A stretch of 64,000 bases of DNA, from contig JAKQLF010000243.1 of the NCBI GenBank assembly GCA_029567325.1, forward strand, positions 1 to 64,000, given 5' to 3'. Source of the DNA: Bacteroidota bacterium (GTDB taxonomy: Bacteria; Bacteroidota; Bacteroidia; Chitinophagales; Saprospiraceae). Shown here in pieces: positions 1 to 64,000 of this stretch; position 1 is the first letter of the stretch, and each line of letters starts with the position of its first letter. A program made the position numbers and the translations under genes. The notes below the pieces were generated by a model, which saw only the letters and a program-made list of their open reading frames with translations, was not told the DNA's origin and made no database searches.

Positions 1-1603
1 TTTATTCGTGGGTAGTTTTCTTACTTCCTTGATTACCGTTTATTCCAGATATTACTTGCACAGAGAGGAAGGATATAAGCGATTTTTCAATACCATTTTA
101 TTCTTTTTTACCGGATACAACATCGCTGTTTTGTCTGGAAATCTGGAAACCATGTTTTTGGGTTGGGAAATCATTGGAATATCTTCCTTTTTGTTGATAG
201 CTTTTTACCGAGACCGATATTTACCTGTTAAAAATGCGCTCAAAGTATTTTCCATATACAGAATTGGCGATATCGGATTCATTCTAGCCATGTGGGCGAG
301 TCACCATTTATGGCATGAGAACATTACCTTTTCAAGGCTCAATAATGCAGAAATTGTAAATGCTCAGTTGCAACATCACAGTTATATGGGCTTTTTTATA
401 GCATTTATGTTATTGATTGCTGCCGCTGCAAAGTCTGCACAACTTCCTTTTTCATCTTGGCTTCCAAGAGCAATGGAAGGACCTACCCCATCAAGTGCCA
501 TTTTTTATGGATCTGTTTCGGTTCATTTGGGTGTCTTTTTGATGTTGAGGACTTTTCCCTTTTGGGAGCATCAAACTGCTGTAAGGGTTTTGATATTTGT
601 CATGGGCTTGAGCACTTCTGTAGTTACAACTTTCATTGCAAGGGTACAATCCTCTATAAAATCACAAATTGCATATGCCTCAGCATCTCAGATAGGCATT
701 ATTTTTATGGAAATTGCTCTAGGATTCAAATGGCTGGCATTGTTTCACTTTGCTGGGAATGCATTCTTCAGGACCTATCAGCTTTTAGTTTCGCCGTCAG
801 TGGTCAGTTATCTTATCAAAGAGCAGTTTTTCAATTATGTGCCTAGGGCCAATAGTTTTGAAGACAGTTGGCCTAAGAAAATAGAATACTCCATTTACCT
901 CCTGGGTTTAAAGGAGTGGAATTTGGACAGATTGATGGACTATCTCATTTGGAAACCGTTGAAAAAAATCGGGAACAAACTTGATTTCTTGAGAGTGAAT
1001 CTGGTCATTCTTTTGATTATTCCCCTGATTATTGTTGGTGTGGTGTTACAGTTTGTACCAACTGATAGCTCTAAAGTTCATCAATACTTCCCACTGCTGT
1101 TTAGCTTCATCGGAGCTGCTGTAGTATTTAAAGCCTTCTCGGAAAGGAAATCCGTATCACTTGCTTGGTTGCTCATCATCATGAACCACATCTGTACCGT
1201 TTTGGCTATTTCATTCAATGAGTTGTTTACACTCAAGGAAGTATTATTCTATTTATCAGGGGTCGCAGGTGCAGGATTGGTCGGCTGGATACTCATACAA
1301 TTACTCAAAAAATTGGAACCAGAATTATCCTTAAACCGATTTTGGGGGCATTCTTATGAATATCCGGGCTTTGCATTCATGTTCCTTTGTTGTTGCCTAG
1401 GACTCATGGGCTTTCCTATTTCCACCACTTTTATTGGTATAGACCTGGTTTTCAGCCACATCAATCAACATCAATTGATCTTGGCGGGATGTACATCTCT
1501 CAGTTTTGTAGTGAGTGGCATTGCATTGGTAAGAATGTTTGCTAGAATATTTCTTGGTCCACATGCCAAGACATACCACGAAACACCTATCAAGGCGGCA
1601 TAA
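1..1603 (+). CDS. NuoL/DabB-like proton-conducting membrane subunit (5' partial)
   Basis: The reading frame is open to the window edge, so the GTG at position 8 is probably internal and the start lies outside. The protein is strongly hydrophobic with many membrane segments. It has the NuoL/MrpA-type blocks MFLGWEIIG and KSAQLPFSSWLPRAMEGPTP, the half-channel region of antiporter-like complex I subunits. No other complex I gene is present. The next gene, 32 bases downstream on the same strand, is a SulP permease. A stand-alone NuoL-like subunit beside an anion permease suggests the DabB half of a DabA/DabB inorganic-carbon pump rather than respiratory complex I. That is inference, since no DabA (DUF2309) gene is visible; it could lie upstream. 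Membership of the proton-conducting family is sure, the exact role is not. Confidence 0.75.
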   Translation, partial: LFVGSFLTSLITVYSRYYLHREEGYKRFFNTILFFFTGYNIAVLSGNLETMFLGWEIIGISSFLLIAFYRDRYLPVKNALKVFSIYRIGDIGFILAMWASHHLWHENITFSRLNNAEIVNAQLQHHSYMGFFIAFMLLIAAAAKSAQLPFSSWLPRAMEGPTPSSAIFYGSVSVHLGVFLMLRTFPFWEHQTAVRVLIFVMGLSTSVVTTFIARVQSSIKSQIAYASASQIGIIFMEIALGFKWLALFHFAGNAFFRTYQLLVSPSVVSYLIKEQFFNYVPRANSFEDSWPKKIEYSIYLLGLKEWNLDRLMDYLIWKPLKKIGNKLDFLRVNLVILLIIPLIIVGVVLQFVPTDSSKVHQYFPLLFSFIGAAVVFKAFSERKSVSLAWLLIIMNHICTVLAISFNELFTLKEVLFYLSGVAGAGLVGWILIQLLKKLEPELSLNRFWGHSYEYPGFAFMFLCCCLGLMGFPISTTFIGIDLVFSHINQHQLILAGCTSLSFVVSGIALVRMFARIFLGPHAKTYHETPIKAA

Positions 1604-1635
1604 TTTATTTTTTAAAATTATCAATTAAAAAAATC

Positions 1636-3246
1636 ATGAATTCTTCAAATATAAATAATGGTTTACTTAAAATCCCAGCAGATGGATTCAAAGGGTTGAA
1701 AGAGAACTACCTCGATGATCTAATTTCTGGGTTTACTGTATTTCTGTTGGCATTGCCATTGAGTTTGGGTATAGCCAAAGCATCAGAATTTCCCCCAATC
1801 ATGGGTTTGCTCACAGCCATCATAGGAGGATTGGTAGTAGGCCCAATTATGGGGGCTAAAATGACCATCAAGGGTCCTGCGGCAGGTTTGATTGTCATTG
1901 TTGCAAGCGCCGTAAATGATTTTGGAGGCGGAACGCAAGGCTGGGAGTTGGCCTTGGGAGCTATCTTTGTTGCTGCAGCTTTACAGGTATTATTTGGCAT
2001 CATGAAATTGGGAAGATATATGGATTTTTTTCCTCTTTCAGCCATTCATGGAATGCTCGCTGCTATTGGCATCATCATCATTGCAAAACAAATCCCCATA
2101 TTATTGGATATAAATCCAGCATTGACAAAGGGAAAGGGACCAATAGAGTTGTTGGGTGAAATACCTTATTTCATTGCCCATCTAGATCCAAGAGCAACTG
2201 GAATAGGCGTCATCAGCTTGGCCATTATGTTGTTTTGGCCAAAGGTAAAAGGACCACTCAAAAAATTACCCGCTCCACTATTGGTGCTCTTGATCGCCAT
2301 TCCTGCAGAATTGATCATGGATTTTAGCCACACAGAACCAGACTATGCTTTGGTAAAAATTGGCAATTTAGCTGAAGCTATGGAAGTGAGTATCAGCTTT
2401 GCAGGTCTTGCTCAACTAGGAATTTTTATAAAATATGTCATCATGTTTGCTTTGGTGGGAAGTCTAGAATCGTTACTCACTGTGAGAGCTATCGATTTGA
2501 TGGATCCTTACAAAAGAAAATCAGATACAGGTAGAGACATGATTGCCTTGGGAATGGGTAATATGGTAGCTGCTATTTTTGGCGGACTTCCTATGATATC
2601 CGAGGTTGCAAGGAGCAGCGCGAATGTAAATAATGGCGGTAAAACCAGGTGGGCAAACATCTTTCACGGCCTCTTCATTGCTTTTTTTGTTTTGTTTTTT
2701 GTAAAATATATAGAGATGATTCCAAATACTGCATTGGCTGCAATGCTCATAGCGGTAGGAATAAAATTAGCACATCCAAAGGAATTTATGGAAACATTCA
2801 GAATAGGAAAAGAGCAATTGTTGATTTTCGTCGTAACCATATTTTTCACCTTGTTTGAAGATTTGTTGGTCGGAATTTTTGCCGGAATTTTGGTTAAGCT
2901 GATCATTCACCTCTTCAACGGTGCTCCTTTAAAGAACTTGTTCAGAATGCCTGTGCGCATATCATTTAATGACAATGACTACTTAGTTGAAGTTTACAAA
3001 TCTGCCATTTTTACCAACTTTTTGGTTATCAGAAAAAAACTAGAGGAAATCCCTGCAGGCTTCAATGTTGTAATTGATTTGAAAAACACCAAATTGGTCG
3101 ATCATTCTGCCGTTGAAAACTTAAACCACTTCAAGCATGATTACGAGCAGCATGGTGGAAGCGTACAAATCATAGGCTTGGATGATCACAAACGATTGTC
3201 TAAGCATGAGTTGAGTGGAATGAAGAAAAAGATAGTCACCTTATAA
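1636..3246 (+). CDS. SulP family anion permease with C-terminal STAS domain
   Basis: This 536-residue protein has the SulP layout: about 12-14 membrane segments in residues 30-430 and a cytoplasmic STAS domain in the last 110 residues (VVIDLKNTKLVDHSAVENL). The N-terminal DLISGFTVFLLALPLSLGIA and the GPAAGL motif are typical. SulP proteins carry sulfate, bicarbonate or other anions. It probably shares a transcript with the preceding NuoL/DabB-like gene and is followed by a hairpin terminator. Bacteroidota SulP proteins near carbonic anhydrase or Dab genes are often taken as bicarbonate transporters (BicA-like). That context makes bicarbonate more likely than sulfate here, but the substrate cannot be read from the sequence. 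Confidence 0.9.
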   Translation: MNSSNINNGLLKIPADGFKGLKENYLDDLISGFTVFLLALPLSLGIAKASEFPPIMGLLTAIIGGLVVGPIMGAKMTIKGPAAGLIVIVASAVNDFGGGTQGWELALGAIFVAAALQVLFGIMKLGRYMDFFPLSAIHGMLAAIGIIIIAKQIPILLDINPALTKGKGPIELLGEIPYFIAHLDPRATGIGVISLAIMLFWPKVKGPLKKLPAPLLVLLIAIPAELIMDFSHTEPDYALVKIGNLAEAMEVSISFAGLAQLGIFIKYVIMFALVGSLESLLTVRAIDLMDPYKRKSDTGRDMIALGMGNMVAAIFGGLPMISEVARSSANVNNGGKTRWANIFHGLFIAFFVLFFVKYIEMIPNTALAAMLIAVGIKLAHPKEFMETFRIGKEQLLIFVVTIFFTLFEDLLVGIFAGILVKLIIHLFNGAPLKNLFRMPVRISFNDNDYLVEVYKSAIFTNFLVIRKKLEEIPAGFNVVIDLKNTKLVDHSAVENLNHFKHDYEQHGGSVQIIGLDDHKRLSKHELSGMKKKIVTL

Positions 3247-3267
3247 GAAATAGCTTTTGATGTTGGA

Positions 3268-3303
3268 AAAGCCCTGAGGATCATCTTTGGGGCTTTTTTT
3301 TTA
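3268..3303 (+). terminator. Rho-independent terminator after the SulP gene
   Basis: AAAGCCC pairs with GGGCTTT across a 15-base loop and a run of T follows. It closes the two-gene unit in front of the convergent DUF268 gene. Confidence 0.8.
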
Positions 3304-3382
3304 TGCCGTAAGTATGGCCTTTATAGCATACCAATTATCCTATAGAATATCTATTTTCGAAAAGGCAATTCAAGTAAACATC

Positions 3383-4177
3383 TTATTTTTTGATTAAAAC
3401 GAATATACCACAACCAAAGAAACAACCCAGTTCTGTTTGTATTTTTTCGTCAGTCAATTCAACGTTTTCAAAAAAATCTCCTTTATCATCTACATAAGAA
3501 AAGGAATTAATTACGAAATTTTTAGATAAAATATCAATCAAGTATTTTACAGAAAAAACTCTGTGAGCATTGAATTCAATTCTTTGAGGGCCAATAGGAA
3601 CGGAAAAGTAAAAAGTACCCCCTGCTTTTAAAATTTTTGTAATGTTATCGATGGCTTTTAAGTAACCAAAATAATCAATTGGATCTCCGTATCGCCCTAA
3701 ACCAAAGTGCTCAATTGCATGTAAAGAGGAAATAGAATCACAATAATCAATCAAATCTTCCGGAAGCTTCATCAAGTCTGCTTGCCTAAAATGAATATTT
3801 TTCACCACACTTTGAATTGGGCGAATATCTATTAACTCAATAGAACGGTAGGATGCTACGTGAGAAATAAAGCCATCAGTCCTTGACCCAATGTCCAGAT
3901 GTTTTGTTGGATTAGCAGCATAAATTAATCGTGCAACATAAAGATCTTGATGAAAGTAGTGACCCTTCATCGAACCTCCTTCTTCAAATTTATCATTTAA
4001 AATAGGATAATGAGCTCCAAATTCAAACGTTTTATCGCTTCCTTTTTGCTTCTCTAATTCTTTTAAATCAGCATTATACCAATCAGATCTCTCCTTTTTT
4101 AGTGCTTTTAAAAATTTCTTTCCATCAATGCCATAAGAAATTAAAAAACTATTGAATTTTTTTAATGCTAATTTCAA
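3383..4177 (-). CDS. DUF268 family, SAM-methyltransferase-like protein
   Basis: The 264-residue protein carries a Rossmann-type motif (HLDIGSRTDGF), an acidic strand end (IELIDIRP) and the DUF268 hallmark SLHAIEHFGLGRYGDP. DUF268 proteins look like class I SAM-dependent methyltransferases and occur in polysaccharide clusters; no reaction is established. The start is TTG at 4177, since the only internal ATG is far downstream. A TAnnTTTG box about 37 bases upstream supports it. It is transcribed away from the flippase gene and is probably part of the same glycan locus, perhaps modifying a sugar or carrier. Confidence 0.75.
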   Translation of the reverse strand: MKLALKKFNSFLISYGIDGKKFLKALKKERSDWYNADLKELEKQKGSDKTFEFGAHYPILNDKFEEGGSMKGHYFHQDLYVARLIYAANPTKHLDIGSRTDGFISHVASYRSIELIDIRPIQSVVKNIHFRQADLMKLPEDLIDYCDSISSLHAIEHFGLGRYGDPIDYFGYLKAIDNITKILKAGGTFYFSVPIGPQRIEFNAHRVFSVKYLIDILSKNFVINSFSYVDDKGDFFENVELTDEKIQTELGCFFGCGIFVLIKK

Positions 4178-4213
4178 AGTTTCGATATTATAATGTTATA
4201 AAAAAATATTATT

Positions 4214-4221
4214 CAAAGGTA
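4214..4221 (-). promoter_or_regulatory. -7 box (TACCTTTG) for the DUF268 gene
   Basis: On the minus strand the box reads TACCTTTG, matching the Bacteroidota TAnnTTTG element, and would place the transcript start near 4208. I see no clear -33 TTTG at the usual distance. Confidence 0.45.
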
Positions 4222-4513
4222 GAAAATAGATCAAATCTATAATTTTTTAAGTTCTAATATTTAATTTTTATAATATATAGTCATCTTTTAGAAGAGTAAA
4301 ACATCAATGTATTTTTTGTATGTGTAATTCTTTTCTAACATCACCACAATCATTTTAGAAAACCATAAAGTAACAGACAATTTTTATCAGTTAGAACTTT
4401 ATGTGTACTAATCTGAGTAGTTTATACAAATGACCTTTTTAAAAGTAAGGAGAGTTGCTGTAATATGAAATCCAATTATTCGGTTACAGGAACTTCTAAT
4501 CCATGTTTTAAGA

Positions 4514-4521
4514 TATATTTG
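4514..4521 (+). promoter_or_regulatory. -7 box (TATATTTG) inside the longest flippase ORF
   Basis: TATATTTG lies 16 bases before an in-frame TTG at 4537 and 49 bases after the ATG at 4465. If used, transcription starts near 4527, so translation must begin at or after the TTG. No convincing -33 partner is visible. Confidence 0.4.
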
Positions 4522-4536
4522 CACAAAATTTTTGTA

Positions 4537-6045
4537 TTGGGCATTATACAACGTCAGAGTTTCTATTCTTCCATTGTTAGTTACCTAGGTTATGGTATTG
4601 GTGCTATAAATGCACTATTTTTGTACACCCAATATCTTGAAGTTGAGCAGAAAGGATTGATTGATTTCATCCAAGTCATTGTATTGTCTTACATCTCACT
4701 GGGAAATATTGGTGTTTTTGAAGCAGTAAATAAATACCTACCATATTTCAAAGCCTATGAAAAACCTAATGCTAATGATTTAATAGGAAAAACATTCATC
4801 TATGGCGGCTTGGCGATAACCACTACAATCATTTTTTCCTACCTTTTTAAAGGCCCACTTTTGGGTATGTTTGAAAAATCCCCTTTGGTACTTCAGTACG
4901 CGCATCTTTTACCCATTTTCATATATGGTTTTTTTATATATAACCTTGTCTTAAGCTTCAATATTGGATACCAAAATATAGTATCAGCAATTTCGGTAAA
5001 GGATATTTATGTAAGACTATACAATACCATATCGATTTTATTGTACATTTTCAAACTCATTGATTTTGACACACTCATTTTAATTTTATCTTTTCAGTTC
5101 TGGACTGCAGCTTCTATCCTAATTTTTATTTTGTATAAGCAAAAAGTGCTTTATTTCACACTGAAAGACAGTAGGGTTTATAGTAGAATGAAGGGTAAAA
5201 TGTTTAGCTATTTATCATTTTTCTGGCTAGCAACGCTGTTTAATGCAGCTAATACTATAGTAGATAAACTAGCAATATCCAATTTGCAAGGAATGGAAGC
5301 AGTTGCATTTTTTACAGTTGCCGAATATTTGATTACCATTTTGTTAGTACCCCAAAAATCTATTACCACATCAATGATTCCAGTCATATCAGACGCATGG
5401 AGATTAAATGACAAATTGAATTTGAAGAATATGTATGTAAAGGGAGCAAATAACATGACATGGGCCGGGGGCCTTATTTTCATTTTGTTGCTCATTAATC
5501 TTAATGCCATTTTTTCTCTTTTTCCAGAGCAATATAGTGTAGGGAAAGATGTATTTATCGTGCTAGGGCTAGCAAGAATGATTGATTTCATCACAAGTGT
5601 CAACAGTCAGATTTTAATGTACTCAAAAAGATATTTTAAATTAGAATTGCTATTTGGTGTTTGTTTAACTGCGATTCTCATCCCAGTTACTTATTATTTG
5701 GTTATGAAAATGGGAATTCTTGGCTCTGCCTATGCTCAATTAATTTGTTTTGCTTTGGCGAATACAGCCCGAATGATATACCTTAGAAACAAAGAAGGTT
5801 TGAATCCATTTGAAGGAAATGGTAGGGTGTTTATTTTCACCATCCTAGGCATTGCATTGGCCATTTATTTTCATTATTATCTCACCATTGAAATTCAAAC
5901 AAATGCTTTCTTGACCATTTGCATCATTGGCCTTAAATCAGTTTTTATAAGTACAATTGCTTTAGGTCTTATGTATTATTTTAAACTTTCAAGCGAACTT
6001 AATAGTATGATTGACAAGCAACTTTTTTCAAGATTTAACAAATAA
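4537..6045 (+). CDS. Polysaccharide flippase (Wzx/MATE-like), O-antigen or capsule export
   Basis: A roughly 502-residue protein with about 12-14 membrane segments, of the oligosaccharide-flippase (MOP/PST) type that turns undecaprenyl-linked repeat units across the inner membrane. I place the start at TTG 4537, giving GIIQRQSFYSSIVSYLGYGIG, because Bacteroidota flippases typically begin with such a GIIQRQ segment. The 24 extra residues from ATG 4465 are polar and unlike the family, and a promoter box lies between the two candidates. The track start at 4465 remains the alternative. The gene ends 5 bases before a GT4 gene, so the two are co-transcribed. Substrate is unknown; the neighbours suggest a 6-deoxyhexose-containing glycan. 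Confidence 0.85.
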   Translation: MGIIQRQSFYSSIVSYLGYGIGAINALFLYTQYLEVEQKGLIDFIQVIVLSYISLGNIGVFEAVNKYLPYFKAYEKPNANDLIGKTFIYGGLAITTTIIFSYLFKGPLLGMFEKSPLVLQYAHLLPIFIYGFFIYNLVLSFNIGYQNIVSAISVKDIYVRLYNTISILLYIFKLIDFDTLILILSFQFWTAASILIFILYKQKVLYFTLKDSRVYSRMKGKMFSYLSFFWLATLFNAANTIVDKLAISNLQGMEAVAFFTVAEYLITILLVPQKSITTSMIPVISDAWRLNDKLNLKNMYVKGANNMTWAGGLIFILLLINLNAIFSLFPEQYSVGKDVFIVLGLARMIDFITSVNSQILMYSKRYFKLELLFGVCLTAILIPVTYYLVMKMGILGSAYAQLICFALANTARMIYLRNKEGLNPFEGNGRVFIFTILGIALAIYFHYYLTIEIQTNAFLTICIIGLKSVFISTIALGLMYYFKLSSELNSMIDKQLFSRFNK

Positions 6046-6049
6046 ATGT

Positions 6050-7183
6050 ATGAAGGTGAATAAAAGTGTTAAACTCAAATTACTGTTTGATCCACAAGGC
6101 TTTAAATTACCGTACGGAGGGGTGGCAAGGTATTTTACAGAAATGATTTATCATGCTGATGTTGACGAAAATATTGATATAATTTTTCCTGTTTTGTATT
6201 CTGAAAACTACCACCTAATTGAGAAAAAATTAAGTCCCAAAAATCTGCTTGTTATTATAAATGAGAAACAATTCCAATTAAAATACTACCTACTTAAAAT
6301 CATTTATAAAGTCCAAGAGCTTTACACTATCTACAAAATAAAACAGAATAACTTTGATGTTTTTATTCCAACATACTATGGCCCTTTCTTTATAAAGCAC
6401 CTTAAAAAACCCTTTGTACTCACTGTTTATGACATGATCCATGAAAAATTTCCAGCATATTTTCCTGTAAACGATATAACAGTGGGGCAAAAATTATTGA
6501 CAATGCATGCTGCATCAAAAATAATAGCGATTTCAGAATCTACAAAAAATGATATTTTAGAATTATATCCAGATATTCCAAGTCAAAAAATCGAAATTGT
6601 ATATCTCGCATCTTCCATTGAAAAAGGAACTGTTTCAATAAAATTGCCTAAAAAATACTTGCTATTTGTGGGTAATAGGGGCTATTATAAAAATTTTCCC
6701 AGATTTTTCAATGCAATCATACCTATCCTTAAAAAGGACGAAAATCTGGTATTGTTTTGCGCTGGAGGAGGCGCATTTACTCATGAGGAAATACAAACAT
6801 TTGAAGAAAATGGCCTTAAAAGTCAAGTTATACAATATAAGTTTAAAGATAGTGAGCTTTATGAGATTTATAAAAATGCAATTGCGTTTATCTTCCCTTC
6901 AGAATATGAAGGATTTGGCATCCCTGTGTTAGAGGCCATGAGTAGCGAATGTCCAGCTATTTTAAGTAATGTGAGTTCTTTGCCAGAAATTGGTGGAGAT
7001 GCCGCAATATATTTTGATCCATATGATGAAATGGACATAAAAAATAAGGTAGAAAGTGTGATCATGGACGAAGAATTAAGAAAAAATATGAAGGAAAAAG
7101 GGCTTCAGCAATCCAGGTTATTTACATGGGAGAAGACCTTTAAACAATTTATAGAAGTAGTAGCATCTGCCAAAATTCAATAA
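6050..7183 (+). CDS. GT4-type glycosyltransferase (copy A)
   Basis: A retaining GT-B glycosyltransferase of 377 residues. The acceptor-side N-terminal half starts with a glycine-rich loop (YGGVARYF). The C-terminal half binds the nucleotide sugar and has the family motif EGFGIPVLE (E-x7-E) after a CAGGG strand. I chose ATG 6050 rather than the longer ORF start at 6011, which would overlap the flippase gene by 35 bases. With ATG 6050 the protein is exactly as long as its paralogue at 11429 (377 residues). The two copies share blocks such as FVPTY and DMIHE. It probably adds one sugar of the repeat unit on the cytoplasmic face; donor and acceptor are unknown. Confidence 0.88.
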   Translation: MKVNKSVKLKLLFDPQGFKLPYGGVARYFTEMIYHADVDENIDIIFPVLYSENYHLIEKKLSPKNLLVIINEKQFQLKYYLLKIIYKVQELYTIYKIKQNNFDVFIPTYYGPFFIKHLKKPFVLTVYDMIHEKFPAYFPVNDITVGQKLLTMHAASKIIAISESTKNDILELYPDIPSQKIEIVYLASSIEKGTVSIKLPKKYLLFVGNRGYYKNFPRFFNAIIPILKKDENLVLFCAGGGAFTHEEIQTFEENGLKSQVIQYKFKDSELYEIYKNAIAFIFPSEYEGFGIPVLEAMSSECPAILSNVSSLPEIGGDAAIYFDPYDEMDIKNKVESVIMDEELRKNMKEKGLQQSRLFTWEKTFKQFIEVVASAKIQ

Positions 7184-7606
7184 TGAGCTAAATTATATTT
7201 CGATCAAGAATTTCTTAAAAGAATAAGGTCGTAAGATATATATGTGAGAGTTATACTCAAGATAATTTGTGTTTTTATAGAGAAGATCTTCTGACAAACC
7301 TATTCTTACAAAAATGTTTAAAGGTGGTCATAATGCTCCAAATGCTTGTGATTATGAATATCACAAATGAAAAAGTTAAAATAACATTTGTTATTTATGA
7401 ATATCTCTTTATTTCATATCATAAATAATCATTATGTATTCATGCCAAAAATGAAAAAATCGTCCCAAGTTTGGTATCTTTGTCTATTTGAAAAGACTTT
7501 CAAGGGCTAATTAAACAACAACCCCAAAGTCAGATATTGCTTCAGTCAGTTTGACTACAATATGATTGTTTAAAGCTCAAAGCTTGCTCCAAAATTAGTT
7601 TTGATT
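7184..7606 (+). other. Intergenic region with an inverted repeat and a promoter box
   Basis: About 420 bases without a credible gene between the GT4 and methyltransferase genes. It holds an inverted repeat, TTGTGAT-N7-ATCACAA (7346-7366), which could be an operator, and a TATCTTTG box at 7475. I see no RNA gene or terminator. Confidence 0.5.
7475..7482 (+). promoter_or_regulatory. -7 box (TATCTTTG) upstream of methyltransferase A
   Basis: TATCTTTG matches TAnnTTTG and would start a transcript near 7488, leaving a leader of about 120 bases before ATG 7607. The -33 element is not clear. Confidence 0.45.
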
Positions 7607-8416
7607 ATGAATATAGAAAATATGAACTGCAAAATATGCAACGCACCATCAAAAGAAATTTTTACAGCAAAAATATTAAGTAAATACGATGCAAAGTATT
7701 TTCAGTGTACAAAATGCAAGTTCATACAAACTGAACATCCTTATTGGCTAGATGAAGCCTACAATTCTGCAATTACCCACCTTGATTTGGGATTGATTTT
7801 TCGTAATAATGCTTTTAAATACATAGTATTTAACCTTATCAATATTTACTTCGATAAAAAAGGAAAGTTTATCGACTACGGTGGTGGATATGGTATGTTT
7901 GTAAGATTAGAAAGAGATCTAGGACTGGACTTTTATCGCCAGGACAAGTATTGCGAAAATCTATTTGCAAAGTACTTTGATATAGAAGATTTACCCAGAA
8001 ATACAAAATTTGAAATTTTGACAACTTTTGAGGTATTTGAACACCTCCAAGATCCCATTATAGAAATAGAAAAAATGCTGACTTTGTCAGATAATATCCT
8101 ATTCTCAACTGAGTTACAACCTAGGGATATTGAAAATTTAAATCCAAGTAATTGGCATTATATACTTCCAGAAATCGGTCAGCATATTGCATTGTATTCT
8201 ATTGAAAGTCTTCAATATATCGCTAAAAAATATAATTTGAATTTATATTCTTCCAATAGCATCCATTTGCTCACTAAAAAGAAATTGTCATCAACGTTTT
8301 TTAGACTTAACACCAACTTTAAATTAAGTAGAGCGTTAACTCAAATTATTCCTAAAAACACATTAATAATGCGTGATTTTTCTTTTATAAAAGAAAAACT
8401 GGGAGTAAAACCCTAA
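7607..8416 (+). CDS. SAM-dependent methyltransferase with N-terminal zinc-ribbon-like motif (copy A)
   Basis: The 269-residue protein opens with two Cys pairs (CKICNAP and CTKCKF, about residues 8-35) like a small zinc ribbon. A Methyltransf_23-type domain follows with the SAM loop FIDYGGGYG and the post-motif FEVFEHL. Such C-x2-C/methyltransferase proteins sit in sugar-nucleotide clusters and often act on deoxysugars or polysaccharide ends; the substrate is not predictable. ATG 7607 was preferred over TTG 7601. The gene is 12 bases from gmd and has a close paralogue on the other side of gmd at 9426, with long identical stretches such as FYRQDKYCENLFAK. Confidence 0.8.
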   Translation: MNIENMNCKICNAPSKEIFTAKILSKYDAKYFQCTKCKFIQTEHPYWLDEAYNSAITHLDLGLIFRNNAFKYIVFNLINIYFDKKGKFIDYGGGYGMFVRLERDLGLDFYRQDKYCENLFAKYFDIEDLPRNTKFEILTTFEVFEHLQDPIIEIEKMLTLSDNILFSTELQPRDIENLNPSNWHYILPEIGQHIALYSIESLQYIAKKYNLNLYSSNSIHLLTKKKLSSTFFRLNTNFKLSRALTQIIPKNTLIMRDFSFIKEKLGVKP

Positions 8417-8428
8417 ACAATCACCAAA

Positions 8429-9394
8429 ATGGATAAAAGAAAAACAGCTATTATAACGGGTATCACAGGTCAAGATGGTGCCTTTCTGAGCGAACTTTTA
8501 CTTGACAAGGGTTATCATGTGATGGGTATTGTAAGAAGTCTTAATTCTTTTAATAAAAAAGGATTGGAATATCTAGGCATACTAGACAAAGTGGAAATCG
8601 TGGAATGTAGTTTATTAGATTTTACTCAAATAAGTAATCTTTTAAAAAGTACAAAACCTTCAGAAATTTACAATCTTGCAGCTCAAAGTTCAGTGTCAGT
8701 GTCATTTAAACAGCCCATAGACACTTTTCATTTCAATACTATTTCAGTTATAAATTTATTAGAAGCAATAAAACTAATCGATCCTTCCATCAAATTTTAT
8801 CAAGCTAGTAGCAGTGAAATGTTTGGTGACATCAATCAATTACCCATTTTGGAAGACTCGATTTTTCACCCAAAAAGTCCATATGCCATATCTAAAGCAA
8901 GTGCACACTGGTTATGCGTCAATTATAGGGAAAGTTATGGATTGTTTATTTCTTGCGGAATTTTATTCAACCATGAATCCTATTTAAGGTCAGATTCCTT
9001 TTTCATTAAAAAAGTACTGAGTAGTGCCCGCCTTATTTCTGAAGGTAAGATGGAAAATTTAACTGTGGGAAACATTGATATCAAAAGAGATTTTGGATAT
9101 GCTCCAAAGTATGTTGAGGCTATGTATAAAATGCTGCAACATCATGAAGCCCGTAACTTCCTAGTTTGTTCGGGTCAATCTGTATCATTAAGAGATATCA
9201 TTTATTATGTTTTCGATAGATATAACTTATCCCATGAATTGGTTGTAGTGGATGAAAAATTGATCAGACCTGCTGAAATTCCAGATATTTATGGATCACC
9301 TGAAAACACTAAATCAATGCTTCATTGGGATTATGATTTTACAATAAATGATTTGTTGGATAAGCTTATTGAGGAAGAAGAACAAAACAAATAA
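8429..9394 (+). CDS. gmd: GDP-mannose 4,6-dehydratase
   Basis: An extended short-chain dehydrogenase of 321 residues that converts GDP-D-mannose to GDP-4-dehydro-6-deoxy-D-mannose, the branch point to GDP-L-fucose, GDP-D-rhamnose and related donors. Visible features are the NADP-binding GITGQDGAFL at the N-terminus, NLAAQSSVSVSF, the SSSEMFG segment with the catalytic Ser/Glu region, the YAISK Tyr-Lys pair and a GNIDIKRDFGYAPKYVEAM substrate block. Length fits the shorter members of the family. No fcl, rmd or per gene that would finish the sugar lies in this window. It sits between two paralogous methyltransferase genes in one apparent operon. Confidence 0.9.
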   Translation: MDKRKTAIITGITGQDGAFLSELLLDKGYHVMGIVRSLNSFNKKGLEYLGILDKVEIVECSLLDFTQISNLLKSTKPSEIYNLAAQSSVSVSFKQPIDTFHFNTISVINLLEAIKLIDPSIKFYQASSSEMFGDINQLPILEDSIFHPKSPYAISKASAHWLCVNYRESYGLFISCGILFNHESYLRSDSFFIKKVLSSARLISEGKMENLTVGNIDIKRDFGYAPKYVEAMYKMLQHHEARNFLVCSGQSVSLRDIIYYVFDRYNLSHELVVVDEKLIRPAEIPDIYGSPENTKSMLHWDYDFTINDLLDKLIEEEEQNK

Positions 9395-9425
9395 CTTTAT
9401 TCTGATAAATAGAAATTAGAAACAT

Positions 9426-10235
9426 TTGGATAATTTTGACAATATGATGCCATGTAAAATCTGTGGTGGGACAACAAAAAAAATATTTACAGCTCCCGTT
9501 TTGGATAAATACCCTGTAGACTATCATCAGTGTAATGTTTGCAAGTTTATCCAACCTGACGACCCATTTTGGTTGCAGGAAGCTTATTCCTCAGCAATAA
9601 CTAGTTTGGATATAGGTTTAGTGACACGCAATCAGGAATTGAAAAATGTGGTTCACAATGTTGTTTATTTTCTTTTTGACAAAAAAGGTAAATTTATCGA
9701 TTATGGGGGAGGTTATGGTCTCTTGGTCAGAATGCTCCGCGATAGAAATTTGGATTTTTATAGGCAAGACAAATACTGTGAGAACTTGTTTGCAAAACAC
9801 TTTGATGAGACAGATGCAGGCACAAATTCCTTTGAATTACTTACGAGTTTTGAGGTATTTGAGCATTTAGAAGATCCAATTTCCGAGTTAGAGAAAATGT
9901 TTAGATATGCTCCTTCTGTTCTTTTCTCAACTGTTTTGCAACCAGATGACGTAGCTATTAGCCCAGATTCTTGGTGGTATGTGATGCCTGAGATCGGACA
10001 ACATATCAGCCTTTTTTCTCATCAATCACTCGAAAAGCTTGCTGAAAAATATAATAAACGCATATACTCAAATAAAAACATACATTTGATCACAGATCAA
10101 AAGGTAAATAAATTCATTTTTTGGTTATGCACTAAGCCTATCATATCTGGTTTTGTCAATTTTTTTATTCCCAAAAGATCTCTATTAATGCAAGACTTTA
10201 ATTATTTAAAACGAAAATTATTTAATAAACAATAA
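9426..10235 (+). CDS. SAM-dependent methyltransferase with N-terminal zinc-ribbon-like motif (copy B)
   Basis: Paralogue of the protein encoded at 7607, with the same layout: CKICGG and CNVCKF Cys pairs, SAM loop FIDYGGGYG, then FEVFEHLEDP. By eye the two share well over half of their residues in the first 150 positions. The start is uncertain: TTG 9426 gives 269 residues, the same length as copy A, while ATG 9444 gives 263. An in-frame stop at 9417 rules out anything longer. Lying 31 bases after gmd, it is probably co-transcribed. A tandem duplication around gmd followed by divergence would let the pair modify two positions or two sugars (inference). Confidence 0.78.
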   Translation: MDNFDNMMPCKICGGTTKKIFTAPVLDKYPVDYHQCNVCKFIQPDDPFWLQEAYSSAITSLDIGLVTRNQELKNVVHNVVYFLFDKKGKFIDYGGGYGLLVRMLRDRNLDFYRQDKYCENLFAKHFDETDAGTNSFELLTSFEVFEHLEDPISELEKMFRYAPSVLFSTVLQPDDVAISPDSWWYVMPEIGQHISLFSHQSLEKLAEKYNKRIYSNKNIHLITDQKVNKFIFWLCTKPIISGFVNFFIPKRSLLMQDFNYLKRKLFNKQ

Positions 10236-10255
10236 TTCGGGGATGTGTATTTGTT

Positions 10256-11182
10256 TTACCTTTTAAACCACTTTTTTATTTCATAAACCCACCCTTTAAC
10301 TATAGTCTTTCTTAAAAAACGGCCCTTTCCAAAAAAAGTATTAAAAATCATTAAATCAAGAATAGAATCTGGAAACAATTTACTTCTTGGAATGTAAATT
10401 GACTCTATATTTATTTCATCCTTAGCTTTGACTTCATATTTACTTTCTCCTGGTTTAAAGTGAGTCCCACCTGTGACAAAACCTATGTTTTGAATCAGAT
10501 TGATTGGAGGAATAAGACATTTTCCTCCATTTGCCCAAATTGAAAACAACCAATAATAGTCCCAAGTATTGATCAAATCCGGAAAATAAGTTATTTCTTT
10601 ATGTTTGTTTCTCCAATAATTTTTTTCTTGTTGGGTGTAAAATGTGATTTGCATTTCCTTAAAATCAGGCAAATTAAAACTGAATTTTTCCCACCTGTCT
10701 CGCCAACTTGCCCAGCCCCAAATTAATGGATATTTTGTTATTTGTATGGTTGACAATTGTAATTCACTAAAAATTTGAGAACCTCCAATACAATAAATAT
10801 CAGAGTTTTTAAAACGAGGAAGCATAAAGTCACAATATTCAAAAAACTTTAAAGAAGGCAAACAATCATCTTCAAGAATTATACCTGCCTCTTCATGTGC
10901 AAAAAACCAAGATATACCATTGAAACACCCCATTTTACATCCTTGATTTTGCTGTGAATAATTGTAATACACCTCACATTTCCAATCAACTTTGTGGAAG
11001 ATATCTTTGACAGCTTCAGTATTTATCACATCTTCATTATTATGCTCCCGAGGCCCGTCTGCTGTGATGTATAACTTTTCGGGCTGGTACAACCTGATCA
11101 TTTCAAAAACCTTTTTGGTTGTATCAGGTCTATTGAATACTATAAACAATACTGGATGTTTTCTGCTTTTTGGTTCGGACAT
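10256..11182 (-). CDS. Nucleotide-sugar glycosyltransferase, GT-A/GNT-I-like
   Basis: A 308-residue protein with a GT-A fold signature: LFIVFNRPDTTKKVF at the start, LYITADGPR, then the metal-binding acidic motif IILEDDCLP and a WGWASWRDRW block. Proteins of this type are usually annotated as nucleotide-diphospho-sugar or GNT-I-like transferases of polysaccharide loci; donor and acceptor are unknown. I start it at ATG 11182 (MSEPKSRKHP) rather than 11212, since the ten extra residues add nothing typical. It runs opposite to its neighbours, converging on methyltransferase B with a 20-base gap. Confidence 0.72.
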   Translation of the reverse strand: MSEPKSRKHPVLFIVFNRPDTTKKVFEMIRLYQPEKLYITADGPREHNNEDVINTEAVKDIFHKVDWKCEVYYNYSQQNQGCKMGCFNGISWFFAHEEAGIILEDDCLPSLKFFEYCDFMLPRFKNSDIYCIGGSQIFSELQLSTIQITKYPLIWGWASWRDRWEKFSFNLPDFKEMQITFYTQQEKNYWRNKHKEITYFPDLINTWDYYWLFSIWANGGKCLIPPINLIQNIGFVTGGTHFKPGESKYEVKAKDEINIESIYIPRSKLFPDSILDLMIFNTFFGKGRFLRKTIVKGWVYEIKKWFKR

Positions 11183-11256
11183 AATATTTATAACATTTAT
11201 TATTGATCTCAACCAGCCATAAAGTGTAAAAGAATTTAGAGTGGTTATAGACCAGT

Positions 11257-11264
11257 CAAAGATA
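11257..11264 (-). promoter_or_regulatory. -7 box (TATCTTTG) for the GNT-like gene
   Basis: The minus strand reads TATCTTTG about 75 bases before the chosen start at 11182. A TTTG lies at 11289-11292 but the 24-base spacing is long. Confidence 0.4.
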
Positions 11265-11388
11265 AGCTAAGGTGTTGATGATTATATACAAATTTTATTC
11301 GTAATTTATAATTATCTGACAAACGCACATTTATGCATATTTTATAGTCACAATATTGCTGTCTTTATACCATATGTTATTATTTATT

Positions 11389-11396
11389 TACCTTTG
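11389..11396 (+). promoter_or_regulatory. -7 box (TACCTTTG) overlapping the GTG start of the longest GT4 ORF
   Basis: The last base of TACCTTTG is the first base of the GTG at 11396. If this is the promoter, transcription starts near 11402 and that GTG cannot be the start, which favours TTG 11429. Confidence 0.45.
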
Positions 11397-11428
11397 TGTT
11401 TCTCTTTAAAAAGAATGAAAATATTACA

Positions 11429-12562
11429 TTGAGCAAAAAAATAAAGGTATTATTTGACTATCAAGCGTTCTCTATGCAAATGCACGGCGGAGTCTCTAGA
11501 CTATTTGCAGAATTGATTGCTAAATTGAGGAATTTTGAAGATATTGATACCTTACTTTATGCAGGAATTAATGACAACACCCACCTTAAAGAAATCGGCT
11601 TGAGTAAAGGATTTATTTCAAATTGGAGGTTTAAATACAAATCCAAGGTTTTGAATAATTTTTTACCCATATTAAACAAGGTAATAACTCGGTTGAGGTT
11701 AAATAAGCAATCTTTTGAAATATTTGTGCCTACCTATTTTGACCCATACTTTTTACCTTTTGCTTCCGACAAGCCTTTTATTTTGCCTGTTTTTGACATG
11801 ATTCATGAGTTATTTCCTCAATATTTTGATCCTTTGGATAAGACTAAGGCAAATAAAAAATTACTTTTACTTAACTCAACCAAAATTGTAGCCATATCCC
11901 AAAGCACTAAAAACGATATCCTTTGCTTATACCCTGAAATCAATCCTGATAAAATTGTTGTAATACCTTTAGCAAACTCCTTGAAGTCCTTAGGAAATAC
12001 GAATTTAAAACTCCCCGAAAAATACGTGCTCTTTGTTGGTACTAGAAAACGATATAAAAATTGGGAGCAATTCATCAGAGCTTGTTCTTTGTTGGTCAAA
12101 TCAGGTATTGATTTTAAAATAGTTTGCGTGGGAGGTGGTACTTTCAGTGCTAATGAAACCATATTTCTTGAACAAAATGAATGCCTTTCCATCACACACC
12201 AAATGACCGTCACAGATGAAGATCTACCATATGTCTATAAAAATGCACGTGTATTCGTTTTTCCATCTTTGTATGAAGGGTTTGGAATTCCTGTCCTCGA
12301 AGCTATGGAAAATGAATGCCCAGTAATATTATATCCTATCAGCTCTTTTCCGGAAGTAGCTGGTGATGCAGGAGTTTACCCCAAATCATCTTCCGACGAA
12401 GATTTGGCGACCTCCATAAATGAAATGCTTGCTAATCCAATCTTACGCCAAGAACACATTACTAAAGGACTTTCGCAAGCAGGCAAGTTCAGCTGGAAAA
12501 AGCATGCTGATCAATGGCATCAACTTATTTTGGATTTGGTTTCAAACAAATCAAAAAAATGA
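11429..12562 (+). CDS. GT4-type glycosyltransferase (copy B)
   Basis: Retaining GT-B glycosyltransferase, paralogue of the gene at 6050. It has HGGVSRLF in the N-terminal half, CVGGG and EGFGIPVLE in the donor half, and SSFPEVAGDAG near the end. I chose TTG 11429 (MSKKIKVLFDYQAF) because it gives 377 residues, identical to copy A, and clears the promoter box at 11389. GTG 11396 is the alternative. Its stop overlaps the start of the GT2 gene (ATGA), so the two are translationally coupled. It probably adds another sugar of the same repeat unit. Confidence 0.86.
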   Translation: MSKKIKVLFDYQAFSMQMHGGVSRLFAELIAKLRNFEDIDTLLYAGINDNTHLKEIGLSKGFISNWRFKYKSKVLNNFLPILNKVITRLRLNKQSFEIFVPTYFDPYFLPFASDKPFILPVFDMIHELFPQYFDPLDKTKANKKLLLLNSTKIVAISQSTKNDILCLYPEINPDKIVVIPLANSLKSLGNTNLKLPEKYVLFVGTRKRYKNWEQFIRACSLLVKSGIDFKIVCVGGGTFSANETIFLEQNECLSITHQMTVTDEDLPYVYKNARVFVFPSLYEGFGIPVLEAMENECPVILYPISSFPEVAGDAGVYPKSSSDEDLATSINEMLANPILRQEHITKGLSQAGKFSWKKHADQWHQLILDLVSNKSKK

Positions 12563-13314
12563 ATCAAGATAAGCTTTCAATAATCACCATCTGTTACAAC
12601 CGAGTTTCTGACATTTCGCTCACTTTACAAAGCGTTGCTAATCAGTCCTATAAAGAAATCCAATACATTGTCATCGATGGTGCTTCTACTGATGGCACTT
12701 TGGATGTTTTAAAATTGTATGATTCCAAAATTTCTAACTTAGTCAATGAGCGTGATAAAGGAATCTACAATGCAATGAACAAAGGGCTCTCCTTAGCTAC
12801 GGGGGACTATGTTTTGTTTATCAACGGTGGTGATCAATTGTATGATGACCAAACCATTCAAAAAGTTTTTGAACACTCAAATGGGGAAGATATCTTGTAT
12901 GGTGAATGTATGTTTATCGATGAAAATGGAACTCATCTAGGATTGCGCACAGAACTTACCAATAGGCCTCTCCCTGAAACTATCAATAAAAATACTTTCC
13001 TTTACGGATCAAATATCTCTCACCAGTCATTTATAGCAAAACGAAAAATTATTGGTCAATTCCAGGAAGATGACTTCAAAATAGTAGCTGATTTGGACTG
13101 GATGATCAAAGCCATGAACGCAAGTAAATCATATAAAAAATTAAACTTCCCCATTTCAAAGTTTTTGGCCGGAGGCACAAGTACATCACATTGGAAAAAA
13201 GCCATGAATGAAAGATTCAAACTTTATGTGCGTCATTATGGTCTACTCAAAACCATACTTGCTCACCTGGTAATCGCTCAAAAATCTGTCTTCAAAAAAA
13301 TTGGATTACGTTAA
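12559..13314 (+). CDS. GT2 family glycosyltransferase
   Basis: A 251-residue inverting GT-A enzyme of the type annotated as WcaA/colanic-acid-like. It starts with LSIITICYNR, contains VIDGASTDGT and the ERDKGIYNAMNKGL block, and has FINGGDQLYDD as the metal/DXD-like region. ATG 12559 overlaps the preceding stop by four bases (ATGA), a strong reason to reject the longer start at 12514. Its stop overlaps by four bases the stop of the convergent YfhO-like gene. It acts on the cytoplasmic face with a nucleotide-sugar donor; specificity is unknown. Confidence 0.88.
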   Translation: MNQDKLSIITICYNRVSDISLTLQSVANQSYKEIQYIVIDGASTDGTLDVLKLYDSKISNLVNERDKGIYNAMNKGLSLATGDYVLFINGGDQLYDDQTIQKVFEHSNGEDILYGECMFIDENGTHLGLRTELTNRPLPETINKNTFLYGSNISHQSFIAKRKIIGQFQEDDFKIVADLDWMIKAMNASKSYKKLNFPISKFLAGGTSTSHWKKAMNERFKLYVRHYGLLKTILAHLVIAQKSVFKKIGLR

Positions 13315-15734
13315 CTAAGGCTTTCTTTGCCTTTCACAAAGTAATCCCACTTTGCCTTTCCGATCACACCTACAAAGGAAAGAATGATGAGCAATGTACA
13401 AATCAAGGCAATATTTTGGCCAGCAAAATAAGCTTTTGGTTTAAACTCAAACATGATTTTATGTGATCCTGCTGGTACATTCATCGCCCTTAAAATATAA
13501 TTAGCCCTGAAATGTGGCACAGCTTTTCCGTCAACATAGGCTTGCCAACCTTTATCCGGTCCATACCAAATTTCAGAAAAGACAACCATTCCATCTTTAT
13601 CCGAGGTTGATTCATATTCGATTTTATTGGGACTGAAGGCAGTCATTTTCACGCTACCTTGCACAGTTGTGTCCAAAGTATTAGAAACTAAACTTGCAAA
13701 TTCTTTATGTACAACCGCGGTATTTGCAGGACTTATCACACTGAGCGCGTCAATTTCTTCATTATTGGTGTCCACCATTTTCACTGATTTCACATACCAC
13801 GCAGTACCCAAAGCTCCAGGATTTACTTGAACAATTGGCTGTTCATTTGGCCCCATACTGATGAAGTACTTGGTATTGAGCATGTCAAACGCTTTTTGAT
13901 TGCCTTTGGACAAGTGATTTACAATCATATCCTGATAACGTTGAAGCTTGGCAGCATGATATCCACCTATTGATCGATGGAAATAAGAAGCTATCGTTGA
14001 TTGAAATGGGTCTGAGATTCCATCATAAACCCTATAACCTAAACTTTTATCTTGTAATATTTGCTCATCTACTGGCCTAGGTTTGGTAAAGGCCATTCTC
14101 TCAGATTTTTTTACAAACACGGCTTCTGGCATATAAGTCTTTCCTACACCAAACAAGTCTGCCAATACCACCAATGTCAATAAAATAAAAACATACTCTT
14201 TTTTGAGTTTAGATTTTAAATAGAGCCAGAGAATGCCTGCAACCAATGCGATAAACAAGAAACTTCTGAATGATGAATTACGGAAAAGGATTCTCCTCTG
14301 TTCTTCCAAAATGTCAATGATTTGTTGGTAATTGGCGTCAGCATTTCCAGAAAAACTAAACAATGAGGTGCCGATCATGGCCATCAATAGACAAAATCCA
14401 CCCAAAATACCAGCAGAAATCAAAAGTGGTTTGATAAATTTAGTTTTTTCATTTCCAGCATCTTCAATGGCTTTCAATCCAAAAGCGGCTAAAAAAGGTA
14501 AAAATAAAATGGAGATAGATAAGACCGAATTTGGAGTTCTGAACTTATTAAACATCGGAAAATAATTGAATAAAATTCTATTGAATAATTCGAAATTTTT
14601 ACCCATGGATAAAAATACGGTTATCAAAAAAGCACTTACTAACCACCATTTAGTACTACCCTTCACAATCAGTGCTGAAAACAAAAATAGAAAAAGCAAA
14701 GTTGCACCCAAATAAATAGGCCCGCTTGTAAAAGGTAAGTCTCCCCAATAAGTTGGTGCTTGCATCTCTTTTCTCATACCTACTTTTTGGGCGAGATAAG
14801 AGTCCTTGGCAACCCATCTTCCACTTCCACCTCCCACAAAATCAGGAATTAATCCTGAAAAAACATCCTTCACACCATTGCTCCATTGCATCGCATACTC
14901 CCATTCCAAGCCATCTCCTTCTTTTTTAGAGGTGGATACTTCTGAAGCATTTGCAGCCTCCAAAATAGGCGCACCTCTCATAGTATCTTTGGCATATTCG
15001 TAAGTTGTAAAAAGGTTTGTTGCATTTGCTCCTACGGCCAATGCTACTCCAACAACCAAGATTGCCGCAGATTTGGCTAAATGTGCAAAATCACCTCCCT
15101 TGATAGCATTATAAATCTCCAAAATAATCATCGGGATAAAGGTCAAAGCCAGGTAGTAAGTCATTTGTGGGTGACCTGAGTTTACATTGAGGGCCAAACC
15201 AAAAGTAAACAAAGCTGCACCAATTAAATACTTGTGTTTGGTAATTAAATAAGTACCCCCTATTAAAAATGGCATGGTCATAATTGTCCATACCTTAGTC
15301 ATGTGTCCTGCCTCATACAGAATAATGTTGTTTGTACCAAAGCCAAAACCAATGCTGGCCATCAGCCCAAGAATAGGATGAAATCCCATTAAGACCATGC
15401 AAAAATAAAACATCAACATGCCCATGATAAAACTACCTGCTGGGTCTGATATATAAAGACTAAATAAACTCCTTACAGTTGGCCACAAATCCTTATTATT
15501 TTCAGCATAAATCTGGTAAGCTGGCATACCGCTAAACATGGAAGACCACAAAGCGGCATCGTCATGAGATTTATTATATTCATGCAACTCTTGAGCCGCA
15601 CCAGCCGCTTGAGTCATATCTGATTGATTGATCAATTTCCCACTGAATTGTGGCAGAAAGAATATTGTATTGACAAGTATAATGACAGCAATACATAATA
15701 CATGTTGTATAATCTCTCCTTTCTTAATATTCAT
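13311..15734 (-). CDS. YfhO family large membrane protein, putative lipid-linked glycosyltransferase
   Basis: An 807-residue protein with an N-terminal membrane segment, an extracytoplasmic loop, about a dozen further membrane helices to residue 530, then a beta-rich soluble domain (EIWYGPDKGWQAYVDG) and a final helix. That pattern matches YfhO/DUF6044-type GT-C proteins, linked in Firmicutes to glycosylation of surface polymers using lipid-linked sugars. Size and topology fit the Bacteroidota members. It lies inside the polysaccharide locus on the opposite strand and may decorate the exported glycan in the periplasm. Family assignment is good; the reaction is inference. Confidence 0.82.
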   Translation of the reverse strand: MNIKKGEIIQHVLCIAVIILVNTIFFLPQFSGKLINQSDMTQAAGAAQELHEYNKSHDDAALWSSMFSGMPAYQIYAENNKDLWPTVRSLFSLYISDPAGSFIMGMLMFYFCMVLMGFHPILGLMASIGFGFGTNNIILYEAGHMTKVWTIMTMPFLIGGTYLITKHKYLIGAALFTFGLALNVNSGHPQMTYYLALTFIPMIILEIYNAIKGGDFAHLAKSAAILVVGVALAVGANATNLFTTYEYAKDTMRGAPILEAANASEVSTSKKEGDGLEWEYAMQWSNGVKDVFSGLIPDFVGGGSGRWVAKDSYLAQKVGMRKEMQAPTYWGDLPFTSGPIYLGATLLFLFLFSALIVKGSTKWWLVSAFLITVFLSMGKNFELFNRILFNYFPMFNKFRTPNSVLSISILFLPFLAAFGLKAIEDAGNEKTKFIKPLLISAGILGGFCLLMAMIGTSLFSFSGNADANYQQIIDILEEQRRILFRNSSFRSFLFIALVAGILWLYLKSKLKKEYVFILLTLVVLADLFGVGKTYMPEAVFVKKSERMAFTKPRPVDEQILQDKSLGYRVYDGISDPFQSTIASYFHRSIGGYHAAKLQRYQDMIVNHLSKGNQKAFDMLNTKYFISMGPNEQPIVQVNPGALGTAWYVKSVKMVDTNNEEIDALSVISPANTAVVHKEFASLVSNTLDTTVQGSVKMTAFSPNKIEYESTSDKDGMVVFSEIWYGPDKGWQAYVDGKAVPHFRANYILRAMNVPAGSHKIMFEFKPKAYFAGQNIALICTLLIILSFVGVIGKAKWDYFVKGKESLS

Positions 15735-15755
15735 GATACCAGTAGTTTAGTTTGG

Positions 15756-15763
15756 CAAAAGTA
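15756..15763 (-). promoter_or_regulatory. -7 box (TACTTTTG) for the YfhO-like gene
   Basis: The minus strand reads TACTTTTG 22 bases before ATG 15734, predicting a leader of about 15 bases. Confidence 0.5.
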
Positions 15764-15816
15764 TGTTTAAAATGTAAAATATGTAAATTTACGACATCAT
15801 ATATAAATAATAATAA

Positions 15817-16626
15817 ATGTTATTTTTATCCAGGCCTTATGGTCAGCGAAGCAATCAGCTTTTCCAACACATTCATCTTGATTCATACTGTAGAAAGAAT
15901 GGACTATCATATAAAAATTACTTTTTATACAGTATGAAAAATGATTATTTGCTTCAAGGTGCTGAAACTCACTTATCAAAGTTTGGATATGTATTTTTTA
16001 AATTATTGAATGATTTGCGGATTGGGAAATATTTAAGTTATAAGTTTCATCTTGGTGGCAACAACGCAGAATTCAGGAAAAAAATTGATCATAATTGGAT
16101 TTTATATGCTTCTGATTTTGGTTTCAGATCCATAGAAACTACTAAAAAAGATCGGGCCCTCTATCAAAAAATGTTCACGCCAAAACACATAGATGCAGAG
16201 AAATTTACTCCATTCTTAAATCGAAAGGAAGATCAAATAATTTTAGGTTTACACGTGAGAAGGGGTGATTACAAGACTTGGTATGACGGTAAGTATTTTT
16301 ATGATGATGAAGTGTATGGTTCGGTGGTGGTGAAATTTGGATCTTTGGTTCAAAAAAAATTAAAAATTATTGTATTTACAAATGATGATGAATTAGACAC
16401 AAAAAGATACCTTTCGTTGTCGGAAGAAAAGCAGGTTTTCTTCTCAAAATTTAATGCTGTTGAAGACCATTATATGATGTCAAAATGTGATTTTTTAATT
16501 GGACCGCCAAGTACGTTTACTGCCTGGGCTAGTTACATGGGCGAAGTGCCTCTGATGTATATTGAGAGCCCTGATAGAAACTTTACCATAGAAGATTTTA
16601 AAATTTGTGATGGAGAAACGAATTAA
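15817..16626 (+). CDS. GT11 alpha-1,2-fucosyltransferase-like protein
   Basis: A 269-residue protein with the N-terminal RPYGQRSNQLFQ (GT11 proteins usually have GGLGNQLFQ), the donor-binding LHVRRGDYKTWYDGKYF (HxRRxD motif) and the C-terminal FLIGPPSTFTAWASYMG, which corresponds to the SNSTFSWW-type block. GT11 enzymes use GDP-L-fucose, which fits gmd upstream. The N-terminal motif is altered (QRSNQ for GNQ), so donor or acceptor may differ. The next gene starts inside its last codons, giving a 17-base overlap and coupled expression. Confidence 0.72.
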   Translation: MLFLSRPYGQRSNQLFQHIHLDSYCRKNGLSYKNYFLYSMKNDYLLQGAETHLSKFGYVFFKLLNDLRIGKYLSYKFHLGGNNAEFRKKIDHNWILYASDFGFRSIETTKKDRALYQKMFTPKHIDAEKFTPFLNRKEDQIILGLHVRRGDYKTWYDGKYFYDDEVYGSVVVKFGSLVQKKLKIIVFTNDDELDTKRYLSLSEEKQVFFSKFNAVEDHYMMSKCDFLIGPPSTFTAWASYMGEVPLMYIESPDRNFTIEDFKICDGETN

Positions 16627-18526
16627 GGGTTGCTCTAGCAATTCAATAATTGCTTGGAGGTTATTATTTTTTTGTTGGGCAAATCTTTTAATTGTCTCAT
16701 TAAATGCTCAGCAAAATGGCGGTTCTGCTTGTAATGGAACATTGGGAGAGAACATTTTTACAGATGGAGATTTTGGTAGAGGTACAGAAACTGTCTTACA
16801 AAAAGATCCACTCATAGCGCCCGGTTATACGTACACAACCAATCCCCCACCATATGATGGCTTTTATACCATTACCAATGACCTAGCAAAATGGTCAAAT
16901 TCTTTTATGGATTGGTTTATGCCAAAAGATAATAGCCCAGATCCAACGGGTTATATGATGGTTGTAAATGCCAGTGTTACACCAGGTCTATTTTACAAAC
17001 AAACCATCACGGGTTTATGCGAAAATACAAAATATGTTTTCTCAGCTGATGTGCTCAATTTGGATCGCATTGGTCTGCAAAATAGAATACAACCTAATGT
17101 ATCATTTGCCATAAACGGAGTTGTCAAATATTCTACAGGGAATGTGAGAAATGATCAAATTTGGAAAACCTATGATTTTACATTTGCGACAGACTCAAAC
17201 CAAACTACACTCGAACTTTCATTGATCAATAATGCACCTGGAGGTTTAGGAAATGACTTAGCCATTGATAACATAGCGTTCAGGGCTTGTGGTCCGGCAC
17301 TGGAAATCACTCCAGACAAAGTTGAAAATATTTGTGAAGATGGCGCTCCGATTGCTATTACTGCAATTGCAAATGTCGGCAGTGGAGAAACGGTTGAAGT
17401 ACAATGGCAACGCAGTGATGACATGGGTTTGACTTGGAATGATATCCCAGGACAGAATGATAAAGTATATTTACATAATATCAAAACGGCTGGCACTTAT
17501 TATTATCGGATTCTAGCTGCTGGTTCCAAGTCTGCTTTGTTGAATACAAAATGCAGAACGATCAGCCCAGTAAAAATCGTCAATGTAGTTCCCAAGAATT
17601 ATTTCGTGAGAGACACCATTTGTCAAGGACTTTCATATAATCAGGCTGGTAAAAATTATACAACCACTGGGGTTTTTGTGGACCAACTGATTTCTGTATT
17701 TGGTTGTGACAGCATCATTACATTGGATCTCACTGTTGTACCTCAAGGAAAAATAGAAGAAGATGTTGTAGCCACTGCGATTTCTTGTTTGGGTAAAAAT
17801 GACGGGGCAATTGATTTTGATATAATACAAATAGACAATCCTCCAGCTATAATTTCATTGGTAGACATGGGAGGAAATTCGTTTCCTTCATTTATTGATC
17901 TACCATCAAACACATATGAGTATACCATTACAGATAGATTTGGTTGTTTCAAAACTGATACTGTTACTGTGGAATCTGTCCCACTTTTTACCGTCGATTT
18001 GGGCCCTGATCGTATGGTCAATTTGGGCGAAACGGTTACTCTAACTGGACAGATTTCAGATTTGGTCTCGATATTTGGATGGGATCCTATTAATATCATA
18101 GACTGTATTCAAAACTGTCTTCCCTATAATTTTAAACCTCTTTCCAGTGTAACATTAAGTGTTTTGGCAACTTCGGCGAAAGGATGTCTAGCCAGCGATA
18201 CCATCAATATATTGGTAAATGAAGAATTAAAAGTCACTTTGCCAAACATCATCAGCTTAGCTAAAGACAGTGAAAACAGTTTTATCACTCTGAAAAACGG
18301 CCTCGAGGGCATTGCAGAACTCAACACATTCAACATTTATGACCGATGGGGCAATTTAATTCATCAAGCCACCCAACTTATTTTGGATGAGGACACCATT
18401 TTGTGGGATGGGACTACAGGTGATAATAAAATGGTGGAACAAGGAGTATACCCTTTTATACTTCAAGCTACGATGATCAATCAAAATAAAAAGACGCTTA
18501 CAGGAAATATTACGGTGGTCAAATAA
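16610..18526 (+). CDS. T9SS-exported protein with CHU_C-type (type B) C-terminal domain
   Basis: A 638-residue secreted protein. Residues 1-35 are a signal peptide ending near LNAQQNGG. A carbohydrate-binding-like beta domain follows to about residue 225 (LAIDNIAFRACGP), then an Ig/PKD-like stretch with CDSIITL. The end is a gliding-motility-type C-terminal domain (IYDRWGNLIHQ ... GVYPFIL), the type B sorting signal recognised by the type IX secretion system. ATG 16610 was chosen over GTG 16607. It is coupled to the GT11 gene, so it may bind or be decorated by the glycan made here (inference). I found no catalytic motif; an adhesin or structural surface protein is likely. Confidence 0.85.
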   Translation: MEKRIKGCSSNSIIAWRLLFFCWANLLIVSLNAQQNGGSACNGTLGENIFTDGDFGRGTETVLQKDPLIAPGYTYTTNPPPYDGFYTITNDLAKWSNSFMDWFMPKDNSPDPTGYMMVVNASVTPGLFYKQTITGLCENTKYVFSADVLNLDRIGLQNRIQPNVSFAINGVVKYSTGNVRNDQIWKTYDFTFATDSNQTTLELSLINNAPGGLGNDLAIDNIAFRACGPALEITPDKVENICEDGAPIAITAIANVGSGETVEVQWQRSDDMGLTWNDIPGQNDKVYLHNIKTAGTYYYRILAAGSKSALLNTKCRTISPVKIVNVVPKNYFVRDTICQGLSYNQAGKNYTTTGVFVDQLISVFGCDSIITLDLTVVPQGKIEEDVVATAISCLGKNDGAIDFDIIQIDNPPAIISLVDMGGNSFPSFIDLPSNTYEYTITDRFGCFKTDTVTVESVPLFTVDLGPDRMVNLGETVTLTGQISDLVSIFGWDPINIIDCIQNCLPYNFKPLSSVTLSVLATSAKGCLASDTINILVNEELKVTLPNIISLAKDSENSFITLKNGLEGIAELNTFNIYDRWGNLIHQATQLILDEDTILWDGTTGDNKMVEQGVYPFILQATMINQNKKTLTGNITVVK

Positions 18527-18565
18527 GGCTGCAATTACTATATCTTTTGAAAAACTTGGCTAAAC

Positions 18566-18596
18566 TTTGGGATTCTCAAAAATATCCCTATCTTTG
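18566..18596 (+). promoter_or_regulatory. Promoter of tRNA-fMet (TTTG-N19-TATCTTTG)
   Basis: TTTG at 18566-18569 and TATCTTTG at 18589-18596 are separated by 19 bases, a near-perfect Bacteroidota sigma-ABfr promoter. Transcription would begin about 10 bases before the mature tRNA. Confidence 0.85.
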
Positions 18597-18611
18597 CGCC
18601 ACAATTAACAT

Positions 18612-18684
18612 CGCGGGGTGGAGCAGTTGGTAGCTCGTCGGGCTCATAACCCGAAGGCCGTAGGTTCAAGTCCTGCCCCCGCTA
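18612..18684 (+). tRNA. Initiator tRNA-Met (CAT)
   Basis: A full cloverleaf is visible: acceptor GCGGGG/CCCCGC, D stem GAGC/GCTC, anticodon stem TCGGG/CCCGA around CTCATAA, T stem GTAGG/CCTGC around TTCAAGT. Two initiator marks are present: three consecutive G:C pairs next to the anticodon loop and an unpaired first position (C1 opposite T72). CCA is not encoded. It stands alone between its own promoter and terminator. Confidence 0.95.
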
Positions 18685-18691
18685 CTAAGAA

Positions 18692-18726
18692 AAAAGGTCA
18701 ATAATTAATTTTATTGGCCTTTTTTA
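18692..18726 (+). terminator. Terminator of the tRNA-fMet transcript
   Basis: AAAAGGTCAATAA pairs with TTATTGGCCTTTT (13 pairs, one G-T) around a 6-base loop, followed by T residues. Confidence 0.85.
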
Positions 18727-18785
18727 TTTATCCTATATTATCCTTTTGAAATTTGATACATCTAAATAGTAATACTTTTACAGGC

Positions 18786-19160
18786 CTAATCACTTTTTAT
18801 TCGTCGCAATAAATAATGATATACATTTTGATTTTCTTCGCTGACTACATATGAGTTTACATATTCGTATCCATTCTTTACCATGAAATTTAATGCCTCA
18901 ATCATACTATTTAAATTTATCCGCTTACCCATGCCATCAACTATTTGAGTATCCGCAGATAGAAATAAATCGTTATATTGTCCAAAATCTAATTCTATAA
19001 TTGGTTTAGTACTTAAAAATTTTGCTCTTCCAACTATTTGGACATATTCAACTTTTATTGAATCCAATGGGATTTTGTTTACAAAGTACTTTATCGTGTC
19101 TTGGCCTTTTCCGTTCACAAACCCACAAAAAATAATTATTAGACATGCCCAACTCTTCAT
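18786..19160 (-). CDS. Small secreted protein of unknown function
   Basis: I do not recognise this 124-residue protein. It has a clear signal peptide (MKSWACLIIIFCGFVNG, cleavage near GKGQD) and then a soluble domain of about 100 residues with mixed alpha/beta pattern. The end, NVYHYLLRRIKSD, resembles the last strand of small Bacteroidota periplasmic proteins that follow KNGYEYVNSY. It stands alone between the tRNA terminator and the TraB/GumN gene, which is on the same strand but about 170 bases away. Confidence 0.6.
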   Translation of the reverse strand: MKSWACLIIIFCGFVNGKGQDTIKYFVNKIPLDSIKVEYVQIVGRAKFLSTKPIIELDFGQYNDLFLSADTQIVDGMGKRINLNSMIEALNFMVKNGYEYVNSYVVSEENQNVYHYLLRRIKSD

Positions 19161-19327
19161 AATTTTTAAATTTTAGTTTAAATATTCTGAGGATAAAGAT
19201 GAAGTAAAAAAATTTTCAACTCTAATGGTTCAATATTATTAATTAAATTTTAAGTTCAATTTCAGATGCTCTTTAGAGTATTGAAAATTCAACCCTATTA
19301 AAACTGACTATTTGATTAAGAAATTAA

Positions 19328-20257
19328 CTATTTATTACTCAATGGCTTCAATGTCAAACCTGCTTCTCTCAATAAGTTGATGACTCCCATTTTGCCACCT
19401 AAGTGACCAGCACCAACAGCATAAAAAGTGGGTTGTTTTTTGGATTGCACCAAAATTTGAGGGATCCACGCTTTATTTCTATTAGATAACAAAATAGATT
19501 CATAATCCTGTAAGCCACCTTCATCTTCTCCAAGTGCAGAACTGGCCATTTGACTGATTTTTTGTTCTTTATACATTTTGGTCATTACCTCCATCTCATC
19601 TTTTCCTGCATCAGCTGATTGGATGGTTTCTACCAACATTTTTGCCTGAGCTTCATAGGGAATTTGATCAAAAACGCTTATTTGAAACTCTACAGTTTCT
19701 AATCCTCCCGTCTTCATTTTTCTATCTTCGGCTAGTTTGTTGAATTCTATTTCATACGATTTCATTTCTCCAGAACTAAAAGATTCTGGTGAAAAATCAC
19801 CGTATGTCATAGCACTGAGAAATAATGGTTTAATGCGCTCAAGGAAAAACAAAGGCAAACCTTTATCAGCAAAAAAATTGGTAACCATTTTGTAATCTTC
19901 TTCTTTCAGTAAGTCTTTCAAACTAATATCATCCTTCATAAATAACTTATCCATGAGGCCTACCATTGCTCCCATGTCAGTCATCTCCTTCATATCTATT
20001 TCAAAAAACATGGCTTCACTATTTTCTATAGCACCAAGTGTTCCTTTAGGTAAAAAGTAATCATTTCCTCCTATCAAGTGAATAGTACCATACAAAAAGG
20101 ATGGTTTGGTGATTCCAGGCCCTGTGATCTCCCAAAGCAATGCATCCTGCAATTTAGGCTCGCCAGATATTGCTTTAGTAGTGGATTTACTGCAAGAAGC
20201 AACAACAAAAAGCATTGAGCTCAAGACCAAAAATTTAAACCATTGAATATTCCTCAT
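19328..20257 (-). CDS. TraB/GumN family lipoprotein
   Basis: A 309-residue protein with a lipoprotein signal (LSSMLFVVASCSKS, Cys about residue 22) and then the TraB/GumN domain: LLWEITGPG, SFLYGTIHLIGG with the conserved GT-H motif, FFEIDM, and near the end PTFYAVGAGHLGGKMGVINLL. The family (related to TIKI proteases) keeps paired GxxH motifs that may bind metal. In bacteria its members are exported and mostly uncharacterised. A TAnnTTTG box lies about 55 bases upstream. Family assignment is firm; a peptidase role is only suggested by TIKI homology. Confidence 0.85.
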   Translation of the reverse strand: MRNIQWFKFLVLSSMLFVVASCSKSTTKAISGEPKLQDALLWEITGPGITKPSFLYGTIHLIGGNDYFLPKGTLGAIENSEAMFFEIDMKEMTDMGAMVGLMDKLFMKDDISLKDLLKEEDYKMVTNFFADKGLPLFFLERIKPLFLSAMTYGDFSPESFSSGEMKSYEIEFNKLAEDRKMKTGGLETVEFQISVFDQIPYEAQAKMLVETIQSADAGKDEMEVMTKMYKEQKISQMASSALGEDEGGLQDYESILLSNRNKAWIPQILVQSKKQPTFYAVGAGHLGGKMGVINLLREAGLTLKPLSNK

Positions 20258-20313
20258 TCTATTTTTTTTATCAATTTAATTTCGAAAGGCACGATGTCGC
20301 TTCTTTCAAACAA

Positions 20314-20321
20314 CAAATATA
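20314..20321 (-). promoter_or_regulatory. -7 box (TATATTTG) for the TraB/GumN gene
   Basis: The minus strand reads TATATTTG, predicting a start near 20308 and a leader of about 50 bases. Confidence 0.45.
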
Positions 20322-20352
20322 GATTTTAGTTATCAACAAACTATTTGTAAAC

Positions 20353-20385
20353 AAAAATGGCTTCCAATTTTAGAAAGCCATTTTT
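20353..20385 (-). terminator. Terminator after rny
   Basis: AAAAATGGCTT pairs with AAGCCATTTTT (11 pairs, 11-base loop). The flanking A and T runs make it usable on either strand; position puts it at the end of the rny transcript. Confidence 0.8.
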
Positions 20386-20413
20386 ATTCAAGTTATCATT
20401 GCTGTGCCACAAC

Positions 20414-22060
20414 CTATCTGGCAAATGCAACAGATCTTTTTTCTCTGATCACGGTAACTTTTACTTGACCTGGATATTGCATCTCATCTTGGATTTTCTG
20501 AGAGATCATGAAAGCTAAATCATCTGCCACTTGGTCAGTTACTTTATCACTTTCTACAATCACCCTCAACTCTCGACCTGCTTGCATAGCAAATGCTTTT
20601 TGCACACCTTCATAAGACATTGCTAATTCCTCCAATTCCCCGATTCTCTTCAGGTAAGATTCCATGATTTCCCTTCTTGCACCTGGTCTTGCGCCAGAGA
20701 TAGCATCACATGCTTGTACAATAGGAGAAATGATGTTGTTCATTTCTATTTCATCGTGGTGAGCTCCTACAGCGTTGATGATGACTGGATGCTCATTGTA
20801 TTTTTCACAAATTTGCATACCCAACAATGCGTGAGACAATTCTGACTCTTCCTCTGCAACTTTACCTATATCGTGGAGTAAACCTGCCCTTTTAGCCATT
20901 TTTATTTGTTTGCTATTCAAGCCAAGTTCTGCCGCCATGACCGCACAAAGGTTTGCAGTTTCCATGGAGTGTTTGAGTAGATTCTGACCGTAAGATGATC
21001 TGAATCTCATTCTACCAACCATTTTGATCAAATAAGCATCCAAGCCATGGATGTTTAGTTCGATTACTGTTTTCTCACCTATTTCAATGATTTGCTCATC
21101 GAGTTGCTTTTTCACTTTTGCCACAACTTCCTCAATTTTGGCTGGGTGAATTCTACCATCTGTAACCAATCTTTTGAGGGCCAATCTGGCAACTTCCCTT
21201 CTTATTGGGTCAAAACTAGATATGACAATAGATTCTGGAGTATCATCTACTACAATCTCTGCTCCGGTAGCAGCTTCCAAAGCCCGGATATTCCTTCCTT
21301 CTCTACCAATAATCTGTCCTTTGATGTCGTCAGAGTCAAGGGTAAAGACAGATACAGTATTTTCAATAGTGTATTCTGCCGCCATACGTTGTATGGTTTG
21401 TATGATGATCTTTTTAGCCTCTTTATTGCCATTCAGTTTGGCGTTGGAGATGGCTTCCTTTTCGATAGAAAGGGCTTCTGATTCACTTTTTGCCCTGATA
21501 GCATCCATCAAAAGGTCTTTGGCTTCTTGTTCAGTGAGCCTGGCAACGCTTTCCAATTCTTTAATTCTTATTTCATTAGCTTGATCAAGCTCCTCTTTTT
21601 TCTTTGCAACAATTTTGAGTTGAACCTCTAGATTTTCTCTTAAGACATTGAGATCAGCTTCTTTCATCTCCAGAGATTCTGCACGTGCATCAAGTTCTTT
21701 GGTTTTGCTTTGAAGGTCTTTTTCAGCTGAGATCGCAGCAAGTTCCCGCTCTTTCATCTCCACCTTGTGCTCAGCCTTGTAGTTTTCAAATTCTACCTTC
21801 ATTTGGCTATACTTCTCACGAGCCTCTTGGATTTTCTGCAATTTGACTTGCTCATTGCTTTGCTGGGCCTGAGACATGATTTTCTCAGCCTTAGTTTCTG
21901 CTTCGTCTATTTTACGTTTAGCGACAAGCTCAGCTTCTTTGATGGTGAAATCTGCTTTATCATTAGATTCTTGAATCTTTTTCTGCATTCGGGAATTCAA
22001 AACGAAGTAGATAACCCCGCTTACAACAATTAATGCTCCGATGAGCAATCCTATTTCCAT
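20414..22060 (-). CDS. rny: Ribonuclease Y
   Basis: A 548-residue membrane-anchored endoribonuclease that starts mRNA decay. The order is canonical: N-terminal membrane helix ([19 protein letters not shown]), a long charged coiled coil to about residue 230, a KH domain with [16 protein letters not shown], and an HD domain with the metal-binding LLHDIGKV and later VGAHHDE. Length is close to Gram-positive RNase Y. The ZapA-like and coiled-coil genes lie upstream on the same strand (gap about 95 bases), a common Bacteroidota arrangement. Confidence 0.96.
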
Positions 22061-22155
22061 TTCGTATTTTTATAAAAATGTTAAACCATTTTTAGATACT
22101 CCATGTAGGTCAAATAAAATGCTGATAAACAATAAGAACCGAGGAAAGTTGATCT

Positions 22156-22443
22156 TTACAACTTTAATATAGCCTCGATTTCAGATACACTTTTTTCTAG
22201 CTGAATGTTTTCTTCGTGGTGTATGTTTTTTCTATCCTCTGTCTCTGCCTCCAGTTGTAATGTTACTAAAGTCAGTGCAAGGCAATCCAATTTATCCGTG
22301 ATCTTGTAGTCGATCTGGAGTTTATTGAATGTTTCATTTATTCTGGCCTCAACCATGCGGGCCATTACCACCTCTTTTTTGCTTAAAATCAAAGGATAAG
22401 CTCTGCCTGCAATTGATATGGTCGTTTTTTCTGTTTCTTCCAT
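22156..22443 (-). CDS. zapA: Cell division protein ZapA-like
   Basis: A 95-residue protein with the ZapA pattern: a short N-terminal beta domain (TTISIAGRAYPLIL) followed by a long dimer-forming helix (VEARINETFNKLQ through EKSVSEIEAIL). ZapA binds FtsZ and bundles protofilaments at the division ring. It is 7 bases from the coiled-coil gene upstream on the same strand and is probably co-transcribed with it. Confidence 0.85.
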   Translation of the reverse strand: MEETEKTTISIAGRAYPLILSKKEVVMARMVEARINETFNKLQIDYKITDKLDCLALTLVTLQLEAETEDRKNIHHEENIQLEKSVSEIEAILKL

Positions 22444-22450
22444 AATGCCC

Positions 22451-22708
22451 CTAGTCCATTGATTTTACTAAGTCGATACATTGTTCTACTTCACGTAGTG
22501 CTGCATCAACTTCTTGCCTTATTTTTATATTTTTCTCATTCGCTTCAGCTGAGATATCTGCCTGTTTTTTTACAACAGGTTGTGTTTGTTGCATTTTATT
22601 CAAAGCCTCCTTGAGCTCTAAATTTTCCTTATTTATAGTAATATTCAATACCATGAGCCGCTCAACAGCCTTTTTTATATTTTCCAGCCTTGATTCCAAA
22701 CTACTCAT
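22451..22708 (-). CDS. Short coiled-coil protein upstream of zapA (ZapB-like position)
   Basis: An 85-residue, nearly all-helical protein with heptad-like spacing (SLESRLENIKKAVERLMVLN, then NLELKEALNKM) and a central Gln/Pro break. Bacteroidota usually place such a small coiled-coil gene directly before zapA, and a role in the division ring is likely but inferred from position. I start it at ATG 22708 rather than 22717, because a TATCTTTG box ends at 22715 and would put the transcript start at about the ATG itself. Confidence 0.7.
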   Translation of the reverse strand: MSSLESRLENIKKAVERLMVLNITINKENLELKEALNKMQQTQPVVKKQADISAEANEKNIKIRQEVDAALREVEQCIDLVKSMD

Positions 22709-22714
22709 AAGGCC

Positions 22715-22722
22715 CAAAGATA
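22715..22722 (-). promoter_or_regulatory. -7 box (TATCTTTG) immediately before the coiled-coil/zapA unit
   Basis: On the minus strand the box ends 7 bases before ATG 22708, so the mRNA would have almost no leader. It also overlaps the longer ORF start at 22717. Confidence 0.5.
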
Positions 22723-23165
22723 TAATTATTTTTCATATTGTATACATCACAGCTTTACAGAAAAATTTATTGCTAAAACCTCATTTTAGACTTCAAAATA
22801 TTTGATAAGGCAAATAAACTCCCGACATTCTTCAATAAGGTAACTTTTTCTATGTTTTATGGGCTTTGTGGCTTTGTTCCTTTGATCTTTCTCTACTCAA
22901 TTTATAAGGCCGTTCGCTTGTCTATTAGTTATCCTTTAGTTAAATAAGAAATTCTGTCATGATATTTGCGTTATAACAGAGTTATATTGAAATGAAATTT
23001 TGAAATCTGAGGGTCACTCGTAGTTTATGAATGAACTGTTGACCGTCGGTTTTTCAAAGTTTTAATTTTGGTCTGGAAAAATTTCATTTTTGTATATTTT
23101 TTCAAACTAAATACAATAAAAACCTTTACTTAGATAAAATATTACTTCAGTTACTAAAAAATATA
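22723..23165. other. Divergent intergenic region before the tail-specific protease
   Basis: About 440 bases between the minus-strand zapA unit and prc. A possible promoter for prc lies at 23039-23070. No RNA gene or ORF stands out. Confidence 0.5.
23039..23070 (+). promoter_or_regulatory. Probable prc promoter (TTG-N21-TAATTTTG)
   Basis: TTG at 23039 and TAATTTTG at 23063 are 21 bases apart. The predicted leader of about 90 bases is very A-rich just before the start codon, as is common in this phylum. Confidence 0.5.
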
Positions 23166-25307
23166 ATGAAGATTATGACATACAGAAGTTCGATCATTGT
23201 AGTGCTCCTTCTTGGTTTTCTCGCTTTGAGATCATTTGCACCAAAACCGATAGCCGACGATAAAGAAAGCTTGATTGTTTATGGTGTAATGTCATTTTTG
23301 AATCAAGTCCATTACCAGCCAAAACCAGTCGATGATAACTTTTCAAAGGCTGTTTATAAAACCTTCATGGAAAGGCTAGATCCCAATAAACGTTATCTTA
23401 CGGAAGAAGATATCAAGGTTTTGGCCACATACGAAACTAAAATTGACGACGAAATTCAGGCTTCAAAACTAGAATTCTTCAACAAAGCCAATGAAATCAT
23501 TACCAAAAGAATGTTGCAAACACGCACTTACTATGATGAATTGGTCAAAGAAGAATACAATTTTGAAAGAAAAGACTTTATCGAACTAGATGGCGAAAAA
23601 CTACCTTATGCCAAAAATGATAAAGAACTCAAAGAGCGTTGGTCAAAATTCATGAAGTATGAAATCCTTTCCAGATTTGAAAGGAAACTTTACGACCAAA
23701 ATAAAGCAGATTTTGATGGAACAAAAAAATCCGATAAAGAACTGATAGAGGAGTCAAGAGCAGACTTACAGAAAACTTTTGGTGATTGGTTTGTGAGGAT
23801 GGATAAAGTGAGAAGGTCAGATAGATTTGAGACTTTCTTGAGCTCTATCACCAATTATTTTGACCCACATTCTGAGTACTTCAACCCTAAAGAAAAGGAA
23901 GATTTTGACATCAATATGGGTGGTAAACTGCAAGGTATTGGAGCAAGGTTGTCTCAAGATGGCGATTACGTCAGGGTTTCTGAAATCATTGTAGGTGGCC
24001 CAGCTTGGAAAGGTAAAGAACTCGATGTAGATGACTTGATCAGAGCTGTAACTCAAAAAGGTGAGAAACCTCTAGACATCACCGGTATGAGACTGGACGA
24101 TGTGGTACAAAAGATACGTGGTAAAGTTGGAACAACGGTTATCCTTGATGTAAAAAAGAAAGATGGTAGCTTAGAAAAAATAGAAATTGTGCGCGAAGAA
24201 GTCATAATTGACGAAAGCTTTGCAAAATCTTCTGTGATCGATATTCCAGGCCAAATCAATAAAATCGGATATATTTATTTGCCAAAATTCTACTCTTCAT
24301 TTGAGGCAGAAGGCGGCAATAGTTGCGCAGTTGATGTTGCAAAGGAAATAGAAAAACTCAAAGCTGAAAACGTAAATGGTATCATCCTTGACCTGCGTAA
24401 TAACTCAGGTGGTTCATTGAGTGATGTGGTTGACATGTCGGGACTCTTTATAGAGAAAGGACCGATCGTACAAGTAAAAAGTAGAGAAGGATCACCTTAT
24501 GTATATTCTGACAAAGATCCTTCAGTAAGTTATACAGGACCGCTCATTGTTATGGTAAACCACTTTAGTGCATCGGCTTCTGAGATTTTGGCAGCAGCAA
24601 TGCAGGATTATGGTCGAGCAATCATTGTGGGAAGTCCAACTTTCGGAAAAGGTACGGTGCAAAGGTTTTATGATCTTGACAAAGTAATCAGAGGAAATGA
24701 AGAACTCAAGCCCCTTGGAAGTGTAAAAATGACCATGCAAAAATTCTTTAGAATAAATGGTGGCAGTACACAACACAAAGGTGTCATTCCTGATATCGAA
24801 TTGCCAGATTCCTATAAATACATGGGATATGGAGAAAAGGAATATGACTATGCGCTAGACTATACTGAAATCCCCGCTCAGAAATTTACTCAAGATATTG
24901 TTTCAATAGAACACATGGATAAATTGAAAATGATGAGTGATGCAAGGGTGAAAGCAAATAAATCTTTCCAGTTGATTGAAGAAAATGCACAACGTTTTAA
25001 AAAGAACAAAGACATCACTAAATATCCTATTGATTTGAAAAGCTTCAGTCAAATGATGAAAGACAGGGAGCAAGAGGATAAAAAATTTGATAACATTGCA
25101 AAAGACGATATTGCTGACTTCACAGTTCGTAATTTGGCTGTTGACAAAGAATTGTTGAAAGTTGATGAAGGTAAGAAAAGTAGAAATGATGAATGGATCA
25201 ATGGTTTGAAAAAGGATATTTATCTTTATGAAACCATGGTGATTATGAAAGACATGATCGAACAAGAGAAATCTTTTACCACTTACGTTGAAAAAATAAA
25301 AGAATAA
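23166..25307 (+). CDS. prc: Carboxy-terminal processing (tail-specific) protease
   Basis: A 713-residue S41 peptidase of the Prc/Tsp type that degrades or trims periplasmic proteins. It has a signal peptide (VVLLLGFLALRSFA), an N-terminal Tsp domain, a PDZ domain around residues 255-345 (QGIGARLSQDGDYV, GKVGTTVILDV), and the catalytic core with FSASASEI (Ser about 470) and FGKGTVQ (Lys about 495), the Ser-Lys dyad at the same 25-residue spacing as in E. coli Prc. A helical DUF3340-like tail ends the protein. It is a single gene with its own terminator. Confidence 0.95.
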   Translation: MKIMTYRSSIIVVLLLGFLALRSFAPKPIADDKESLIVYGVMSFLNQVHYQPKPVDDNFSKAVYKTFMERLDPNKRYLTEEDIKVLATYETKIDDEIQASKLEFFNKANEIITKRMLQTRTYYDELVKEEYNFERKDFIELDGEKLPYAKNDKELKERWSKFMKYEILSRFERKLYDQNKADFDGTKKSDKELIEESRADLQKTFGDWFVRMDKVRRSDRFETFLSSITNYFDPHSEYFNPKEKEDFDINMGGKLQGIGARLSQDGDYVRVSEIIVGGPAWKGKELDVDDLIRAVTQKGEKPLDITGMRLDDVVQKIRGKVGTTVILDVKKKDGSLEKIEIVREEVIIDESFAKSSVIDIPGQINKIGYIYLPKFYSSFEAEGGNSCAVDVAKEIEKLKAENVNGIILDLRNNSGGSLSDVVDMSGLFIEKGPIVQVKSREGSPYVYSDKDPSVSYTGPLIVMVNHFSASASEILAAAMQDYGRAIIVGSPTFGKGTVQRFYDLDKVIRGNEELKPLGSVKMTMQKFFRINGGSTQHKGVIPDIELPDSYKYMGYGEKEYDYALDYTEIPAQKFTQDIVSIEHMDKLKMMSDARVKANKSFQLIEENAQRFKKNKDITKYPIDLKSFSQMMKDREQEDKKFDNIAKDDIADFTVRNLAVDKELLKVDEGKKSRNDEWINGLKKDIYLYETMVIMKDMIEQEKSFTTYVEKIKE

Positions 25308-25333
25308 GCCAAAATAACTTGGTCTGAAATATC

Positions 25334-25369
25334 AAAAAGAGGATGGTATCAAAAATCATCCTCTTTTTT
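25334..25369 (+). terminator. Terminator after prc
   Basis: AAAAAGAGGATG pairs with CATCCTCTTTTT (12 pairs, 11-base loop) and a T run follows. Confidence 0.9.
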
Positions 25370-25547
25370 ATTTGTTAACTTAATAAGATGATTTTAATAG
25401 TTAGCATTTTTAAAAAGGAGTTAGTTGAGTATGTAAGATAGGCTTAATGCCGAAAAGCTATATCTAAAATAATGGAGAACTGACCAAATGTTTAGGTAAA
25501 TAAGGTAAGCGAGCTCAAAATTTTATTTACAAACAAGAATAAATGTT

Positions 25548-25576
25548 TTTGAATATACAAAAAAGTATTATCTTTG
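25548..25576 (+). promoter_or_regulatory. Promoter of the tRNA-Arg/rpmB operon (TTTG-N17-TATCTTTG)
   Basis: TTTG at 25548-25551 and TATCTTTG at 25569-25576 match both Bacteroidota promoter elements. The tRNA begins 36 bases after the -7 box. Confidence 0.8.
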
Positions 25577-25611
25577 CACTCTCTTTTTAAGAAGGGACCA
25601 AAAAAGGATAC

Positions 25612-25685
25612 GGCTCCGTAGCTTAATTGGATAGAGTCCCTGACTACGGATCAGGAGGTTGAAGGTTCGAATCCTTCCGGAGTCA
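25612..25685 (+). tRNA. tRNA-Arg (ACG)
   Basis: Cloverleaf with acceptor GGCTCCG/CGGAGTC (one G-T), D-arm TAGCTTAATTGGATAGAG, anticodon stem CCTGA/TCAGG with loop CTACGGA, and T-arm GAAGGTTCGAATCCTTC. Anticodon ACG reads CGN codons once A34 is deaminated. CCA is not encoded. Only 38 bases separate it from rpmB, and it probably shares the transcript. Confidence 0.95.
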
Positions 25686-25723
25686 CTTGAGAATATAAGA
25701 GGTAGATTATAAAAAAGTAGAAG

Positions 25724-25984
25724 ATGTCAAAGATTTGTCAACTATCAGGAAAGAGACCTATCGTAGGTAACAAGGTTTCTCACTCCAACGTTAAAACAAA
25801 AAGAAGATTTTTACCAAATCTTTTTGTAAAACGTTTTTACATACCAGAAACTGACCAGTGGGTTTCAATTAAAATATCTGCACATGCTTTGCGTACTGTA
25901 AACAAGTTGGGCTTATATGCTTACTTGAGAAAGTTGGAGAAAGAAGGTGTTGAGACTGGTGTTAAGTTAATTATTAAGAAATAA
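25724..25984 (+). CDS. rpmB: 50S ribosomal protein L28
   Basis: 86 residues with the L28 start (SKICQLSGKRPIVGNKVSHSN) and the KTKRRFLPNLF core. It is a large-subunit protein near the E site. One Cys of the zinc-binding variant remains (ICQLSG), so this looks like the zinc-free form. First protein gene of the rpmB-rpmG-DUF4295 unit. Confidence 0.96.
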   Translation: MSKICQLSGKRPIVGNKVSHSNVKTKRRFLPNLFVKRFYIPETDQWVSIKISAHALRTVNKLGLYAYLRKLEKEGVETGVKLIIKK

Positions 25985-25996
25985 ATATTGTAGGCG

Positions 25997-26185
25997 ATGG
26001 CAAAGAAGTCAAGAGGCAATAGAATCCAGGTGATATTAGAATGTACTGAGCATAAAACTTCAGGTCTTCCAGGCACCTCAAGATATGTGACTCAAAAGAA
26101 CAGAAAAAATACACCAGACAGAATGGAATTGAAAAAATTCAATCCAATCATGAGAAAGTATACTATTCACAAAGAAATAAAATAA
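25997..26185 (+). CDS. rpmG: 50S ribosomal protein L33
   Basis: 62 residues starting [20 protein letters not shown] and ending in [12 protein letters not shown]. It keeps only one Cys where zinc-binding L33 proteins have two CxxC pairs, so this is the zinc-independent form. It lies 12 bases after rpmB and 6 bases before the DUF4295 gene. Confidence 0.96.
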
Positions 26186-26191
26186 TAAGTC

Positions 26192-26368
26192 ATGGCAAAG
26201 GTATCTAAAAACGCGAAAGTTGCACAAAGGGCCGCTAATGCTGGATCCGGAAGGGACTTTGTTAAGGTTGTAAGAAGTGTAAAAAATCCAACAACTGGAA
26301 AATACGCTTACAAAGAGATGATGGTTCACAAAGATAAGGTTCAAGAATTCTTGGCTTCAAACAAATAG
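26192..26368 (+). CDS. DUF4295 small basic ribosome-associated protein (58 aa)
   Basis: Too short for the ORF track. ATG 26192 to TAG 26368 encodes 58 residues rich in Lys/Arg, with GSGRDFVKVVRSVKNPTTG and a KDKVQEFLA end. This is the DUF4295 family, which in Bacteroidota follows rpmG almost invariably. I recall that a protein of this type was seen in a Flavobacterium ribosome structure and named bL38, but I am not certain of that link. Position, size and charge fit a ribosomal protein. A strong terminator follows at once. Confidence 0.85.
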   Translation: MAKVSKNAKVAQRAANAGSGRDFVKVVRSVKNPTTGKYAYKEMMVHKDKVQEFLASNK

Positions 26369-26398
26369 ATTTCATTATCTATATGACTTTCAAAAAAA

Positions 26399-26434
26399 AT
26401 CAAAGGGCTTTTCTCATAGAAGAGCCCTTTTTTG
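26399..26434 (+). terminator. Terminator of the rpmB-rpmG-DUF4295 operon
   Basis: AAAGGGCTTTTC pairs with GAAGAGCCCTTT (12 pairs, one G-T, 5-base loop) and T residues follow. Confidence 0.9.
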
Positions 26435-26487
26435 CATTTATACCCTCTAACATTTGTATTTTTACCATTCAACATTACCAATAATCA

Positions 26488-27441
26488 ATGAGTTTCTTTA
26501 AAAAGTTTTTCACCAAAGAAAAAGAGGCAGACCTAGAAAAAGGTCTGGAAAAAACAAAGCAATCTTTTTTTGCTCAAATAGGTAAAGCGATAGCTGGAAA
26601 ATCTGAAGTTGATGAGGAATTCCTTGACCAACTTGAGCAAATTCTCATTTCTTCTGATGTTGGATTGGAAACAACTGTAAAAATCATCGATCGTTTGGAA
26701 GCTAAGGTTGCTGAAGTCAAATATCTGAACGTCTCTGAGTTGAATTCTATTCTCAAGAATGTCATTGTAGAAATTCTGGATGAAAACAACACCAAAGATC
26801 TGGAGGACTATGAATTGCCCTCAGAACATAAACCTTACGTTATTCTTGTCGTGGGTGTCAATGGAGTTGGCAAAACAACTACCATCGGCAAACTGGCTTA
26901 TCAATATAAAAATAATGGCGCGAGTGTAGTCCTTGGAGCCGCTGATACTTTCCGCGCAGCGGCTGTAGACCAACTAAAAATATGGTCAGAAAGGGCCGGC
27001 ACTTATTTTTTCTCAAAAGGCATGAATACTGATCCCGCTGCAGTGGCTTATGAGTCAGTGCAATTTGCTCAAAATATGTCCCTAGACTTGGTCATCATAG
27101 ATACAGCCGGACGTTTGCACACCAAGAAATACCTCATGGATGAGCTGACCAAAATCAAAAAATCTATCGATAAGAAATATCCTGGAGCACCGCATGAAGT
27201 TTTATTGGTCCTTGACGCAACTACAGGCCAAAACGCCATCGAACAAGCAAAACGTTTTACAGAAGCGACTGATGTAACTGCCATTGCTCTGACAAAATTG
27301 GATGGGACAGCAAAAGGTGGTGTGGTTCTTGGTATTTCTGATCAATTCAAAATTCCTATCAAATACATTGGGGTAGGTGAAGGCGTTGAACAACTCCAGA
27401 TCTTTAATAAAAAGGCTTTTGTAGAGTCTTTGTTTAAATAA
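26488..27441 (+). CDS. ftsY: Signal recognition particle receptor FtsY
   Basis: A 317-residue SRP GTPase that docks ribosome-SRP complexes at the membrane. A short acidic/lysine-rich A region comes first, then the N helical bundle, then the G domain with P-loop GVNGVGKTTTIGK, DTFRAAAVDQL, DTAGRLHTK, and TKLDGTAKGG. The A domain is much shorter than in E. coli, as in other Bacteroidota. It sits directly after the L28/L33/DUF4295 operon, a conserved neighbourhood. Confidence 0.96.
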   Translation: MSFFKKFFTKEKEADLEKGLEKTKQSFFAQIGKAIAGKSEVDEEFLDQLEQILISSDVGLETTVKIIDRLEAKVAEVKYLNVSELNSILKNVIVEILDENNTKDLEDYELPSEHKPYVILVVGVNGVGKTTTIGKLAYQYKNNGASVVLGAADTFRAAAVDQLKIWSERAGTYFFSKGMNTDPAAVAYESVQFAQNMSLDLVIIDTAGRLHTKKYLMDELTKIKKSIDKKYPGAPHEVLLVLDATTGQNAIEQAKRFTEATDVTAIALTKLDGTAKGGVVLGISDQFKIPIKYIGVGEGVEQLQIFNKKAFVESLFK

Positions 27442-27513
27442 ATAGCATTCATTCTTCTATTCTTAAACTTAGAGTAGGATAACAAAGCGACCAAGCTGAT
27501 CAAAAACTAAAAT

Positions 27514-27556
27514 AAAAAAGTGCCTTTTTCTTGTATAAAAAAGCACTTTTTTTATT
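27514..27556 (+). terminator. Terminator after ftsY
   Basis: AAAAAAGTGC pairs with GCACTTTTTT around a 19-base loop that can itself pair partly; a long T run follows. Confidence 0.8.
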
Positions 27557-27735
27557 TTTTAATTAGGCTATTTAGGTGGAGTCAATTTCATTCAAAAAAT
27601 GCCGATTTCTCGTGACTCTTCGGCTGTTTTTGTAGCATAAGCGCTGCTATTACTTCTCAAACGAGTCTCGATTGACGAAAAATTGCCTGATTTTTTTGAA
27701 AAGAAAGCACACACCTAAATAATTACTTTTTGACT
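27557..27735. other. Noncoding stretch with possible dispersed element
   Basis: No gene. The sequence holds two diverged half-copies of a CTCGTGACTCTTCG/ACGAGTCTCGATTGACG-like motif around AT-rich runs. It reminds me of noncoding elements scattered in some Bacteroidota genomes, but I cannot verify copies elsewhere. Confidence 0.25.
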
Positions 27736-28497
27736 TTACAATCTTCTTACCCAAATATTTCGATAGCTTACCAGATCACCATGGTCTTGCAATTTAAATG
27801 GTGCTTCTCCATGGGCTACATTTTTGGGCCAACCAATATATTCTGTGGTCCCTTGGATTTCTGTATTTAATTGAGTCAAAACTCCATTGTGTAAAACAGT
27901 AATCATCCCAGATTTGATTTTTTTACCTTGAGCATCGAAGACAGGAGCGGTATAAATGGCATCATAAGTTTGCCATTCTCCTGGACCTTTACACGCGTTG
28001 ACCAATGGTCTGGTTTGTTTATAAATAGAGCTCGCTTGACCGTTGGTGTACGTAGGATTGTCGTAATTGTCCAATACCTGCAACTCATATCTTTCTTGAA
28101 AGAAAATTCCACTATTACCTCTACCTTGACTCGTGCCTTTGACTACAGAAGGTGTGCGCCATTCAATATGCAATTGGCAGCTACCAAAACTTCTTTTGGT
28201 CCTTATGTCACCTGCCTTTGGTTGAACCGTTGCAGCGCCATCACTGAGCGTCCATTTCACCGCACTACCATCTAAATGTTCCCATTCACCAAAATTTTTG
28301 CCATCAAAAAGAACGATTGCATCAGCTGGAGCTTGACCGTAAGTGTTTCCTGGTTTTACAACATTTGGAACTGGAGTCCAGAATTCAGTTGCTTCTGGTT
28401 TTGTTGGCTCAACTTCAGCGGTGGTCTTTTTTGTGGTATTGCATGCTATAAATAATATAGATGCCACGCATATAGTGGCGATAAAATGTAGCTTCAT
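27736..28497 (-). CDS. DUF1080 (3-keto-disaccharide hydrolase-type) lipoprotein
   Basis: A 253-residue lipoprotein: signal peptide with Cys in SILFIACNTT, a Thr/Pro/Glu-rich linker, then one DUF1080 domain of concanavalin-like fold (IVLFDGKNFGEWEHLDG, GNSGIFFQERYELQVLD, GPGEWQTYDAIY, HNGVLTQ). DUF1080 proteins include 3-keto-glycoside hydrolases and many uncharacterised glycan-related lipoproteins. No partner oxidoreductase (GFO/IDH) is adjacent, so the substrate is open. It faces ftsY across their terminators. Confidence 0.85.
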   Translation of the reverse strand: MKLHFIATICVASILFIACNTTKKTTAEVEPTKPEATEFWTPVPNVVKPGNTYGQAPADAIVLFDGKNFGEWEHLDGSAVKWTLSDGAATVQPKAGDIRTKRSFGSCQLHIEWRTPSVVKGTSQGRGNSGIFFQERYELQVLDNYDNPTYTNGQASSIYKQTRPLVNACKGPGEWQTYDAIYTAPVFDAQGKKIKSGMITVLHNGVLTQLNTEIQGTTEYIGWPKNVAHGEAPFKLQDHGDLVSYRNIWVRRL

Positions 28498-28586
28498 ATG
28501 AAAAATAATTTTTATTAAAAGATAAATATAGCATTGTTAAATTAAAAGAAACTAAAAAAGGAAGATAAAAACTATGGAATCAATCG

Positions 28587-29363
28587 TCAAATCTTCCACT
28601 TATCAACAAAAAGCTTCATGGCAAAAGTAATAGCTAAATTTACACTGATCGCAAATAAAAATGCCGTTGCAATATTTGTCGTTGGTAAAAGTATAGCCAA
28701 TAAATACATAAATGCCATAAATCCAATGATGCCAATCAAAAGACCTTTCAAAATCAAAATAGTGGCTTCGATGCCTTGACTATAGTGGGTAAAAACGGCC
28801 AAAACTGCTGTCATGATGGGAAATGGAGTCAAAATGCCGCTCCATGCAGGACCAAGTGTTTGGGCAAAATAGGTGATGGCGACTACAAAACTAGTCATCA
28901 TCAACATTCGCAATGGAATGTCAAATCTTAGCGTTTTCAAAACAAGTCCCCCTTTCAATTTGGGCTTTGGAAATATTAAATATGTGAACACCATTAATAC
29001 CAATGTCGTTATCGTCCATCCAAATAAATTCAAATGATTAATAAAATTGTTGAGCAATAAACCCGTCAACATGTATGTCAGGTAACCGCCTAAAAGACTT
29101 ACCAAAGCATTATAGTGTTGGCCTATTTTTGCAAAAGCAAGACAAAATGTGAGCCAACCTATCAAACCGATCATTACGCCAGAGATGGTTTGAGAAGCAA
29201 AGATGGGACCTTGTTCCACTGCGATGAAAAAGATAATCGGTCCGGCTACCCATGGAAGACTTGCAACTATTCCGCCAATGGTATTTCCCCACTTTCTACT
29301 GATCAACGTAATACCAGCAACAACCAGTGGCATTAAGGCGAGTTTAATCAAAAATGTATTCAT
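28587..29363 (-). CDS. Conserved membrane protein with apparent internal duplication
   Basis: I do not know a function for this 258-residue protein. It has about 8 hydrophobic segments. The two halves look related: GGIVASLPWVAGPIIFFIAVEQG near residue 30 and GILTPFPIMTAVLAVFTHYSQG near residue 175 are similar in length, Pro position and following helix, so the protein is probably a duplicated four-helix unit. No charged catalytic motif is visible; a small transporter or channel is possible. It is transcribed toward the DUF1080 gene with a 90-base gap and no clear terminator. Confidence 0.65.
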   Translation of the reverse strand: MNTFLIKLALMPLVVAGITLISRKWGNTIGGIVASLPWVAGPIIFFIAVEQGPIFASQTISGVMIGLIGWLTFCLAFAKIGQHYNALVSLLGGYLTYMLTGLLLNNFINHLNLFGWTITTLVLMVFTYLIFPKPKLKGGLVLKTLRFDIPLRMLMMTSFVVAITYFAQTLGPAWSGILTPFPIMTAVLAVFTHYSQGIEATILILKGLLIGIIGFMAFMYLLAILLPTTNIATAFLFAISVNLAITFAMKLFVDKWKI

Positions 29364-29501
29364 GGGCCAAAGATGCCAATTCTTAAATTTCTGAAAGCTA
29401 ATTTTTACTAAAAAGGATTGGTTTGCTTTAAATCACCTCCAATTTTGGATATTGTAAATTGCAGGTAAAATGTCACTTTATTTAATCTGCTGCAAATCTC
29501 T

Positions 29502-30275
29502 TTATTTTCTGAAGTTTGCTTTGCGTTTTTCCAGAAAAGCCTCGACGCCTTCAATACACTCGTCCGTTGTCAGAAGCTTTCCAAAAGTGTGAATTTCTTT
29601 GGTAAAACTCTTGGGATCGTGATAATGACTGTTGACCAATTCAATGATTTGAGAAATGGCTTGAGGTCCCTTCGTGGCAATTTTCTTCAGAATTTCCAAC
29701 GCTTTAGACAACTCCTCGCTTGGTTCTACTACCTCATTTGCCAAGCCCCATTCCAAAGCTTTTTGAGCATCAATCATATCTGCAGTAAGCAGCAATTCCA
29801 ATGCCCTACCCTTTCCAATCAACTGTGGTAGTCGTTGTGTACCTCCATATCCGGGTACTAATCCCAAATTTACCTCTGGTTGTCCAAATTTGGCCTTTTT
29901 AGTTACAACTCTCATATGACATGCCATAGCCAACTCACATCCACCTCCAAGTGCGAATCCATTGACAGCGGCGATGACAGGGACATGGAAAGACTCTATC
30001 GCATTAAATGCTTCATGGCCTAAGGCTGATAAACTTGCTCCTTCTTTTTCGTCAACTTCAGTAAATTGGGTAATATCTGCACCTGCGGCAAATGCTTTTT
30101 CACCTGCTCCAGAAATGACAACCCCATGAATGTCGTTTTGACCTCTATTCTCTGTAAAAAAGGTAAGCAATCCTTCCATCACAGGTCGATTGATGGCATT
30201 TAAAGCAGCTGGACGATTGATGATTATGGATACAAAATGATCATCAATCCTTTCAATAAGTAATTCGCTATTCAT
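29502..30275 (-). CDS. Enoyl-CoA hydratase/isomerase family protein
   Basis: A 257-residue crotonase-fold enzyme. The oxyanion-hole segments are AFAAGADITQF and NGFALGGGCELAMACH, and the catalytic Glu lies in GQPEVNLGLVPGYGGTQRLP; a second Glu is in the GGGCELA block. It most likely hydrates 2-enoyl-CoA in beta-oxidation or a related pathway. The last 8 bases of the upstream DUF368 gene overlap its start, so the two are translationally coupled although their roles are not obviously linked. Confidence 0.88.
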   Translation of the reverse strand: MNSELLIERIDDHFVSIIINRPAALNAINRPVMEGLLTFFTENRGQNDIHGVVISGAGEKAFAAGADITQFTEVDEKEGASLSALGHEAFNAIESFHVPVIAAVNGFALGGGCELAMACHMRVVTKKAKFGQPEVNLGLVPGYGGTQRLPQLIGKGRALELLLTADMIDAQKALEWGLANEVVEPSEELSKALEILKKIATKGPQAISQIIELVNSHYHDPKSFTKEIHTFGKLLTTDECIEGVEAFLEKRKANFRK

Positions 30276-31266
30276 TTACTTTATTGTTATTGAGATAGGA
30301 AATGAGCAAAACGATTATAAGCCCTGCAATTAACGAAAAAATTGTCAATCCTACCTTAGCTTCATCCATCAAATAATTGGAAGGTAAAACATTTTGTTCT
30401 GATAATATCTTGTATGTTTCCTTATCTAAGGATTTTAGCAGGCCATAATCACTAATACTTTGCACATTCCCACTTTCCTTATTTGCAATGGCTGTTACAT
30501 TTCTCCATGGCCATATTTTATTGAGTGAGCCAATGAGAAAACCAATCATGCTAGCAAAAGTAACAGCTTTGTACTTTGTAAATAACCAAGTCAATATTCT
30601 TGAGAATCCAGTCAAACCTGTGAGGCACCCCAAAGCAAATACTCCAATAATCAATAAAGAGGATAAACTTGGAGAAATCAACAATCCCTTCACAAGTGGA
30701 ATGATGATGGTATACATACCCATCAGCAAAAGGATAAAACTGCCACTGATTCCTGGCAACATCAGCGCACAAATCGCCAAAGTGCCCGCTAAATAAACAT
30801 ACAACAAGTTTGTACTACCCTCTGTTGGTGAGATGATCGTGATCACATAGGCTACCAGTGCTCCAATCAAAAGCGATATCATTAATTTTACATCCCATTT
30901 AGTAATTTCCTTAGACATTACAAAAATAGAGGCTACAATGAGGCCAAAGAAAAATCCCCAAAGAGGCTCAGGATGTGTTTCTAATAAGTGGGTAATGGTG
31001 AAAATTCCAAAAATCAGGCCAGCAGCCATTCCGCCCAGGAGAGAAATAAGAAAACTTCCATCCAATGCTTTCCAAAAGGCAGCGAAGCCTTCATTTTTCC
31101 ATGTGATAATCAAATTTGGATGGATTGACTTAATGCTTTTGAGCAGACGCTCATAGATGCCTGTGATAAAAGCTATGGTTCCACCTGAAACTCCTGGAAT
31201 GACCTCTGCAATTCCCATTGCAACACCCTTCATTGCATTAAGCAGCAAGAAATTTTTCTGCATCAT
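30268..31266 (-). CDS. DUF368 membrane protein, predicted polyprenyl-phosphate transporter
   Basis: A 332-residue protein with about 9-10 membrane helices and the DUF368 N-terminus (KGVAMGIAEVIPGVSGGTIAFI), which has a duplicated-looking counterpart later (ICALMLPGISGSFILLLMG). DUF368 proteins (PopT) were reported to recycle undecaprenyl phosphate across the inner membrane, like some DedA proteins. That would serve both cell-wall and surface-glycan synthesis. I start it at ATG 31266, since the longer ORF start at 31293 lies inside a TATATTTG box. It overlaps the enoyl-CoA hydratase gene by 8 bases. Confidence 0.85.
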   Translation of the reverse strand: MMQKNFLLLNAMKGVAMGIAEVIPGVSGGTIAFITGIYERLLKSIKSIHPNLIITWKNEGFAAFWKALDGSFLISLLGGMAAGLIFGIFTITHLLETHPEPLWGFFFGLIVASIFVMSKEITKWDVKLMISLLIGALVAYVITIISPTEGSTNLLYVYLAGTLAICALMLPGISGSFILLLMGMYTIIIPLVKGLLISPSLSSLLIIGVFALGCLTGLTGFSRILTWLFTKYKAVTFASMIGFLIGSLNKIWPWRNVTAIANKESGNVQSISDYGLLKSLDKETYKILSEQNVLPSNYLMDEAKVGLTIFSLIAGLIIVLLISYLNNNKVNE

Positions 31267-31290
31267 ATTTAATTTACCTTTTTGTGGAGG

Positions 31291-31298
31291 CAAATATA
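31291..31298 (-). promoter_or_regulatory. -7 box (TATATTTG) for the DUF368 gene
   Basis: The minus strand reads TATATTTG, giving a transcript start near 31285 and a leader of about 20 bases to ATG 31266. Confidence 0.5.
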
Positions 31299-31372
31299 AA
31301 CTTTTCTAGATGTGAGTAGCGTCAAATGGAAATGTACAATAACTCCTTTTAGAAATTATGCTTTGACAAGAT

Positions 31373-32590
31373 TTAATTTTCGTGCTCTCTGGTTTTGATA
31401 TTGGTATTAATGATGATTTTTTCCACTTCTACAGGAGCTGTATCCAAATCTGAAAGATCGGGCGAACCAGCATTGATCCAAGCTGTAAACCAAATATCCC
31501 CAACCGCTTTTATACTGGCAGTCATCCTTTCTTCTACCATTCCCTGCATAGCTTCATGGTAGGCGGCAGCATATTCCTTACACTGTACCCTTGTATTCAT
31601 GCCCAATCTCTCTTCAAAACAAAATTGCTGATCACTTGGATAAGTTCTGCTGAGACTTTTTTCTATATCTAAAACATCATCCAAATATGCATGCGAATCC
31701 GTTATGATAGACCAAAAGTATTTTTGCAAATCAGCCACATATTCTGCCTTTCCAACAAAATAATCATATTCCTTCTCGGCAAAGAGCTCTGGAAGGCGGC
31801 TTTCCCAAAATGCGTGAATTCCAACCTGATCAGTCAATTGACCGTTATAATTGGTGGTCGTATGAAGTGGCACATGTGCGTCAGCTATGTAATGGCCAAT
31901 GTCCGCACTGTTTTTGAGTATATCTGCTTTGTTTTTTGATTTGAATGCGTTGGTCAGTTTGTTGGTAGCCATTTCTAAATAATAAGGCAAAATCCCATGT
32001 TGAGAAAACTGATCGATAAAAACAATCTGAGTGTACTTACCAGCATTGATGCTCTTTTTGAGCCAATACTCTGCAACTACAACATCGGTTTTCATCTCCT
32101 CTTCATAATACAAAGGCCATAATTCTTGGCGCATGTAATTGAGTAAATCTCTTTGTTTGACCACAACATCACTTCTTTGTACTTTTAATGTGACTGTTGT
32201 GTCTGTATCCCAAGTCATTCTCACTTCTGAAGAATCTGTACCATTTACCAAAACCAACTTACCATATTTGAGCAAAGCCGCATTGAAATCTCTCGGCAGT
32301 TTGGAAAAAGGTATGGTATCCCACTGATCAATGTCTATATAATGTCTGATTGCCTCAAACTTGGTTGCATATCTGCGCATGTCAGGGTCTACAGCATGAT
32401 CAGAAACGTAATTGATATTGGCTTTATATAACTTGAGCATTTTTTGAGGCAGTGTAAAAACCGCCATTTTATTGATGGTACGGTGACCATAAAAACCCCA
32501 ATTTGGTGAAGCAACAAAAGCCATGATCATAAGGAATGATGACATGATGCAACCAAAGAAAATGATACGTTTATTTGAAAACCATTTCAT
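31373..32590 (-). CDS. S1/P1-nuclease / zinc-dependent phospholipase C family protein
   Basis: A 405-residue protein with an N-terminal membrane or signal segment (IIFFGCIMSSFLMIMAF) and an all-helical domain carrying zinc-ligand motifs: NWGFYGHR at the mature N-terminus (the Trp/His anchor of the family), VSDHAVDPD, GHYIADAHVPLHTTTNY and HAFWESRLPEL. S1/P1 nucleases and phospholipase C share this trinuclear zinc fold, so either nucleic acid or phospholipid could be the substrate. I chose ATG 32590 over 32617 because it begins just before the signal segment. It probably acts in the periplasm or outside the cell. Confidence 0.78.
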   Translation of the reverse strand: MKWFSNKRIIFFGCIMSSFLMIMAFVASPNWGFYGHRTINKMAVFTLPQKMLKLYKANINYVSDHAVDPDMRRYATKFEAIRHYIDIDQWDTIPFSKLPRDFNAALLKYGKLVLVNGTDSSEVRMTWDTDTTVTLKVQRSDVVVKQRDLLNYMRQELWPLYYEEEMKTDVVVAEYWLKKSINAGKYTQIVFIDQFSQHGILPYYLEMATNKLTNAFKSKNKADILKNSADIGHYIADAHVPLHTTTNYNGQLTDQVGIHAFWESRLPELFAEKEYDYFVGKAEYVADLQKYFWSIITDSHAYLDDVLDIEKSLSRTYPSDQQFCFEERLGMNTRVQCKEYAAAYHEAMQGMVEERMTASIKAVGDIWFTAWINAGSPDLSDLDTAPVEVEKIIINTNIKTREHEN

Positions 32591-32906
32591 AAGAGTAAAT
32601 ATAGAATTTTGGATCAAATTTGCAACAGCATCATTGATATTGCTTTAAAAATAGCCTTTGAAAGGAAGAATGGACAAAATAAATCAATTTAAATATTTCA
32701 GGGTTAACCATGAAAAATATTTATATGTCTTACCTAAATTTGTCAACAATTAACAATCAATGCTTTTTATATTATATTTTTATTTAATTTAAAAATTATA
32801 AAATAAAAGAAAGGGTTTTTGAAAAAATCGAAATTAAATTTCTTTATTATTTGAATAAATGTGATATTTGCATTGAATTTTTTAACGAAATATTAACTTG
32901 ACACAG

Positions 32907-32990
32907 ATGTTGATTTTGATTGTAGCGGCGGTTTTGTTTTTGGCCAGTATGATTTTCTTTAATCTTAGGAAAATGAACATATTCAAATAG
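32907..32990 (+). CDS. Candidate 27-residue single-helix membrane microprotein
   Basis: ATG 32907 to TAG 32990 encodes MLILIVAAVLFLASMIFFNL followed by a basic RKMNIFK tail, an ideal single membrane helix with a positive cytoplasmic end. A rho-independent terminator follows 54 bases later on the same strand, and no other plus-strand gene could use it. There is no strong promoter match close to the start. It may be a chance ORF; conservation would decide. Confidence 0.35.
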   Translation: MLILIVAAVLFLASMIFFNLRKMNIFK

Positions 32991-33044
32991 TATATACCTA
33001 GACCAAACTCCGACTTAAAAAAGTATCCCCCCTTTTATTGTTTC

Positions 33045-33071
33045 AATGATCTTTTTTGATAGATCATTTTT
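33045..33071 (+). terminator. Terminator after the microprotein candidate
   Basis: AATGATCT pairs with AGATCATT around an 8-base loop and five T follow. The minus strand lacks a T run there, so it should act on a plus-strand transcript. Confidence 0.55.
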
Positions 33072-33159
33072 CTCCTAGATACCAATATGTACTTTAGTAG
33101 TTGATTGTGAATGTTTGATAAGCTCACAACAAAATAGTTGGTAATTTCAAGGTAGAAAT

Positions 33160-33372
33160 CTACTTACCTTCAACCGCAGGTAATTTACAATCTTCTTCCG
33201 GTTTTTTCCCGCAGACTGTACATTCACCAAATTCGTTTTTGACCAAAGGGTTGTTTGATGCACAAGAACCTCTAAACTCCTTGCCCGTGAAAATGTGTCT
33301 GATATTCATCAATAGAAATGAGACACCGAATACCGTAAATATGATCAGAAGTATTTTAAAAAATTCGCCCAT
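33160..33372 (-). CDS. Small Cys-rich single-span protein, NqrM/DUF539-like
   Basis: 70 residues: a membrane helix (FFKILLIIFTVFGVSFLLM) and a short tail with FRGSCASNN and CTVCGKKPEEDC. The GSC motif and later Cys pair recall NqrM (DUF539), which helps build the Na+-pumping NADH:quinone oxidoreductase by delivering iron. The tail could bind iron or a cluster. No nqr genes are in the window, so this is a resemblance only. A TACTTTTG box lies 58 bases upstream. Confidence 0.6.
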   Translation of the reverse strand: MGEFFKILLIIFTVFGVSFLLMNIRHIFTGKEFRGSCASNNPLVKNEFGECTVCGKKPEEDCKLPAVEGK

Positions 33373-33429
33373 TATATGCTATTCTGTTTAATAAGATTCA
33401 CACAGAAACCTTACCTTTAAAATTCTTCA

Positions 33430-33437
33430 CAAAAGTA
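33430..33437 (-). promoter_or_regulatory. -7 box (TACTTTTG) for the NqrM-like gene
   Basis: The minus strand reads TACTTTTG, placing a start near 33424 and a leader of about 50 bases. Confidence 0.45.
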
Positions 33438-33454
33438 TATGTTTAATACAATTT

Positions 33455-34219
33455 ATGAGCAATAAAAGTTTAGTTGAGTTTGAAAGATTGTTGAAAATCA
33501 TGGATGATTTGAGGGCCAAGTGCCCATGGGACATGAAACAAACGACAGAAAGTTTGAGGAATCTTACCATAGAAGAAGTTTATGAATTGGGTGATGCCAT
33601 TCTCAATAATGACATGCAAGGAATCAAGGAAGAAATTGGTGATGTGATGTTGCACATGGTTTTTTATGCTAAAATTGCATCTGAACAAGGCGCTTTTGAA
33701 ATTGCTGATGCTTTGTACGCTGTAAATGAAAAATTAATATCCCGCCACCCTCACATTTATGGCGACACCATTGTTAAAGATGAAGAGGAAGTAAAACGCA
33801 ACTGGGAAATGCTCAAGTTGAAAGAAGGCAAAAAGTCTGTCTTAGGCGGAGTTCCTCAATCTTTACCCGCCATGGTAAAAGCATACAGAATGCAGGAAAA
33901 AACAGCCAAAGTAGGTTTTGAATGGGATGAAATAAACCAAGTCTGGGATAAAGTTGAAGAAGAGTTGGGTGAACTTAAAGAAGCTATTGAACTTCAGGAT
34001 CAAAATAAAATCGAAGAAGAATATGGCGATGTGCTTTTTGCTTTGATCAATTATGCTCGTTTTATCAAAGTAGACCCTGAAACTGCTCTGGAAAAGATCA
34101 ACAAAAAATTTAAACGCAGATTTGAGTACATCGAGGATCATGCCATAAAACCTTTGAATGAAATGGGTCTTGAGGCCATGGACAATCTATGGAATGAAGC
34201 AAAATCCAAAGGGCTGTGA
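33455..34219 (+). CDS. mazG: Nucleoside triphosphate pyrophosphohydrolase MazG
   Basis: A 254-residue all-alpha NTP pyrophosphohydrolase with two MazG domains. The first has CPWDMKQTTESLRNLTIEEVYEL and the metal-binding EEIGDVMLHMVFYA; the second has EEELGELKEA and EEEYGDVLFALINYARF. It hydrolyses NTPs to NMPs and pyrophosphate, cleaning damaged nucleotides or influencing ppGpp levels. Length and domain order match E. coli MazG. No mazEF toxin pair is adjacent. Confidence 0.94.
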   Translation: MSNKSLVEFERLLKIMDDLRAKCPWDMKQTTESLRNLTIEEVYELGDAILNNDMQGIKEEIGDVMLHMVFYAKIASEQGAFEIADALYAVNEKLISRHPHIYGDTIVKDEEEVKRNWEMLKLKEGKKSVLGGVPQSLPAMVKAYRMQEKTAKVGFEWDEINQVWDKVEEELGELKEAIELQDQNKIEEEYGDVLFALINYARFIKVDPETALEKINKKFKRRFEYIEDHAIKPLNEMGLEAMDNLWNEAKSKGL

Positions 34220-34808
34220 AAAAATGACTTTGCTTATTACAAATTATAAACAAATTAAGCAAAATTCAAGCTTGTGAGTATTGGCTGAGGTTAGGACACA
34301 TCTAAAATTAGTATATGTGTTGATAACAAAAATTAGAGCAAGAAACTAGATTTCTTCTCTTTTTTGTCCCAACACAGTATAGGGACAAAAAGTAGCAAAA
34401 AAAATCAAGGCTGAATTTTTTTTCTTAACGCTCCCTCGCTCCAAAAATACTATGCAAAAAAAACTCACTTTTGGCTTTTATTCATTGTTTTTTGCTGCAT
34501 CTGCACCGATTCATTGATTTAAGGTCACTTATAGTTCGAACAGTTTTTTGCACTTAACGCATTTTTGAAGTTCGGTAGCTAAAAAAAATAAGGCCGATAC
34601 AAAACTGATTGAGGAGCTCAGGAAACAAGCACTGTGAATAGTGCCCAAGCAATTTAAAATTAACTTCTTTGACCATTTAATTGCTATTTAGAAAATTCTA
34701 TATTTTCATAACCTTTTCTTTACTACCATAGTTGTAGTAGTTTGCCTGCTTTTATATCCTCTAAAGCTGAAGTAATAAAACAAATAGTTGTAAAACTCAA
34801 TTTTGGGC
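34220..34808. other. Intergenic region with a possible degenerate noncoding repeat
   Basis: No gene. It holds a perfect inverted repeat TTTTTGTCCC-N11-GGGACAAAAA (34361-34391), followed by AT-rich blocks around GCAAAAAAAATCAAGGCTG and CGCTCCCTCGCTCC. The layout reminds me of noncoding elements repeated in some Bacteroidota genomes, but only one copy is in this window. Confidence 0.3.
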
Positions 34809-34878
34809 AAAAAAAAAGAGGTAATGTTCTTTCACACTACCTCAACCCTAACCAAATGAAACCAAATTGTTGATATGC
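34809..34878 (-). ncRNA. Candidate orphan small RNA of about 65-70 nt
   Basis: A well-formed minus-strand promoter at 34883-34913 is followed by about 65 bases and a strong terminator hairpin: GAGGTAGTGT pairs with ACATTACCTC (10 pairs, one G-T, 6-base GAAAGA loop), then nine T. The 5' half, between the start and the stem, is single-stranded and rich in GGTTT/TTTGGTTAGGG. No minus-strand gene lies upstream or downstream within this transcript. Length and architecture fit a regulatory sRNA or a terminated leader of unknown function. Confidence 0.55.
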
Positions 34879-34882
34879 AAAG

Positions 34883-34913
34883 CAAATGTATTGAATATTT
34901 TCAATGAGGGCAA
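34883..34913 (-). promoter_or_regulatory. Promoter of the sRNA candidate (TTG-N20-TACATTTG)
   Basis: On the minus strand TTG (34913-34911) and TACATTTG (34890-34883) are 20 bases apart, matching both Bacteroidota elements. Confidence 0.6.
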
Positions 34914-35128
34914 CATTTGTTTTTAAATAATCCAACAATTGGCCATAAAATCAAATTTTTTCACATTATTACACCTAGTTTTACAAGATTTTAACTAATA
35001 TATGATCCCTTTCAATAGATATTATCAATTTGACGTTGGAATATTTGCAAAAAAATATGCCCGATTTGACTTTTGGTCACATCAATTAGCGCTTATATTC
35101 ACCTTTTATTCCATTGAAAAAATCAAGT

Positions 35129-36517
35129 ATGCAAAAAGGATTGTTTATTTTGCTCATCATCACCATTGTCTCTCTACATGCTTTTGCACAAACTGACACA
35201 GATGTATTATTCTTAAAAAGTATTCATAACCAATCACTGACTGAAAGCAAGTGTTACGGCTGGTTGGAGCGCTTATGCAAAGAAGCAGGACCTAGATTAG
35301 CTGGTTCAGAAGCATATGACGTGGCTGTTTCAGTCGGTCGGGATATCCTTCAAGAAGCTGGGGCTGTAAATATTTCCTTACAACCGTGTGAAGTAAAAGT
35401 TTGGAAGAGAGGTGTTAAGGAGGTTGCTTATTATATAGATGCAGCAGGTAAAAAACAGTATCTCAATGTCCTCTCCCTTGGCAATACGATTGGAACTGGT
35501 ATCGGAGGAATCACTGGAAATGTAGTAGAAGTAAAAAGTCTTGCTGAAGTAGACAACATGTCCGCTGAGTCCTTGGCAGGCAAAATAGTTTTCTTCAATA
35601 GACCAATGGATGCAACGCAGTTAAGAACTTTCAATGCTTATGGAGGTGCTGTAGACCAAAGGGGAAGTGGATTATATAGTGCCGCCAAAAAGGGTGCTGT
35701 GGCAGTTTTGGTGAGGTCCATGGCTTTGGCAAATGATGATTTTCCGCACACTGGCTCTATCCAAAGTATTGAAGGGGCAAAACAAGTACCGGCAATGGCC
35801 ATCAGTACCAACGATGCTAATAAAATTTCGAATATTTTGAAAGAACAGAAAGAGCTTTCCATTTTCATGAGAAATACTTGTCATTTTGAAGGCACCAAAA
35901 CCAATTACTCAGTAATAGGAGAAATCAAGGGAAGTGAATTCCCTGATGAGGTAATAGTGGTTGGTGGTCACTTAGATTCATGGGATGTGGGAGAGGGAGC
36001 ACATGATGATGGTGCAGGTTGCGTGCATGCTGCCCAAGTTCTGCAAACCCTCAATGCTTTAAATTACAAGCCAAAAAGAACCATCAGGTGTGTCATGTTT
36101 GCAAATGAAGAAAATGGTCTTGCTGGCGGTAGAGCTTATGCCGCAGCGACCACGGGAAAATCTGAAAAACATATTGCGGCACTTGAGTCTGATTCCGGAG
36201 GATTTGTCCCCCGCGATTTTAGCTTTGATGCAGACACCTCTGTTTTTAAAACTTATCTCAAAAAAGTCAATGCTTGGCTGCCATTATTTGAATCTTATGG
36301 TCTGCAATATAAAACTGAAGGTTCTGGAGCAGATATTAGCCCACTGAAACCACAAAAAACTTTACTCATAGGCCTCAGACCAGATTCACAACGGTATTTT
36401 GATCACCATCACACGACAAATGATCTTTTTTCGACCGTCCATAAACGAGAATTGGAATTAGGCGCTGCTGCCATGACGAGTTTGGTTTACATGATCGACA
36501 AATACGGACTTCAATGA
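35129..36517 (+). CDS. M28 family zinc aminopeptidase, secreted
   Basis: A 462-residue exported peptidase: signal peptide (LFILLIITIVSLHAFAQ), a PA domain inserted around residues 125-235 and an M28 core with the metal ligands in GGHLDSWDVGEGAHDDGAG, FANEENGLAGG, LESDSGG and DHHHTTND. It removes N-terminal residues from peptides in the periplasm or outside. The track begins at TTG 35114; ATG 35129 starts the signal peptide cleanly. Its stop overlaps the hpt start (ATGA). Confidence 0.92.
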   Translation: MQKGLFILLIITIVSLHAFAQTDTDVLFLKSIHNQSLTESKCYGWLERLCKEAGPRLAGSEAYDVAVSVGRDILQEAGAVNISLQPCEVKVWKRGVKEVAYYIDAAGKKQYLNVLSLGNTIGTGIGGITGNVVEVKSLAEVDNMSAESLAGKIVFFNRPMDATQLRTFNAYGGAVDQRGSGLYSAAKKGAVAVLVRSMALANDDFPHTGSIQSIEGAKQVPAMAISTNDANKISNILKEQKELSIFMRNTCHFEGTKTNYSVIGEIKGSEFPDEVIVVGGHLDSWDVGEGAHDDGAGCVHAAQVLQTLNALNYKPKRTIRCVMFANEENGLAGGRAYAAATTGKSEKHIAALESDSGGFVPRDFSFDADTSVFKTYLKKVNAWLPLFESYGLQYKTEGSGADISPLKPQKTLLIGLRPDSQRYFDHHHTTNDLFSTVHKRELELGAAAMTSLVYMIDKYGLQ

Positions 36518-37050
36518 CAACATTAAAAATCGACGATTATATTTTTGAGCCCTATATTGATAGAAAGCAGATCAGTGAACGTGCGCGTGACATTGCTGCA
36601 GAAATGACAAACGCAGAATTTGATAAAAAGCCAGTTTTTTTGGTCATCATGACTGGTGCATATGTTTTTGCAGCTGATTTACTACGCCTTTTGAATTTTA
36701 CTTGCGAAGTGAGGTTTATCAGGGTGAAGTCATATGCAGGCATGCAATCTACAGGTCACTTTCAGATAGAGTCAGATAGGTTGGAAAATTTGGAAGACCG
36801 CAACGTCATCATTTTGGAAGACATTGTAGACACGGGAAGAACAATAACCAAAATAAAAGAAGTGCTGGCTACCAAAAGCCCAAAAACAATTAAGATATGT
36901 TCCCTGTTATCAAAACCAAGCGCACATTTATCACCCATTGACATTGCATATCTTGGATTTGAAATCCCCGATGAATTTGTCATAGGTTTTGGCCTTGATT
37001 ATAATGACCAAGGTAGAAATCTGCCAGATATATGGAAGGTAAAACCTTAA
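36514..37050 (+). CDS. hpt: Hypoxanthine phosphoribosyltransferase
   Basis: A 178-residue type I phosphoribosyltransferase of purine salvage that makes IMP/GMP from hypoxanthine/guanine and PRPP. The PRPP motif [13 protein letters not shown] and the flexible-loop region [14 protein letters not shown] are present, and the C-terminal [17 protein letters not shown] matches the family. The ATG overlaps the preceding stop by four bases, so it is coupled to the M28 peptidase. The pterin dehydratase gene follows after 19 bases. Confidence 0.94.
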
Positions 37051-37069
37051 ACACAGAACAAATAAAAGT

Positions 37070-37327
37070 ATGAAACACTCAAAAAACTGGAAAGAAGAAA
37101 ATGATCAACTGATTGCTGAATTCATGTTTAAGGATTTTAATGAAGCCTTTTCATTCATGACCGCAGTTGCCCTTGAAGCTGAAAAAATGGATCACCATCC
37201 ATATTGGGGCAATGTTTATAATAAAGTTTGGATTAAACTGTCTACGCATTCTGCAGGAAATAAAATAACTGCAAAAGATACCAAACTTGCTGAAGTCATT
37301 GATGACATTTTCCAGAGATACGCCTAA
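37070..37327 (+). CDS. phhB: 4a-hydroxytetrahydrobiopterin dehydratase
   Basis: An 85-residue PCD/DCoH protein with the signature [20 protein letters not shown] (catalytic His pair) and [16 protein letters not shown]. It regenerates the pterin cofactor after aromatic amino-acid hydroxylation, or acts in molybdopterin-related chemistry in some bacteria. No phenylalanine hydroxylase is in the window. Last gene of the peptidase-hpt-phhB unit. Confidence 0.92.
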
Positions 37328-37333
37328 AGAAAA

Positions 37334-37364
37334 GGGGCATTAAAAACCAAAGTTTCAATGCCCC
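37334..37364. terminator. Convergent hairpin between phhB and queA
   Basis: GGGGCATT pairs with AATGCCCC; the inner GTTT/AAAC can extend it. The T run is displaced, so termination strength is uncertain, but the position between two convergent genes is right. Confidence 0.6.
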
Positions 37365-37399
37365 ATATGTTATTTTTTGAAAAATACTGATGCTTTACA

Positions 37400-38464
37400 T
37401 CAAATGATCAGCATGGCATCGCCATAACTAAAGAATCTATATTTTTCTTTTACTGCTTCTTCATAAGCTTGCATGATCAAATCAGAACCACCAAAAGCGG
37501 AAACCATTATCAGCACTGATGACTTTGGCAAATGGAAATTGGTTATCATGGAATTGGCAATTGAGAATTCATATGGAGGATAAACAAACAAGTTTGTCCA
37601 CCCTTCAGATCCCTTCAACATGCCCGTTGCTGATACTGCACTTTCAATGGTCCTCATAGAAGTTGTACCAACTGCACACCTTCTCTTGTTGGCTGCCTTA
37701 GAGGCATTGACCAATTCTGCAGATCGGTCATCAATTTTGAAATATTCAGCGTCCATTTTATGCTTTGACAAATCTTCAACATCAATGCTACGGAATGTTC
37801 CCAAACCTATGTGTAGGGTAACTTCAGCAAAGTTGATGCCTTTGATCTCCATGCGCTTCATCAATTCTCTAGAGAAATGTAAACCAGCAGTTGGAGCGGC
37901 AACAGCACCCATTTCTTTGGCGTATATTGTCTGATAACGGTCCAAATCCAATGCCTCAGGTTCTCTGTTGATATATTTTGGTAAAGGCATATTTCCCAAA
38001 ATTTTAAGTGCTTCTTTGAATTCATTATCATCTCCCTCAAAGAAAAATCTGATGGTCCTTCCTCTGGAAGTGGTATTGTCTACAACTTCAGCAACAAGGA
38101 GGTCATTTCCATTTTCGTCTTCAAAATAAAGCTTGTTACCAACCCTTATTTTCCTTGCAGGGTCAACCAACACATCCCAAAGTTTGGAAGTACTATTGAG
38201 TTCACGCAACAAGAAAACTTCGATTTTGGCACCTGTTTTTTCTTTATTTCCATAAAGTCTTGCAGGAAATACTTTTGTATTGTTGAATATAAAAGTGTCG
38301 CCTTCATCAAAATATTCAAGAACATCTTTAAATAATCTGTGCTCGATTTTACCAGTGTCTTTGTGTAAGACCATGAGGCGAGATTGATCCCTCTCATCAG
38401 AAGGGTATTGGGCAATTAATGAATCTGGTAGGTCAAAATTAAAATTAGACAGTTTTGTCCTCAT
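37400..38464 (-). CDS. queA: S-adenosylmethionine:tRNA ribosyltransferase-isomerase
   Basis: A 354-residue enzyme that transfers the ribosyl part of SAM to preQ1 in tRNA on the way to queuosine. Family blocks are clear: [21 protein letters not shown] at the start, [39 protein letters not shown] and [19 protein letters not shown]. Length matches the family. A TATTTTTG box about 40 bases upstream is the likely promoter. Confidence 0.95.
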
Positions 38465-38788
38465 TTATGTAATTTATCTGTATGTGAAAAACTTAAAGCG
38501 CGCAAAAATAGCAAAACTTGAAACATTAAATACTGATACCCTAGATAGAATTGTCCTATTGGCCAAATTTTATTTTTCTAGATACAAATTTGTTTGATTT
38601 TCCCTGAAAACGCTCAAAAATGCACAAATAAAGGGCTCATTTCCACCTCATTTGAATTTATAGATTTAGATAAACTACCATTTATACGACTTTTCATGTG
38701 GGAAAAGATTAATCTTTCAAAATTTCACATGCTCTTTACATCCTTTATAATTGGTAAAGGAATAAAAAGGTTCACTGCCAATCAATTT
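38465..38788. other. Intergenic region between queA and the ABC permease gene
   Basis: About 320 bases. Apart from the queA promoter box I see nothing convincing; the 86-codon plus-strand ORF here lacks any family resemblance and overlaps the permease gene. Confidence 0.4.
38503..38510 (-). promoter_or_regulatory. -7 box (TATTTTTG) for queA
   Basis: Reads TATTTTTG on the minus strand, start near 38497, leader about 33 bases. Confidence 0.45.
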
Positions 38789-40042
38789 TTATCCTCTTAT
38801 GGCTTCTACTGGGCTGAGATTGCTGGCTCTGTATGCAGGTATCACTCCAGCTAAAATGCCGACAATGACAGAAATGATCACGCCTACAAGGACATTGGTA
38901 AAATCCAAGCCCATTGCAAATGGTATAAAATTGCTGATAACTTTAAGGGAAACAAAAACCATTACGATACCCATGACACCTCCAATCAAACAGAGAATGA
39001 TCGCTTCTATCAAAAATTCCAATAAGACTACAGAAGATTTAGCACCTATGGCTTTTTTAATGCCTATGATTCCTGTCCGTTCCTTTACAGATACAAACAT
39101 GATATTTGCAACGCTAAACATACCAATGATTAAGGCAAAAATTCCAATCATAACGCCAGCTAAATTGATGATGCCGAAAACACTATCCAGCACTTGAGAA
39201 AGCATGGATAATTCATTAATGGAGAAATTGTCTTCGGCACGCGGAGACAATCTACGGTTTGCCCGGATGATTCCTGTAACTTCGCCTTTGAGTTCTTCAA
39301 GTTCAACACCATCTTTTGCTTTGATATTTAGCATTCGACCAGCGGAACTTTCATCAGAGGTATTAATAAAACGTTTTAAATTATTGAAACCAATCCAAAT
39401 GACTTCGTCAAAATTGATGAAATTGAAAATATTCTCTCCTTCCGCCTCCAACACTCCTATGATCTGATATTGCTGACCAAACAAACTCACATCCCTGCCA
39501 AGTGGTTCTACCGCTCCAAAAAGCGATTCGGCTACTTTCGCACCAAGTATAACTTTATTCTGGCCATTATTATACTCGATTTGGCTGAAATACCTGCCCT
39601 TTGCAAATTCCAAATTCTGGATCTCCTGATAGTCATAAGTACTGCCCATTATAAAAGCATTATTGACTGCACTAGACTTGTATTTGATGGTGCGCCCTCC
39701 AGTAAAAATGGTGTAGGCCGCATTGGAGGCTAGGTTTGATCTGCGCATGATGGCTTCGTAATCCTTCATGGACGGATCAGGCCTCAATTCATACTTCCAA
39801 TAATTTTGATCGGGATCTTCGTTCCATGGCATTTTATCCAAATATATCACATCACTACCCAACTCATTGAATCCATCCTTGATGTTTTGCTCCAGAGAAT
39901 CTACTGCCGATTTTACAGCAATGATGCAAAATATACCTATGGTAATCCCTAGTAAGGACAGAAAAGTACGCAGTTTGTTAGCAAACAAAGAATCCATTGC
40001 TTGCCTAAGTGCCTCATTTAAAACTTTAAGAAATACAATCAT
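38789..40042 (-). CDS. MacB/FtsX-type ABC transporter permease
   Basis: A 417-residue permease with one N-terminal membrane helix after LFANKLRTFLSLLGITIGIF, a large periplasmic MacB core domain (residues about 45-280) and three C-terminal helices (FGIINLAGVMIGIFALIIG, FLIEAIILCLIGGVMG, VLVGVIISVIVGILAGVIPA), ending in the classic ASNLSPVEAIRG. Such proteins pump lipoproteins, peptides or macrolides or transmit force to the periplasm. No ATPase gene is adjacent, so its partner is encoded elsewhere. ATG 40042 lies 19 bases after a TAGATTTG box. Confidence 0.9.
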   Translation of the reverse strand: MIVFLKVLNEALRQAMDSLFANKLRTFLSLLGITIGIFCIIAVKSAVDSLEQNIKDGFNELGSDVIYLDKMPWNEDPDQNYWKYELRPDPSMKDYEAIMRRSNLASNAAYTIFTGGRTIKYKSSAVNNAFIMGSTYDYQEIQNLEFAKGRYFSQIEYNNGQNKVILGAKVAESLFGAVEPLGRDVSLFGQQYQIIGVLEAEGENIFNFINFDEVIWIGFNNLKRFINTSDESSAGRMLNIKAKDGVELEELKGEVTGIIRANRRLSPRAEDNFSINELSMLSQVLDSVFGIINLAGVMIGIFALIIGMFSVANIMFVSVKERTGIIGIKKAIGAKSSVVLLEFLIEAIILCLIGGVMGIVMVFVSLKVISNFIPFAMGLDFTNVLVGVIISVIVGILAGVIPAYRASNLSPVEAIRG

Positions 40043-40060
40043 TGCTTTATATAATGTCTA

Positions 40061-40068
40061 CAAATCTA
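40061..40068 (-). promoter_or_regulatory. -7 box (TAGATTTG) for the ABC permease gene
   Basis: Reads TAGATTTG on the minus strand and predicts a leader of only about 13 bases. Confidence 0.45.
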
Positions 40069-40556
40069 AGTTGTTTGTCAAAAATGAGAAGTATTTATCG
40101 ATAAAGTAGGTAATATTATATACGACTGTGCTTTTATGTCTATGATATTGGTTGAATTTTATGGGTAAGATGGGGTAAAATGTGGTTAATTAAAAAAGAA
40201 TACGCTTGCAAATAGCTTGCTTGATTTCTGAGCCGTTTTTTATTTGATTGGAACAATCCAGTTCTGCAATACTTGCGGCAATTGAAAATAACTTAATCGC
40301 CCTAAAACATACCATGTTTACCTAAGTCTCCGTTTTTATGTAAGGAAAGGACTTGTCCATTTTTTTACTTGAAATGACTGTTTGATATCGAGCAGAGTTC
40401 AAACGGAAGTATTTAATAAACCTAATGTTTTGATCTACATTCCGCAAGGATTAGCTATAATTTTAGTTGAATTAATCGCTGAATAATGATTTTAATATAT
40501 CTTTAGGACTTGTTTTTGAGTGGGCGGAAATTTTCTGCTTTTTTTTAATTACAAAA
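40069..40556. other. Long divergent intergenic region before the arabinose operon
   Basis: Roughly 490 bases before the operator-like palindrome. No ORF, RNA or terminator could be supported; the length leaves room for additional regulatory sites. Confidence 0.4.
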
Positions 40557-40573
40557 TGTGTCAAACTGACACA
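40557..40573 (+). promoter_or_regulatory. Perfect palindrome upstream of the arabinose operon, candidate AraR operator
   Basis: TGTGTCA-AAC-TGACACA is a perfect 7-base inverted repeat with a 3-base centre, 40 bases before the GH51 start. A regulator of the Nudix AraR type is encoded in the same operon, so this is the obvious operator. I could not find a clear -7 box next to it. Confidence 0.6.
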
Positions 40574-40612
40574 ATTTTATTCAAATTCGTTGAACACATA
40601 ATTTTTAAAACT

Positions 40613-42169
40613 ATGCATTTTATTAAAATTTCAAGATCACTTGCATTTGTGATTTTACTAATTTCTGCAACATGCGCAGCCCAAACAATCAAAGTAGTGG
40701 GCAATGTAGATCTGGCGAATACTACGATCGATAAAAACATTTATGGTCATTTTGCTGAGCATTTGGGAAGATGTATATATGGTGGTATTTATGTTGGAGA
40801 AGACAATAAAAAGATTCCTCACACAGATGGAATCAGAAATGATGTTGTAGCTGCTTTGAAAGAATTGAAAGTGGCAAATTTGAGATGGCCGGGTGGTTGT
40901 TTTGCTGATACCTATCAATGGAAAAACGGTATTGGTCCGAAGGAATCAAGACCAAGTATGATCAATTCTTGGTGGGGCGGTGTGACTGAAGACAACAGTT
41001 TTGGTACACATGAATTCCTCGACCTTTGTGAAAAAATAGGTGCTGAACCCTACATGGCTGCCAATGTGGGAAGTGGTACAGTGCAAGACATGAGCGACTG
41101 GATTACCTATGTAAATCACCCTGGAGGTAGCCCAATGTCTGAGTTAAGAAAGAAAAACGGCAGAGAAAAACCTTGGAATATCAAATTATGGGGAGTTGGT
41201 AACGAAGCTTGGGGATGCGGTGGAAATATGACTGCCGAATATTACTCCAATGTTTATAAGCAATATGCTACTTTCATGAATGACTATAGTGATTCTGCCA
41301 AAATTTTTAAAATTGCTTCTGGTGCAACGGACGACAGTTACGATTGGACAGAAACTTTATTGAAAAATATCCCGGGCAAACAAGTTCATGCCTTGGCATT
41401 ACACCATTATTCTGTCATTAGCTGGACAAACAAAGGACCTGCAACAAACTTTGACCAAGGTTTGTATGCTTCCACCATGTTTGAAGCTTCAAAAATGGAA
41501 GAAATGGTAACTCGTCACTCAACCATTATGGATAAATACGATCCTGAGAAAAAAATTGCACTTTTTGTTGACGAATGGGGCGGATGGTATGATGTTGAAA
41601 AAGGAACCAATCCTGGATTTTTGTACCAGCAAAACACGATGAGAGATGCCATGATTGCTGGCTTAACGCTTAACATCTTTAACAATCATGCAGATAGAGT
41701 AAGAGGGGCAAATTTGGCACAAATCGTCAATGTACTTCAAGCTGTGATTTTGACTAACGAAGAAAAAATGATTCTTACGCCAACTTACCATGTGATGAAA
41801 ATGTACAATGTACACCAAGATGCAAAGTTGATACCCCTTCAATTCCAATCTCCTGATTATGTTTTCGAAAATAAAAAAATGAAAGCAGTTTCAGTGTCTG
41901 CCTCAAAAGCGGCGAGCGGTGATGTCAATGTATCTCTTACAAATATAGATTACAGCAAAACTCATGAAGTAGAAATTGATTTGAGAGGTGAAACTCTTAG
42001 CAAAGCTTCCGCTCAAATTCTTACTTCGGCAAAAATTACTGATCACAATACATTTGAATCACCAAATATGGTCAAAAATGTTCCTTACAAAGACATCACT
42101 TTTGTGAATGGCAAATTGAAGTTGAAGTTACCTCCCTTTTCTGTGGTTGTAGTGAATCTCAAAAAATAA
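40613..42169 (+). CDS. GH51 alpha-L-arabinofuranosidase, exported
   Basis: A 518-residue glycoside hydrolase that releases L-arabinose from arabinan or arabinoxylan. Residues 1-21 are a signal peptide (LAFVILLISATCAAQ). The TIM barrel carries the acid/base Glu in GVGNEAWGCGG and the nucleophile Glu in LFVDEWGGWYD; RWPGGCFADTYQWKNGIGP is a family hallmark. A beta-sandwich ends the protein. ATG 40613 starts the signal peptide; the 31 extra codons from 40520 would run through the palindrome. First gene of the arabinose operon. Confidence 0.93.
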   Translation: MHFIKISRSLAFVILLISATCAAQTIKVVGNVDLANTTIDKNIYGHFAEHLGRCIYGGIYVGEDNKKIPHTDGIRNDVVAALKELKVANLRWPGGCFADTYQWKNGIGPKESRPSMINSWWGGVTEDNSFGTHEFLDLCEKIGAEPYMAANVGSGTVQDMSDWITYVNHPGGSPMSELRKKNGREKPWNIKLWGVGNEAWGCGGNMTAEYYSNVYKQYATFMNDYSDSAKIFKIASGATDDSYDWTETLLKNIPGKQVHALALHHYSVISWTNKGPATNFDQGLYASTMFEASKMEEMVTRHSTIMDKYDPEKKIALFVDEWGGWYDVEKGTNPGFLYQQNTMRDAMIAGLTLNIFNNHADRVRGANLAQIVNVLQAVILTNEEKMILTPTYHVMKMYNVHQDAKLIPLQFQSPDYVFENKKMKAVSVSASKAASGDVNVSLTNIDYSKTHEVEIDLRGETLSKASAQILTSAKITDHNTFESPNMVKNVPYKDITFVNGKLKLKLPPFSVVVVNLKK

Positions 42170-42190
42170 GGTTGATTTTTCACCAACATT

Positions 42191-42895
42191 ATGAAAAGAT
42201 ATCCGCATACTTCCAGAATACTTGTTGCCTTAGATTGTATTGTTTTTGGATTTGATGGTAGCCAACTCAAAGTGTTGCTCATCAAAAGAAACTTTGCACC
42301 TGAGAAAGGAAAATGGTCTCTGTTGGGTGGATTTCTAGATCATGATGAGGATATGAATGATGCTGGAAATAGAATCCTTTACGAACTTACAGGTCTCAAA
42401 AACATTTATTTTGAGGAATTGAAAACGTTTAGTGGAGTCAATCGTGACAAAGTAGAAAGAACAATTTCTGTTTGCCACTTTGCTTTAATCAACATCCATG
42501 CTCATAATCCTGATGCGGTAAAATCAAAAAATGCATATTGGTACACCTTGCAATCTTTACCCGATTTGATCTTTGATCACCGGGAAATGGTAGATTTGGC
42601 CCTTCAAAAGTTGAGATATAAGGCAGCATTACATCCTATTGGTTTTGAATTATTACCACCTCAATTCACATTACCACAATTGCAAAAATTGTATGAGGCT
42701 ATTTATAATGAAAAATTAGATAGAAGAAATTTCAGCCGCAAAATCATCTCTACTCATTTATTGATCGATACTGGTCAGAAAAATGAAGGAGGACAAACAA
42801 AAAAAGCAATATTATACGCACTCGACAAGCATAAATATCAAAAACAATTCAATGCGTTTCACTACTTTATTTCAGGATTTGGCACAAGCGCATAA
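42191..42895 (+). CDS. araR: Nudix-type transcriptional regulator of arabinose use (AraR-like)
   Basis: A 234-residue protein with an N-terminal Nudix fold (VLLIKRNFAPEKGKWSLLGGFLDHDED) and a C-terminal winged helix (FTLPQLQKLYEAIYNEKLDRRNFSRKI). The Nudix box reads GGFLDHDE, then R-I-L-Y-E-L-T-G where catalytic enzymes have R-E-U-x-E-E-x-G, so two metal-binding Glu are lost and the domain probably senses rather than hydrolyses. Bacteroidota AraR of this NrtR-like type represses arabinose genes until L-arabinose binds. It lies 21 bases after the GH51 gene and 28 before araB. Confidence 0.88.
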   Translation: MKRYPHTSRILVALDCIVFGFDGSQLKVLLIKRNFAPEKGKWSLLGGFLDHDEDMNDAGNRILYELTGLKNIYFEELKTFSGVNRDKVERTISVCHFALINIHAHNPDAVKSKNAYWYTLQSLPDLIFDHREMVDLALQKLRYKAALHPIGFELLPPQFTLPQLQKLYEAIYNEKLDRRNFSRKIISTHLLIDTGQKNEGGQTKKAILYALDKHKYQKQFNAFHYFISGFGTSA

Positions 42896-42923
42896 GAATT
42901 TACAAATATGTTTTTAAGTATAC

Positions 42924-44567
42924 ATGACAACAAATAACAAACTTACAATTGGAGTAGATTTTGGGACAGACTCTGTCAGGGCTCTGGTTGTAGATACTTC
43001 AAATGGTGAGACATTAGGAACCTCAGTTCATTATTACTCTCGCTGGAAACAAGGACTTTATTGCAATCCTGGGCTATCCCAATTCAGACAACATCCCTTA
43101 GATTATATTGAAGGAATTGAGGCAGCAATAAAAGGAGCTTTGGCAGATTTACCCGCGGAAACCAGACAAAACGTATTGGGCATATCTGTTGATACTACAG
43201 GATCTACACCCGTTGCTGTAGACAAAAATGGAACTCCACTGGCTTTATTGCCTGCATTTCAAGATAATCCCAATGCAATGTTTATATTGTGGAAGGACCA
43301 TACTGCAAATAAAGAAGCTCAACAAATCAATGAACTTGCAAGAAAATGGGAAATAGATTATACCCAATATGTCGGTGGAATTTACTCGTCCGAATGGTTT
43401 TGGGCAAAAATCTTACACATTCTGCGCGTTGATGAAACAGTGAGAAATGCAACTTATTCATGGGTAGAACATTGTGATTATATTTCAGCCTTACTCACTG
43501 GCAATACTGACCCGCATACCATGCATCGATCAAGATGTGCAGCAGGTCACAAAGCAATGTGGCACGGTAGTTATGACGGTTTGCCTTCAGAAGAATTTTT
43601 CACCACAATGGATCCATTGTTGGCGGGACTAAGAGATAATTTATTTAATGAGACCAGAACTTCAGACCTACCGATGGGCACTATTTCTGCCGAATGGGCA
43701 GAGAAACTAGGCTTACCAACCAATGTCACAATTGGCGTAGGAGCATTTGATTGTCATATGGGAGCAGTAGGTGCTGAAATTCAACCCTTTGACTTTGTAC
43801 GTGTGATGGGAACTTCTACCTGTGACATGATCATTGTTCCCAATGAGGAATATGGTGACGTGCTCGTAAAAGGTATTTGTGGCCAGGTAGATGGTTCTAT
43901 TGTACCTGGCATGCTAGGCCTGGAAGCTGGGCAGTCAGCTTATGGTGACTATTATGCGTGGTTTCAAAAAATAATAACTGAGCCTATACGAGCAATTTTG
44001 GGCGAAGAAGCAGCAGATAAAATGGCTGCGGCATTGATTCCACATTTGGCTGAAGAGGCTGCAAAACTTCCGGTGACTTTGGATGACATCATAGCCACAG
44101 ATTGGATCAATGGAAGAAGAACTCCTGATGCCAATCACGAAGTGAAGGCAAGCATTCGAGGGTTACACATCGGTACTGATGCAGTAAAAATTTTCAAAGC
44201 CATCGTGGAAGCAACGGCTTTTGGTTCTAAAGCAATTGTAGATAGATTCATAGAAGAAGGTATTCCAATCAAACAGGTCATCGCAATTGGTGGGGTTGCC
44301 AATAAATCATCTTTTGTGATGCAAGTTTTGGCGGATGTACTCAACATGCCAATCAAAGTTGCAAAAGCAGAACAGGCTTGCGCACTAGGAGCGGCAATGA
44401 ATGCAGCCGTCGCAGCAGGAATTCATCCAAATATTAACCTTGCACAAACAGCCATGGGTTCAGGTTTTGACGCCTCATACACGCCAAGACCAGCACAATC
44501 AGAAACATACCAACAACTTTATAAACATTACCAATCACTCGGAAAATTTACAGAACAAAATGCATAA
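42924..44567 (+). CDS. araB: L-ribulokinase
   Basis: A 547-residue FGGY-family kinase that phosphorylates L-ribulose. The N-terminal ATPase-fold phosphate loop is GVDFGTDSVRALVVD; the catalytic region has GAFDCHMGAVGA and GTSTCDMI; the C-terminal signature VIAIGGVANKSSFVMQVLADVLNMPI matches the FGGY pattern and is followed by QACALGAAMNAAVAAG. Its stop overlaps the araA start by 8 bases, so the enzymes are made together. Confidence 0.95.
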   Translation: MTTNNKLTIGVDFGTDSVRALVVDTSNGETLGTSVHYYSRWKQGLYCNPGLSQFRQHPLDYIEGIEAAIKGALADLPAETRQNVLGISVDTTGSTPVAVDKNGTPLALLPAFQDNPNAMFILWKDHTANKEAQQINELARKWEIDYTQYVGGIYSSEWFWAKILHILRVDETVRNATYSWVEHCDYISALLTGNTDPHTMHRSRCAAGHKAMWHGSYDGLPSEEFFTTMDPLLAGLRDNLFNETRTSDLPMGTISAEWAEKLGLPTNVTIGVGAFDCHMGAVGAEIQPFDFVRVMGTSTCDMIIVPNEEYGDVLVKGICGQVDGSIVPGMLGLEAGQSAYGDYYAWFQKIITEPIRAILGEEAADKMAAALIPHLAEEAAKLPVTLDDIIATDWINGRRTPDANHEVKASIRGLHIGTDAVKIFKAIVEATAFGSKAIVDRFIEEGIPIKQVIAIGGVANKSSFVMQVLADVLNMPIKVAKAEQACALGAAMNAAVAAGIHPNINLAQTAMGSGFDASYTPRPAQSETYQQLYKHYQSLGKFTEQNA

Positions 44568-46050
44568 CTTAAAATCATTTGAGATATGGTTTCTTACCGG
44601 TAGTCAACATTTATATGGACCGGAAACATTAAAACAAGTAGACGCGGACTCGGTAATCATCGCCCAACACCTTGACTCACATCCAGACATGCCTGTGAAG
44701 GTTGTTTTCAAACCAGTTTTAAAGTCCACTGAAGAAATATTGAACATTTGCAAAGAAGCAAATCATACTACCAATTGCATAGGTGTTGTCATTTGGATGC
44801 ATACCTTTTCACCCTCCAAAATGTGGATTGGCGGTCTGAAAATTTTGCAAGTACCTTTGTTACATTTACACACCCAGTTCAACAGAGACATTCCATTTGC
44901 AGATATTGACATGGATTTCATGAACCTCAACCAGTCAGCACACGGCGACAGAGAAATGGGTTTTATGTTGAGTAGGATGCGAATGCCCCGCAAAGTAGTT
45001 GTTGGCCACTGGCAAGCTCCCTCTGTTATTGCACAAATAAGTGCTTGGTCAAGAGTTGCAGCTGGAAAACATGTCATGAAAACAATGAAAGTTGTACGAT
45101 TTGGGGACAATATGCGATATGTAGGTGTCACAGATGGAGATAAAGTGAGTGCTGAAATAAAGTTTGGTTTCTCTGTAAACACCCATGGTGTTGGTGATTT
45201 GGTCAAGGTTATCAATGATATCCCTGAAAATCAAATCAACGCACTTATCGAAGAATATGAAGCGAGTTATGTGCTGATGCCTAGCTTATTACAAGGTGGA
45301 GCCATGAGATCATCACTCATCGAAGCAGCAAGAATTGAATTGGGTATCAAAACGTTCCTGGAAGATGGTGGTTATGGAGCATATACCGACACTTTCGAAG
45401 ACTTACATGGCATGAGGCAACTTCCTGGTATTGCTTCTCAAAGGCTCATGGCAGCAGGTTATGGCTTTGGTGGTGAAGGAGACTGGAAAACTTCAGCCTT
45501 ATTACACGTCATGAAATCCATGGCTTCAGGATTAGCAGGTGGTAATACTTTTATGGAAGATTATACTTACCATTTTGATCCTAGCCGTCAGATGGTTTTG
45601 GGATCGCACATGTTGGAGATTTGTCCAAGTATTGCTGCATCAACGCCTACTTGTGAAATACATCCCCTCGGAATCGGCGGAAAAGAAGATCCTGTAAGAT
45701 TGGTATTTAATGGATCTGCTGGACCAGCAATCAATGTATCACTCATAGACATGGGAGATCGATTTAGATTGCTTGTCAATGAAGTGGATGCTGTTGAAGT
45801 AACAGAATCATTTCCAAAACTACCAACCGCAAGAGCCTTGTGGCAGCCAAAACCAACTATGGAAATTGGGTTACAGGCATGGTTGTTGGCAGGAGGTGCA
45901 CACCACACAGTGTATAGTCAAAATTTGACAACAGCCCATATTGAAGACTTTGCAGAAATGCTGGATTTGGAATTGGTCATCATAGATGGCAGTACCAATA
46001 TTCGAGATTTAAAGCAACAGTTAAGAACAAACGATTTTATTTATAAATAA
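44560..46050 (+). CDS. araA: L-arabinose isomerase
   Basis: A 496-residue isomerase converting L-arabinose to L-ribulose. The N-terminus FEIWFLTGSQHLYGPETLKQV, the TFSPSKMWI block, GEGDWKTSALLHVMKSM and the metal-binding TFMEDYTYHF are family signatures, and length matches E. coli AraA. The track start at 44401 is only the upstream extension of the open frame inside araB; ATG 44560 gives the family N-terminus and an 8-base overlap. Confidence 0.96.
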   Translation: MHNLKSFEIWFLTGSQHLYGPETLKQVDADSVIIAQHLDSHPDMPVKVVFKPVLKSTEEILNICKEANHTTNCIGVVIWMHTFSPSKMWIGGLKILQVPLLHLHTQFNRDIPFADIDMDFMNLNQSAHGDREMGFMLSRMRMPRKVVVGHWQAPSVIAQISAWSRVAAGKHVMKTMKVVRFGDNMRYVGVTDGDKVSAEIKFGFSVNTHGVGDLVKVINDIPENQINALIEEYEASYVLMPSLLQGGAMRSSLIEAARIELGIKTFLEDGGYGAYTDTFEDLHGMRQLPGIASQRLMAAGYGFGGEGDWKTSALLHVMKSMASGLAGGNTFMEDYTYHFDPSRQMVLGSHMLEICPSIAASTPTCEIHPLGIGGKEDPVRLVFNGSAGPAINVSLIDMGDRFRLLVNEVDAVEVTESFPKLPTARALWQPKPTMEIGLQAWLLAGGAHHTVYSQNLTTAHIEDFAEMLDLELVIIDGSTNIRDLKQQLRTNDFIYK

Positions 46051-46063
46051 TCAGCCAGTTTTA

Positions 46064-46765
46064 ATGAGCAAATATCAATATCTGAAAGAAGAATGTTACG
46101 AAGCTAATTTGCAATTACCAAAATTGGGTTTGGTTCTCTTTACATTTGGCAACGTGAGCGCAGTTGACAGAGCAAATGCTGTTTTCGCCATCAAACCTAG
46201 TGGTGTCCCATATGAAACTTTGAAAGTTGAGGACATCGTTATTCTAGATTATGATGCGAATGTAGTGGAAGGAAATAAAAGAGCATCTTCAGACACTAAA
46301 ACACATGCATTATTGTATAAAACGTGGAGTGAGATTGGAGGAATTACCCACACACACAGCACCTATGCTGTTGCATGGGCACAAGCAGGCATGGACATTC
46401 CGATCCTAGGTACAACCCACGCTGATCATTGCCACCAAGATATCCCATGTGCACCTGTATTGACAGATAAGATGATCCAAGGTGATTATGAATATGAAAC
46501 TGGAAATCAGATTTTTGATGTTTTTACAGCTCAAAATTTAAAATACACTGAAATGGAAATGGTGTTGTTGCAAAACCATGGGCCTTTCACCTGGGGCAAA
46601 ACTGCTCAAAAATCAGTCTACAATGCAGCAGTTTTAGAGGAAGTAGCCAGAATGGCTTATCTCACCAAACAAATCAATCCTAGTGTAGAGCGCATCAAAG
46701 AAACTTTGCGCAACAAACATTATGAGCGAAAACATGGGAAAAATGCCTACTATGGCCAAAAATAA
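46064..46765 (+). CDS. araD: L-ribulose-5-phosphate 4-epimerase
   Basis: A 233-residue class II aldolase-fold, zinc-dependent enzyme that completes the route to D-xylulose-5-phosphate. Key features: TFGNVSAVDRANAVFAIKPSG near the N-terminus, the zinc ligands in ITHTHSTYAVAWAQ and the later LLQNHGPFTWG His, plus GTTHADHCHQDIPC. It follows araA by 13 bases. Confidence 0.95.
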   Translation: MSKYQYLKEECYEANLQLPKLGLVLFTFGNVSAVDRANAVFAIKPSGVPYETLKVEDIVILDYDANVVEGNKRASSDTKTHALLYKTWSEIGGITHTHSTYAVAWAQAGMDIPILGTTHADHCHQDIPCAPVLTDKMIQGDYEYETGNQIFDVFTAQNLKYTEMEMVLLQNHGPFTWGKTAQKSVYNAAVLEEVARMAYLTKQINPSVERIKETLRNKHYERKHGKNAYYGQK

Positions 46766-46829
46766 ATTCGTACAGACAATCCAAATTCATTAAAATAAAT
46801 CATCTAAATAAATCACAAATAAAAGGCAC

Positions 46830-47981
46830 ATGAAAAAAATTATATTAATGCTCGCTTGTTTACCCATGTTTGTATTTGCATGTAAGGGTAGCAAAAATGT
46901 AGAAGAAACTATTGTAAAACCACCTTCTTCCATTACAAAATCAAGTTTCGGCCAAACTCGTGACAGCATTGCAGTGGATATGTATACCCTCAAAAATGCA
47001 AATGGCATGGAAGTAAAAATCATTACCTATGGTGGCATCATTACCAATTGGACAGCTCCTGACAAAAATGGAAAATACGAAGACATCGTATTGGGATTTG
47101 ACTCCCTTCCAGGATATATGAGAGGTAGCCCTTACTTTGGTGCATTGATCGGCAGATTTGGTAATAGGATTGCCAAAGGAAAATTTGCAATCAATGGTGA
47201 GCAATATACTTTGGCTGGTAATAACATGGGCAACCATTTACATGGTGGTATAAAGGGTTTTGACAAAGTTGTCTGGAAAGCCGAACCTATGGAAGGCGAA
47301 GAACCAGCGCTCAAACTTACCTACTTGAGTAAAGATATGGAAGAGGGATATCCTGGAAATCTAAACTGTACAGTTATTTATACATTGACAGCAGACAATA
47401 GCGTGAAAATTGATTACAGTGCAACCACAGATAAGGAGACTATTGTCAACCTTACCAATCACTCTTATTTTAACCTCAATGCAAATCAAGGTACCATTCT
47501 TGACCACATGGTGACTCTAAACTCAGATAAATATTTGCCAGTTTCAAGAACACTGATACCTACTGGCGAACTCCGTCCAGTGGCAAACACAGCATTTGAC
47601 TTTACAACTCCTTATGCTGTAGGAGCAAGAATCAATGATACAACTGATCAGCAAATTGTTTTTGGAGGTGGTTATGACCATGCTTTTATTTTGAAAGGTG
47701 ATGGTAAGCTCAACCTTGCAGCTACAGTAGTTGCCCCATCTAGCGGCAGAAAAATGGAAGTTTTCACAACAGAACCGGCTATACAATTCTATAGTGGCAA
47801 CTTCTTGGATGGTAAATTGACAGGAAAGAATGGCGTTAAATATGTAAAAAGATCAGGTTTGTGCCTAGAATCTGAGCACTATCCCGATGCACCAAACCAA
47901 CCAGCATTTCCTTCTACTTCCTTGAAACCAGGGGAAACCTACAAGACAACAACCGTATATAAATTTAGTACGGTGAAATAG
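46830..47981 (+). CDS. galM: Aldose 1-epimerase lipoprotein
   Basis: A 383-residue GalM-fold mutarotase with a lipoprotein signal (LACLPMFVFACKG, Cys about residue 18). Family blocks are TYGGIITNWTAPD, GRFGNRIAKGKF, the catalytic His in NLTNHSYFNLN, GGYDHAFIL and FTTEPAIQFYSGNFLDG with the catalytic Glu. It interconverts anomers of the released sugar, most likely arabinose, in the periplasm. It is the last gene of the operon and is followed by a strong terminator. Confidence 0.93.
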   Translation: MKKIILMLACLPMFVFACKGSKNVEETIVKPPSSITKSSFGQTRDSIAVDMYTLKNANGMEVKIITYGGIITNWTAPDKNGKYEDIVLGFDSLPGYMRGSPYFGALIGRFGNRIAKGKFAINGEQYTLAGNNMGNHLHGGIKGFDKVVWKAEPMEGEEPALKLTYLSKDMEEGYPGNLNCTVIYTLTADNSVKIDYSATTDKETIVNLTNHSYFNLNANQGTILDHMVTLNSDKYLPVSRTLIPTGELRPVANTAFDFTTPYAVGARINDTTDQQIVFGGGYDHAFILKGDGKLNLAATVVAPSSGRKMEVFTTEPAIQFYSGNFLDGKLTGKNGVKYVKRSGLCLESEHYPDAPNQPAFPSTSLKPGETYKTTTVYKFSTVK

Positions 47982-48031
47982 CCTTAAAAAACAAAAGCCT
48001 ATTTCTTAAAGCCAAAAAGGGCAAAAGCAAT

Positions 48032-48076
48032 AAAGCCAGTAAATGACATTGATCGTGTTATTTACTGGCTTTTTTA
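48032..48076 (+). terminator. Terminator of the arabinose operon
   Basis: AAAGCCAGTAAAT pairs with ATTTACTGGCTTT (13 pairs) across a 15-base loop, followed by T residues. Confidence 0.9.
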
Positions 48077-48159
48077 TTTTACAATTTGAATATATAGAAA
48101 CTATAAAGCATTTAATTCTGAATCGGGTTTTGCCAAGAATATATTTCAAGTATAAATAC

Positions 48160-48192
48160 TTGTTATGACGAAATCAAAAAAAAGTATATTTG
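48160..48192 (+). promoter_or_regulatory. Promoter of the TPR-CHAT gene (TTG-N22-TATATTTG)
   Basis: TTG at 48160 and TATATTTG at 48185 lie 22 bases apart. Transcription would start about 8-11 bases before the ATG, giving a very short leader. Confidence 0.55.
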
Positions 48193-48205
48193 AAAATAAT
48201 TCTAA

Positions 48206-51200
48206 ATGATGTATCCAGTAAAAATCTCCATACTCACGGTTGTATTATGTTTCAACTATCTAATTTCCAATGGACAGAAAGAAGCAAAAATTACCATTAA
48301 TAAGCAAATTGACAGCTTAATACAGACTAGTAGGCAATTGGCCGCGACTAGAAAATTTGACGAAGCAACTGCTTTGGTTGAGGATGTTGAGAAAATAGCC
48401 ACAGAAAATTTTGGTGCTGGATCAATCGAATTTGCTAAATCATTATTAGGCAGAGCTCGGATTTATATGGGCAAAGGCGACATGCAAAATGCTGAAATGG
48501 CAATGCTCGACGGCAGAAAATTGCTTGATTCCCTCAATCTCAAAGAAACCGAAGAGTATGGATTTTTTTCTTATGGTTTATGTACCTATTATCATCGCAT
48601 TCAAAAATTTTCCACAGCAGAACAATACTGCCTAGATGGTTTGACAGTCAGAGAAAAAGTGCTCGGACCCACGAATCCTGAGACAGCAATCAGCAATAAT
48701 AGCTTAGGGGTACTTTATAGGGCAATGGGTCAGTACGAAAAGGCAGAACAATATACCATTGTTGCGAAGAATAATTTAGCTGAAGGCAATCATAAAAGTC
48801 ATAATTACTACACCATAGTTGTCAATAATTTGGCAAACTTATACGCAGAATTGGGTAAATACGATAAAGCTGAGTTATTGTTAAACGAAGCTATTGAGTT
48901 AAAGGCCAGCAGTGCTGGAAGAAAAAGCGCTGATTATGCAAGGTCTATTTCAAATTTGGGTTTATTGTTTCAGAACCAAGGTAAATACGATCAGGCAAAA
49001 CCATTATTTACCGAAGCGTCTGACATTGTAAAAAACATTTACGGAGACAATCATGAAGAATATGCAAAATACCTGGGAACTGAAGCCATTTTGTATTGTA
49101 TTCTCAATGATTATGCAAAGGCTGAACCAATGCTGATCGAAGCAATTAAAATTACTGCAAATACGGTAGGTAAAGAAAATACAAGTTATGCGTTTACCAT
49201 CAATAATCTTGCAAACTTATACATGCAAAATGGTTATTATGAAAAAGCTGAGCCCATGTATGTACAGCATAATGAGATATTTTTGAAAATTTTGGGTAAT
49301 CAGCACCCATCTTATGCTTTAGGCTTGGGTAATTTAGGTTTATTGTACAATATTCTAGGTAGATATGAAGAATCAGAACCATTGGCAATCCAAGCAAAAG
49401 AAATCTGTTTGAAAGCATATGGCCAGGATAATATTACTACTGCCTTTATGTATATAGTCCATGGCGAATCATTGATGGGAAGAAAACAATATGAAGCTGC
49501 CAGAGAGAATTTTGAAGTTGCAGCAGAAGTACGAAAAAAATTATTTGGTGAAGACAACATCGACTTTGCAGAGGTGACGGATAAAATAGGTAATGTTCAT
49601 TTCCTCACCAACGACTTTACAAATGCAGAAAATTATTATCTGAAAGCCATTGAAATCAGGAGGAGAACGGTTGGTGTTTACCACAATGATTACAGCAGAA
49701 GTCTCGAATCACTTGCTAAATTGTATCATAAATCAGGAGATGTTCAGAAAGCAGAAACCTATTGGTTGGAGTTAAATGATCAAAGTAAACGACAAATTCT
49801 AAAAGCTTCTTCCTATTCTTCTGAAAATCAAATGATGGCATTTTTAAATTCTTTTGAGACAAAAATGGCTGGATTTAATTCCTTCGCGTTTGACCATCCA
49901 AGTCCTAAAATGTTGGGAGCGATCTATGACAATGCTTTACTGTTGAATGGTTATCTATTGGAAAATAAAAAAGACATTACCAAAGCTATTAATGGTGCCG
50001 ACATTCAAACCAAAGCAACTTATCAAGAATGGTTAGATATTCAAAAAGATCTTGCTGCAGAATATTCCAAGCCTGTCGCTGATCAGAAACCCACTGGAGA
50101 CCTAGAATCTAAGGCTGAAATTTTGGAAAAAGTTTTGGTCAAAACTCTGAATGATTTTGATCTCAGTATTTCATTGCCTTCTTGGCAGGAGGTAAGTCGA
50201 CAGTTAAAACCAAAGGAAGTCGCAATTGAGTTTATTCATAATAACTATTTCAAACCAGAAGCAACAGACAGTATATTTTATGCTGCTTTGGTAATCGAAA
50301 GCGGTGCCGAATCACCAAAATTGGTCTCTCTTTTTGAAGAAAAAATGATTGCAGACAAACTCAACACTACCGGAACAAGAAAATCCCAATATGTCAATCA
50401 GTTATACGACTATAAGCAAGGGGAAAATCAGTTGAACAAACTTTTGTACCAACCTTTGAAATCTTACTTCAATAATGGCAATTATACCAAAATGTATTTT
50501 GCACCTTCTGGTATAATGCACAGAATAAATCTTCATGCGATTCCAATCTCAGAAAAACAGTATTTGGGTGATCAAATTCAATTGGTAGAAATGAGCAGCA
50601 CCCGTAAAATTTTAGATCAAAAAAATACGTCATCGACAAACAATCAATTGGTTTTGATGGGTGGGATTGATTATGAAATGGATACTACTGTCATGAATGC
50701 TGACATTGTTGGGGCCGATGTTGCAACAAGAGGTTTATTTGATGAAATTCCTTTAGACCTCACAAGTTCCGTGAACAGAGGAGGAAGCTGGTCCTATTTG
50801 AAAGGAACTGAAATGGAAATCTCCAAATTAAATCAGATTGCTCAAAAATCAGGTAGAAAAAGTATGGTTTTCAAAGGAAAACAAGCTACTGAAAAAGAGT
50901 TTAAAGGATTGGGGGTCCAAGCTTCGCCTAGCATCATTCACATCGCTACTCATGGCTTCTTTTTTCCTGAAAATGACGAAAAAAAGGCTTTGGAATCTGA
51001 CCCAGTTTTCAAAGCAAGTAATGATCCTATGATGCGTTCTGGACTTATTTTATCTGGAGGAAATTATACTTGGAAGACCGGAAAAATTTATCCTGGAGAA
51101 ACAGAAGATGGCATACTGACTGCCAGGGAGATAAGTCAGCTTGATTTATCTGATACAGAGTTGGTGGTTTTATCTGCCTGTGAGACGGGACTGGGAGAAA

Positions 51201-51442
51201 TAAAAGGTGACGAAGGCGTTTATGGACTACAACGTGCATTCAAGTTAGCCGGAGTTAATCATTTAATTATGTCGTTGTGGCAAGTTCCGGATGGACAAAC
51301 GAGTGAATTAATGGCTGCATTTTACACGCACTGGCTACAAGAAAAAATGGCAATTCCAGAAGCTTTCTCAAAGGCTCAACAGGCAATAAAAACAAAATAT
51401 GAACATCCTTATTTCTGGGCAGGGTTTGTGCTATTAAGATAG
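48206..51442 (+). CDS. Exported TPR-CHAT (caspase-like) protein
   Basis: A 1,078-residue protein. A signal peptide (ISILTVVLCFNYLISNGQ) is followed by about ten TPR_12-type repeats of 42 residues (residues 40-520, e.g. NNLANLYAELGKYDKAELLL), a helical linker and a C-terminal CHAT domain from about residue 660. The cysteine-protease dyad is visible: His in IHIATHGFFFPE (about residue 916) and Cys in VVLSACETGLG (about 990), then GVYGLQRAFKLAG. CHAT proteases cut partner proteins on a cue read by the TPRs. The next genes, convergent, encode a membrane anti-sigma-like protein and an ECF sigma factor. Start could be ATG 48206 or 48209. Confidence 0.9.
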   Translation: MMYPVKISILTVVLCFNYLISNGQKEAKITINKQIDSLIQTSRQLAATRKFDEATALVEDVEKIATENFGAGSIEFAKSLLGRARIYMGKGDMQNAEMAMLDGRKLLDSLNLKETEEYGFFSYGLCTYYHRIQKFSTAEQYCLDGLTVREKVLGPTNPETAISNNSLGVLYRAMGQYEKAEQYTIVAKNNLAEGNHKSHNYYTIVVNNLANLYAELGKYDKAELLLNEAIELKASSAGRKSADYARSISNLGLLFQNQGKYDQAKPLFTEASDIVKNIYGDNHEEYAKYLGTEAILYCILNDYAKAEPMLIEAIKITANTVGKENTSYAFTINNLANLYMQNGYYEKAEPMYVQHNEIFLKILGNQHPSYALGLGNLGLLYNILGRYEESEPLAIQAKEICLKAYGQDNITTAFMYIVHGESLMGRKQYEAARENFEVAAEVRKKLFGEDNIDFAEVTDKIGNVHFLTNDFTNAENYYLKAIEIRRRTVGVYHNDYSRSLESLAKLYHKSGDVQKAETYWLELNDQSKRQILKASSYSSENQMMAFLNSFETKMAGFNSFAFDHPSPKMLGAIYDNALLLNGYLLENKKDITKAINGADIQTKATYQEWLDIQKDLAAEYSKPVADQKPTGDLESKAEILEKVLVKTLNDFDLSISLPSWQEVSRQLKPKEVAIEFIHNNYFKPEATDSIFYAALVIESGAESPKLVSLFEEKMIADKLNTTGTRKSQYVNQLYDYKQGENQLNKLLYQPLKSYFNNGNYTKMYFAPSGIMHRINLHAIPISEKQYLGDQIQLVEMSSTRKILDQKNTSSTNNQLVLMGGIDYEMDTTVMNADIVGADVATRGLFDEIPLDLTSSVNRGGSWSYLKGTEMEISKLNQIAQKSGRKSMVFKGKQATEKEFKGLGVQASPSIIHIATHGFFFPENDEKKALESDPVFKASNDPMMRSGLILSGGNYTWKTGKIYPGETEDGILTAREISQLDLSDTELVVLSACETGLGEIKGDEGVYGLQRAFKLAGVNHLIMSLWQVPDGQTSELMAAFYTHWLQEKMAIPEAFSKAQQAIKTKYEHPYFWAGFVLLR

Positions 51443-51468
51443 TTTTACCACATCACTTTAAAAATTAG

Positions 51469-51500
51469 AAAAGCAATTATGAGATTATTTGATTGCTTTT
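51469..51500. terminator. Bidirectional hairpin between the TPR-CHAT and anti-sigma genes
   Basis: AAAAGCAAT pairs with ATTGCTTTT across a 14-base loop; it covers the last codons of the minus-strand gene and lies 27 bases after the TPR-CHAT stop. Confidence 0.5.
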
Positions 51501-52369
51501 GATAACTGGAGTGCTTCTTTATAAAATGGGTGATTTACATTTTTCAAGATGAGATCCAAGTCTTTTTGCCATGACGGGTCTTTTTCCCCATTGATTGCAA
51601 TGGCAGCTAGCAGGCCATACCACTCCCCTTCCCTTTTATAGATACCCCCTTCTTGGAGACTTCTGAAATCAGATAATGCTTCCTTGTATTTTCCAAGATT
51701 GAAATATGCATGTGCTCTTAAAGATAGTGCTTCTTGCTCCTCCTCCTCTGGAAGAGACTTTAGCAATTCTAGTACCTTGCTGTAGTTTTTTTGCTCAAAT
51801 GCCTTGATTGCCGTATTATAAGCACCCTCATCTGAATCTCCTCTAGTTTGTAATAAAGCCACAGGAATTGAATACGCTGCTCTGATCACTTTTTTAAAAT
51901 CAATTTTAATGGGTAGTGTTACATCAGGAATTTTAACTTTGGGTAAATCTACTCCCTTAGAAGGTTGGTCTTCAATTATTTCTGGTGTTTTCACCAATGG
52001 AAGGTCATTAGCTTGATCTGCATTGTCCTCCTTTTCCTGAGCATAACCTGTCGTCAATTCTTCTTTTTCTATATTTACTTTATAATATATCAAAGACGCC
52101 AAAAGCAAAATACCCAATAAAACATAACTCAAATATGCATTTTTTTTACGCACAGGTGAGGGCTCAATATGCTTATATTCTTCCAAAATTTGCTGCCTCA
52201 ATAAGTTAGCTGCCATCGTTTCTAAGACATCTCTTTCAGCAAATTTCACCGCAACCAATTCCTTCAACGCTGCATCTTGGCCAATCATTTGCTCAAATTG
52301 GACCAATTCTTCACCTGCCAATTTACCTTGGACATAGGCTTCAATCAAAATATCTCTTTCGTTACTCAT
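51485..52369 (-). CDS. Membrane anti-sigma-like protein with periplasmic TPR domain
   Basis: 294 residues. Residues 1-75 are cytoplasmic and resemble the helical N-terminus of anti-sigma proteins (LIEAYVQGKLAGEELVQFEQMI), without a zinc motif. One membrane helix follows (YLSYVLLGILLLASLIYY), then a Glu/Asp/Pro linker and a periplasmic TPR-like domain (YNTAIKAFEQKNYSKVLELL, AHAYFNLGKYKEALSDF). The start overlaps the sigma-factor stop by one base (TAATG), so the two are translationally coupled. Binding to the upstream sigma factor is inferred from this pairing. Confidence 0.75.
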   Translation of the reverse strand: MSNERDILIEAYVQGKLAGEELVQFEQMIGQDAALKELVAVKFAERDVLETMAANLLRQQILEEYKHIEPSPVRKKNAYLSYVLLGILLLASLIYYKVNIEKEELTTGYAQEKEDNADQANDLPLVKTPEIIEDQPSKGVDLPKVKIPDVTLPIKIDFKKVIRAAYSIPVALLQTRGDSDEGAYNTAIKAFEQKNYSKVLELLKSLPEEEEQEALSLRAHAYFNLGKYKEALSDFRSLQEGGIYKREGEWYGLLAAIAINGEKDPSWQKDLDLILKNVNHPFYKEALQLSKAIK

Positions 52370-52968
52370 TAATTAATTCCATATTTCAAGGCCTTGAGGT
52401 GCTCCGGATGTTGTTCAATTACTTTTTTCAGTTTTTCACGACAATCGTGAACTTGATTTGCAGCAACTTGATCACTGGAATACCCCATTTTATCTTTAAT
52501 TTCCCTCATCGTATAGTTTAATTGAAACCATCCGAGCAGGTTTTGGCATCTTTCTCCTATTAGTGAGACCATTTGTTGAAGTATAACCTTTCTTTCTTCA
52601 GAAATAAATATTTGCTCTGGGCTGCTGTCGGAAAAACCTTCATTTATATCTTCAATCTGGACCATTTTCTTCATTTTCCTTTGAATCGCCAGCCATTGCC
52701 ATTTCGCTATCGCATGAAAATATGTTTCCAATGAACTTTCACCCCTGAATTTTTCTGTTCTGATTTGTCTTTCAAAAACGATGAAAGATTCTGTAAAAAC
52801 GTCTTTTCCATCTGATTCATCTCCTCCATGCATCAATACGTATTTATGTACACTGAGCCTCAGTTTTGGATTTTTAAAAAAGTATTGAAGAGCTTCTCGG
52901 CGATCCTTTTCACTTCCTTTTATCATGGAAATAACTTCAACGTCGCTTTTTGGTTTTGCTTCTGACAT
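52369..52968 (-). CDS. ECF-type RNA polymerase sigma factor
   Basis: A 199-residue sigma-70 family protein with region 2 around GKDVFTESFIVFERQIR and SSLETYFHAIAKWQWLAIQRKM, and a region 4 helix-turn-helix at TMREIKDKMGYSSDQVAANQVHDCREKL. Its operon mate is a membrane protein with an anti-sigma-like N-terminus, and the convergent gene is an exported TPR-CHAT protein. Sigma factors of this sort paired with TPR-CHAT genes are frequent in Saprospiria as far as I recall. I see no clear TAnnTTTG box upstream, so it may depend on its own promoter type. Confidence 0.85.
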   Translation of the reverse strand: MSEAKPKSDVEVISMIKGSEKDRREALQYFFKNPKLRLSVHKYVLMHGGDESDGKDVFTESFIVFERQIRTEKFRGESSLETYFHAIAKWQWLAIQRKMKKMVQIEDINEGFSDSSPEQIFISEERKVILQQMVSLIGERCQNLLGWFQLNYTMREIKDKMGYSSDQVAANQVHDCREKLKKVIEQHPEHLKALKYGIN

Positions 52969-53193
52969 AGATTATCCAAACAATTTCAAATGTCTGATTA
53001 AAGGTTGTTGGTGAAAAATTGTGTTGGTTATTTGGAAGAATTTATAAAATACTGATTAACAAAGATATTTCAATTTTTTCGTATAATTGGCGCAGCGATT
53101 GATAAATATTCAATCGATGTTACCGTTAAAGTTTATTTTACCACATTAGCATTGTTGGTCAACATCAACGAAAAAGATTCAAACAATAAGTCA

Positions 53194-55935
53194 ATGCAAG
53201 TCTTCAGATCATTTCTGCCACACCTCATGATCTTACTTCTATTCATTTCGTCGTGCAAGGAAGAAATTCCTGAAAGAAATCCACTGGATGTAGGTTCAGA
53301 GACACGACCTGAATTTTATCCCAAAATCGCACTTCCTGCCGATGCAGACACAACCAAAGACTATTGGAAAGGCATAGACTTACTTCCAAAACCTCCTGTA
53401 TTACCCTTGCCTGTTGCAGAAGAACAAAAACGATTCATACTTCCTGAAGGTTATGAGATGGAAGCTGTTCTCACAGAGCCCCAAATTGAGCAACCAGCCC
53501 AAGTTATCTTTGATGGAAACGGAAGGATGTACGTTTTGGAATTGCGAACTTATATGCTTACCGTCGATTCTGACAGCACACTTACACCCAAAAGTGTTAT
53601 TTCAAGATGGGAGGATTTGGACAAGGACGGAGTTTATGAAAAAGGTACTGATTTTGTATCTGGCCTCATCTTCCCAAGGTTTGTTTTACCTTATGGAGAA
53701 AATGCTGTCCTCACAATGGAGTCAAATCAAGACGTTGTTTACAAGTACATCGATACCAACAATGATGGAAAGGCCGACAAAAGAGAATTTTTTACGGATG
53801 ATTTTGGTAGATCCGGAAATGTGGAGCATCAGCAGGCATTTCTTTATTGGGGCATGGACAATTGGTTGTATAGTACGGTCAATCCATTCAGAATAAGAGA
53901 AACCAAAAAAGGAGTAGTAAGAGAACCTACGGGATCCAATATGGCGCAGTGGGGAATTACGCATGATGATGATGGAAAGTTGTGGTTCCAAGGTGGGTCC
54001 AATGGCGTACCTTCTTACTTCCAGTTTCCGATACATTATGGAGATTATGAAGTTAAAGATCAATTTGAAGAAGGTTTTGATGTTCCTTGGGGCGCTCCAA
54101 TTTTGATTGCTGACATGCAGGGTGGAATGGGGCAAATCAGACAACCCGATGGTTCTCTCAACAAAGTAACTGGCGCTTCTGGAAATGACATTTACCGAGG
54201 TGATCGTTTGCCGAAAACATTATATGGTCAATACTTTTACGGGGAACCTGTGGCAAGAATTGTGAGACAAGTAAATCCAGTCGTCAAAGAGGGGCTTACC
54301 ACTTTACAAAATGTATACCAATCACAGAAATCTGAGTTTTTGAAATCTACCGATCCTCTTTTCAGACCTGTAGATATGGCAACTGCTCCAGACGGCACGA
54401 TGTACATTTGTGACATGTATCACGGCATCATCCAAGAGGGACAATGGACAAAAGATGGCTCTTATCTGCGTACTAAAATTCAACAATATCAACTAGATAA
54501 GGTGATCAGGCTAGGTAGAATTTGGCGGTTGAAGCACAAAACCATTGCCAGAGATCAAACTGTGCCTAGGATGTATAGTCAAAAAACCAAGGATTTGATT
54601 CCTTATCTATCTCACCCAAATGGTTGGTGGAGGGATATGGCACAGCAAGTCATCGTACAAAGAGGAGATCAGTCTGTTGCAAAAACATTGGAGCAAATAA
54701 GCCTTGGAAGCGGTAACATCAATGCCAGGTTTCATGCTTTGTGGTGTTTGGAGGGTATTGGCAGTTTGCGCTCAGAAATCGTACGCAAACTATTGAAAGA
54801 CCCCAACCCTCGTATGAAAATCATGGCCATGTATGCTGGTGAATCGGTATATAAAAAAGGAGACATCAGCCTAGGTGCCGACTTTTTGAAATTGACACAA
54901 GATCAAAATGAAGAAGTGGTAATGCGGGCAATGATGACGGCTAGAGTATTGGAAATAACGGGTAAGGAAGCATCTGTAAAAATGGCTATGTCAAAATCAA
55001 AATCTGCGGGTATTCAACTGGTCGGTAGTCAAGTGCTCAACCCTCCTGTTGTTACCGCTTTTTTTGGGAGACAAGGAAAAAGATACGCCCCACAAGATTC
55101 TATCCTCATAGCAAAGGGTGCCAAAATTTATCAAGAATTGTGTGCTACTTGCCACGGCAAAAATGGGAAGGGAAATCCTGCAAGTGATGGGGTTCTGATG
55201 GCGCCTTCATTTGTATCATCCACGAGGATAAAGTGGCATCCTGATTATGTGGTAAAAACCATTTTACGCGGACTGAGTGGTGAATTACAAGGTGAAAAAT
55301 ATGCTGGAATCGTCATGGTACCGATGGCGGATAACAATGATGAATGGATAGCCGCTGTGTCATCTTACATTAGAGCAAATTTTGATAATGAAGCTTCTTT
55401 GGTAAGTCCCGATTATGTGGCAAAGTTGAGAAAAGAAACTGCTTCGCAAACTAAACCGTACACATTCAAAGAGTTGTATGCCACAACTCCTAAAATTATT
55501 CCTTATGAAAAATCTTGGAAGGCCAGTGCCAGTCATAGTGCACCAACGAGACCAGGTAGCAATGCGATGGCAGAGGGGGCTTTTAATTTTGAAGGATGGA
55601 CCAGCGGAACTGGGCAAACCAAAGGCATGTGGTTTCAAATAGATTTACCAAAACAAGAAACAATATCTCAGATTGAATTCAATTCGCAAGCTTTTCCAGT
55701 GGGTAAAGGAAGAGATACCAAATATATCCCTGCACAACCATATCAATATGTGCTAAAATCTTCTGTCGATGGCAAAGTTTGGAAAGATGTTTTGAAGAGC
55801 AAGTCTGAACGGTCTCCTACTGTCATGCAGTTTGATCCAATCAAAACAAAAATGCTTCGTGTTGAACTTACAGGTCCAGATACGGTGGCAGTAGCATCAT
55901 GGTCTATGGATGGATTGAAATTGTATGGAAAGTAA
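53194..55935 (+). CDS. Membrane-bound dehydrogenase (beta-propeller)-cytochrome c-discoidin lipoprotein
   Basis: 913 residues in four parts: lipoprotein signal (LPHLMILLLFISSCKE), a PVC-type propeller dehydrogenase-like domain (residues about 80-440; RFILPEGYEMEAVL, MATAPDGTMYICDMYHG), HEAT-like helices to about 600, one cytochrome c with CATCHGKNGKGNP, and an F5/8 type C (discoidin) domain at the end (SQIEFNSQAF ... SVDGKVWKDV). It is probably an outer-surface oxidoreductase on sugars or polysaccharides, passing electrons to haem. ATG 53194 starts the lipoprotein signal; TTG 53152 only adds polar residues. Confidence 0.85.
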   Translation: MQVFRSFLPHLMILLLFISSCKEEIPERNPLDVGSETRPEFYPKIALPADADTTKDYWKGIDLLPKPPVLPLPVAEEQKRFILPEGYEMEAVLTEPQIEQPAQVIFDGNGRMYVLELRTYMLTVDSDSTLTPKSVISRWEDLDKDGVYEKGTDFVSGLIFPRFVLPYGENAVLTMESNQDVVYKYIDTNNDGKADKREFFTDDFGRSGNVEHQQAFLYWGMDNWLYSTVNPFRIRETKKGVVREPTGSNMAQWGITHDDDGKLWFQGGSNGVPSYFQFPIHYGDYEVKDQFEEGFDVPWGAPILIADMQGGMGQIRQPDGSLNKVTGASGNDIYRGDRLPKTLYGQYFYGEPVARIVRQVNPVVKEGLTTLQNVYQSQKSEFLKSTDPLFRPVDMATAPDGTMYICDMYHGIIQEGQWTKDGSYLRTKIQQYQLDKVIRLGRIWRLKHKTIARDQTVPRMYSQKTKDLIPYLSHPNGWWRDMAQQVIVQRGDQSVAKTLEQISLGSGNINARFHALWCLEGIGSLRSEIVRKLLKDPNPRMKIMAMYAGESVYKKGDISLGADFLKLTQDQNEEVVMRAMMTARVLEITGKEASVKMAMSKSKSAGIQLVGSQVLNPPVVTAFFGRQGKRYAPQDSILIAKGAKIYQELCATCHGKNGKGNPASDGVLMAPSFVSSTRIKWHPDYVVKTILRGLSGELQGEKYAGIVMVPMADNNDEWIAAVSSYIRANFDNEASLVSPDYVAKLRKETASQTKPYTFKELYATTPKIIPYEKSWKASASHSAPTRPGSNAMAEGAFNFEGWTSGTGQTKGMWFQIDLPKQETISQIEFNSQAFPVGKGRDTKYIPAQPYQYVLKSSVDGKVWKDVLKSKSERSPTVMQFDPIKTKMLRVELTGPDTVAVASWSMDGLKLYGK

Positions 55936-55962
55936 TGTAAGGGGTGCCAATTTTATCATTCC

Positions 55963-56153
55963 CAGCCAAAACTATCAAATAAATGTCAATTTTGGCTGCA
56001 TATATTACATTTAGCAGCCAAAACTATTAAAATACTGTCAATTTTGGCTGTAAAAATATATTTATATAGCCAAAACTATAACTAATTGATTGGTTTTGGC
56101 TGCAAATATTGCTTTTATCAGCCAAAACATATACTTTTGCATTAAATTGGCTG
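55963..56153 (+). repeat. Array of four 36-bp inverted-repeat units, period about 52 bp
   Basis: Units at 55963-55998, 56015-56050, 56067-56102 and 56119-56153 each begin (C/T)AGCCAAAAC and end TTGGCTG, so every unit is a dyad with an AT-rich, variable middle. The gaps between units are 16-17 bases of unrelated AT-rich sequence. The fourth unit contains the -7 box of the ATPase gene, and its right arm lies between the box and the start codon. Two turns of helix per gap and five per period suit cooperative binding of a regulator. This is not CRISPR: the spacers are too short and the repeats too divergent. Confidence 0.85.
56109..56139 (+). promoter_or_regulatory. Promoter of the ATPase gene (TTG-N20-TACTTTTG), inside the repeat array
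   Basis: TTG at 56109 and TACTTTTG at 56132 are 20 bases apart. The -7 box falls inside the fourth repeat unit, so anything bound to the array would block or help polymerase. Confidence 0.65.
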
Positions 56154-56155
56154 TG

Positions 56156-57589
56156 ATGAAAAGTAAAAGATTGGTTTACGGGCGACAAAGAGAAATTTCG
56201 AAACTGGAAGAGATTGTCAAAAGTGAAAAATCTGAATTCGTTGCTATATATGGCAGAAGACGGGTAGGCAAAACGTTTCTCATCAAAGAGTATTTTGATT
56301 ACACATTTGATTTCCACATTACTGGCTTGGCAAATGCAGACACCGGTCAACAGCTATTCAACTTTGATACAACCATCAATACGCAATCCAATTTGGTCTT
56401 TAATGAACCCTCTGAAAACTGGTTGATTGCATTTCAAAGGTTGATAGAACATCTTGAATTAAAAAAGGAAGCTGGAAAGAAAATAATATTCATTGACGAG
56501 TTGCCATGGTTTGACACTCGAGCTTCGGACTTTATGATGGCTTTAGAGCATTTTTGGAATGGGTGGGCAACCAATAGAAGAGACATCGTATTGATCGTAT
56601 GTGGGTCAGCTGCCTCTTGGATGATCAATGAACTGATCAACAATACGGGTGGCTTACACAATCGAGTGACTCAAAAAATGAAAATTCAAGCATTTACTTT
56701 AAAAGAAGCCGAGGAAATGCTGAAAGCAAAAAACGAAGCATTTGATCGATATCAAATATTGAAGTTGTATATGGCATTAGGAGGCATACCATATTATTTG
56801 GAGGCCGTGAGACCTGGTTTGAGTGCGACTCAAAACATCCAAGAATTGTGCTTTGACAAATCAGGTTTATTGCGCAACGAGTTTGGCAATCTTTATCGTT
56901 CATTATTCAAAAAACATGAACTTTATGAGCAATTGGTTGAAGCACTTTCCACAAAAATAACGGGCTTAAATCGTAGAGAAATTATTTCCATTTCAAAAAT
57001 GAAATCGGGTGGTACACTTACAAAAATTCTAGGCGATTTAGAGGAAAGCGGATTCATCAGTTCATATCCTGCATACAGCGGAAATCAAAAAGATATGATC
57101 TACCGATTGTCTGACTATTACACCTTTTTCTATTTCAAATTCCTCAAAAAAAATAGCGCTCAAAGCGAAAATTTTTGGATTAACATGGCCGATAGCCCTG
57201 AAGTCAGAGCATGGCAAGGATTCACCTTTGAGCAAGTCTGTCTGGATCATGTATCGCAAATCAAAGTAGCCTTGGGCATTAGTGGTATACAAACTTATGA
57301 AGCGTCTTGGAGGGGTAAATCTGATGATAGATCGGCACAAATTGATTTATTGATAGACAGAAAAGATCAAGTAATCAATCTTTGCGAATGCAAGTTTTCA
57401 TTGGGAAATTATACCATCACTAAGGAATATTCAGAAAAAATCAAATCCAAAATAACAACCTTCAAAGAGGTTACAAAAACAAAAAAAGCTGTTTTCTTTA
57501 CTATGATTACCACCTATGGGGTCAATCGCAACAATTACTCAGATGTACTGGTCCAGAATGACATCACCATGGATGCACTCTTTGAGTAG
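56156..57589 (+). CDS. AAA-type ATPase with C-terminal DUF234-like PD-(D/E)XK domain
   Basis: 477 residues. The ATPase part has Walker A in IYGRRRVGKTFLIKEYF and Walker B in KIIFIDELPWFD, then a sensor-like VCGSAASWM. A winged-helix segment follows (GLNRREIISISKMKSGGTLTKIL). The C-terminal ~130 residues carry the nuclease-like pattern QIDLLIDRKDQVINLCECKF, i.e. D-x(n)-E-x-K of PD-(D/E)XK enzymes, as in DUF234 proteins. These STAND-like ATPases are common and poorly understood in archaea and Bacteroidota. ATG 56156 gives the family start (RLVYGRQREI). It stands alone, expressed from the repeat array. Confidence 0.88.
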   Translation: MKSKRLVYGRQREISKLEEIVKSEKSEFVAIYGRRRVGKTFLIKEYFDYTFDFHITGLANADTGQQLFNFDTTINTQSNLVFNEPSENWLIAFQRLIEHLELKKEAGKKIIFIDELPWFDTRASDFMMALEHFWNGWATNRRDIVLIVCGSAASWMINELINNTGGLHNRVTQKMKIQAFTLKEAEEMLKAKNEAFDRYQILKLYMALGGIPYYLEAVRPGLSATQNIQELCFDKSGLLRNEFGNLYRSLFKKHELYEQLVEALSTKITGLNRREIISISKMKSGGTLTKILGDLEESGFISSYPAYSGNQKDMIYRLSDYYTFFYFKFLKKNSAQSENFWINMADSPEVRAWQGFTFEQVCLDHVSQIKVALGISGIQTYEASWRGKSDDRSAQIDLLIDRKDQVINLCECKFSLGNYTITKEYSEKIKSKITTFKEVTKTKKAVFFTMITTYGVNRNNYSDVLVQNDITMDALFE

Positions 57590-57615
57590 AATTTGAAAAA
57601 AGTTGACTGTTTTGA

Positions 57616-58575
57616 CTACAGAAACCTAGGATTATAAATAATTTTTGGAGGCAGGTTTTTGCCAAAAAGTGGCTCGAGTCTGATTTTCATCATGAAATCA
57701 TGCGTTCCTTCATTCACCGTTTTGAGCGCAGACAAACCAGTTTCATAACTGTAGTATAAGCTAAACTTTTCGGTGAGGTGATAACCCATTGTAAAAGCAA
57801 GGGCGTCGATGGTTGTAGAATTATATCCACGGAGTAACAATCCGCCAAAAGTTCTGGCTTTGTATTTAGCCATCACTCCTACATCGGTTTGTAGCACACG
57901 CAAATTGGTTCTAAAACCCAAATTGGGCATGAGCACGATGTCTTCATTCAGCTGATAATCATATCTTACCAAACCATTGACCGTTCTGTCAAATTGAAAT
58001 TTACCTTTAGCCAAGCTTTGTTGAGGGCTAACCAAATCAGAAAACGAGAGCGCAGCCGTAATTACATTATTGGTAAACGCGGCGCTTACTTCCCAATTGA
58101 CTCCAAAACTATTTACGATTGTATTTTCTAATGTTGGGTCATTGTGATTGATGGCGCCATCATCATAATTGCCATCCGGGGTAATGATGCGAGACCCATC
58201 TAAAGAAATCTGATTGAATCCAAGTCTTCCTCCTACAGACAAAAGACCACCAAAACCAGGAGTGACATAATTGTAAGATGCTCTGAGTTGGTTGATGCGT
58301 AAATTACCTGCCCGATGTGTGAAAAGATCTGCACCTATTGCTCCTGTCCAGGCATACATGGGCATATTTGCACCGATGTATTGGGTAGAAGGACCTTGTC
58401 CAATCCCTGTCCACTGACTTCTCACCTGACCAACAATAGACAATCTTCTTTCCATTCCACCCATTGCAGCATGTTCGATATACGGGTTGAAAATGGCCAA
58501 AGAAGTTTGTGGCCCTTGTTGCGCAAAAGTGGCTATGGTGTAAACGAGCAAACCAAGTGTAAGAAATTGCTTCAT
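57616..58575 (-). CDS. PorP/SprF family type IX secretion membrane protein
   Basis: A 319-residue outer-membrane beta-barrel-like protein with a signal peptide (LTLGLLVYTIATFAQQ) and the family start FNPYIEHAAMGGMERRLSIVGQVRSQWTGI, ending in FSLYYSYETGLSALKTVNEGTHDFMMKIRL. SprF/PorP proteins help T9SS substrates with type B C-terminal domains reach the surface and are often encoded next to a specific cargo. No cargo is adjacent; the type B protein at 16.6 kb is a candidate only by class. ATG 58575 was chosen because it begins the signal peptide and lies after a TATTTTTG box. Confidence 0.88.
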   Translation of the reverse strand: MKQFLTLGLLVYTIATFAQQGPQTSLAIFNPYIEHAAMGGMERRLSIVGQVRSQWTGIGQGPSTQYIGANMPMYAWTGAIGADLFTHRAGNLRINQLRASYNYVTPGFGGLLSVGGRLGFNQISLDGSRIITPDGNYDDGAINHNDPTLENTIVNSFGVNWEVSAAFTNNVITAALSFSDLVSPQQSLAKGKFQFDRTVNGLVRYDYQLNEDIVLMPNLGFRTNLRVLQTDVGVMAKYKARTFGGLLLRGYNSTTIDALAFTMGYHLTEKFSLYYSYETGLSALKTVNEGTHDFMMKIRLEPLFGKNLPPKIIYNPRFL

Positions 58576-58613
58576 ATATATTGTAAAACCTGCCTTGACA
58601 CACAGTTGTTCTT

Positions 58614-58621
58614 CAAAAATA
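58614..58621 (-). promoter_or_regulatory. -7 box (TATTTTTG) for the PorP/SprF gene
   Basis: Reads TATTTTTG on the minus strand and overlaps the first codons of the longest ORF (start 58626), so the start at 58575 is preferred. Confidence 0.45.
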
Positions 58622-58705
58622 GCCATTTTTAGGACAACAGTGTAAATTAATTGAATTTATCTCTTTCTGATAAGCAGGAAAAATGAGCAAATAAATTCAG
58701 AAAGG

Positions 58706-59800
58706 CTAAATCAACATCAAAGCATTCATTTTTTGGTGCTCTGCGATTGCTAGCTCTATGAGTTTGGTAACCAACTGTTGATAAGGTAGTCCAGCAGCTT
58801 CCCACATTTTGGGATACATACTGACTTTGGTAAAACCAGGCAGGGTATTGACTTCATTGACGATGATGTGATCATTAGACAATAAAAACATATCTACTCT
58901 TGTCAGTCCGCGGCACTCGAGCAGTCTGTAAGTTTCTATAGCGGTATTTCTGGCTTTCTCTGTTTGAGCCGGAGTAAGCTGAGCAGGAATGGCCAATTTG
59001 GCGCCATCTTCATCCACGTATTTATTTTCAAAGGAATACCAAGCAGATTTGGGAAGGATTTCGCCAATGACAGATGCCTCAATGATTTCATTTCCCATCA
59101 CTGCGCATTCTATTTCCCTGCCTGTGACTTTTTCCTCTACCAAAACTTTGGTGTCATAGCTGAAGCCAACCTCAACCGCTTGATTATAAGCATTTTCATC
59201 CGCAACAAAAGATACCCCAACAGAACTTCCAAGATTGGCAGGTTTGACAAACAATTCTTTTCCCAACTTAGCGCTTACCTCTTCATAATTCATGTCCTCA
59301 TTGTAGGCTTTGCGCAAAGTCACAAAATCAGCAACCCCAATGCCAGCATCTCTCAAAATGCGTTTTACGATGTCCTTATCCATACCGACTGATGAACCTA
59401 GGATGCCACATCCTACACAAGCAATATTTGCCAATTTTGCAAACCCTTGTATAGAGCCATCTTCACCAAAATTGCCATGTAACACCGGATATAAAACATC
59501 AATTTTGGCAATTACTTCACCACTTCCAGTGTCTATCAATCGACGATCATCAGCATTTTGAGAAAGCGACACTTGGGTCTTTTCGCCAATATAGTTGACC
59601 GTTTTTGGATCATCTCCATTTTCCAAAAGCATGCCATCCTTGCAAAAATGCCAAACTCCTGCCCTATTGATGTAGATGAGAAAGACATCAAATCGATCTT
59701 TATCTATGGCACTAAAAATATTTTTAGCTGAAAGAATGGATATATTGTGTTCTGGTGATTTACCACCAAATAAAAGTCCCACCGTCGTTTTGTTGCTCAT
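58706..59800 (-). CDS. ddl: D-alanine--D-alanine ligase
   Basis: A 364-residue ATP-grasp enzyme that makes D-Ala-D-Ala for peptidoglycan. The N-terminal LLFGGKSPEHNISILSAKNI, VLHGNFGEDGSIQGF, VKPANLGSSVGVSF, REIECAVMG and the C-terminal VNEVNTLPGFTKVSMYPKMWE are all present. I start it at ATG 59800 rather than 59818, which falls in a TACATTTG box. Confidence 0.95.
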   Translation of the reverse strand: MSNKTTVGLLFGGKSPEHNISILSAKNIFSAIDKDRFDVFLIYINRAGVWHFCKDGMLLENGDDPKTVNYIGEKTQVSLSQNADDRRLIDTGSGEVIAKIDVLYPVLHGNFGEDGSIQGFAKLANIACVGCGILGSSVGMDKDIVKRILRDAGIGVADFVTLRKAYNEDMNYEEVSAKLGKELFVKPANLGSSVGVSFVADENAYNQAVEVGFSYDTKVLVEEKVTGREIECAVMGNEIIEASVIGEILPKSAWYSFENKYVDEDGAKLAIPAQLTPAQTEKARNTAIETYRLLECRGLTRVDMFLLSNDHIIVNEVNTLPGFTKVSMYPKMWEAAGLPYQQLVTKLIELAIAEHQKMNALMLI

Positions 59801-59815
59801 ACTTGATATTTGGAA

Positions 59816-59823
59816 CAAATGTA
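59816..59823 (-). promoter_or_regulatory. -7 box (TACATTTG) for ddl
   Basis: Reads TACATTTG on the minus strand; predicted leader is about 10 bases to ATG 59800. Confidence 0.5.
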
Positions 59824-59984
59824 AAAAATATGTGATATATAAATCTAATTAGTTTCTGCGGTAATTCCAAAACTAGATATTATACGTTTATTAAGCTTCG
59901 TTCTAAAGTAAATCATGGAACATTTAATTATTACATTAGCTTCAAAATGTAGCTGAAAATCATCTTAAAAAATTTAATTATTTT

Positions 59985-60608
59985 ATGCAAAAGAATGACA
60001 TAAATACCATCATTTTTGATCTGGGAGGCGTACTTGTCGACTGGAATCCGAAATACCTTTTCGATGAAAATTATTTTGAAAGCGAAGAAAAAAGAAATTA
60101 CTTTTTCGACCATATCTGCACTCCGGATTGGAACGAGGAGCAAGATGCCGGGAGATCAATTGTCGATGCCACTCAATTATTAGTTGCACAACATCCTGAA
60201 TGGGAAGGACCAATCAGAGATTTCTATGGTCGCTGGGTGGAAATGTTGGGTGGTCCAATTTTGGATACTGTTGAAATTCTAAAATCGATAAAGAATACTG
60301 GAAAATATCGCACTTATGCTTTGACAAATTGGCAAGCAGGATTGTTTGATATAGCTTTGTGTCGATACGATTTTCTCCATTGGTTTGATGGTCGCGTAGT
60401 AAGTGGAGTTGAGAAGACCAGGAAGCCATTTCCCGAATTTTACCAGATTTTACTCGATCGATATGGGGTAGATCCACGAGAGGCCATTTTCATTGATGAT
60501 AATTTTAGAAATATTCAAGCAGCTCTAGCACTGGGAATCGATAGTATTCATTTTCAATCACCGCAGCAATTGTCTTTGGCGCTTATGGAAAGAAACATCT
60601 CGCTATAA
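59985..60608 (+). CDS. HAD-superfamily phosphatase (YihX/HAD-IA type)
   Basis: A 207-residue HAD hydrolase: motif I FDLGGVLVDWN (nucleophile Asp), a helical cap (residues about 20-85), motif II in ALTNW, motif III Lys in VEKTRKPFPEFY, motif IV FIDDNFRNI. This variant-3 group includes sugar-phosphate phosphatases such as YihX. Physiological substrate unknown. It is a monocistronic-looking gene, 55 bases before a small hypothetical ORF. Confidence 0.87.
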   Translation: MQKNDINTIIFDLGGVLVDWNPKYLFDENYFESEEKRNYFFDHICTPDWNEEQDAGRSIVDATQLLVAQHPEWEGPIRDFYGRWVEMLGGPILDTVEILKSIKNTGKYRTYALTNWQAGLFDIALCRYDFLHWFDGRVVSGVEKTRKPFPEFYQILLDRYGVDPREAIFIDDNFRNIQAALALGIDSIHFQSPQQLSLALMERNISL

Positions 60609-60662
60609 TTCGGCCAATCAATTAAGTAAATAAGAAAGTCGTGCATTCCAAAACTAAAATCA

Positions 60663-60899
60663 ATGATGACAGAAGCTCAAGTCAAATTTCTTGAATTAAT
60701 TAAAACCTGTTTTGAGCAACAGTCCAAGGCGTCACTCATTCTAGATATCAATGGATTAGAAAAAATACAAGGATTGATATCTGTAATTGAGGAAGATAAG
60801 TCCAATGTGCTTATAAAAATGGACAATGGCTTTACTTTTTCTTTAAATCAAGTGATTGCAATCAATGGGTATTTTGATCCATTGTATTCGATGTGTTGA
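60663..60899 (+). CDS. Small protein of unknown function (78 aa)
   Basis: No recognisable family. The N-terminal half is helical (QVKFLELIKTCFEQQ), the second half alternates strands (NGLEKIQGLISVIEED, NVLIKMDNGFTFSLNQVIAING) in a way that suggests a small SH3-like barrel. The ATG at 60663 or 60666 gives a clean start. It lies between the HAD gene and the YCII gene; co-transcription with HAD is possible. Confidence 0.6.
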   Translation: MMTEAQVKFLELIKTCFEQQSKASLILDINGLEKIQGLISVIEEDKSNVLIKMDNGFTFSLNQVIAINGYFDPLYSMC

Positions 60900-61012
60900 A
60901 TGAAATGAATCTTATGGGATAGAAAATAAATTTTTCAAAAAAAATATTTTCCTTGTCCAATCTTAAAAACCCATTCGTCATAGGTTTTTAAAACTAAATA
61001 AATTAAAAGAAA

Positions 61013-61354
61013 ATGAAAGATTTTTTATTTGTATTCAGATCAGAAAAACGCACAGGTCCTATGCCCTCACCAGAAGAAATGCAAGCCAGTATGCAAAAGT
61101 GGATGGATTGGTTGGGCAATATTGCTGCTCAAAATCATCTGACCAGTGCAGGAAATGCATTGTTACCTCATGGCAAAGTTTTACAAGCAAGTGGAATGGT
61201 TACGGATGGACCTTACACAGAAATTAAAGAAACGATTGGTGGATATAGCATTGTGAAAGCGGAATCATTGGATGAGGCTGTAAGCCTTGCTAATGGCTGC
61301 CCAATATTTGCAGTTGGTGGAAATGTTGAAGTACGAGAAATTGTTGGAATGTAA
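61013..61354 (+). CDS. YCII (DGPF) domain protein, partner of the downstream ECF sigma factor
   Basis: A 113-residue YCII-related protein with the DGPF-type motif TDGPYTEIKETIGGY and a conserved N-terminal half (FLFVFRSEKRT, MQKWMDWLGNI). DGPF proteins form small ferredoxin-like dimers and are characteristically encoded beside ECF42 sigma factors; their job is unknown, perhaps small-molecule sensing or detoxification. The sigma gene starts 64 bases downstream behind a hairpin. Confidence 0.85.
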   Translation: MKDFLFVFRSEKRTGPMPSPEEMQASMQKWMDWLGNIAAQNHLTSAGNALLPHGKVLQASGMVTDGPYTEIKETIGGYSIVKAESLDEAVSLANGCPIFAVGGNVEVREIVGM

Positions 61355-61360
61355 ATAAAA

Positions 61361-61397
61361 AGGCTTGGACCCGCCAATAAAAAGGTGGGCCAAGCCT
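61361..61397 (+). terminator. Strong hairpin between the YCII and sigma genes (attenuator-like)
   Basis: AGGCTTGG-A-CCCGCC pairs with GGTGGG-CCAAGCCT (14 pairs, one bulge, 8-base loop). Only two T follow, so it may attenuate, process or stabilise the transcript rather than fully terminate it. Confidence 0.6.
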
Positions 61398-61418
61398 CCT
61401 TAAAATTCTAACTCTAAA

Positions 61419-62654
61419 ATGTCAAACACCTCCGTCATCCCGCATCTTTTCAGAACAGAATACAGTAAAATGTGTGCTGTGCTGTACCGTTCATTTGGAA
61501 TCGAACATTTTGAAATTGTCGAAGATCTGGTCAGTGATGCTTTTTTGAAAGCTTCGGAAGTATGGAAGACAAAAGGGGTCCCTGAAAATCCTGTTGGCTG
61601 GCTTTATACCGTGGCCAGAAATAATGCCCGGGACCACTTCAGGAAATCAAATTTATTTAAATCAACCATCAGTGATGATTTAAAGAGAAATACTTTTGAA
61701 GGAGAGGATTTTGAGCTCGACTTATCTGAAAAAAACATACATGACAGCCAACTTGCTATGATTTTTGTTGCCTGCCACCCATGTAATACTCCAGAAACTC
61801 AAATTGCATTGGCGCTCAATCTGCTGTGTGGTTTTGGAGCAAATGAAATTGCAAGTGCATTTTTGACAAACAGAGAGGTCATTTACAAAAGACTGCAGCG
61901 CGGTAAAACCAACCTAAAAAATGCTCAAATTGAAATCAAACAGCCTACGTTATCTGAAATAGAAGATCGCCTACCGGCAGTATTTCTAACCCTTTATCTT
62001 TTGTATAACGAAGGTTATTATTCTGCCGCTCAAGACAAGAGTCTCAGGAAAGATTTGTGTATAGAAGCCATGCGCCTCTGCCTACTTTTGGTCGAAAATG
62101 ACCTTACCAATACCAGTCAAACAAATGCGCTTTTGTCATTGATGTGTTTCCAATCTTCCAGATTTGATGCTCGCGTCAACGAAAATGGAGAGGTTATACT
62201 ATATGGCGACCAAGATGACAGTCTTTGGGACAAAGAACTGATCGGAAGAGGTGTATATTATTTAAAACAAGCCAGTGGAGGTCCAGATTTTTCGAAATAT
62301 TATCTTGAAGCTGCCATCGCTTGTTGGCATACAATCAAAGAAGATTCTGACCAAAAGTGGGAAAATATTTTGACCTTATACAACAAATTGCTCATTGTGG
62401 AATACTCACCGATGGCAGCATTGAATAGAACTTATGCATTAGCGAAAGCTCGTGGAAATAACATTGCCATTACAGAAGCAGAAAAGCTCAATCTAAAAGA
62501 CCATCATTTATATCATATGCTTCTAGGAAAGTTGTATGAAGATTCTAATCAGGATATAGCCCTAAAACATTATCACCAAGCTTTAGAATTGACCAAATCT
62601 AGTGCAGATCAAAAGCAAATTTTGAAAAATATCCAACGATTAAAAGAGGTTTAA
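61419..62654 (+). CDS. ECF42-type sigma factor with C-terminal TPR-like extension
   Basis: 411 residues, about twice the usual ECF length. Regions 2 and 4 occupy residues 1-165 (EHFEIVEDLVSDAFLKASEVW, NPVGWLYTVARNNARDHFRK, and ANEIASAFLTNREVIYKRLQRGK). The remainder is a helical, TPR-like domain (ALNRTYALAKARG, LLGKLYEDSNQDIALKHYHQAL) with LTLYLLYNEGYYS, a mark of the ECF42/SigJ-like group. In this group the extension is needed for activity and no classical anti-sigma factor is known; the DGPF partner upstream fits. Confidence 0.9.
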   Translation: MSNTSVIPHLFRTEYSKMCAVLYRSFGIEHFEIVEDLVSDAFLKASEVWKTKGVPENPVGWLYTVARNNARDHFRKSNLFKSTISDDLKRNTFEGEDFELDLSEKNIHDSQLAMIFVACHPCNTPETQIALALNLLCGFGANEIASAFLTNREVIYKRLQRGKTNLKNAQIEIKQPTLSEIEDRLPAVFLTLYLLYNEGYYSAAQDKSLRKDLCIEAMRLCLLLVENDLTNTSQTNALLSLMCFQSSRFDARVNENGEVILYGDQDDSLWDKELIGRGVYYLKQASGGPDFSKYYLEAAIACWHTIKEDSDQKWENILTLYNKLLIVEYSPMAALNRTYALAKARGNNIAITEAEKLNLKDHHLYHMLLGKLYEDSNQDIALKHYHQALELTKSSADQKQILKNIQRLKEV

Positions 62655-62690
62655 AAGAGATTTTGCCTTCAATCTTGGTTTCCTCTTTGT

Positions 62691-63848
62691 TCAATACTTT
62701 CTTGCAATTGCATATTCTACTCCGCGCAATTCTGCAAGTCCACGCAATCTACCAATCGCAGAATAGCCAGGATACGTTTTTTTGCCTAAATCATCGAGCA
62801 TTTTATGACCATGATCGGGCCGCATCGGAATAGATCTTCCTTCCTTTTGCATCAAAGCCACCACCTCATCAATCACTTGATACATGTCCGTGTCACCTTC
62901 GAGGTGATTGGCTTCAAAAAAGTTGCCATTTGGATCGCGCTTAGTATTTCTCAGGTGTAAAAAGTTGACCCTTGAGCCCCACTTTTTGATCATTGCTGGT
63001 AAATCATTGTCTGGTCTTGCACCAAAAGAGCCTGTACAAAAACAAAGTCCATTGGCAGCATTGGGTACTGCATTCATTAAATCATCTACATCTGCTGCAC
63101 AACTCATGATTCTGGATAATCCTAAAACCGAGTATGGCGGATCATCTGGGTGAATAGCCATTTTAATGCCTACTTCCTCCGCAACGGGACAAACTTCTGT
63201 CAAAAAATGAGCCAGATTTGCTTTTAATGCTGCCCGATCAGTATCCTTATAGGTTTCTAGTAGAGCCAAAACTTCTTCCTCTGTAAATGGAATATCGCTG
63301 CCAGGCAAACCGAGTAAGACAGTGCGTCTCAATCTTGCTAAATCTTCAGCAGACATATTGGACATTTTTTCTTTCAAAAGGGCAATTCTTTCCGGGCTAT
63401 GTTCTTCCATGGCACCTGGTCGTTTAAGGATAAACAGATCAAAGAGGTCGTATTCATCTTTATTGAAAAACAAGGCTTCGGATCCATCTTCCAACACATG
63501 TTCTACATTGGTTCTCACCCAATCCAACACTGGCATAAAATTATAGGTAACTACTTTTATGCCAAGATCCCCGAGGTTTCTTAAACTCACTTTGTAATTT
63601 TCTATCCACTGGGCACAATTTCCTTTGCCCGTTTTTATTTCTTCGTGAACAGGTAAAGACTCTACAACTGTCCAAGTCAATCCTTTTGCCGCAATGATGT
63701 CAAGATGATTTTTAATGGCTTCTGCACTCCATATTTCTCCAACTGGTATAGCGTGGAGGGCTGTAACAACCCCAGTGCAACCAGCTTGAAGAATGTGTTC
63801 CAGTTTCACAGCATCATTGGGGCCATACCACCTCATGAGTTGTTCCAT
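62691..63848 (-). CDS. uxuA: Mannonate dehydratase
   Basis: A 385-residue TIM-barrel enzyme that dehydrates D-mannonate to 2-keto-3-deoxygluconate in glucuronate breakdown. The N-terminal MRWYGPNDAVKLEHILQAG, GVVTALHAIPVGEIW, YNFMPVLDWVRTN, MAIHPDDPPYSVLGLSRI, FCTGSFGARPDNDL and MRPDHGHKM match UxuA. I start at the ATG before EQLMRWYGPND (63848), the usual family start; ATG 63866 and 63890 are possible. The SDR gene upstream on the same strand is probably its operon mate. Confidence 0.94.
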   Translation of the reverse strand: MEQLMRWYGPNDAVKLEHILQAGCTGVVTALHAIPVGEIWSAEAIKNHLDIIAAKGLTWTVVESLPVHEEIKTGKGNCAQWIENYKVSLRNLGDLGIKVVTYNFMPVLDWVRTNVEHVLEDGSEALFFNKDEYDLFDLFILKRPGAMEEHSPERIALLKEKMSNMSAEDLARLRRTVLLGLPGSDIPFTEEEVLALLETYKDTDRAALKANLAHFLTEVCPVAEEVGIKMAIHPDDPPYSVLGLSRIMSCAADVDDLMNAVPNAANGLCFCTGSFGARPDNDLPAMIKKWGSRVNFLHLRNTKRDPNGNFFEANHLEGDTDMYQVIDEVVALMQKEGRSIPMRPDHGHKMLDDLGKKTYPGYSAIGRLRGLAELRGVEYAIARKY

Positions 63849-63952
63849 TTTATATTTTGCTGACATGTCTTGTATACTTTTAATATTCAAAAAAATTGCT
63901 CAGGTAATTAGCCAATGATTAAATATCCAATCACCTAAGGGCAAGCGCTTTA

Positions 63953-64000
63953 TCAAAATCCAATGGCATTACCGCCATCTACTCTCAAAGAAACGCCCGT
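63953..64000 (-). CDS. C-terminal end of an SDR oxidoreductase (partial)
   Basis: The last 15 codons of a gene running in from outside the window: TGVSLRVDGGNAIGF then TGA. This is the classic C-terminus of short-chain dehydrogenases (TG-x-x-L-x-VDGG). Next to uxuA it most likely is an SDR-type D-mannonate oxidoreductase (fructuronate reductase) that supplies the substrate; the rest is not visible. Confidence 0.8.
   Translation of the reverse strand, partial: TGVSLRVDGGNAIGF

What the first reader, a model, noticed from the sequence alone, without database searches (positions are those of the whole stretch)
55963..57589. Hairpin-repeat array driving a solitary ATPase fused to a PD-(D/E)XK-like nuclease domain
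Four dyad units with AGCCAAAAC...TTGGCTG ends occur at a regular ~52-bp pitch in 190 bp of otherwise noncoding DNA. The last unit contains the -7 box of the only gene that follows. That gene has Walker A/B motifs, a winged helix and an ECK-type PD-(D/E)XK pattern. Seen: repeats, spacing, motifs. Known: DUF234/AAA proteins of this type are widespread and largely unstudied. Inference: the protein (or a regulator) binds the array, so the unit could be a self-regulating DNA-targeting module such as a defence, selfish or copy-number element.
Basis: partly seen in the sequence, partly recalled or inferred. Interest (0 to 1): 0.78.

Follow-up and report, generated by a model that had tools for sequence, protein, structure and literature searches.

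The report
ATPase-nuclease reading its own DNA array
A widespread, little-studied bacterial protein (a molecular motor fused to a DNA-cutting domain) carries in front of its own gene a ruler-like row of DNA docking sites, and the match between each protein's DNA-reading helix and its own sites follows a simple amino-acid-to-base code that can be tested at the bench.

Summary
Four dyads (55963-56153, 52-bp pitch) precede a 477-aa AAA+ ATPase / winged-helix (wHTH) / PD-(D/E)XK protein. It matches the PADLOC candidate-defence family PDC-S27, not DUF234. All ten full-length paralogs in this genome carry upstream dyads, each with its own half-site sequence. Of 189 homologs, 63% have dyads at 51-55 bp pitch (downstream control 2%, shuffles 1.6%, related family PDC-S01 0 of 28).

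The half-sites share one scaffold with variable core bases, and those bases covary with wHTH residues. Residue 284 is S/T for G, D/E for C, N for A: 17 co-changes on a tree built without the wHTH against 4.6 expected; 35 of 39 correct in held-out genes. The protein therefore very probably reads its own array. A promoter -7 box is present in 65% of upstream regions, usually inside the array, so autoregulation is likely. Walker and nuclease residues are kept in at least 98.6% of 285 homologs.

Copies within a genome never exceed 66% identity: gained horizontally, not by local transposition. Antiphage function, nuclease activity and binding itself are untested.

The parts
55963..55998 (.). dyad unit 1: CAGCCAAAAC...TTTTGGCTG
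56015..56050 (.). dyad unit 2
56067..56102 (.). dyad unit 3 (TAGCCAAAAC...GTTTTGGCTG)
56119..56153 (.). dyad unit 4, overlaps the promoter
56132..56139 (+). Bacteroidota -7 box TACTTTTG (consensus TAnnTTTG)
   Evidence: box enriched across homologs, 65% against 11% in shuffles
56156..57589 (+). PDC-S27 protein, 477 aa (ATG start by homology; the TTG at 56090 lies inside the array)
56156..56845 (+). AAA+ ATPase domain, residues 1 to about 230 (Walker A GRRRVGKT 33-40, Walker B D114 E115)
56915..57109 (+). winged helix-turn-helix, residues 254-318
   Evidence: DNA-reading residues
57005..57025 (+). specificity residues S284, T287, K290 at the start of the recognition helix (K312 in the wing at 57089-57091)
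57173..57586 (+). PD-(D/E)XK-like domain, residues 340-477, with E359, D397, E411, K413

Best explanation
The unit is a self-recognising, autoregulated AAA+ nuclease module. The protein's own winged helix binds half-sites that alternate in orientation every ~26 bp, so that dimers sit on one face of the DNA (53 bp, about five helical turns) and probably contact each other as a phased oligomer. Bound protein covers the promoter and controls its own gene, most likely by repression. Each copy has its own half-site, set mainly by about four residues (284, 287, 290, 312), so most copies in one genome read different sites. Shown here computationally: array, pitch, scaffold, residue-base code, promoter position, intact active sites, spread of array plus gene between genomes. 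Inferred: that the protein binds, that binding represses, that neighbouring dimers touch. Most speculative: that the ATPase-gated nuclease is an effector, for instance antiphage, induced or released when occupancy of the array changes.
For: Upstream-only 53-bp periodicity in 189 homologs, confirmed by two detectors with downstream and shuffled controls and absent from PDC-S01. Common half-site scaffold with variable core. Residue-base covariation centred on the wHTH, repeated on independent branches and in held-out genes, 35 of 39. The model puts these residues at the recognition helix and wing. -7 box inside the array in 48 of 68. Active sites intact in nearly all of 285. Own-genome dyads for the window, L004 and L005 confined to family arrays, a gene-less relic and one coding hit.
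Against: No binding, expression or cleavage data. About 37% of homologs fail the 51-55 bp test, some having one dyad or other spacings. Rules for 287 and 290 are weaker in held-out genes, and D284 sometimes goes with A. A simple repressor would not need up to five dyads. Nothing ties the nuclease to phage, and neighbours are mostly housekeeping genes.
Confidence: 0.72

Rival explanations
1. Mobile or selfish element: the array is a recognition end, and the AAA+ nuclease moves or copies the array-gene unit.
For: Up to 23 matches per genome and many fragments. DNA similarity of close pairs spans about array start to stop codon with unrelated flanks. A gene-less relic array, 84% identical to that of L004, lies elsewhere in the genome.
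Against: No terminal repeats or target duplications were seen at the compared borders. No within-genome pair above 66% identity in 687, and the nearest relative is in the same genome in only 6 of 139 cases. Sharp borders may only reflect loss of similarity in non-coding DNA. The promoter position explains the array without mobility.
Confidence: 0.12
2. Initiator-like element: protein plus array act like an archaeal orc/cdc6 gene with its adjacent cognate origin, loading replication factors or securing maintenance.
For: AAA+ with winged helix; Orc1/Cdc6 on origin DNA is among the closest solved folds. Haloarchaeal origins depend on their co-located cdc6 genes (PMC3528665, PMC3936714). Relatives occur on some plasmids.
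Against: The window's copy sits between chromosomal genes. No GC-skew inversion at the array. An initiator does not explain a conserved nuclease domain. Ten to twenty origin-like copies per chromosome would be odd.
Confidence: 0.06
3. A separate host regulator, not the ATPase, binds the array.
For: Not excluded by location alone.
Against: Half-sites differ between paralogs in one genome and track the recognition residues of the adjacent gene's own wHTH.
Confidence: 0.03

Closest known systems
PDC-S27 (PADLOC-DB PDLC04984), candidate single-gene defence family
   Same: Full-length match, 652 bits; ATPase fused to PD-(D/E)XK as described in PMC12988326.
   Different: No cis-array, self-recognition or residue-base code for this family was found in the papers searched; no experimental function found.
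Haloarchaeal orc/cdc6-adjacent origins (PMC3528665, PMC3936714)
   Same: AAA+ plus winged helix gene next to its own cognate inverted boxes, several per genome with different specificities.
   Different: Here the boxes overlap the promoter, the protein carries a nuclease domain, there is no skew signal at the array, and the hosts are Bacteroidota.
Autoregulated transcription factors with operators that co-evolve with the recognition helix (for example the LacI family; from memory)
   Same: Residue-base covariation; self-operators at the gene's own promoter.
   Different: The regulator is an AAA+ nuclease, sites form a phased 53-bp array, and in the own genome the three dyads tested were found only at family arrays, one gene-less relic and one coding hit.
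MalT-type STAND regulators (from memory)
   Same: ATP-dependent regulator bound to helically phased multiple sites at a promoter.
   Different: The regulator is itself a predicted nuclease, and its only array targets found are its own.
P. abyssi ATPase PABY2304 (PDB 2qen)
   Same: Closest solved fold, TM-score 0.48 by query length.
   Different: 18% identity; no information on arrays.

Membership tests
PDC-S27 | match to the family profile over full length | tested here: met
   652 bits, residues 7-476 of 477
PDC-S27 | AAA+ ATPase fused to PD-(D/E)XK with catalytic residues | tested here: met
PDC-S27 | antiphage activity | not testable with these tools
   PMC12988326: validation pending for most PDCs
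DUF234 proteins | Pfam DUF234 domain | tested here: not met
   Pfam lists ATPase_2 and other AAA models only
Orc1/Cdc6 initiator with adjacent origin | AAA+ with winged helix next to cognate inverted boxes | tested here: met
   a resemblance in layout only
Orc1/Cdc6 initiator with adjacent origin | GC-skew inversion at the site | tested here: not met
   no origin-like skew change at the array; replication itself not testable
Transposable element | recent near-identical copies in one genome | tested here: not met
   maximum within-genome identity 66% in 687 pairs
Transposable element | terminal repeats and target-site duplication at precise borders | tested here: inconclusive
   borders compared in close pairs, none seen, but pairs are diverged

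The most novel reading that the evidence does not exclude
A new kind of self-addressed genetic module: an AAA+ nuclease family whose recognition helix and own promoter array co-diversify by a near-digital code, spread between genomes as array plus gene and accumulate as many copies of differing specificity, the phased oligomer on the array acting as the sensor that gates the nuclease (for example when phage or plasmid DNA titrates or displaces it).
Probability: 0.25. Interest if true: 0.9.

Novelty: new variant of a known kind. Interest (0 to 1): 0.78.

Why it matters
PDC-S27 is a common, uncharacterised candidate-defence family (about 8,000 detections reported in PMC12988326). The array tells which DNA each protein binds, and the code predicts it from sequence, so binding, autoregulation and specificity swaps become simple tests across the family. 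The code is also a natural, evolvable DNA-recognition alphabet in an AAA+ protein.

Tried and rejected
Empty-site search with the downstream neighbour in 31 relatives: the upstream gene is not adjacent in any of the nine loci checked, so no usable empty site. Apparent 3'-flank homology of the relic array: it belongs to a genome-wide interspersed repeat with 65 hits, not to the unit. Orphan dyad at C332: inside a coding sequence, read as chance. Within-genome avoidance of identical half-sites, which would suggest incompatibility: no clear signal. Defence-island context: neighbours mostly housekeeping. Replication origin by GC skew: negative. One co-change script stopped with an error after its main results, before motif position 11 was ranked. 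A PDB sequence search found nothing. Literature searches for prior reports of such arrays found none.

Full report
Observation. The window holds four dyads at 55963-56153 with 52-bp spacing, ending 2 bp before the ATG (56156) of a 477-residue protein. The -7 box TACTTTTG lies in the last dyad. The dyad occurs in the 5.8-Mb genome only here, at one paralog (L006) and once inside a coding sequence; the reversed control pattern has none. The dyad of paralog L005 occurs only at its own array; that of L004 occurs at its own array and at one gene-less relic.

The protein. Pfam finds ATPase_2, not DUF234; PADLOC finds PDC-S27 over the full length. The AlphaFold model (94 homologs; pLDDT 94.6, pTM 0.91) shows helices and strands in the order expected for an AAA+ domain, a winged helix (helices 254-264, 273-280, 286-297; wing strands 301-305 and 314-318) and an alpha/beta domain carrying E359, D397, E411 and K413 in PD-(D/E)XK order. 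Among 285 homologs Walker K39, D114, E115 and R170 are invariant, and the four nuclease residues are kept in 281, 283, 285 and 284. The closest solved fold is 2qen, then archaeal Orc1/Cdc6.

The array is a family feature. The own genome has ten full-length copies, the other nine at 38-46% identity to the window's. All ten have upstream dyads, with differing half-sites (GCCAAA types, CGCTCAAA, TTACAAAG, GGAAAATAC, CAGCTGAAAG and others); in L008 only two dyads about 146 bp apart were seen. In 189 homologs self-similarity of the 340 bp upstream peaks at lag 53 (25.2 per 1000; at most about 1.3 at lags 51-55 downstream or in the CDS), with harmonics at 106 and 159. A chain of at least four alternating half-sites is found in 104 of 189 upstream regions, 1 of 183 downstream and 20 of 945 shuffles. 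A second detector gives 63%, 2.2% and 1.6%. The related family PDC-S01 gives 0 of 28. The commonest form is two dyads next to the start codon; the window's four are at the long end.

The code. Aligned half-sites share a scaffold A(G/C)(T/A)T(T/A)[5][6]GC[9][10][11]..TAT, with the most variable bases in brackets. Mutual information against every protein column puts residue 284 first (position 6, Z=30; position 5, Z=16); 287 and 290 with position 9 and 312 with position 4 are also among the strongest, as are W385 with position 2 in the nuclease domain and A138 with position 7, which may be lineage effects. In the model 287 and 290 lie in the recognition helix, 284 just before it, and 312 in the wing loop. 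The rule at position 6 is S/T to G, N to A, D/E to C; 290R goes with C at position 9; 312R with A and 312K with T at position 4. These follow usual amino-acid-base preferences (Asn-A, Arg-G on the other strand, Asp/Glu-C; general knowledge). On a tree built without the wHTH, residue 284 and position 6 change together on 17 branches (4.6 expected, p=6e-9), and no other column comes close for that position; at positions 9 and 10 some columns outside the wHTH score as well as 287 and 290. In newly fetched genes with arrays, with the register set by the constant positions only, the rule is right in 35 of 39 scorable cases against about one third by chance. The six T-to-G cases there come from close relatives of one genus, so independent support is nearer 29 of 33. 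The window's protein (S284, T287, K290, K312) and its half-site (GTTTTGGCTG) obey every rule.

Regulation. A TAnnTTTG box is present in the last 110 bp of 65% of homologs (11% in shuffles), and in 48 of 68 genes that have both box and array it starts before the end of the last half-site. With cognate binding, autoregulation is the simplest reading; repression rather than activation is inferred from the overlap with the promoter.

Spread. The family is patchy: 23 of 61 genomes in the taxonomic family have a match, with up to 23 matches; 69 of 199 in a larger draw; 21 of 396 across the phylum with a strict threshold. Most of 26 close pairs examined share DNA from about the array to about the stop codon, with unrelated flanks; one pair is syntenic. 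Within genomes no pair exceeds 66% identity, and the nearest relative is in the same genome in 6 of 139 cases. So copies were gained between genomes rather than by recent local duplication. Phage and viral-contig records rarely carry it; 138 plasmid records hold relatives, only four of them near or above 40% identity.

Function. The defence label comes from PADLOC and PMC12988326, which gives no test of PDC-S27. Neighbours of about 80 homologs are mostly housekeeping genes. I therefore rank a self-recognising, autoregulated AAA+ nuclease first, with antiphage action as a plausible but unshown output; selfish element and initiator-like element are less likely.

Wider pattern. More distant relatives also have palindromes just before the start codon, with other geometry (GTAAC-N5-GTTAC in tandem; AATCACGATT twice), suggesting that self-operators are common in this ATPase superfamily.

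Limits. No binding or cleavage data. About 37% of homologs fail the 51-55 bp test; some have one dyad or other spacings. The 287/290 rules are weaker in held-out genes. Literature searches covered open-licence papers only.

Noticed in passing
L358:2221-2417 (G000:C269, beside an htpG-like gene): Gene-less relic array, 84% identical over 197 bp to the array of paralog L004; no remnant of the ATPase gene was found next to it.
   Followed up: yes
L004:2920-3165: Interspersed short-repeat family (TTCACATTTCACATT / ACCATTCACTATTT types) with 65 matches in the own genome.
   Followed up: partly
L011, L033, L115, L120, L395 upstream of the start codon: Distant relatives (PDLC04985 group) carry short tandem palindromes, such as GTAAC-N5-GTTAC or GAAATGNNNATTTCG at about 15 bp pitch, just before the start codon.
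   Followed up: partly
L233, L238, L239 (viral contigs): Distant relatives carry two AATC-N2-GATT palindromes immediately before the start codon.
   Followed up: no
L361, L365, L368, L376 upstream regions: PDC-S01 genes also show inverted repeats before the start codon (for example TTTGTTRTGTATANNTAACAAAA repeated at L361), with other geometry; PDC-S01 may be self-regulated too.
   Followed up: no
L107 (G014:C3:1-8003): Three family members within 7 kb, one inverted, each with its own upstream region.
   Followed up: no
L246, L249-L259, L261 (genus g130): One genus carries one closely similar copy in many of its genomes, unlike the patchy pattern elsewhere; perhaps a domesticated copy.
   Followed up: no
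window 26431-26476: A second, short tandem repeat (period 22, 2.1 copies) in the window.
   Followed up: no
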